DNA of 22,735 bases from a virus: IMG/VR virus record IMGVR_UViG_3300032240_001542, positions 1-22,735 of that record; one strand, written 5' to 3'. Every line of letters starts with the position of its first letter. Position 1 is the first letter of the stretch. Shown here one piece after another: positions 1 through 22,735 of the stretch. Made by a program: the position numbers and the translations under genes. Below the pieces are notes generated by a model, which had not been told where the DNA came from, made no database searches, and saw only the letters and a program-made list of their open reading frames with translations.

Positions 1-36
1 CCTAACCATGACAACAAGTTGACACATCAGTCAAAT

Positions 37-60
37 AAAAAGCCCTAACGAATCAGGGCT
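37..60 (-). terminator. Rho-independent terminator (minus strand)
   Basis: A perfect 6-bp stem (AGCCCT at 41-46 with AGGGCT at 55-60, 8-nt loop) is followed on the minus strand by a T-rich run (TTTTTATTT). It would end transcripts coming from the 60-250 region. Stem and tract are seen directly; use as a terminator is inferred. Confidence 0.7.
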
Positions 61-108
61 AAGAGTGCGGGCATGTCCCGTATAGAATTCAACAGTGATT
101 GTTACAAC

Positions 109-162
109 TCATGTGTTTGGAGGATTCTCCAAATGACACATTTTCTTGGTTCGCTTATACAT
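109..162 (-). CDS. Possible 17-residue micro-ORF
   Basis: A minus-strand frame begins ATG at 162 and stops at 109 and encodes MYKRTKKMCHLENPPNT. A strong Shine-Dalgarno (GGAGG) lies 7 nt upstream of the ATG, the only reason to consider it. Its 3' half holds a perfect 7-bp hairpin (TTTGGAG..CTCCAAA), and a terminator follows at 37-60. It could be a leader peptide, a small basic peptide or chance. No homologue is recognised. Confidence 0.3.
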   Translation of the reverse strand: MYKRTKKMCHLENPPNT

Positions 163-181
163 AGTATCGCCTCCCTCTGTT

Positions 182-216
182 GTAGTAATATTTACATATT
201 ACAAAAATATTACTAC
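182..216. repeat. Perfect 11-bp inverted repeat
   Basis: GTAGTAATATT (182-192) and AATATTACTAC (206-216) are exact reverse complements separated by 13 bases. The repeat lies between the tmRNA terminator and the GGAGG of the micro-ORF at 109-162, so it may be an operator or a leader hairpin. It has no poly-T tract, so it is not an obvious terminator. Confidence 0.55.
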
Positions 217-252
217 GATAATGGGTGGTTTTTATATAAGTAAAAACACTGA

Positions 253-279
253 TAAAAAGAAACCCGCCGAAGCGGGTTT
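253..279 (-). terminator. Terminator of the tmRNA gene
   Basis: On the minus strand AAACCCGC-TTCG-GCGGGTTT forms a stable stem with a UUCG-type loop (261-279), followed by TCTTTTTAT (down to about 253). It lies just downstream of the tmRNA coding segment and is the natural end of that transcription unit. Confidence 0.85.
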
Positions 280-320
280 GGTTGTTTCTGTTACGAGGCA
301 TTTCCTGCCCTAAGCGGTTT

Positions 321-353
321 TTAGGCCGCTAATGCGTAAACTTCATCGTTTGC
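321..353 (-). other. tmRNA proteolysis-tag reading frame (ANDEVYALAA)
   Basis: Starting from the GCA resume codon (351-353) the frame reads ANDEVYALAA and stops at TAA (321-323). ANDE at the start and ALAA at the end match the proteobacterial ssrA tag, whose C-terminal LAA-type end is recognised by ClpXP. The TAA sits in the loop of a GCGG..CCGC stem, as expected for tmRNA. ANDE..ALAA resembles gamma/betaproteobacterial tags more than alphaproteobacterial or cyanobacterial ones. Confidence 0.9.
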
Positions 354-461
354 GTCTATAGGTTTTGCTTCTACGACCGGGTCACCCCAATCCTAACGGC
401 TTTCACATTGCCGAGCTGTCCACTTCAATACTCTTTGCCCTGTCGAAACCATGGCTGGCCC

Positions 462-522
462 ATTATTAAGTACACTCAGCTTTCGCCTTGCTTCCAGAAT
501 ACTCGGATCGGAGTATACTTAA
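462..522 (-). other. Intervening segment between the two tmRNA pieces
   Basis: This segment joins the CCA end of the acceptor piece (523) to the 5' G of the coding piece (461) and would be removed in processing. Its ends form a 12-bp stem with one G-U pair: TTAAGTATACTC (522-511) with GAGTGTACTTAA (477-466). The stem holds the mature 3' and 5' ends side by side, as expected for precursor cleavage by tRNA-type nucleases (inference). Confidence 0.8.
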
Positions 523-593
523 TGGTGGACCAGGCGGGAGTTGAACCCGCGTCCAGAACACTTTTTTCTCTGCTTCATACAGCAATAACTTAT

Positions 594-622
594 ATTGTAC
601 AATATTTATCGTACAATGTCAA
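594..622 (-). promoter_or_regulatory. Sigma70-type promoter of the tmRNA gene
   Basis: TTGACA (622-617), a 17-base spacer and TACAAT (599-594) make a near-consensus sigma70 promoter, with a predicted start near 587. Within it TTGTAC-N10-GTACAA (595-616) is an exact inverted repeat that could bind a dimeric regulator. GATAAATA (610-603) resembles the phage late box, so the gene may be read early and late. The promoter starts just past the stop codon of the upstream gene at 625. Confidence 0.8.
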
Positions 623-624
623 AT

Positions 625-930
625 TTAATTTGGAACTGCTACTATTCTACGAACACCAGTTTGTGGGTCAGCCATTTCTTGCCAGTGGTAACCTGGAGGA
701 GGGGCTTGCACATACGGTTGTGGAGGTGTATATACGATTTGTGGTTGTTGTTGAATGACCACTGGCTGGTTTGCACGATTTATTTCGTAACCAATTACGC
801 CGCCAATGACTAACGGTGCAACCCAACCGCCACCATATCCACCGCGATAATAACCACCGTGATGATGCCACTGTGCGCTGGCTGTACCTGCTACCACTAA
901 CAATGCCAAAGATATAAGAACTTTTTTCAT
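625..930 (-). CDS. Secreted/periplasmic glycine- and proline-rich small protein
   Basis: This 101-residue protein starts with a clear signal peptide: MKK, a hydrophobic stretch LISLALLVVAG, then an A-S-A cleavage site near residue 19 before QWHHH. The mature part begins with a His/Gly/Tyr-rich stretch, then a short hydrophobic segment (VAPLVIGGVIGYEI, about residues 36-49), and a Gln/Pro-rich tail ending in a conserved-looking GYHWQEMADPQTGVRRIVAVPN-type end. A longer frame opens at 960, but the ATG at 930 is preferred because GGAG lies 7 nt upstream and the signal peptide then starts at residue 1. The family resembles small bacterial envelope proteins of unknown function, so it may be host-derived. 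It is the gene immediately upstream of the tmRNA. Its role is unknown. Confidence 0.75.
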   Translation of the reverse strand: MKKVLISLALLVVAGTASAQWHHHGGYYRGGYGGGWVAPLVIGGVIGYEINRANQPVVIQQQPQIVYTPPQPYVQAPPPGYHWQEMADPQTGVRRIVAVPN

Positions 931-987
931 AGCTATCTCCAAATGTATGACGGAATCCAAAAAGCATGAACGGGATCCGCCTACCCT

Positions 988-1023
988 TAGGGCCTCTCAC
1001 CCTAGCAACCTACTATGTAGGTT
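988..1023 (-). other. Two adjacent hairpins in the leader of the 625-930 gene
   Basis: AACCTAC-TAT-GTAGGTT (1007-1023) is a perfect 7-bp stem. TAGGG (988-992) pairs with CCCTA (1000-1004). Both lie in the 147-base gap between two genes, upstream of the ATG at 930, so they may be leader structures or end-of-message hairpins. No poly-T tract follows, and I do not recognise a riboswitch. Confidence 0.4.
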
Positions 1024-1077
1024 TACCTTCTTGGACATATATATTTAACGCCTAAGGCTTAAATTTCGTTGACACAA

Positions 1078-2115
1078 TTAGGTAAATTTATAGGCGCAGA
1101 CTGAGATGGGAATTGATATTTTGGGTATGTTAATAGTGATTCCAAATATACTTAGAATTCTTTTAACTATTCTAATGAATGCCTGTATCAAATTCATAAC
1201 AAAATTATTAAGCCATAATTTAATATCAGCCAGTATTTGATTAAAGTCTACTTCTGGGAAGTTAATTTTTGGATTAATTGGGAACACCCAATCAAATGGT
1301 TTACCAAAAGGTTTAATTTCAAAATTCTTAATCACGTTCAAAATGTCTTTGGCTGTGACTTCAACTTTGTTCAATATTTTTTTGGCAAATTTTTCTAAGT
1401 AGTTCTTAATGTCAGCAATACTGGGCGGGTTGTTGAGATAGTTCAATACTGTCTTTAATACTGACTTAATTGTTTCTTTCCAAACCTCACTCCATACCAC
1501 TGTTTTATAAACAATAAGATCCCAAATTCTTAAACCTTGTTGAATCAAGTCTTTAATCAAGTTAATTTTTTTCATTAACTGATCCCACAAACTTGCACAG
1601 ATATGTTTTATGATATAGCGAATTTCTTCTTCTGGGCTGTTGATATTTTTAAACAAAGGCCATGGAATACCCAATGTGTTTAGTATCGCAATAATTTTAT
1701 CCTTGGCTGTTTTATAAAGACCTTTGACAGCTTTTTCTACAGTCTCATACAAGTTTGGATTAAACAAATCACTAATATGTAAATTTAGTACAGGCAATTT
1801 AAGATCTATAATTGCAAGCCCAAATCTTTTTAATGCGTTATACAAACTGTATAGTGCAGTCCAAATAGGTTGCAGTATGGCCTTCATAGCATAGTCATAA
1901 ATCCTAGACGCCGCTTCTTGCAATTCTTTAACTGGGTCAATAATACCAATGGTTTTACACTGTAATCCAATCAGTGTAAAGTCTACACCAATAACTTTCA
2001 ATGATGGGTCGTTAGGAGTTATCTTAAAAAGAGTCTCCGAAATCCCTTTCATAGAAAAGAGCTGACTTGGGTCCAGTGTTAGTGTTGCCGAAGTGTGTAC
2101 TAGTTCTTTTGCCAT
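1078..2115 (-). CDS. Unknown helix-rich protein, probably virion-associated
   Basis: This 345-residue protein has no family that I recognise. After an N-terminal part with beta-like pattern (residues 1-60) it is a long run of amphipathic, Lys- and Ile/Leu-rich helices with many Trp/Tyr. The C-terminal third has repeated hydrophobic-Pro-Lys motifs (NIPKISIPIS). There is no signal peptide or clear transmembrane segment. The ATG lies one base after the stop of the upstream gene, so it is translationally coupled as the last member of the cluster that begins with nrdA. A 147-base gap with hairpins follows. Position at the end of a group of virion-type genes suggests a structural or delivered protein, but this is inference. 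Confidence 0.8.
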   Translation of the reverse strand: MAKELVHTSATLTLDPSQLFSMKGISETLFKITPNDPSLKVIGVDFTLIGLQCKTIGIIDPVKELQEAASRIYDYAMKAILQPIWTALYSLYNALKRFGLAIIDLKLPVLNLHISDLFNPNLYETVEKAVKGLYKTAKDKIIAILNTLGIPWPLFKNINSPEEEIRYIIKHICASLWDQLMKKINLIKDLIQQGLRIWDLIVYKTVVWSEVWKETIKSVLKTVLNYLNNPPSIADIKNYLEKFAKKILNKVEVTAKDILNVIKNFEIKPFGKPFDWVFPINPKINFPEVDFNQILADIKLWLNNFVMNLIQAFIRIVKRILSIFGITINIPKISIPISVCAYKFT

Positions 2116-2116
2116 A

Positions 2117-2407
2117 TTATCTCAATGCGATTCCTGTTGTTCCTTGCGTATACTGATCAGCGGCATCTTTCTTACTAGCACTAATGGCCATGACATGATT
2201 TTTACTTAGGGTGATAAATTCATCACTACCTAAAATCATCCACGGCATCATTCCCAATCCGCCTTGTGACATAGTCAATGCTAGTGGTCGACGTATTTTA
2301 ATTTCGCTGTCCGTTTCGCTTTCAAATTCAGCAATGATTTCGTCACTGTTGACCAGTTTCAAACTAACGACATCCCCTTGCTTATATCCTTTATTTATTA
2401 GTAACAT
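2117..2407 (-). CDS. Small Sm-like-fold candidate protein
   Basis: This 96-residue protein has a pattern reminiscent of an Sm/Hfq-like beta barrel: GDVVSLKLVNSDEIIAEFES (residues about 11-30), as in Sm motif 1, then IKIRRPLALTM and a later strand EFITLSKNHVMAISAS. The C-terminal tail is polar and probably disordered. It starts with a good Shine-Dalgarno (AAAAGGAC) that overlaps the end of the upstream gene, and one base separates it from the next gene. Similar small proteins are, to my knowledge, common in T4-like phages without a known role. RNA binding is not established; the fold call comes from pattern only. Confidence 0.8.
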   Translation of the reverse strand: MLLINKGYKQGDVVSLKLVNSDEIIAEFESETDSEIKIRRPLALTMSQGGLGMMPWMILGSDEFITLSKNHVMAISASKKDAADQYTQGTTGIALR

Positions 2408-2409
2408 TT

Positions 2410-2883
2410 TTAGTCCTTTTCATTTAATTCTAGCCAGGTATGGTCTCCCATATACTTAACCTGTGCCATGTACTCATAATCCTCTGGAGCAGATGAGCTC
2501 CAATCATTTGGTCCCATTTGTGTTAGTATGGTATGTTGCTTTCGTGTGTCCCATACTAACCAATAGATATTGCCCATTACTGGTTGAAACTGATATACTG
2601 CCCCATGGACAGCATCAGTAACTTCTAATCTACGTTTTATTTGCTGTGCTTGTTTTTCTAGTACAGCAACTAATTCCATAATGCGATCATATTCTTGCTG
2701 GGCAAACATCCTAGCATGATTGATCATTAGGTCCTTCTGTTTAGTAACAGGAACCATTTCAAATTTTACACTACCTGCCTCAGTAGCATACGGAGTTACA
2801 TTCCGATTTAAAAACGGAATTAATGCACCAGTGCTGGTCGAGTCGTAACTATCACGACCCTTGGCTGAGTTAGGAGTTGTCAT
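2410..2883 (-). CDS. DUF2452-like (C1orf50-like) protein
   Basis: This 157-residue protein has a disordered start, a helical Gln/Glu/Arg-rich middle (about residues 50-88) and a C-terminal beta-rich domain. The C-terminal region reads YQFQPVMGNIYWLVWD, then TILTQMGPNDWSS and YMAQVKYMGDHTWLEL. This arrangement (G-x-x-Y-x-L..., M-x-P-x-x-W, D-x-x-W) is what I know from DUF2452, a family best known from eukaryotes (human C1orf50) and also found in phages. Function is unknown. The start overlaps the stop of the upstream gene by 14 bases, so it belongs to the nrdA-led cluster. The family match is from memory; a profile search would settle it. Confidence 0.8.
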   Translation of the reverse strand: MTTPNSAKGRDSYDSTSTGALIPFLNRNVTPYATEAGSVKFEMVPVTKQKDLMINHARMFAQQEYDRIMELVAVLEKQAQQIKRRLEVTDAVHGAVYQFQPVMGNIYWLVWDTRKQHTILTQMGPNDWSSSAPEDYEYMAQVKYMGDHTWLELNEKD

Positions 2884-3364
2884 CTTTGGCGGGCACTTGA
2901 CACAGTGCTTCCAAAGTTTTGTAATGCTCGTAGGCTTTCTTCAATGCTTCAAAGTGTTCTAACTTTTCAGGATCTGGAACTAGTATAGCCAATCGACGAT
3001 TAATTTCTTCCAATGTTTTCAAAACACTAATACCTTTAATTTTTACATCTTGGTCAAATTCTGCATTACCAGTCACACTCAAACTAGGTGTGTTTGTTCC
3101 CACAGAGGTACTCCACATCGAAGACCCGTTGCTACCGTTGTACAAATACGAACCAGCAGAACCAATAGTATATGGCCCTGATGTTGAATTAATGTTGATC
3201 GTACCAGAACCCCACAACGAAGTATCTATAATGATAGTGTCTTCTAACACATCGCCTATCTCTTGAGCAATGATTCCCATATCCTTAGAATCACTGGTCC
3301 ATTCAAATTCAGCAGGCTTTATTTTATCCAAAGCCTCTTTTATTTTGTCAAATTCGTTATCCAT
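2870..3364 (-). CDS. Probable virion protein with S74-chaperone-like motif
   Basis: This 164-residue protein has three parts. Residues 1-45 resemble the signature of peptidase S74 / intramolecular chaperone domains: I-K-P-A-E-F-E-W followed by GIIAQEIGDVLED. Residues 46-105 are Ser/Gly/Asn-rich and beta-like, as in fibre stalks. Residues 106-164 are helical (KTLEEINRRLAIL, then HFEALKKAYEHYKTLEALC) and probably form a coiled coil. Such proteins occur beside structural genes in T4-like phages. The S74-like motif is at the N terminus, whereas the usual domain is C-terminal and self-cleaving, so cleavage is not implied. It overlaps its neighbours by 8 bases upstream and 14 downstream. Confidence 0.8.
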   Translation of the reverse strand: MDNEFDKIKEALDKIKPAEFEWTSDSKDMGIIAQEIGDVLEDTIIIDTSLWGSGTININSTSGPYTIGSAGSYLYNGSNGSSMWSTSVGTNTPSLSVTGNAEFDQDVKIKGISVLKTLEEINRRLAILVPDPEKLEHFEALKKAYEHYKTLEALCQVPAKDDNS

Positions 3365-3584
3365 TTAAGTGAGCCTTTAATTCAGTGAATCCACCAATTA
3401 ATGCTCCGTCGATAAAAATTTGTGGAACAGTACGAGCTGTAGGTACAGCTTCTAACAATTCTTCTTTAGTGTATCCATCGCCAATTTTCTTTTCTTCAAA
3501 CGGGATGCCTTTTTGTTTTAACAATGCCTTTGCTTGATCGCAATAAGGGCAGTGGTACTTACTCCATACAATCGCAGTTGTCAT
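3357..3584 (-). CDS. nrdC: Glutaredoxin
   Basis: This 75-residue protein is a complete single-domain glutaredoxin. It has the CPYC active site at residues 12-15, the cis-proline TVPQIF motif (about 53-58) and the GG-F-x-E-L end near 64-68. It would donate electrons to the ribonucleotide reductase encoded just upstream, recycling the NrdA C-terminal cysteines. It starts with AAGGA 9 bases upstream of ATG, 11 bases after nrdB, and overlaps the next gene by 8 bases. The symbol follows the usual naming of phage RNR-associated glutaredoxins; other glutaredoxin names are equally possible. Confidence 0.93.
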   Translation of the reverse strand: MTTAIVWSKYHCPYCDQAKALLKQKGIPFEEKKIGDGYTKEELLEAVPTARTVPQIFIDGALIGGFTELKAHLNG

Positions 3585-3595
3585 TTTTATTTTCC

Positions 3596-4690
3596 TTATA
3601 GATCTGGTAGTTCGTCGTAGCTAACTGAGTCACTCATAACTCCAATAACATAGTTAGTACTTTCATTTTCTTGTAGAGCTGTTTGCTTCTTATTAATGTT
3701 AACGTGTTTGTTAAACCATGGGATAGGACTGGACTTAGGATGTTCACCTGCGTACTTAATACCAATATCTTTCAAACGAGTAAATGCTGTATAGTCTACA
3801 AAGTCTTTTAAAATATTTGCGTTAAGACCAATAACAGGACCTAACTTGAACAAGTAGTCGGCCCATGTCTTTTCTTCTTTGATAACTTCCATATACATGG
3901 CGTATACTTCGTCTGCACAGTCACTTGACAACTGAACAAAGTCTGCATCATCTTTGTACACGTTGTTGATGATCCAAGCAGTCCATTCTGCGTGTAGCAA
4001 TTCATCTTGTAAAATCAAACTGATAATGTTGCCATTGCCAATATAGATCTTATTCTCAACCATGGCTAGTGAGGTGGCAAATGATACCATGAAGCGGAAT
4101 GCTTCCAATGCATAGCTCGCGTGTAGTGCCAACCAAATCGCTTTCTTGTGATCGTATGTAGGAATTTCTTCGCCCAATTCTTTACGGCAGTTAAGGGTGT
4201 GTAAATCTTCATAGTAACGTCCAATGTTAGCGGCCATGTCTACAATTTCACTAGTATCATGGATCTTATTAAATTCTTCTTTAGGTACACCATACACATT
4301 ACGAATAATGTGACTGTATGATTTGCTATGTATGTTAGTTTCAAAGAAACTCCAGTTGCTTACTAGCGATTCCAACTCGGGAATACTAATAACAGGACTG
4401 AATACTTGATTAGGTGCTCGACCTTGAATTGAGTCCAGTGCTGTTTGACGCAGTAGGTTGCTGGTAAAGATATGTTTAACTGCATCGCTGGCATCCTTAT
4501 GGTCCATTTTGTCTTTAGTAAGACTGATTTCTTCCGGTACCCAGAAAAAGCCACGTGCTGTTTCCTCATACTTGGCTATCTTAGGATGACGGTATTCTTC
4601 AAATCTTTGGACTGTTACTGCACCATCCAAAAACATTTTTCGTTTAAGATAATTTGTAGGTGTTTTTAAATCGTATTGTTGTTTTGACAT
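3596..4690 (-). CDS. nrdB: Ribonucleoside-diphosphate reductase, beta (radical) subunit, class Ia
   Basis: NrdB carries the diiron-tyrosyl radical centre for reduction of NDPs to dNDPs with NrdA. The protein has 364 residues. Visible residues: Asp86 (TALDSIQGR), Glu117, His121 and Tyr125 (FFETNIHSKSY), Glu196 (ALEAFRF), Glu230 and His233 (DELLH). The tail NYVIG..SYDELPDL fits the NrdA-binding C terminus. Compared with E. coli (D84, E115, H118, Y122, E204, E238, H241) the Glu117-His121 spacing is one residue longer; the others agree. The frame can be opened at 4711, but the ATG at 4690 has AGGA 9 bases upstream and avoids overlap with the aldolase. It lies between the aldolase and the glutaredoxin in one operon. 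Confidence 0.96.
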   Translation of the reverse strand: MSKQQYDLKTPTNYLKRKMFLDGAVTVQRFEEYRHPKIAKYEETARGFFWVPEEISLTKDKMDHKDASDAVKHIFTSNLLRQTALDSIQGRAPNQVFSPVISIPELESLVSNWSFFETNIHSKSYSHIIRNVYGVPKEEFNKIHDTSEIVDMAANIGRYYEDLHTLNCRKELGEEIPTYDHKKAIWLALHASYALEAFRFMVSFATSLAMVENKIYIGNGNIISLILQDELLHAEWTAWIINNVYKDDADFVQLSSDCADEVYAMYMEVIKEEKTWADYLFKLGPVIGLNANILKDFVDYTAFTRLKDIGIKYAGEHPKSSPIPWFNKHVNINKKQTALQENESTNYVIGVMSDSVSYDELPDL

Positions 4691-4691
4691 A

Positions 4692-5318
4692 TTAGTGTTT
4701 TCCTGATGCAAGTACTATCTTGCAAATGTGTTCTAATCGCTCAATGTGCTCAAAAGCACGCCACGGGCTAGTATCAATGGCAACTACGCCATGCCCTTTA
4801 ATTCCTACAATATCGTAGGCAATATTACCCATATGATCCAACTTGAGATTCTTATGGCACTGATCTGCAAGCTCTTGGCTGATAGGAGCAACATCTCCTA
4901 CATTGGGTGCTACCTTGGTATAACGATTGAGTTCTGGAAACGTATCGCTAATAGTGCTGAGGTCAATACCGGCATGCATGGCCGCAATACAGTATGTTGG
5001 GTGGACATGTACTACTACACGCACTTCGCCGTTGTGTTGTCCCATGTTTCTTTGTAGTCCAAAGTGTAAAGGAATCTCTCCGCTTGGTGTTAAATTCTTA
5101 CTAATGTCTGTATATTTTAAATCCATCCAATAAGAACCATCGTTGGAGATGCCAATCTTTTTAAACTGGTCTGGCTGTAGTGTTTGCTTACGCACACCGC
5201 TCGGTGTAATATAAAAGTGATCGCGGTCGTGATGTCGTATACTTACGTTGCCATCACGGCTAGTAATCCAGTTACGCTTGTAAGCGTCTTCCAATACTTC
5301 ACAAATAGTTTCTAACAT
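4692..5318 (-). CDS. Class II aldolase/adducin family protein
   Basis: This 208-residue protein is a full-length class II (zinc) aldolase/adducin domain. Seen: the N-terminal TSRDGNVSIR phosphate-site motif and ITPSGV (about residues 19-42), the catalytic-type Glu in SGEIPLHFGLQR, the HVHP pair of zinc ligands (about 103-106), KGHGVVAIDTSPWRA, and a third ligand in HIERLEH. The family includes fuculose- and rhamnulose-phosphate aldolases, ribulose-phosphate epimerases and methylthioribulose-phosphate dehydratase. The substrate cannot be read from sequence. All metal ligands are present, so it is probably active. Its ATG overlaps the nrdA stop codon by one base (TAATG), and nrdB follows directly, so it is co-translated with RNR. 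An aldolase between nrdA and nrdB is unusual. Confidence 0.92.
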   Translation of the reverse strand: MLETICEVLEDAYKRNWITSRDGNVSIRHHDRDHFYITPSGVRKQTLQPDQFKKIGISNDGSYWMDLKYTDISKNLTPSGEIPLHFGLQRNMGQHNGEVRVVVHVHPTYCIAAMHAGIDLSTISDTFPELNRYTKVAPNVGDVAPISQELADQCHKNLKLDHMGNIAYDIVGIKGHGVVAIDTSPWRAFEHIERLEHICKIVLASGKH

Positions 5319-7645
5319 TATAGTTTACATGCCTCACAATCATCTTCTAGTTCTTCATATACTGTAACAGGTTCAGACGCAACTAAGCTATCGGTTTGAG
5401 TATTCAAAACATTTTTAGATCCAACCTTGTTGATAAGGCTGTAATAAACAGTTTTCAATCCCCATTTGTAGGCTAACATTAAATTCTTAGCAATCAATGT
5501 GCCAGGCACTTTACCATCTTTGAATTGTGCAGGATTGTAGAATGTGTTAGTACTTAGACTTTGGTCAATGTAGGCCGCCAGCACAGCCGCAGTTTTCAAA
5601 TAGTCAACACAGTCAGTCTGATCCCACATCAACTGATAACGATTCTTTAGTCGTTTGTACTCTGGTACTACCTGTACAAACGATCCAGCCTTTGATTCCT
5701 TAACAGAAATCATTTCCATCGGCATTTCAATTCCGTTGGTGGAGTTTAGAACAACTGAGCTGGACTCTACTGGCGCCACTGCCATCAATGTGGCATTACG
5801 GATACCATACTTCTTCATACGCTCACGTAATGGTTCCCAATCTAAACTAGGAGCAAAATCTGTTAGTTCATTAACTCCATTGTTTCTGCGTTCCCATGGA
5901 AATACTCCCTTACCATAGTAAGTGTACTGACTACGTCCGCATGGGCCTCTTTCTTGGGCAAGCTCGACACTGGTTTCAGTAAGGTAGTATGCTTGGTGTT
6001 CCATCCAGCGTTTAACTTCGGCCAATGCTTCAGGTGTTCCATATTTGAAACTCTTGCGAGCATGCCAGTAGGCCAAGTTGGTAATGCCAACGCCGAGAGG
6101 TTCAAAATCTGTATTGGCTAGTTTGCTTTGTACACTTAGGAAGTCTTGATAATTTAATAAATTGCTTAGACTACGCACTAATACACGGCATGCCTTGCGC
6201 ATCTGTTGCGGGTTGGTAAATGCACCCCAGTTTATACTGCCAAGAGTGCAAAGAGCAATTCGTCCCTCAGGATCTTCAATTCTTTGGAAAGGCTTTGTGG
6301 GTAAAAGTATCTCTTGGCATAAGTTTGATTGATATATTGGGTCAAGCTTCGTATCAAAAGAGCCCTGGTTGATGACGTTGTCAATGTTGACAAGGTAGAT
6401 GCGGCCAGTATCAGTACGTTCTTTAAGTATACCGTTTTTGAATATCTCATCTGCTGATACACTCTTCTTTTTAATTGTCGGATGCTTCTCATAGTTTAGA
6501 TATAACTTTTCAAATTCTTGACTATCTCTGTAGTATGCTTCATATAGGTCTGGAACTTCAGCTGGGTCAAACAATGTGATTGTTTGATTGTTCTTATAAC
6601 GGTTCCAGAACATCTTATTGACCACTACGCTGTAGTCCATTTGACGCACCCGCACTTCTTCAGTACCTTGATTGTTCTTTAGCACAATGAGGTCTTCAAA
6701 CTGATAGTGCCAAATAGGATATGTAACAGTACAACTTGCATTTCTGATGCCGCCTTGACTGCAACTACGCAAGTCTGCGAACCATTTCTTAAGAAAAGGG
6801 ATCATGCCCGTATGTTTAATTTCTCCGTTGCGAATAGGAGCACCTAATGGGCGAATTCTGCCTATTTCAAGGCCAATACCAGCTCTTTTAGACGCATATT
6901 TGGCCATCATTTCGCCAGCGGCAAAGATACTGTCTAATGTGTCGTCGCTAGTAATAAGCACACAAGAACTGAACTGCTTAGTAGTAGTTCCAAGGCCGGC
7001 CAAAACGGGAGTAGCCAAAGTAAAATGGCCTGCACTCGCGCACTCATAGTAATCTTTAACATATTTTAACCTCGTTTCTGTTGGTTCATTATGAAACGCT
7101 GTTGCCGCGGCAATAGCATATCGAACTTGTGGAGTTTCATAAATTTTATCTGTTGCACGATTTTGTACAAGGTACTTTTCGGCCAGTTGAGCAATAGCGG
7201 CAAATGTGTATTCTTCGTCTTTGCTATGGTCAACAAACAAGTCGATAATGTTCCACTCGTCTTCTGTATACCAGTCTAACAGTTCCTTGGTATACATGCC
7301 CGCTTCGATATTTTTTTGCACAATACTGAACAGCTTGGGTGGTGTGTATTCACCATATACTTCTTTACGCAACATACTGACACGTTGACGGCCAGCAACA
7401 TACTGATAGTTTACATTGTTAATCTCTGGGTTTTCTGTTTCATCTATCAAATCAACCATGGCCTTGAGCAATAGTTCATCGATAGTTTCTGTGGTCATTC
7501 CGTCGTGTAATTCAATCTGCGCCTTAATTTCTACCATGCTTGGGCTGACGTTGTCAATCCCGTTGCAAGCGTGTGCTACCTGTCTCTGTATCTTACTAAT
7601 GTCTAAAGGGACTCGTTCCCCATTACGTTTGACCACTGTGATCAT
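5318..7645 (-). CDS. nrdA: Ribonucleoside-diphosphate reductase, alpha (catalytic) subunit, class Ia
   Basis: NrdA binds NDPs and effectors and performs radical-based reduction. At 775 residues it is close to the E. coli length. Domains: an N-terminal ATP cone (about 1-95, KRNGERVPLDISKIQRQV start), then the ten-stranded barrel. Active-site residues are visible: Cys228 (QFSSCVL), Asn441, Cys443 and Glu445 (SNLCQEI), Cys466 (IALCTLGSIN), and the radical-transfer tyrosine pair in KTVYYSL near the end. The tail DDCEACKL has the shuttle cysteines as C-x2-C, against C-x4-C in E. coli. AGAAGGG lies 7 bases before the ATG. It heads a run of coupled genes down to about 1078. No intein or intron interrupts it. 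I see no clear promoter in the 33-base gap upstream. Confidence 0.97.
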   Translation of the reverse strand: MITVVKRNGERVPLDISKIQRQVAHACNGIDNVSPSMVEIKAQIELHDGMTTETIDELLLKAMVDLIDETENPEINNVNYQYVAGRQRVSMLRKEVYGEYTPPKLFSIVQKNIEAGMYTKELLDWYTEDEWNIIDLFVDHSKDEEYTFAAIAQLAEKYLVQNRATDKIYETPQVRYAIAAATAFHNEPTETRLKYVKDYYECASAGHFTLATPVLAGLGTTTKQFSSCVLITSDDTLDSIFAAGEMMAKYASKRAGIGLEIGRIRPLGAPIRNGEIKHTGMIPFLKKWFADLRSCSQGGIRNASCTVTYPIWHYQFEDLIVLKNNQGTEEVRVRQMDYSVVVNKMFWNRYKNNQTITLFDPAEVPDLYEAYYRDSQEFEKLYLNYEKHPTIKKKSVSADEIFKNGILKERTDTGRIYLVNIDNVINQGSFDTKLDPIYQSNLCQEILLPTKPFQRIEDPEGRIALCTLGSINWGAFTNPQQMRKACRVLVRSLSNLLNYQDFLSVQSKLANTDFEPLGVGITNLAYWHARKSFKYGTPEALAEVKRWMEHQAYYLTETSVELAQERGPCGRSQYTYYGKGVFPWERRNNGVNELTDFAPSLDWEPLRERMKKYGIRNATLMAVAPVESSSVVLNSTNGIEMPMEMISVKESKAGSFVQVVPEYKRLKNRYQLMWDQTDCVDYLKTAAVLAAYIDQSLSTNTFYNPAQFKDGKVPGTLIAKNLMLAYKWGLKTVYYSLINKVGSKNVLNTQTDSLVASEPVTVYEELEDDCEACKL

Positions 7646-7678
7646 AATTACCCTTCTTTAAATTGTGCAGAATGATAT

Positions 7679-8113
7679 TTACCACGAATCCGGAAGGACC
7701 GTAATATTTTCTACTAAAAACGAATCTGGAATATCTTTGAGCAATACTGGCTCGTTGTCTTTGAAATTCAATACCCATTCTTCATCAATACTAACAATAT
7801 TGTAACAGGATTTTTTGTCTGTGTCTATTAAAGTTCGTATGTTTATTACAGAATTTTTAAACCGATTGGTAAACTTAATAGTGTAACCAATCATTAAAGC
7901 TCTAGTAAAGTCATCATACCGATTATCGTCAATCATTTCCCAAGGGGTGGGCCATGATTTTTGATTATATTGATCTACTGATCGATTATATGGCACATAG
8001 GGTGCGTCACGCCAAAAATCAACTACAGTCTGAAATGGATTGTCGCTAGTTTCCAACTGGGTGCGAAGGCTGACCCAGGACGATATACGATCGTCTGGAG
8101 GTAATTTGAACAT
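7679..8113 (-). CDS. Conserved phage protein of unknown function
   Basis: This 144-residue soluble protein has many Trp, Asp and Asn residues. The middle (SWPTPWEMIDDNRYDDF, then ALMIGYTIKFTNRF) and the later RTLIDTDKKSCYNIV..WVLNF pattern resemble a family I associate with T4-like phages next to tail-fibre genes. No function is known to me. It lies 3 bases downstream of the fibre gene and 33 bases before nrdA. Association with fibre assembly or the baseplate is a guess from position. Confidence 0.8.
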   Translation of the reverse strand: MFKLPPDDRISSWVSLRTQLETSDNPFQTVVDFWRDAPYVPYNRSVDQYNQKSWPTPWEMIDDNRYDDFTRALMIGYTIKFTNRFKNSVINIRTLIDTDKKSCYNIVSIDEEWVLNFKDNEPVLLKDIPDSFLVENITVLPDSW

Positions 8114-8116
8114 GTA

Positions 8117-11100
8117 TTAAGTTAGAAAGTCTACTGTGTATTTTACGGTAGTGGGGCTAAATGTATTCACATCAGTATTAAACAATGTCAATGTAACATA
8201 GTTATAAAACTGACTTGGATACATGGTAATAAACACTTGATCATTAGGTTGTATCTGTGAAGTCACAGTTGGTGTAAATCCAAATTGATATATACTGAAT
8301 CCATTGGCCGAATATGTATACTCGCCAGTGATAGTGGCGGTATTAATATCTTGATTGTTTCGATGAATTGCAATAGTAGCAGATGTAATAAATGATGGAT
8401 TGTATAAAGTCACATTATTATCTTGCTTGGCATAATAATTAAAAGTCTGCGGAGTTCCACTACCCCATGTAATCAATGGTGGATTTTGGAATATGATAGC
8501 AGTGCCAGTAGTCAAATTAGCAATAGTCTTTGGTGTACCACTAGCAGTTGCAAACTGGCAAGATAGCACTTCATTTGCAAAGCCAGCAAAGGACGCCGCT
8601 AGTAATGTTGCTGTGTTTGTTCCGTCAGTAAATGTTGGCGGTGAACCGTATGGCGTAGAGAATGTCACCTGTGTACCAACGCCATACCTTCCGTCATTGC
8701 CAGACCGTAGTGTAATTATTTCTTGATTACTTGTAGGAGTACTGGTTATAGTTGCTGTTGAATAGTAACGCTGTGTATTCATCAACACATCCAGCGCATT
8801 AGTGCCAGTTTGATATGTTACGGGTAATGACCCATTAATATATGCAAACACGTTGCCTAATCTAATAGCAGGTTGAGCATGTACTAGGTCAGTGGTCCAC
8901 TGATAGTTTCCGTTAACTCCAAATCCTGCTCTGTCAAAATACGTGTAACTGTCGCTTACATCAGCCCATCCATCAGGGAAAGAAACGTTGCCAGCAGTTG
9001 ATACGTTGACTATCAATTTACCTTTTCTAGATAGATTGTCATTGACTATGCTGTAGTCAATAAACGCCACTTGAGTATTACCAATGCTCATTGGAATATT
9101 AAAAACTGGTGTATACTGACTAGTGGTTGAACTATATGATGGTTGTGCAAAGAATCCACTTAGTGGTGGCACTTGTTGTGAATTAACAAGATTGCTCTTA
9201 GCAGATATTCTTCCTGATAACCAGTGAGTATTAACAGTGGCTGTGCTGCCAACGTTAAACTGTCGATCAAAATAATCGTTGACTGATGCTAGCCCATTGT
9301 CCCAGTTTTGTATTACATGAGAATACTGATTAAGTTCGCCTTGGAATAAATTGCCAACATTTATGTATGAATTATTCTGACTTACAAAGTTTGTTTCTTG
9401 TTGAAGACTTGGTGAAAAAGCTCCTGCATTGGTAATGCCCATAACTATAGCCTCTTGCGCAATAGTTTCAAATCTATTGTTAATGGCTAGGCCGTTTATC
9501 ATTGACGGATTAATAAAGTTTGAACTCTGTATTCCGTTAACCAATGATGTAAATTTACTATTTTGTACAATAGGTCTATTCACTGTTCCTGTATTTCTAA
9601 TACCAACTGTTATGCCGTTAAACCAGCAGTTGTTAAATTGTATGTTGTCACTAAGTGCTAGTGAATAATCACTAACTACTGTTTGATCAGTTCTAATTTG
9701 AATACCTACTACTAAACCGTTAGTCACTGAACTAGCATTGTTCATATTACCAATGTAAACATTGTCAAATAAAACATTCGATGCGTTGTCTAGGCTTACG
9801 ATAGCGTTGTTTGTAAGGGTGCTGGCTGGATTAGGCACAGACAATGTCATATTTTTAATTGTAACATTACCTGGATTTTTTCCATAGGTATGTGACTGAT
9901 AACGTGTTGACGGTGGAGTAGTGGCCAATTGCAAACCTTCAAAAGGAATGCCGTATGCGTCTACAGTTTTAAACATTGGGTTACCATTGTTGATAATACC
10001 ACTGTAGGTTATTGTAGTCATGTTAGCACCTTCACCAATCAATGTTGTGTAAGGAGGTAACAATACTGGACTACTAATGGTCCAGTTACCTGCTGGGATT
10101 TGAATTGCCAATGGTCCTAATGGCGGATTAAAAGTATAATCTTTTGGTGAGTTAATAAATTCAATTAGTGTGCCTGGATTAATAGCCTGTACTGCGGTAC
10201 CTGAAGGAACAGCACTGGTTGCAATCATTCTTGTTGATAGCGCAACAGTAGCATTACCACCATTAATTGTAATTGACGTAGCAGTAGTAGTTGGGTCAAA
10301 GCCAGGGCCTGCAATTTGCGATCCAACAGATATGCCTCCAGTACCAACAAGGACTACTGTAGATGTTCCAACTGTAGCAGTAGTATACAGTGAAGTATAA
10401 GCAATAGTAGTAGTATTAAGAACACCAACCGTTGCGGTGCTTAAGGTTACAACAGCAGTTGTTCCAGAATTAATTAAACCAGTAACGTATGTTCCAGCTT
10501 TAAATGATGGTCCAATAACTTGTGTGTTAAGCGTTATATTATTTGCTGTGGTATATACCGTTATAGTTGACACGTTACTGACAGCTGGCACTGCCGCAGT
10601 AGTGTATTGCCATTTAACAGGCATGTCAATTGTACCATTTTGAAATACAACACCACCGCCATTCTGTGTTGGAGTTACTCCAACTAGACCAATGGCTTGT
10701 TGTAGGATAGTGGTAATGTCGTTACTGATAGGAGGAGGCCAAATACCACCTGGTGCAAAGTCAGTTAAGCTAACCCAGTTGTCTAATTTTGTAGCAAACG
10801 TTGGATTAATTGTAGCATATGTTGTTCCAGTAATCCCTAAATTATTATAGGGGATATAGTTTTTAAGTCTATATGCTGTTGAAGTGCTTGAAATTGTAAA
10901 ATTCTGTGAAGCGCCAATCGAGGCGGCGCTGATTGCCTGTTGTAATATGTTAGTGAAATCTTTATCAGTTAAGATTCGTGTGTTAGCATCACTATTTGCA
11001 CCTTCTGATATACGCTTACCAATGTAAAGATTTTGTGTATCTTCTGCCCAAGCTATTTCACCTGGTGCTAATTGTGGGACTTGACCTTGATTTTCCTGTC

Positions 11101-11140
11101 CGCGACGTACTTGTATTTTTGCAATTTCAATAATAGGCAT
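8117..11140 (-). CDS. Tail-fibre/tail-spike-like protein with beta-helix domain
   Basis: This 1007-residue protein begins with the short N-terminal module of phage fibres and tropism determinants (IQVRRG...LAPGEIAWAEDTQNLYIGK, residues 9-42). Residues about 130-176 begin a pectate-lyase-like fold (GVTPTQNGGGVVFQNG), and it resumes at about 345-380 (IPAGNWTISSPVLLPPYTTL). A right-handed beta-helix runs to about residue 625, with rungs such as NVTIKNMTL, NVLFDNVYIGN and IQFNNCWFNG. Residues 191-306 hold two tandem beta repeats inserted in the helix start. The C-terminal 380 residues are beta-rich and probably carry receptor or glycan contact. It has GAGGGG 9 bases upstream of ATG and a late-type promoter 22 bases upstream. 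Whether it cuts a polysaccharide cannot be seen. Confidence 0.88.
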   Translation of the reverse strand: MPIIEIAKIQVRRGQENQGQVPQLAPGEIAWAEDTQNLYIGKRISEGANSDANTRILTDKDFTNILQQAISAASIGASQNFTISSTSTAYRLKNYIPYNNLGITGTTYATINPTFATKLDNWVSLTDFAPGGIWPPPISNDITTILQQAIGLVGVTPTQNGGGVVFQNGTIDMPVKWQYTTAAVPAVSNVSTITVYTTANNITLNTQVIGPSFKAGTYVTGLINSGTTAVVTLSTATVGVLNTTTIAYTSLYTTATVGTSTVVLVGTGGISVGSQIAGPGFDPTTTATSITINGGNATVALSTRMIATSAVPSGTAVQAINPGTLIEFINSPKDYTFNPPLGPLAIQIPAGNWTISSPVLLPPYTTLIGEGANMTTITYSGIINNGNPMFKTVDAYGIPFEGLQLATTPPSTRYQSHTYGKNPGNVTIKNMTLSVPNPASTLTNNAIVSLDNASNVLFDNVYIGNMNNASSVTNGLVVGIQIRTDQTVVSDYSLALSDNIQFNNCWFNGITVGIRNTGTVNRPIVQNSKFTSLVNGIQSSNFINPSMINGLAINNRFETIAQEAIVMGITNAGAFSPSLQQETNFVSQNNSYINVGNLFQGELNQYSHVIQNWDNGLASVNDYFDRQFNVGSTATVNTHWLSGRISAKSNLVNSQQVPPLSGFFAQPSYSSTTSQYTPVFNIPMSIGNTQVAFIDYSIVNDNLSRKGKLIVNVSTAGNVSFPDGWADVSDSYTYFDRAGFGVNGNYQWTTDLVHAQPAIRLGNVFAYINGSLPVTYQTGTNALDVLMNTQRYYSTATITSTPTSNQEIITLRSGNDGRYGVGTQVTFSTPYGSPPTFTDGTNTATLLAASFAGFANEVLSCQFATASGTPKTIANLTTGTAIIFQNPPLITWGSGTPQTFNYYAKQDNNVTLYNPSFITSATIAIHRNNQDINTATITGEYTYSANGFSIYQFGFTPTVTSQIQPNDQVFITMYPSQFYNYVTLTLFNTDVNTFSPTTVKYTVDFLT
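10223..10570 (-). repeat. Tandem beta-sandwich-like repeats inside the fibre protein
   Basis: Residues 191-238 and 260-306 of the fibre share the pattern ST(I/V)T/V-V..., I-x-V/L-x-x-Q-(V/I)-x-GP-x-F, T-x-(V)T-x-x-IN-x-G-(T/N)-A-x-V-(T/A)-LST. They are separated by a Thr-rich linker. The segment is in frame but interrupts the start of the beta-helix domain. It looks like a duplicated surface domain; the copies have diverged in sequence. Confidence 0.6.
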
Positions 11141-11143
11141 TTA

Positions 11144-11170
11144 AAATATCCCCTCTATAGGATATTTATG
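11144..11170 (-). promoter_or_regulatory. Late-type promoter and RBS hairpin of the fibre gene
   Basis: CATAAATA (11170-11163) matches the T4 late box in 7 of 8 positions, and the predicted start is near 11157. An 8-bp inverted repeat, AAATATCC (minus 11167-11160) with GGATATTT (11151-11144), has GAGGGG in its loop and 3' arm. A transcript from this promoter would lack the 5' arm, while a read-through transcript would form the whole hairpin over the ribosome site. Confidence 0.55.
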
Positions 11171-11174
11171 CTCA

Positions 11175-11891
11175 TTACCCAAGCAACTGTTTATAGCCCT
11201 TAAGCCCCGTTGTGTAGTATTCTTCTACTTTTGACAACCACATGTCCTGATACTTGTTAAAGTCCTCAGGTTTAAGATCAAATTGCTGATACTGAAAGTC
11301 TCTGCTACACATGAATATAACACCACGTTTCATGTCAGTACCGTATACTTCGTTATGTGCTAAGATATATGCTGTCAACTGTAGATAGTAATCTTCAACC
11401 CATTCGGCTTTTTTAGGCTTGTTGGTCTGCTTGTGATCACACACTGCGGGAATACCTTCAAACACACCAACCAAGTCAGTAGTTCCACTATACAGTCCTG
11501 GAAAGTACAGGCTCTGTTCCATTGCCCATACTTCGTCCATTTTACTTAAACCATTTTGAATAATGATATCAGCCATTTTGTTGGCTTGCACATGAACGGG
11601 GTTATTGCCAGGTTGTCGCTGTTCGCCAATTAAAAAACGTTCTAAGTTGGCATGCATGGCAGTACCTACACCAGCGGCTTCTTTGGTAATCTGTGCGGCA
11701 TTGGCTTCGCCTACACGTTTCTTCCATTCGTTCAGTGCTGTCATGTCTTTGGTAGCACCAAGGATAGTTGTTACACTGGGAAGGCTTTCTCCGTCAGGAG
11801 TTAGATAAACTCGTTTTCGAGTTACAGGATCATTAACCTGTTTGCAGTTTTTATATTGGAATCGTTCTACGAATGGGGGAGGTGTATACAT
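11175..11891 (-). CDS. PD-(D/E)XK superfamily exonuclease
   Basis: This 238-residue RecB/MGME1-like nuclease would trim or resect DNA with divalent metal. The family order is present: LPSVTTILGAT near the N terminus, GTAMHANLE with His80, Glu125 (EQSLYFP), Asp139 (GTTDLVG), the Asp152-His-Lys154 core (DHKQT) and the QLTAY motif from Gln171. The length is typical of phage single-domain members. A sigma70-type promoter ends directly at its start codon, so it is probably early; no Shine-Dalgarno is visible and the message may be leaderless. It sits between late genes. The role in replication or recombination of phage DNA is inferred. Confidence 0.9.
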   Translation of the reverse strand: MYTPPPFVERFQYKNCKQVNDPVTRKRVYLTPDGESLPSVTTILGATKDMTALNEWKKRVGEANAAQITKEAAGVGTAMHANLERFLIGEQRQPGNNPVHVQANKMADIIIQNGLSKMDEVWAMEQSLYFPGLYSGTTDLVGVFEGIPAVCDHKQTNKPKKAEWVEDYYLQLTAYILAHNEVYGTDMKRGVIFMCSRDFQYQQFDLKPEDFNKYQDMWLSKVEEYYTTGLKGYKQLLG

Positions 11892-11898
11892 ATTACTA

Positions 11899-11927
11899 AT
11901 TATAACATGTACAAATTAAAATAGCAA
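11899..11927 (-). promoter_or_regulatory. Early-type promoter of the nuclease gene
   Basis: TTGCTA (11927-11922), a 17-base spacer and TATAAT (11904-11899) match the promoter at 17889-17917, including the TTGCTATTTT run. The predicted start is at about 11891-11893, at the ATG itself. Confidence 0.75.
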
Positions 11928-12278
11928 CTATTTGATAGCAGATTTGGCGTTATGACTTGCCATTTGATCAACACCTGGACCAGTTCCGCCACCTTGTGAA
12001 GCTACTGGCTCCTCTTGGTTGTTGGGGTCAGTAACGGTAGTTTTTAAAATAACAGTACCATCATCTTTAATGTCTTGAATAACATCACCTTGTGGATCAA
12101 TATTATTTTTTAATGCAATTAGGCCATCGGGTGTAGCAATACCTAATGCAAATGGACGTATGATATTAAGGACAGCCTTGAATGGAATTTCACTTGTATT
12201 GCCGTCTTTGTTGGCCAGTCCTTGGAGTACTGCTAGAACTTCTCTAGCAGACCCTTGATCAACTTCAAATAATCTCAT
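11928..12278 (-). CDS. Unknown phage protein with MRLFE N terminus
   Basis: This 116-residue protein has a helical N-terminal half (EVLAVLQGLAN, FKAVLNIIRPFALGI), a small beta region (GDVIQDIKDDGTVILKT) and a disordered Gly/Pro/Gln tail. I do not recognise a family. Its ATG overlaps the stop of the upstream lysine-rich gene by one base (TAATG), so the two are translationally coupled. Its short basic/hydrophobic start (MRLFE) is of the type shared by several proteins in this window. A structural or internal capsid role is a guess. Confidence 0.75.
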   Translation of the reverse strand: MRLFEVDQGSAREVLAVLQGLANKDGNTSEIPFKAVLNIIRPFALGIATPDGLIALKNNIDPQGDVIQDIKDDGTVILKTTVTDPNNQEEPVASQGGGTGPGVDQMASHNAKSAIK

Positions 12279-13600
12279 TACTTAGACAGCTTGGCCATTA
12301 AGTTGTGAGCTTCAGCTAGTTTACGCTTAACACGTTGTTCTTTGCTTTCACGCATTGGACGGCCGGCAGCTACATCACCACCAACTGCCGCATCGCTTGC
12401 GCCAAACTCATCACCACCTAGCTCAGGATTCATTTCATCTGGACCAGCGGCATCAAGGCCGGGTTCCATACCAATGTCCATTGGATCTGCACCCATTGGG
12501 TCTGCAGGAGCCGCTCCGCCAGCCAATGCCGCTACTGCGCCACTGATTGCTTCACGTTGTTGTGTTAGTGTTTCTAGTGTAGCACTTAGAGCTGGACCAA
12601 CAGCTTGTTTAAATGTTTCAGCTTCAGCTTGACCAAAGTCTGCACGGATACTGTCTGCTAATTCAATGATAGCTTTAGTTTGGTATTGGCCAACACGTTG
12701 CATCCAGCTAGTGTAGTCATTAACAATGTCACCAGCGGCTGTAATTGTTTTAGCTTTGGCTTCTTCATCTTCTTGCAATAGGAAGTTGACGCTTTCATTT
12801 ACAAAACGAACGTTGTGCTTGAATACGCTTTCTTTAACTTTCTTTTTATTGCCAAAAGGATTTTTCTTTTTATCAGCAAATGCTTTCTTCATTGGCTCTT
12901 TCTTGTTACCGTCTTTATCAGCATCTATGAAATCTGGTTTTGCACCTTCTTGCATCATGCACTCTTTGCAATCACAATCTTTAGCGTGTGGCTTGCCTTC
13001 TTTAACTTCAGCACTCTTGCCACTGTAGTTCTTACCAGCAGTATGCTTTAGACCAGTTTTAGTTTTTTCAATTGTCCCGCCTGTGGAAGATTTTTTCTTA
13101 TCTCCAGCTTTCATACCAGCAGTACCTTGTGAATTTTTTTTAGCATCGTCAACTGTAGGAAAACCTTCTTTAACTTTTTTATCAGCAATGGCTTTCTTCA
13201 TTGGCTCTTTCTTGTCGCCATCTTTGTCCATGTCTAAAAAGTCTGGCTTAGCACCTTTTGCTGGCTTAGGATGTTTCGCGATTTTAACGCCCTTCTTGCC
13301 TTCTGTAAGTTGATCGATCTTATCGCGTAATTTTTGCATTTGTTCGCCTAGCATTTCTTTTATCCTTAAGTTGAGTAATTCTAACATGGCCTTATCTTTT
13401 TGGTAAGTCTCGTTAGTCAGCAAATCATTCATTTTTGATTTACCTTCATGTTGAAAAATACGTGTGCGAAGCTTATTACGAATGTCTTCTAATTGCTCAC
13501 GGTCATATTTTTCTAGGTTGACTCTAGAACCAAATTGCTTCACTAGATTTGTCTCTAGTAAAGCACTTGTTACGGGTTTGTTAAAATCAGTAGTTTTCAT
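12278..13600 (-). CDS. Lysine-rich probable internal/scaffold virion protein
   Basis: This 440-residue protein has an N-terminal helical part (to about 100), a Lys/Asp/Gly-rich disordered middle, a second helical part (about 265-365) and an Ala/Gly/Met-rich acidic segment before a basic C-terminal helix. Two near-identical 27-residue repeats (about 116-142 and 219-245) contain DMDKDGD and DADKDGN, Asp loops like calcium sites, followed by KKEPMKKA. A Cys cluster CDCKEC lies at 209-214. LTE-G (98-101) and LAE-A (428-431) match the (L/I)xE-(G/A/S) cleavage rule of T4 prohead protease. The start chosen is the ATG at 13600 (GGAAA 7 bases upstream); a TTG at 13612 is in frame. A late box at 13627-13634 fits virion use. 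Confidence 0.8.
   Translation of the reverse strand: MKTTDFNKPVTSALLETNLVKQFGSRVNLEKYDREQLEDIRNKLRTRIFQHEGKSKMNDLLTNETYQKDKAMLELLNLRIKEMLGEQMQKLRDKIDQLTEGKKGVKIAKHPKPAKGAKPDFLDMDKDGDKKEPMKKAIADKKVKEGFPTVDDAKKNSQGTAGMKAGDKKKSSTGGTIEKTKTGLKHTAGKNYSGKSAEVKEGKPHAKDCDCKECMMQEGAKPDFIDADKDGNKKEPMKKAFADKKKNPFGNKKKVKESVFKHNVRFVNESVNFLLQEDEEAKAKTITAAGDIVNDYTSWMQRVGQYQTKAIIELADSIRADFGQAEAETFKQAVGPALSATLETLTQQREAISGAVAALAGGAAPADPMGADPMDIGMEPGLDAAGPDEMNPELGGDEFGASDAAVGGDVAAGRPMRESKEQRVKRKLAEAHNLMAKLSK
12866..12946 (-). repeat. Asp-rich repeat, copy 2 (lysine-rich protein)
   Basis: This encodes residues 219-245: AKPDFIDADKDGNKKEPMKK and onward. It is nearly identical to copy 1 at 13175-13255, with 5 substitutions in the 27 residues. 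A calcium-type D-x-D-x-D-G loop is its core. Confidence 0.75.
13175..13255 (-). repeat. Asp-rich repeat, copy 1 (lysine-rich protein)
   Basis: This encodes residues 116-142: AKPDFLDMDKDGDKKEPMKK and onward. It follows the LTE-G site and precedes a V-K-E-G-F-P segment, and V-K-E-G-K-P recurs before copy 2. Confidence 0.75.
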
Positions 13601-13626
13601 GTTTGTTTCCAAGAATTGGTTAATGT

Positions 13627-13634
13627 TATTTATA
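13627..13634 (-). promoter_or_regulatory. T4-late-type promoter box (TATAAATA)
   Basis: An exact TATAAATA lies 26 bases before the ATG at 13600. Its TAA is the stop codon of the upstream gene. The predicted start is near 13621, giving a leader of about 21 bases. Confidence 0.75.
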
Positions 13635-14085
13635 TCAGTTTAATGAGTTTCTGGAAACTATTAGTAATGGCACGTTTGTATGTTTCTTTCTTGATATGGG
13701 CTGTTCCATACTTGCTAATTTGAATATCAAAATTAGTGATGGTTTTGTTTTTCAATGCTCGCTTGTAAAGCTCTTCCTCGAACTCAGCATACCCGTATTT
13801 GGTATCATTGATTAGCAATTCTGTATCTTTGTACTGCCCTAGAGCCATCTTGTTGGCTGTGAGTATAGCAGTCTGCGGCAAGTTGATATGATCCTGTACT
13901 ACCTCATTGGTATAGTCCAGTATTGAGTATCCTTGCTCTGTTTTAATTATTTTATAGGAGCCAATGTTGATTGAGCCGTCCCTGTGTTTGACTGGCACAA
14001 CTAGTCCCTTACGGCGAAGGTCAGCTTTGACTGACTCGCTAAGTTTTTGTATTTTACGGTAGAGTTCTTCAGTCGTTGTTTTCAT
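13630..14085 (-). CDS. Conserved phage protein of unknown function
   Basis: This 151-residue basic protein has an N-terminal helix (ELYRKIQKLSESVKADL), a beta part (DGSINIGSYKIIKTEQGYSILDY), then INLPQTAILTANKMALGQY and a helical C-terminal half rich in Lys, Tyr and Glu. The middle pattern resembles a conserved family of T4-like phages with no known role. The start overlaps the upstream gene by 17 bases and has no Shine-Dalgarno, so it depends on coupling. Confidence 0.75.
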   Translation of the reverse strand: MKTTTEELYRKIQKLSESVKADLRRKGLVVPVKHRDGSINIGSYKIIKTEQGYSILDYTNEVVQDHINLPQTAILTANKMALGQYKDTELLINDTKYGYAEFEEELYKRALKNKTITNFDIQISKYGTAHIKKETYKRAITNSFQKLIKLI

Positions 14086-14278
14086 TTAGATTAGGCATAA
14101 TTGTATTACTATCTTTACTTATAGTATATACGCCCTTGCGAACAAGACTTTGAGCAAGCCATTGATCGTGTTCATCTAAACTACTTATTTTAACTGGACC
14201 GCTGTGGTGCTCAATAAATCTATCTTCCTCATTTGATATAGGCGTAGGAAAACCAGATAGTAATTGCTTTATTTTCAT
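14069..14278 (-). CDS. Small unknown phage protein, MKIKQLL N terminus
   Basis: This 69-residue protein begins MKIKQLLSGF and contains NEEDRFIEHHSG and HDQWLAQSLVRKGVYTISKD. The second half looks like a small helix-turn unit with an adjacent strand. No family is recognised. It overlaps the upstream gene by four bases (ATGA) and the downstream gene by 17. Its start is like the other short M-K/R-x-x-x-L starts in this region. Confidence 0.7.
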   Translation of the reverse strand: MKIKQLLSGFPTPISNEEDRFIEHHSGPVKISSLDEHDQWLAQSLVRKGVYTISKDSNTIMPNLNENND

Positions 14279-14676
14279 CCCGATACTCCGGGCTGAGGGT
14301 TAGTTGATGCAGGTGGTGGCTCCTGCCCTTGAATTTGTTGTAGTTTCATCATCAACGCCTGCATCTGTGATTTAAAATCTTGTGACGTCAATGCGTCTTG
14401 AGCTGGTTGCTGTTCAGGCTGTTGTATTTGCTGTGGTTGTTGATCTTGCTGATCGTCATTTGGTAACTGCTGACTTGTATTTTGTCCCATGGGCTGTGCC
14501 AGTTGGCCTTGAGCATTGGGTTGCAAAATATCTGGAGTATTTGATGTGTTAGGTTTTTCTTCTGTATTAGGAACTGGCTGACTACCGCTGGGTTTAACTC
14601 CAGGACCCACTGGTGCTACTACATTACCTGGAGCGGTAATGGTAGGCGCTGATTTAACCAATTCAAATATTTTCAT
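14275..14676 (-). CDS. Pro/Gln-rich low-complexity protein
   Basis: This 133-residue protein starts MKIFELVKSAPT and then becomes disordered: Pro, Gln, Asn and Gly make up most of it, with a Q/D/P run near residues 72-96. A short helix (SQDFKSQMQALMMKLQQIQG, about 98-117) interrupts this before a Pro-rich end. The composition suits a linker or an internal capsid protein; function is unknown. The start lies just after the stop of the upstream gene, and ATGA overlaps the next. Confidence 0.7.
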   Translation of the reverse strand: MKIFELVKSAPTITAPGNVVAPVGPGVKPSGSQPVPNTEEKPNTSNTPDILQPNAQGQLAQPMGQNTSQQLPNDDQQDQQPQQIQQPEQQPAQDALTSQDFKSQMQALMMKLQQIQGQEPPPASTNPQPGVSG

Positions 14677-14677
14677 A

Positions 14678-14917
14678 TTAGTGCTTTTGTAAAACGACTA
14701 CAACCAGTCCAAGTATACCAGTAATTACTGTACCTGCTGTGCCAACAAGGACTTTAATCATGCTACTGTGGCCGTCTTCAATTAGTTTCTTTAGATCGCC
14801 GAATTTACCTTCAATGGAGGTAAGGCGGTCATCTAAACTCTTGTAGCGTTGAGCACATAAATCAACATGCGCCTCGAGGTTTGTTCGTTCTATATCAATT
14901 ATATCATTAGTGGACAT
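14678..14917 (-). CDS. Small coiled-coil membrane protein, holin-like candidate
   Basis: This 79-residue protein has a soluble acidic/basic coiled coil (about residues 10-50: TNLEAHVDLCAQRYKSLDD, DRLTSIEGKFGDLKKLIED) and one C-terminal transmembrane helix (about 54-76: KVLVGTAGTVITGILGLVVV). The tail is QKH. This architecture resembles XhlA/BhlA-type holin or hemolysin-related proteins. AAGGAG lies 7 bases before the ATG. No lysis gene is adjacent, so holin is only a possibility; a membrane-anchored virion protein is the alternative. Confidence 0.75.
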   Translation of the reverse strand: MSTNDIIDIERTNLEAHVDLCAQRYKSLDDRLTSIEGKFGDLKKLIEDGHSSMIKVLVGTAGTVITGILGLVVVVLQKH

Positions 14918-14951
14918 TTAGTCGCTCCTTCAGTTTATCTATTACGGTGCC

Positions 14952-15380
14952 TTAAGTAATGCCCTTGTGTGCCTTGATGATTGTGTTTTTAGTGGCTAGA
15001 TTGATACAATCAAACATCGCCTTGTCTATATTTATAGTTTCTGAAAGATTTTTGATAATTGGTACAGAGTTCAAATCTTCTAACAGTTTACCAAACACAA
15101 TACCGTCCTCATCTTGATACACACCATCTCGATCTGGAGTAAATTTAAAACTCCAAATTGCGTGGCTACCTTTGTAGTTGGTGCCAAATCCTAAGTCTTT
15201 AATTTCCTGCGTTGCTACTATAGGAGATTCAGTGTAAGACATAATACTACGTAATTCTACACACTGTCTAAGTGTAATAAAATTTCTATTTTGGTTGTAT
15301 TCTAATTGAGTTCCTTGATTAGGCCGATTAACGTTGGTCTTGGTAATATCAATTAAAGTCAGAATCTCAAATGTGTGCAT
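14952..15380 (-). CDS. Conserved phage protein of unknown function
   Basis: This 142-residue protein starts MHTFEILTLIDITKTN and has alternating strand-like segments (QNRNFITLRQCVELRS, HAIWSFKFTPDRDGVY) and a helical C-terminal part (KAMFDCINLATKNT). I do not recognise a family with a known role. An ATG at 15410 is in frame, but the TATAAATA at 15398-15405 lies in its first codons and AGGT lies upstream of the ATG at 15380, so that start is chosen. The DRDG loop and Asn/Thr-rich regions suggest a virion-associated protein. Confidence 0.72.
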   Translation of the reverse strand: MHTFEILTLIDITKTNVNRPNQGTQLEYNQNRNFITLRQCVELRSIMSYTESPIVATQEIKDLGFGTNYKGSHAIWSFKFTPDRDGVYQDEDGIVFGKLLEDLNSVPIIKNLSETINIDKAMFDCINLATKNTIIKAHKGIT

Positions 15381-15397
15381 AAAGTACCTATATAATT

Positions 15398-15405
15398 TAT
15401 TTATA
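15398..15405 (-). promoter_or_regulatory. T4-late-type promoter box (TATAAATA)
   Basis: An exact TATAAATA lies 17 bases before the ATG at 15380, just past the T-tract of the terminator at 15408-15436. It decides the start of the downstream gene. Confidence 0.75.
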
Positions 15406-15407
15406 GT

Positions 15408-15436
15408 CAAAAAGAAAGGGAAGTTAAAAACTTCCC
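15408..15436 (-). terminator. Terminator of the 15457-15906 gene
   Basis: On the minus strand GGGAAGTT-TTT-AACTTCCC forms an 8-bp stem (15418-15436), followed by TTTCTTTTT (15416-15408). A second AT-rich palindrome (15443-15462) spans the stop codon. This isolates the upstream gene from the next late promoter. Confidence 0.85.
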
Positions 15437-15456
15437 CTTCTGCTATAATTTAAAAA

Positions 15457-15906
15457 TTATAGGTTAGTGCTAGAACTAGCAACAACACCAGCTGAAACTG
15501 TTGCTGTAGACAAGTTTCTGGTATTAGGACCAACTGAAGAACCTAATGCACGGATATAGCCTTGTAGAGCTAATGCTGTAGTAGCATAAGCGTTTGTTGT
15601 ATCTTCAGAACTGCCTTTACCTAGACCAGAAGCGGCTGGGTGGTTAGCGTCTGTTGTAGCGCCAGTATCTTCAATAGCGAAGTTAACAACTGTGTTACCG
15701 CCAGTGTATACTGGTGTACCAACCAAAGCAACTGTAGCGAACTGACTAGCAGCCGTACGGAAGATTTGATCAAATGCGCCATTAACAGTGCCGATATCGC
15801 CTGTGACGTCTGCGTTTGGTAAGCTAATGTTGAAGAAGCTTAGTGTGGATGGACGTTGGTGTGGTAATACCGCTGTGCCGTGAACTCTAGAAATACCTGC
15901 TGACAT
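15457..15906 (-). CDS. Probable abundant virion protein (Ala/Thr/Ser-rich)
   Basis: This 149-residue protein is beta-like and rich in Ala, Thr, Gly, Ser and Val, with few charged residues. Segments: STLSFFNISLPNADVTGDIG, FDQIFRTAASQFATVALVG, NTVVNFAIEDTG, and a Ser/Thr-rich C terminus. I do not recognise a family, but the composition is that of capsid decoration or tail-tube-like proteins. AAAGGAG lies 8 bases before the ATG. A late box, a 5' leader hairpin and a dedicated terminator enclose this single gene, an arrangement expected for a strongly expressed structural protein (inference). Confidence 0.85.
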   Translation of the reverse strand: MSAGISRVHGTAVLPHQRPSTLSFFNISLPNADVTGDIGTVNGAFDQIFRTAASQFATVALVGTPVYTGGNTVVNFAIEDTGATTDANHPAASGLGKGSSEDTTNAYATTALALQGYIRALGSSVGPNTRNLSTATVSAGVVASSSTNL

Positions 15907-15933
15907 AATTTTTCTCCTTTAATCGATATGTCT

Positions 15934-15950
15934 CACTCCGCTCCGGAGTG
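15934..15950 (-). other. 5' leader hairpin of the 15457-15906 gene
   Basis: CACTCCG-CTC-CGGAGTG is a perfect 7-bp GC-rich stem between the predicted late start (about 15959) and the ribosome site. A 5' stem of this kind commonly stabilises phage mRNAs. On the plus strand it is followed by TGTTTTTG, so a weak plus-strand terminator is possible. Confidence 0.6.
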
Positions 15951-15964
15951 TGTTTTTGTAATAA

Positions 15965-15972
15965 TATTTATT
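15965..15972 (-). promoter_or_regulatory. Late-type promoter box (AATAAATA)
   Basis: AATAAATA, one base off the T4 late consensus, lies 58 bases before the ATG at 15906 and just after the upstream terminator. The predicted start is near 15959. Confidence 0.6.
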
Positions 15973-15980
15973 CGATTTGG

Positions 15981-16002
15981 AAAAAACTGCCCCGAATGGG
16001 CA
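15981..16002 (-). terminator. Terminator of the 16003-16302 gene
   Basis: On the minus strand TGCCC-ATTCG-GGGCA (16002-15988) is followed by GTTTTTTCC. It begins immediately after the stop codon of the upstream gene. Confidence 0.75.
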
Positions 16003-16302
16003 TTAATCGTCGTCTTTTAGATCGCCTTCGACAATTTTAAGGCTTCGTGCTGTTTCTTTATTATCACGTAGTCTACGTATGCTACGGGTAAATTTGTTAG
16101 CGTCACCAGTCTTAATACTATTGATTAGTCTGCGTTCCAATTCATATGCTTGTTCTTCATTAAAGTTTTCTTTAATTAGACTAAGCAAATTAATGGCACT
16201 GTTAATTACATGGGTGGCTCGGGCTTCGACAATAGCCTCGCCATTCTTGCGCTCAGATATACTATTGAGCTCTTCTAGTAAACTACGGGTAGCACGTTTC
16301 AA
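16003..16302 (-). CDS. Conserved small helical phage protein (TTG start)
   Basis: This 99-residue protein is nearly all helical and charged: RSLLEELNSISER, then ATHVINSAINLLSLIKENFNEEQAYELERRLINSIKTGDANKF and basic TRSIRRLRD. I associate this pattern with a conserved family of T4-like phages without known function. The start is a TTG with AAGGAAC 6 bases upstream; no ATG lies nearby. A sigma70-like promoter at 16336-16364 and a terminator directly after the stop make it a single-gene unit, probably early. Confidence 0.8.
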   Translation of the reverse strand: MKRATRSLLEELNSISERKNGEAIVEARATHVINSAINLLSLIKENFNEEQAYELERRLINSIKTGDANKFTRSIRRLRDNKETARSLKIVEGDLKDDD

Positions 16303-16335
16303 AGTAAGTTCCTTTGTGATTGTAATATTTAGCTT

Positions 16336-16364
16336 ATTATAGCACAGAAGTTTGGTAATTTAAA
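16336..16364 (-). promoter_or_regulatory. Sigma70-like promoter (minus arm of divergent node)
   Basis: TTTAAA (16364-16359), 17 bases, TATAAT (16341-16336). Just downstream GCTAAATA (16333-16326) resembles a variant late box. It is back to back with the plus-strand promoter, whose -35 lies only 3 bp away. Confidence 0.65.
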
Positions 16365-16367
16365 GCC

Positions 16368-16396
16368 TTGTATTTTGTGCGGGTGCCATATATAAT
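16368..16396 (+). promoter_or_regulatory. Early-type promoter of the plus-strand block
   Basis: TTGTAT (16368-16373), 17 bases, TATAAT (16391-16396), followed at once by GCTAAATA (16398-16405). The TT(G)TATTTTGT...CATATATAATAG context repeats at 17889-17917, pointing to one promoter family. Confidence 0.75.
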
Positions 16397-16460
16397 AGCT
16401 AAATACTCAGTAGAAACACTAATAACGTTTCTACTGATTTTACACACATAGGAAAACACA

Positions 16461-16637
16461 ATGAAATATCTATCAGAAAAAATGCAATCTATCCTAGAAC
16501 GTTTAACAGAAATGTTTCCAGGTAGCAGTTATCAATCAAGTCTAGATGCTTATCTAGCAGACAAAGGCATTACCGATGCCGCACAGTTGGAAAACTACAT
16601 CCGACAATTCAATTCTCAAAAGGAAAGATATCTATGA
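16461..16637 (+). CDS. Small unknown protein (58 residues)
   Basis: This first gene of the plus-strand block is charged and helical (SEKMQSILERLTEMF, then LDAYLADKGITDAAQLENYIRQF). A short DAAQLENYIRQF end resembles helical adaptor proteins in bacteria. AGGA lies 9 bases before the ATG and the promoter is about 65 bases upstream. The stop codon overlaps the ATG of the next gene (ATGA). Function is unknown. Confidence 0.75.
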   Translation: MKYLSEKMQSILERLTEMFPGSSYQSSLDAYLADKGITDAAQLENYIRQFNSQKERYL

Positions 16638-16753
16638 AAAATATTATCAAATCAATCTGGTCATTTTTTGACGCAATGGGTACAGCTCGTGCCGCGGCAT
16701 ATCTTGCTCGCCAAGGTCGTACAACCGAAGCCAGGGCTTTGTATGGCGAGTAA
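16634..16753 (+). CDS. 39-residue microprotein
   Basis: The protein reads as one basic amphipathic helix: KNIIKSIWSFFDAMGTARAA, then AYLARQGRTTEARALYGE. The ARAAAYLARQG...ARAL pattern resembles small proteins found in many proteobacteria and their phages, without known function. ATGA overlap with the upstream gene shows coupling. Coding status is supported by this packing and by the recurrent pattern, not by a family match. Confidence 0.65.
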   Translation: MKNIIKSIWSFFDAMGTARAAAYLARQGRTTEARALYGE

Positions 16754-16853
16754 AGTATTCAGCACTATCCAACACTTTGAACAAAAATATGGCGAGAAAA
16801 CAGCGGCATGGGCGATTGTTGCTATTATAACTTACCTTGTTATAGCACAATAA
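16743..16853 (+). CDS. 36-residue single-pass membrane microprotein
   Basis: The protein has a polar start (ASKVFSTIQHFEQKYGEKT) and a C-terminal hydrophobic helix (AAWAIVAIITYLVIA, about residues 21-35). It overlaps the previous gene by 11 bases. A start upstream at 16668 is also open in frame, but the ATG at 16743 gives the usual overlapping arrangement. A role at the host membrane is possible; nothing more can be said. Confidence 0.6.
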   Translation: MASKVFSTIQHFEQKYGEKTAAWAIVAIITYLVIAQ

Positions 16854-16859
16854 CTTTAA

Positions 16860-16867
16860 AATAAATA
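16860..16867 (+). promoter_or_regulatory. Late-like promoter box (AATAAATA) before the cupin gene
   Basis: AATAAATA ends 22 bases before the ATG at 16890, the same spacing as at the fibre gene (11163-11170). Predicted start near 16873, leaving room for the GAAGGAG ribosome site. Confidence 0.4.
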
Positions 16868-16889
16868 AACACACACAGAAGGAGTAGCA

Positions 16890-17312
16890 ATGACTACTAA
16901 GTTTTCGCACGTTAAAGGTTCGGAAGTAGAATTCAAAGGAGGAGGTCTAAGAGACTTTTTCCTATACAAAGACCTAGGAGTAGCAGACGCTACTAACGGT
17001 CGCGTCCTGGCACACATCACAAAGGCCAACTTGCCCCCAGAAAACTCAGGCGGTACAGGCTGGCATATTCATGTAGCTGAGTTCCAAATCGTTTACATGT
17101 TAAAGGGTTGGGCCAAGTTCATGTACGAAGACAAAATACACCTAGTTGAAGCAGGCGACTGCGTACAGCAACGCCCAGGTATCGTACACTACTTGTACGA
17201 CTACAGCCCAGACATGGAGTATTTGGAAATTATTACACCGGCAGATTATAGTACAGAGCCTGCAGAAGGACCATGTGCTATACCTGATCCAACTCCTTGG
17301 CCAGAAAAATGA
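16890..17312 (+). CDS. Cupin-domain protein
   Basis: This 140-residue protein is a single small-barrel cupin. Motif 1 is GWHIHVAEFQIVYMLKGWAKF (about residues 58-78), with His59, His61 and Glu64 or Gln66 as metal ligands. Motif 2 is GDCVQQRPGIVHYLYD with His100. Cupins of this size include isomerases, dioxygenases and sugar- or metabolite-binding proteins; the substrate is not evident. The C-terminal tail is Pro-rich. GAAGGAG lies 6 bases before ATG, and its stop overlaps the hydrolase start (ATGA), so the two are co-translated and probably work on related substrates. Confidence 0.88.
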   Translation: MTTKFSHVKGSEVEFKGGGLRDFFLYKDLGVADATNGRVLAHITKANLPPENSGGTGWHIHVAEFQIVYMLKGWAKFMYEDKIHLVEAGDCVQQRPGIVHYLYDYSPDMEYLEIITPADYSTEPAEGPCAIPDPTPWPEK

Positions 17313-17887
17313 AACTAGTTTATATTCACGGTGCCAGTGCTACTAGTGAAAGTTTTAACTATATTCGAAGTAAGATAGGCGGAACAGACATGACTGTTAA
17401 TTACGACAGTCGTAACGGATTTGAAAACAACCTAGCGGCTATTAAAGAACAAATCGGTAAGACTAAAGATGTATTCTTTGTAGCACATAGTCTAGGAGGT
17501 ATATATGCATTACACTTGGCCAACGCTATTCCCAAACAGGTTCTAGGTGCTGTTACATTAAGTACACCATATGGCGGCGCTGAAGTAGCAGAATTTGCTA
17601 AGTTCTTCTTACCATTCAGCAGACTAATGCGCGACATCGGTCCTAGTAGTTGGGCAATGAAAGAAGCAAGAAATATTAAAATACAGCATCCGTGGACCAA
17701 CGTGGTTACTGTAAAAGGACAAAGTCCGTTTATGGCAGAAGCCAATGACGGAGTTGTAACCATAGCAAGCATGAAGCATCATGATGATATGGAATTAGTG
17801 GAAGTAGATTATAACCACTACGAAGTTGTGCTTAGTGATACAATAGTAGATATTATCAAGGAACGAATAAAAAAGTTCAAAAAATAA
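17309..17887 (+). CDS. Alpha/beta-hydrolase (lipase/esterase-like)
   Basis: This 192-residue protein has the short PGAP1/lipase-like fold: an oxyanion stretch VYIHGAS, the nucleophile elbow AHSLGG (Ser61), LSTPYGG, and the acid/base pair Asp147 (ANDGVV) and His170 (YNHYEV). All triad residues are present. No signal peptide is seen, so it acts inside the cell if expressed alone. The start is the ATG at 17309 overlapping the cupin stop (ATGA); a longer frame from 17297 is less likely. A phage esterase could act on host lipid, capsule or a small metabolite; this is not decidable here. Confidence 0.88.
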   Translation: MKLVYIHGASATSESFNYIRSKIGGTDMTVNYDSRNGFENNLAAIKEQIGKTKDVFFVAHSLGGIYALHLANAIPKQVLGAVTLSTPYGGAEVAEFAKFFLPFSRLMRDIGPSSWAMKEARNIKIQHPWTNVVTVKGQSPFMAEANDGVVTIASMKHHDDMELVEVDYNHYEVVLSDTIVDIIKERIKKFKK

Positions 17888-17888
17888 G

Positions 17889-17917
17889 TTGCTATTTTGT
17901 CAATAGGCATATATAAT
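17889..17917 (+). promoter_or_regulatory. Early-type promoter
   Basis: TTGCTA (17889-17894), 17 bases, TATAAT (17912-17917). It overlaps the end of the hydrolase gene and shares TTGCTATTTT and CATATATAATAG with the promoters at 11899-11927 and 16368-16396. Confidence 0.8.
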
Positions 17918-17973
17918 AGTATATAGAGAAAACGAAGTATCTATATAACAGACATACACACAAGGAGAAAATT

Positions 17974-18252
17974 ATGTCAGAAGCATTTAAAACACCAAAA
18001 CTACCAGAAGTTAAATTCAACAAAAACGGATATGAAATCCGCACAGATATCTTGGGCATGGCCAAGGATCTAGTACAATCAGAGCATTCTACAAAGTTTG
18101 CCGGTTGGGAAATGAGTGCCAAGCGCGACGAGAAAACTGGTCAGATCGTTACCACAGTTGGTATGCCAGAGTTTCCGGGACTTGATAAAGTTCTTGAGAC
18201 AGCTGAAAAAATGTACAGCTTTGTTAATTCTGGCTCTTTAGCTAAAAAGTAA
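17974..18252 (+). CDS. Conserved small phage protein of unknown function
   Basis: This 92-residue protein contains NKNGYEIRTDILGMAKDLVQ, GWEMSAKRDEKTGQIVTTVGM, PEFPGLDKVLETAEKMYSFV. The pattern resembles a conserved small protein of T4-like phages that I know only as hypothetical. A strong early promoter at 17889-17917, AAGGAG 8 bases before the ATG and a terminator at 18313-18338 make it a monocistronic early unit, which suggests a role in host takeover or replication (inference). Confidence 0.82.
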   Translation: MSEAFKTPKLPEVKFNKNGYEIRTDILGMAKDLVQSEHSTKFAGWEMSAKRDEKTGQIVTTVGMPEFPGLDKVLETAEKMYSFVNSGSLAKK

Positions 18253-18312
18253 ATATATATTACATATAGAATAATAATAGAGGGCATAGCCCGAATATAA
18301 TATATAAAGACT

Positions 18313-18338
18313 AACCCCGGGTAACTCCGGGGTTTTTT
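18313..18338 (+). terminator. Strong Rho-independent terminator
   Basis: AACCCCGG-GTAACT-CCGGGGTT forms an 8-bp GC-rich stem, followed by TTTTTT. It ends the plus-strand block and lies at the junction with the convergent minus-strand gene ending at 18340, so it may act in both directions. Confidence 0.88.
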
Positions 18339-18339
18339 A

Positions 18340-18897
18340 TTAGTCTAAGCCTAGTCGATCGTTCCAGCGTTCTTTAGTAATGGCAGACCACGGTTTTCTA
18401 AGTTTGTCCGACATATCTTTCTTGATTGCATCCAACTCGGGTGTTAGGTCTTTATATAACCTATGAAACTGCGGCAACATTCCTTCTCTTGCACCGGCTT
18501 TTAGACGTGCAACATTGTCCACATGGGACATACTGCCAATGCTAGTTCCGCCAAGTTTAATAGTTTCAATTTCAAGAGCTTTTTGTACTATTGTATAAAT
18601 GTGTCGTCCTCGGTATTCTTCATCCGTGAATATCAAATGTATCCACCCTTGTTTATTAGCCACGTGGTATTCGTAAACTACTCCACCCATTGGAACTCCG
18701 TTGCTATTTTCAACCCAAATTGCTTTGTGCTTTGGATTTACAATGAATGGCATTTGGCTCCAGCCTCTTTCAAGAAGGTATGTCATACCTCTAAAATACA
18801 TTGCTACAACAGCATGTTCCTGAGCTACGCAGTCTGTATGCCAAACTGTAACGGCTTCGCCCGAGCCGTCAATTGAGTCGCTGATTTTATATTTCAT
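18340..18897 (-). CDS. GNAT-family acetyltransferase
   Basis: This 185-residue protein looks like a GNAT N-acyltransferase. Residues around GWIHLIFTDEEYRGRHIYTIVQKALE give the beta4 strand and the acetyl-CoA pyrophosphate loop (YRGRHI), followed by GTSIGSMSHVDNVARLKAGAREG typical of motif B. The N-terminal part (WHTDCVAQEHAVVAMYFRGM) would form the substrate side. The ATG at 18897 is chosen because GGAGGA lies just upstream; a TTG at 18909 is in frame. Start and stop overlap with the upstream PP-loop gene as ATGA. The substrate is unknown; the neighbouring PP-loop enzyme suggests joint small-molecule or macromolecule modification. Confidence 0.82.
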   Translation of the reverse strand: MKYKISDSIDGSGEAVTVWHTDCVAQEHAVVAMYFRGMTYLLERGWSQMPFIVNPKHKAIWVENSNGVPMGGVVYEYHVANKQGWIHLIFTDEEYRGRHIYTIVQKALEIETIKLGGTSIGSMSHVDNVARLKAGAREGMLPQFHRLYKDLTPELDAIKKDMSDKLRKPWSAITKERWNDRLGLD

Positions 18898-20204
18898 TTG
18901 TCCTCCCAATCAATTTGGAAATTATTTAAATGGTATTCGATGTATTCTTTAACGTCGGAGTTTTCAATCATTAATAACTCCCAGTCGGTAGTAAGTCCAA
19001 ATCTTGATGTTGGACGACCGTTTATAGAATCAAGATCTGCCTTTTGTCTGTAGGCATTCAAGTTCATACTTGGTATTTTTATTTTAAAAGTTTTATACCA
19101 ATCGTTGCGATCTAAATCATAAATGTAATCTCTAGCCGCTTGTTTATATGTGGCCGCGCTGTTTCCTACTTTTTGTCCATTGTTATTGTTGTTCAAGGAC
19201 CATTGTTGAAATAGTGGATCACTATACCAGTTTTCTGTGCCAAGCACCGCAGTCTTTGGATCTACGTTGTCATTGTAATAAAGTGCTCCACGTACTGCAC
19301 AGTTTAACATTTTAACGTTAAATATCATCCACCAAAAGAAATCGTGTAGACTACGGATAGCAATTGGAGCGGTACGACAATTTAAATCAAACTTAGCATA
19401 CAGTAATCTTCCAAAGTTTGGATCAGGATTTTCTTGTCCAACGATAGGAAATCCTTGATTTGGAGGAATACCCATGTGTGCAATTAATAAATCTTTAAAC
19501 TCTGAATAATGAACTTCTGGATCGTTAAATCTGTGAATAATAGTTTTAAGATGAGCGCGACTCTCTGCACTTAAATTCGCCTTGGTAGCCAGTGCTTCCC
19601 AGTTAGCATAAAATGCCAGACCAATAAGTGTACCAAATATACAATCTCCGTCATCGGCAGTAACAGGAGTATATCCGTTCTGTAACAGCCAGTCGTACTT
19701 TTTAGGAAGACTGTCTATTACGTTTATTTTTCCATAGATATGATTTTTCCAGAACACAGGATTTTCAATTACAGCAGGCATTGAAGTATATACTACAACA
19801 TTTTTTAATTCTTCTGCTGTTAAATTTTTAATCAATGCCGCGACCATTGGAGTTGAATCAAGTCCGCCTGAATACAACATGGCAAACTTTTCATTTTTTT
19901 CATGTATCCTACGTTTGAAATCCATGGCTTTTAAATCACAACATTCAGAGAACGTTAATTTAAAGTTAGGATCAGGTGTAACCATTCTATACTTTGGCAT
20001 TATCTCTTGTGGCCAAGGCATACTCCAGACGCTTTCATTTCGAGAAACAAACCTGTTAGGATTAAACCTACGAGATAAATCTATACAAAATTTTCCACCC
20101 GGGCTTGTGCTGTTGTAAACTTTAGTCCAATAGTCGTTAGTATAACCATTAAAGTTAATAGAGCTAAAACACAATTCATCAGTTAATTCTAGTTTTCTAT
20201 CCAT
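18894..20204 (-). CDS. Asparagine-synthetase-like PP-loop ATPase
   Basis: This 436-residue protein contains YSGGLDS (residues 112-117), the N-type ATP-pyrophosphatase P-loop, and ADDGDCIFGT (about 184-191), matching the second nucleotide motif of asparagine-synthetase C domains (SGDGGDELFGG). It has no N-terminal Cys-Gly glutaminase domain, so it would have to use ammonia, an amine or a partner. The rest is Asn/Tyr/Trp-rich and not recognised. It may adenylate a carboxylate and form an amide. ATG at 20204 overlaps the upstream stop by one base (TAATG), and its own stop overlaps the GNAT start, so a three-gene coupled set is likely. Product unknown. Confidence 0.82.
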   Translation of the reverse strand: MDRKLELTDELCFSSINFNGYTNDYWTKVYNSTSPGGKFCIDLSRRFNPNRFVSRNESVWSMPWPQEIMPKYRMVTPDPNFKLTFSECCDLKAMDFKRRIHEKNEKFAMLYSGGLDSTPMVAALIKNLTAEELKNVVVYTSMPAVIENPVFWKNHIYGKINVIDSLPKKYDWLLQNGYTPVTADDGDCIFGTLIGLAFYANWEALATKANLSAESRAHLKTIIHRFNDPEVHYSEFKDLLIAHMGIPPNQGFPIVGQENPDPNFGRLLYAKFDLNCRTAPIAIRSLHDFFWWMIFNVKMLNCAVRGALYYNDNVDPKTAVLGTENWYSDPLFQQWSLNNNNNGQKVGNSAATYKQAARDYIYDLDRNDWYKTFKIKIPSMNLNAYRQKADLDSINGRPTSRFGLTTDWELLMIENSDVKEYIEYHLNNFQIDWEDK

Positions 20205-20926
20205 TACATTATCCAACCTACATATTTGTCTAAATTAGGTTTTAAAGGAGTTACCTGTGGGTCTATACCCGACATCTTATAAAAATTTGTACGCCAGTAC
20301 ATTGTTTGTACTGTATTATTATTTTTCCACATTATGTCAAATTGTTCTACTGCTTCTCTAGGAGTATTACAATTATATAATATCTTTTTAATTTCAGCTG
20401 TAATACCTTGTGGTGTTGTTCCCATTGATGTGTCTATATTTGCAATAAAGTTTTCTGGTAACAATCCATTGAAGTAACTGTCTGCGTACTGTCTCTCAGG
20501 AAGTATGTTATGTGTTACTTCACAAACTTTGGCGGTATACCATACGTTAATTACAAACTGTGCATAATTTTTAAGTTTGGTTAACATCTGCCAATTTTTA
20601 AAATTGTGTTGTGGATGATAGTCAATCGGCATTTCTTCAACATACTCTATGTCGTCAACATTTAAAAATTTGTTGTATCTTGGTGCTTGTATTTCGTAAC
20701 TATTTTTATATACATTTTTATCCTTTAATGTATATTCGTGGCAGTTGTCGTTAAAGAACGGAGTCTTGCCTTCTTTCATACTGAACACAACAATAGAAGG
20801 TATTTTAGAACTTAATATTTGAGCTATTTCCATAGATGTGAATAAATCGACTCCTGTGATAGCAAAAAATCTTTCTATTCCGGGTGAGTATAAAACATGC
20901 ACTGATGGAGGAAATTGATCATTCAT
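20204..20926 (-). CDS. Unknown protein coupled to the PP-loop ATPase
   Basis: This 240-residue protein has no family I recognise. The N-terminal half is alternating strand/helix (SVHVLYSPGIERFFAITG, IVVFSMKEGKT, EIAQILSS). The middle is helical (NWQMLTKLKNYAQFVINVWYTAKVCE), and the C-terminal part is Asn/Pro/Tyr-rich. It overlaps the upstream gene by 8 bases and the PP-loop gene by one base, so equimolar co-expression is expected. It may supply substrate binding or a partner function for the PP-loop enzyme (inference). Confidence 0.78.
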   Translation of the reverse strand: MNDQFPPSVHVLYSPGIERFFAITGVDLFTSMEIAQILSSKIPSIVVFSMKEGKTPFFNDNCHEYTLKDKNVYKNSYEIQAPRYNKFLNVDDIEYVEEMPIDYHPQHNFKNWQMLTKLKNYAQFVINVWYTAKVCEVTHNILPERQYADSYFNGLLPENFIANIDTSMGTTPQGITAEIKKILYNCNTPREAVEQFDIMWKNNNTVQTMYWRTNFYKMSGIDPQVTPLKPNLDKYVGWIM

Positions 20927-21179
20927 ATTCTTTTTGTATCTCTTCGTAGGCTTTTTTTAAATGAGGTTGTTGAATAAGTTCTTGATTGATTCTCATTATG
21001 CCATGAGCCGCATGAAATTTAAACAACCAAGGAAATATGCCGTGTATATAACTAGTTAATACTAACCATAACAAACGTGTTCCGTTATAGAAACTATGCC
21101 AGCAATGATACCAATAGGTCATATTGCTGTGATATAAGTGATGGCGGGCTCTTGCCCAAAAAGGGTATTTCTGTTGCAT
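20919..21179 (-). CDS. DUF6356-like small membrane protein
   Basis: This 86-residue protein has a Tyr/His/Trp-rich start and a hydrophobic segment RLLWLVLTSYIHGIFPWLF (about residues 35-54), then MRINQELIQQ. The pattern Y..H...S...G....L....H..FP.LF resembles DUF6356, small proteins that are often annotated near capsule biosynthesis. A start three bases earlier (GTG, 21182) is possible. A late box TATAAATA ends 4 bases before the ATG and no Shine-Dalgarno is visible, so the message may be leaderless. It begins the coupled gene set down to 18340. Confidence 0.75.
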   Translation of the reverse strand: MQQKYPFWARARHHLYHSNMTYWYHCWHSFYNGTRLLWLVLTSYIHGIFPWLFKFHAAHGIMRINQELIQQPHLKKAYEEIQKEYE

Positions 21180-21183
21180 CACC

Positions 21184-21191
21184 TATTTATA
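21184..21191 (-). promoter_or_regulatory. T4-late-type promoter box (TATAAATA)
   Basis: An exact TATAAATA ends 4 bases before the ATG at 21179 (1 base before the GTG at 21182). The predicted start falls on or next to the start codon. It probably serves the cluster ending at 18340. Confidence 0.65.
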
Positions 21192-21209
21192 AACAGGTAG
21201 TTTAACGGT

Positions 21210-21641
21210 TTATTGATTATGAATTGAAATTACAGATTCTGCAATTACAGGTCTATCATTCAAATATGCTGGGTACTTTTTATTGAAATGGCGCATGACT
21301 ATACCAGCAACTGCATTAGCATCATTCTCTTCAGGACTGCCTGTAGTGCCACTATCGTCATTGAGCTCGTGCTCGGTATCTTGTTTGTAGTGAGTTAATT
21401 CGTGTGCAATAGTTCTTAGTATATCGTTAGGATGTCTATTAACTAGTGCAACATACAGTGTTTTTTCATCTGTAACATACATACCAAATGTAGGTTGTTT
21501 TTGATCGCCTATTTTTTTCTTGAAAACTATTTTAGGTAAACTTTTTAATCCAATGTAGTGCATAGCTAACGGTAAAAAGTCTTTAAACATTTTAACGAAT
21601 CTATCTTTATTGTCATCGCTGGCGATTTCTTTTGCTCTCAT
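21210..21641 (-). CDS. HExxH zinc metallopeptidase-like protein
   Basis: This 143-residue protein has the zinc-site motif TIAHELTHYKQ (His80-Glu81-x-x-His84), followed by SPEENDANAVAGIVMRHF with a candidate third ligand Glu104 or Glu105. This is the spacing of gluzincin/SprT- or ImmA-like metallopeptidases of phage type. No signal peptide. It begins MRAREIASDD, like the MRAREF start of its upstream neighbour, a possible virion-targeting signal. AAGGT lies upstream of the ATG, 8 bases after the previous stop. Substrate unknown; prohead or virion maturation, or host protein degradation, are options. Confidence 0.85.
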   Translation of the reverse strand: MRAKEIASDDNKDRFVKMFKDFLPLAMHYIGLKSLPKIVFKKKIGDQKQPTFGMYVTDEKTLYVALVNRHPNDILRTIAHELTHYKQDTEHELNDDSGTTGSPEENDANAVAGIVMRHFNKKYPAYLNDRPVIAESVISIHNQ

Positions 21642-21649
21642 TTTTTACC

Positions 21650-22513
21650 TTATGCTAATGCAACTGGATTCATTAATTTACCGCTTGCAAGATCTTTCTT
21701 TTCCCAGTGCAAGTGTGGGCCAGTGGAGGCACCTGCGCCTGAGTCGCCTTTTTTACCGCCAGTTAATCCTACAATCTCTCCCTGAGCTACTTCTTGTCCT
21801 ACCTGTACATCAACTTTAGAACAGTGGCAAAATCTGTGTTGAATTTTACCATTTGAAATTGCTATGGTGCCGCCACATACCGGAGACTCAGGAGTTGCCT
21901 GTGTAACTTTTCCCGATACTGGTGCTTTTATAGGTGTTCCTTTAACAACTGGAATATCAACACCGGCATGCGATTGAGGTTGTCCAGTAATAGGATTTGT
22001 TCGATTTCCAAAAGGACTACTTATAGAACCATTCACGGGTTTTATTTCTGACGAATCTGTTGTTTTATCCTGAGTAGGTTCTGGTTTAGAAGGCCCAGGC
22101 TTGTTAGGTTTTGGAGGAGTAGATCCTGATCCTACCTGTGTTCCATCACTTGATGTTACAGGATTACCATTTGAGTCTGTCCAACCACTCGGTACTGTGT
22201 TAGGCTGTTTAGTATCCGGACCGGGTCCTGGTAAGTTTGCCACAGAAGCTTGTGCTCGCTGTCTAGTTGGGTCGTCGATATTAGGGTTAGGTCCTGTTTT
22301 TACAGATCCTGCAACAGGAGGTTTGCCTTTAAATTGTCCTGTAACTATGGCCGAAAGTGTATCGCCTGGAGCCACAGTATAGGTTTTACCGTCTGGTAGA
22401 GTTAACTGCTGTCCTACTTTGATTAAATTAGGATTGACGATACCATTGGTAGCGGCCACTTTTTTTACAAGTGACATTACTGGTTCTTCGTTAAGGAATT
22501 CTCTAGCTCTCAT
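21650..22513 (-). CDS. LysM- and M23-domain peptidoglycan endopeptidase
   Basis: This 287-residue protein has LysM-type sequence near the N terminus (NPNLIKVGQQLTLP, 28-40, and TYTVAPGDTLSAIV, 44-57) and a long Pro/Gly/Ser linker (about 65-160). The C-terminal M23 (lysostaphin-type) domain begins at about 160. The domain has His182-x3-Asp186 (SHAGVD), His230 (RFCHCS) and His267-x-His269 (GPHLHW), the full zinc and catalytic set. It would cut peptide cross-links in peptidoglycan. The LysM halves are in reversed order. No signal peptide is seen; it begins MRAREFLNEE, so it may be packaged in or on the virion. It lacks a Shine-Dalgarno; the ATG lies 6 bases past a late-like box. Confidence 0.92.
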   Translation of the reverse strand: MRAREFLNEEPVMSLVKKVAATNGIVNPNLIKVGQQLTLPDGKTYTVAPGDTLSAIVTGQFKGKPPVAGSVKTGPNPNIDDPTRQRAQASVANLPGPGPDTKQPNTVPSGWTDSNGNPVTSSDGTQVGSGSTPPKPNKPGPSKPEPTQDKTTDSSEIKPVNGSISSPFGNRTNPITGQPQSHAGVDIPVVKGTPIKAPVSGKVTQATPESPVCGGTIAISNGKIQHRFCHCSKVDVQVGQEVAQGEIVGLTGGKKGDSGAGASTGPHLHWEKKDLASGKLMNPVALA

Positions 22514-22518
22514 AGCTG

Positions 22519-22526
22519 TATTTAGT
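22519..22526 (-). promoter_or_regulatory. Late-like box (ACTAAATA) before the M23 gene
   Basis: CTAAATA is the variant late box described for T4-like cyanophages. It ends 5 bases before the ATG at 22513, with the predicted start on that ATG. A GCCGG..CCGGC hairpin lies just upstream. Low certainty. Confidence 0.35.
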
Positions 22527-22637
22527 GCCGGTTACTTTATCCGGCTACCACTACGCGGGCAAGTTCAATTGCGCGGACGCCTGGGCAAGCAAGCCTGCCC
22601 CCGTGACGACAACGGTCCCTAAGGTGGGTTCTTTACA
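22527..22637. other. GC-rich intergenic stretch without a gene
   Basis: This segment is clearly richer in G and C than its surroundings. It contains small inverted repeats (GCCGG/CCGGC; GGGCA/TGCCC on the minus strand), but no tRNA cloverleaf or poly-T tract. No coding frame is convincing in either direction. Function unknown. Confidence 0.5.
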
Positions 22638-22735
22638 TTATTTACGTGTAAAATGGTAGTCGCCGTCCATATCGCTGGCAGTAGCAAAATAAGCTGTAAC
22701 CAGCTTGAAGCCCAGGCCTTCAACATAGGCAATTA
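22638..22735 (-). CDS. Partial CDS (C-terminal end), unknown protein
   Basis: The gene continues past the window end. The last 31 codons on the minus strand read IAYVEGLGFKLVTAYFATA, then SDMDGDYHFTRK and TAA. The other two frames are less protein-like. The Asp/Gly loop and the aromatic end are reminiscent of small soluble phage proteins. Family cannot be named from this fragment. Confidence 0.5.
   Translation of the reverse strand, partial: IAYVEGLGFKLVTAYFATASDMDGDYHFTRK

Follow-up and report, generated by a model that had tools for sequence, protein, structure and literature searches.

A circularly permuted tmRNA gene in a phage contig, and protein genes probably nested in the intervening sequence of its relatives

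The intervening sequence (IVS) of phage two-piece tmRNAs is probably a nest for small, exchangeable protein genes, and the precursor would then be both a tmRNA and an mRNA. The nested genes start by the encoded CCA of the acceptor piece, have their Shine-Dalgarno sequence in a covarying helix that extends the acceptor stem, and stop in or before the other strand of this helix, so that processing of the RNA and nested translation may be coupled. As coding sequences the predicted nested open reading frames (ORFs) are well supported; their expression from the precursor and its coupling to processing are put forward as hypotheses. Phage two-piece tmRNAs are widespread in viral contigs, and the IVS, thought to be discarded in tmRNA maturation, appears to have become a phage site for inserting and replacing protein genes, i.e., those of a thioredoxin, an iron-sulfur scaffold and many unknown proteins; if true, this is a new way of combining a structured RNA with an mRNA. 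The 22,735-nt stretch of DNA analyzed here (the window; IMG/VR record IMGVR_UViG_3300032240_001542) carries what is, judged from its sequence, very probably a functional, phage-encoded, circularly permuted ssrA gene of the beta type, which is an empty version of the nest-bearing IVS arrangement.

The tmRNA gene of the window

The permuted tmRNA is the one gene that ARAGORN reports in the window (230–615, minus strand, tag ANDEVYALAA). In an Rfam search of the window, RF01850 (beta_tmRNA) matches over its full length with 118.4 bits (cut-off 84, E = 7e-36), and RF04321 (tmRNA_permuted) also matches, with 117.7 bits (cut-off 47). The assignment to the beta type follows RF01850 as the top-scoring type model, a lower, overlapping match of the same clan being omitted. 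ARAGORN, Rfam and the letters themselves give the order acceptor piece, IVS, coding piece, which is the permuted layout. The tRNA-like domain is complete, with T-arm, 7-bp acceptor stem, CCA and the G3-U70 pair, and ARAGORN finds a resume codon and a stop-ended tag frame. The predicted fold has an energy of -110.7 kcal/mol. The features are as follows.

594–622, minus: sigma-70-like promoter, TTGACA (622–617), 17-nt spacer, TACAAT (599–594); 11/12 consensus matches
523–587, minus: acceptor piece ending in the encoded CCA (525–523) (ARAGORN, Rfam); 5' end placed from the promoter
579–583, minus: 5' strand of the P2 tip, GCUGU, partner 419–415 (Rfam alignment)
534–550, minus: T-arm, GCGGG-UUCAACU-CCCGC (Rfam alignment)
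527–533, minus: 3' strand of the acceptor stem, CUGGUCC, pairing 7/7 with 461–455; G3-U70 is 459:529; covaries in relatives
462–522, minus: IVS, 61 nt, ORF-free; predicted hairpin prolonging the acceptor stem
285–461, minus: coding piece, 3' end approximate (ARAGORN, Rfam)
455–461, minus: 5' strand of the acceptor stem, GGGCCAG (Rfam); pairing kept in relatives
415–419, minus: 3' strand of the P2 tip, ACAGC (Rfam alignment)
321–353, minus: tag frame GCA AAC GAT GAA GTT TAC GCA TTA GCG GCC TAA, i.e., ANDEVYALAA (ARAGORN, letters)
260–279, minus: intrinsic terminator, AAACCCGCTTCGGCGGGTTT followed by CTTTTT; stem covaries among 15 relatives
3357–7645, minus: nrdA, class II aldolase gene, nrdB and thioredoxin/glutaredoxin-like gene, upstream of the tmRNA (PHROGs, Pfam)

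The initial annotation had placed a two-piece tmRNA at 285–622, in agreement with ARAGORN and with two Rfam models above cut-off; the span is adequate, the extent from promoter to terminator being 622–260. Its landmarks (CCA end at 523, start of the coding piece at 461, spacer of 61 nt, tag at 353–321) are exact when re-read from the letters. The 7-bp acceptor stem with G3-U70 that it described is also found, 461–455 pairing with 533–527 at 7/7 positions as in the relatives, and so is helix P2, with the tip GCUGU (583–579) paired to ACAGC (419–415) in the Rfam alignment.

A T-arm pattern scan of viral contigs yielded at least 120 stretches, and among the matches listed ARAGORN called 102 permuted and 13 one-piece tmRNAs, the window copy included. 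The acceptor stem is paired 7/7 in 96/96 records with both pieces located (window included), where the 5' strand was chosen as the best of 8 offsets, every time offset 11 or 12. G3-U70, the alanine identity pair, is invariant across these records, and compensatory stem types occur (GGGCCAG, GGGCCTG, GGGCCGG, GGGGATG, GGGGGTG and GGGGTCG). The helix at the IVS ends has 8.59 of 9 pairs in the relatives versus 6.09 if partner strands are exchanged at random among the sequences (z = 25), and in the window it is predicted to fold as a hairpin of more than 10 base pairs. The P2 pair appears as GCUGU/ACAGC and GUUGU/ACAAC, with modest support from covariation. Promoter scores of at least 10/12 are found in 47 of 112 relatives versus about 6 expected from shuffles, and the promoter sequence of the window is identical in the relative L064. 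Promoter (622–594) and terminator (279–260) flank the tmRNA, which therefore constitutes a self-contained transcription unit.

Phage affiliation, tag and proposed role

Upstream of the tmRNA and on the same strand are nrdA, an aldolase gene, nrdB and a glutaredoxin-like gene. L064, the nearest relative among the matches listed, has a tmRNA coding part that is 91% identical, and shares 85% identity with the window over 4 kb. Identity is lower for L124, L116, L068 and L002, where the tmRNA still lies near nrd genes; nrd genes and tmRNA are also found together in L119 and L301. Since tmRNA genes are normally cellular, and common integration sites, it could be argued that the region is host DNA or an assembly chimera, and the tmRNA bacterial. 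This is scarcely credible, however: the nrd neighborhood of the tmRNA recurs in independent viral contigs, and near relatives come from other metagenomes, so that an assembly chimera was rejected; the neighbor genes are phage-like by PHROGs and Pfam, and no resembling host copy was found in the genomes sampled. The earlier claim that the gene is phage-encoded is borne out, the window being the entire IMG/VR record and containing nrdA, nrdB and exonuclease genes of phage type. Together, the covarying stems, the nearest relatives and the kept nrd neighborhood argue for a resident phage gene under selection.

The window NrdA is nearest to those of Xanthomonas and Stenotrophomonas phages, and the exonuclease to those of phages of 340–490 kb. 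No blastn match was found for the window and its tmRNA in 50,697 phage records, or for the tmRNA in 72,556 plasmids. As to T4 core genes, nrdA and nrdB are present and no T4 structural core gene was recognized among the proteins scanned; a T4-like phage is plausible only. The gene between nrdA and nrdB (4692–5318, minus) is of the class II aldolase/adducin type (PF00596, E = 8e-29). At 16890–17887 (plus), a cupin gene and an alpha/beta hydrolase gene run opposite to the prevailing minus strand, and just upstream of the tmRNA (625–930, minus) a small, secreted-looking protein rich in Gly, Tyr and His is encoded, with no Pfam or PHROG match.

The tag had been taken to suggest a betaproteobacterial host. 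All DNA spellings of ANDEVYALAA followed by a TAA stop were sought in the genome_contigs collection (one genome per species, 84,980 species); they occur in six cellular genomes only, all gammaproteobacterial (Xanthomonadales/Lysobacterales or Thiotrichaceae), and in no betaproteobacterial genome of that collection. ARAGORN detects a tmRNA in four of the six, each time in one piece, and none in the other two. The same tag recurs in at least six other viral loci. The host can therefore not be identified from the tag, and the betaproteobacterial inference is weak, although the RNA type itself is beta-like. The search for a host copy covered genomes of the class to which a Xanthomonas MAG belongs and used DNA, pattern and the models RF01850 and RF04321; in this shallow sampling, with few candidates scored per genome, no beta-type host copy was found. 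It gave short partial matches and, in G027, a single permuted tmRNA, which belongs to another type (tag ANDDNFEVALAA); a near relative of this tmRNA is present in G435, of the same order.

No smpB was recognized among the annotated ORFs of the 22.7-kb window fragment; that of the window's phage may lie elsewhere in its genome. SmpB is absent from 23 of 24 viral records of relatives, including eight of 202–363 kb, which makes the SmpB of the host the likely partner. The one record with an SmpB, L061 (215 kb), carries a tmRNA in one piece and perhaps includes host DNA.

Among the matches listed, an LAA end is shared by 82 of the 116 distinct tags of viral relatives. Long tags of 26–31 residues with a conserved peptide (ANADTFDFSAMSFTGNTV...) occur in L032, L093, L120, L235, L261, L291, L293, L300, L302, L325, L353 and L368; they are under protein-level selection (pS 0.41, pN 0.13), and most have an ordinary ALAA-type end. 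A second set of 29–33 residues, with VKVTxGKGFRFG-like or GEVTVS motifs (L027, L046, L055, L073, L079, L020, L219 and L343), perhaps does not consist of simple degradation tags, because several end in AFA or FAV and not in LAA. The tags of a third set (L180, L282, L296, L312, L314, L337 and L352) have 23–28 residues and approximate STFxYxQVxV...NDxxFALAA.

Host polymerase would transcribe the window tmRNA as a single precursor, from which RNase P and tRNA 3' processing would excise the IVS (522–462), leaving two mature pieces held together by the acceptor stem and P2. Charged by host AlaRS, the tmRNA would be delivered by host SmpB to ribosomes stalled on broken mRNAs, of which there may be many in the infected cell, and the nascent chain would receive ANDEVYALAA and be degraded by host ClpXP-type proteases. 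The most likely benefit to the phage would be that ribosomes are kept available and in use while mRNAs are broken.

It is unlikely that the gene serves mainly for redirected tagging, i.e., host-protein degradation or early amino-acid recycling as suggested for phage Melnitz, rather than for freeing ribosomes. The strong host-type promoter would suit such a role, which has been proposed in the literature (PMC9004378), but trans-translation targets stalled ribosomes and not finished host proteins, and the tag of the window is ordinary. A decoy role, in which the phage tmRNA titrates SmpB or AlaRS of the host or obstructs host rescue, has been proposed for the tag-less tmRNA of mycobacteriophage DS6A and is more doubtful still for the window. 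In E. coli, expression of a phage tmRNA fragment of the DS6A kind does inhibit tmRNA (PMC11915505, PMC4131195); in the window gene, however, tag frame and stop are both intact, and the coding piece shows the conservation of functional tmRNAs. That the gene, known from its sequence alone, is a non-functional relic captured from a host is highly improbable, considering that the intact tag and the compensatory covariation in acceptor stem, IVS helix and terminator indicate continuing selection.

Comparison with known tmRNAs

A two-piece tmRNA has been described in the T4-like methylophage Melnitz, with similar functions suggested (PMC9004378, 2022), and two-piece forms make up 53 of 133 structures of phage tmRNAs, aquatic phages being the source of 50 of these forms (PMC9004378). 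The initial annotation had regarded the window phage as a possible novel carrier, which does not hold: Melnitz and other phages already have two-piece tmRNAs (PMC9004378), and the viral-contig scan adds at least about 100. The window tmRNA is a further, beta-type member of this known group. The Melnitz ssrA (gene 86 of a Methylophilales phage, MZ577097) is likewise phage-encoded and permuted, with T-arm, CCA, IVS-end helix and the same layout, but matches the alpha model RF01849 and not the beta model. Melnitz also has a glutamine riboswitch, whereas a search near the window tmRNA gave no match to one, and its IVS of 142 nt contains an unannotated ORF start, compared with the empty 61 nt of the window. 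With respect to RF01850 and RF04321, the full-length window match is well above the curated cut-offs, and its source differs in being a phage.

Mycobacteriophages Bxz1 and Wildcat and phage G also carry ssrA, but in one piece (PMC4131195). The tmRNA database holds 79 bacteriophage sequences (PMC11915505), and huge phages carry tmRNA and sometimes SmpB too (PMC7162821). A gene inside a permuted-tmRNA IVS, as in the relatives of the window, is known from GCA-2688965 (PMC11915505); there it is a tRNA-Ala gene in one sequence, whereas the relatives have protein genes in dozens of sequences. The 2025 database calls this tRNA-Ala unique, and another IVS has a repetitive element (PMC11915505). A search of 5.39 million open-access papers gave no report of protein genes in the IVS of two-piece tmRNAs.

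Probable protein genes in the IVS of phage relatives

In L064 an open frame takes up the whole IVS of 223 nt, compared with the empty 61 nt of the window; this 65-residue ORF (MILQDLEYIFKPQVDEG..., L064:336–584, minus) is found inside the tmRNA IVS of L260 and L269 too, which are likewise near relatives of the window's tmRNA. The IVS sample comprised at least 115 clusters, formed at 85% identity and all fully paired in the acceptor stem; most came from three pattern scans, of which one required an ATG and two did not. Frequencies among the matches listed are not population frequencies. A nested ORF was defined as a sense ORF that starts at most 30 nt from the CCA and runs to the IVS end; expected counts were obtained by shuffling the IVS body with the start codon kept in place, treating clusters as independent. 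Spanning ORFs are at chance level in IVSs below 110 nt (36/64 versus 31.9 expected), and rise above it at 110–139 nt (8/11 versus 1.95), 140–179 nt (14/14 versus 0.86), 180–239 nt (14/15 versus 0.25) and 240 nt or more (8/11 versus 0.03). Overall, among the matches listed, one spanning sense ORF is present in 36 of 40 clusters with an IVS of at least 140 nt, compared with about 1.1 expected; three exceptions among the longest IVSs, L104, L346 and L340, have tandem ORFs, as judged from the sequences themselves. In the sample from the T-arm scan, unselected for a start codon, 16/91 IVSs among the matches listed reach 140 nt. A nested gene in the window's own IVS was rejected, given its 61 nt and the chance rate of ORFs in IVSs below 110 nt.

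Two of the nested ORFs belong to known families, i.e., thioredoxin in L202/L237 (PF00085, E = 4e-21) and the IscU/NifU scaffold in L357 (PF01592, E = 3e-55). For homologous pairs, dN/dS is 0.13 in L064/L269, and pS and pN are 0.76 and 0.12 in L087/L258, 0.78 and 0.30 in L057/L081, 0.93 and 0.29 in L037/L351, and 0.57 and 0.38 in L249/L310; the pair L180/L282, with few changes, gives no sign of purifying selection. Because of the Pfam families, and because silent changes outnumber amino-acid changes in homologous pairs, the nested ORFs are taken to be real genes. The nested proteins of L275 and L081 have no tblastn match in phage records, and for the IscU-like protein there are matches in 16 records filed under phages, though several of these records may represent bacterial DNA. 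The nested ORFs of L275 and L340 look acetyltransferase-like by eye and have no Pfam match.

With the RF04321 model, 132 cellular permuted tmRNAs were found in 130 of 388 same-phylum genomes, spanning 187–332 nt, and ten nested phage tmRNAs detected with the same model span 425–709 nt. These cellular two-piece tmRNAs are therefore too short for such nested genes, a control that rests on spans; the longest cellular one, L401, has no evident IVS ORF by eye. On a quick tree of the tmRNA, one short locus, nested and empty states change 37 times versus 35.5 with shuffled labels, and at least 23 of these changes are forced by well-supported branches. Nested and empty forms are thus as scattered as shuffled labels, which suggests that the genes come and go.

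The IVS of the cultured phage Melnitz (L161, MZ577097; bases 46,077–46,218, 142 nt) has the helix UAAACACUU/AAGUGUUUA and an ATG at about 46,096 behind GGAGAAGUAU, with GGAG upstream; the frame has at least 50 codons and runs past the IVS end, and the record has no feature annotated there.

A typical nested IVS begins with UAAGGAAGUUU-AUG after the CCA and ends in ..GUUUCUUUAUGAU ahead of the coding piece. A Shine-Dalgarno-like motif is present in 38/44 nested IVSs. Because the covarying helix has the two IVS ends as its strands, the motif is paired in the six precursors folded; in the excised IVS it is predicted to be largely paired too. The stop codon is the UGA of UAUGAU in 19/44, where the frame thus includes the helix strand, which encodes a C-terminal -VSL or similar; in 16/44 the stop lies just ahead of the helix strand, and in 8/44 the frame reads past the IVS end.
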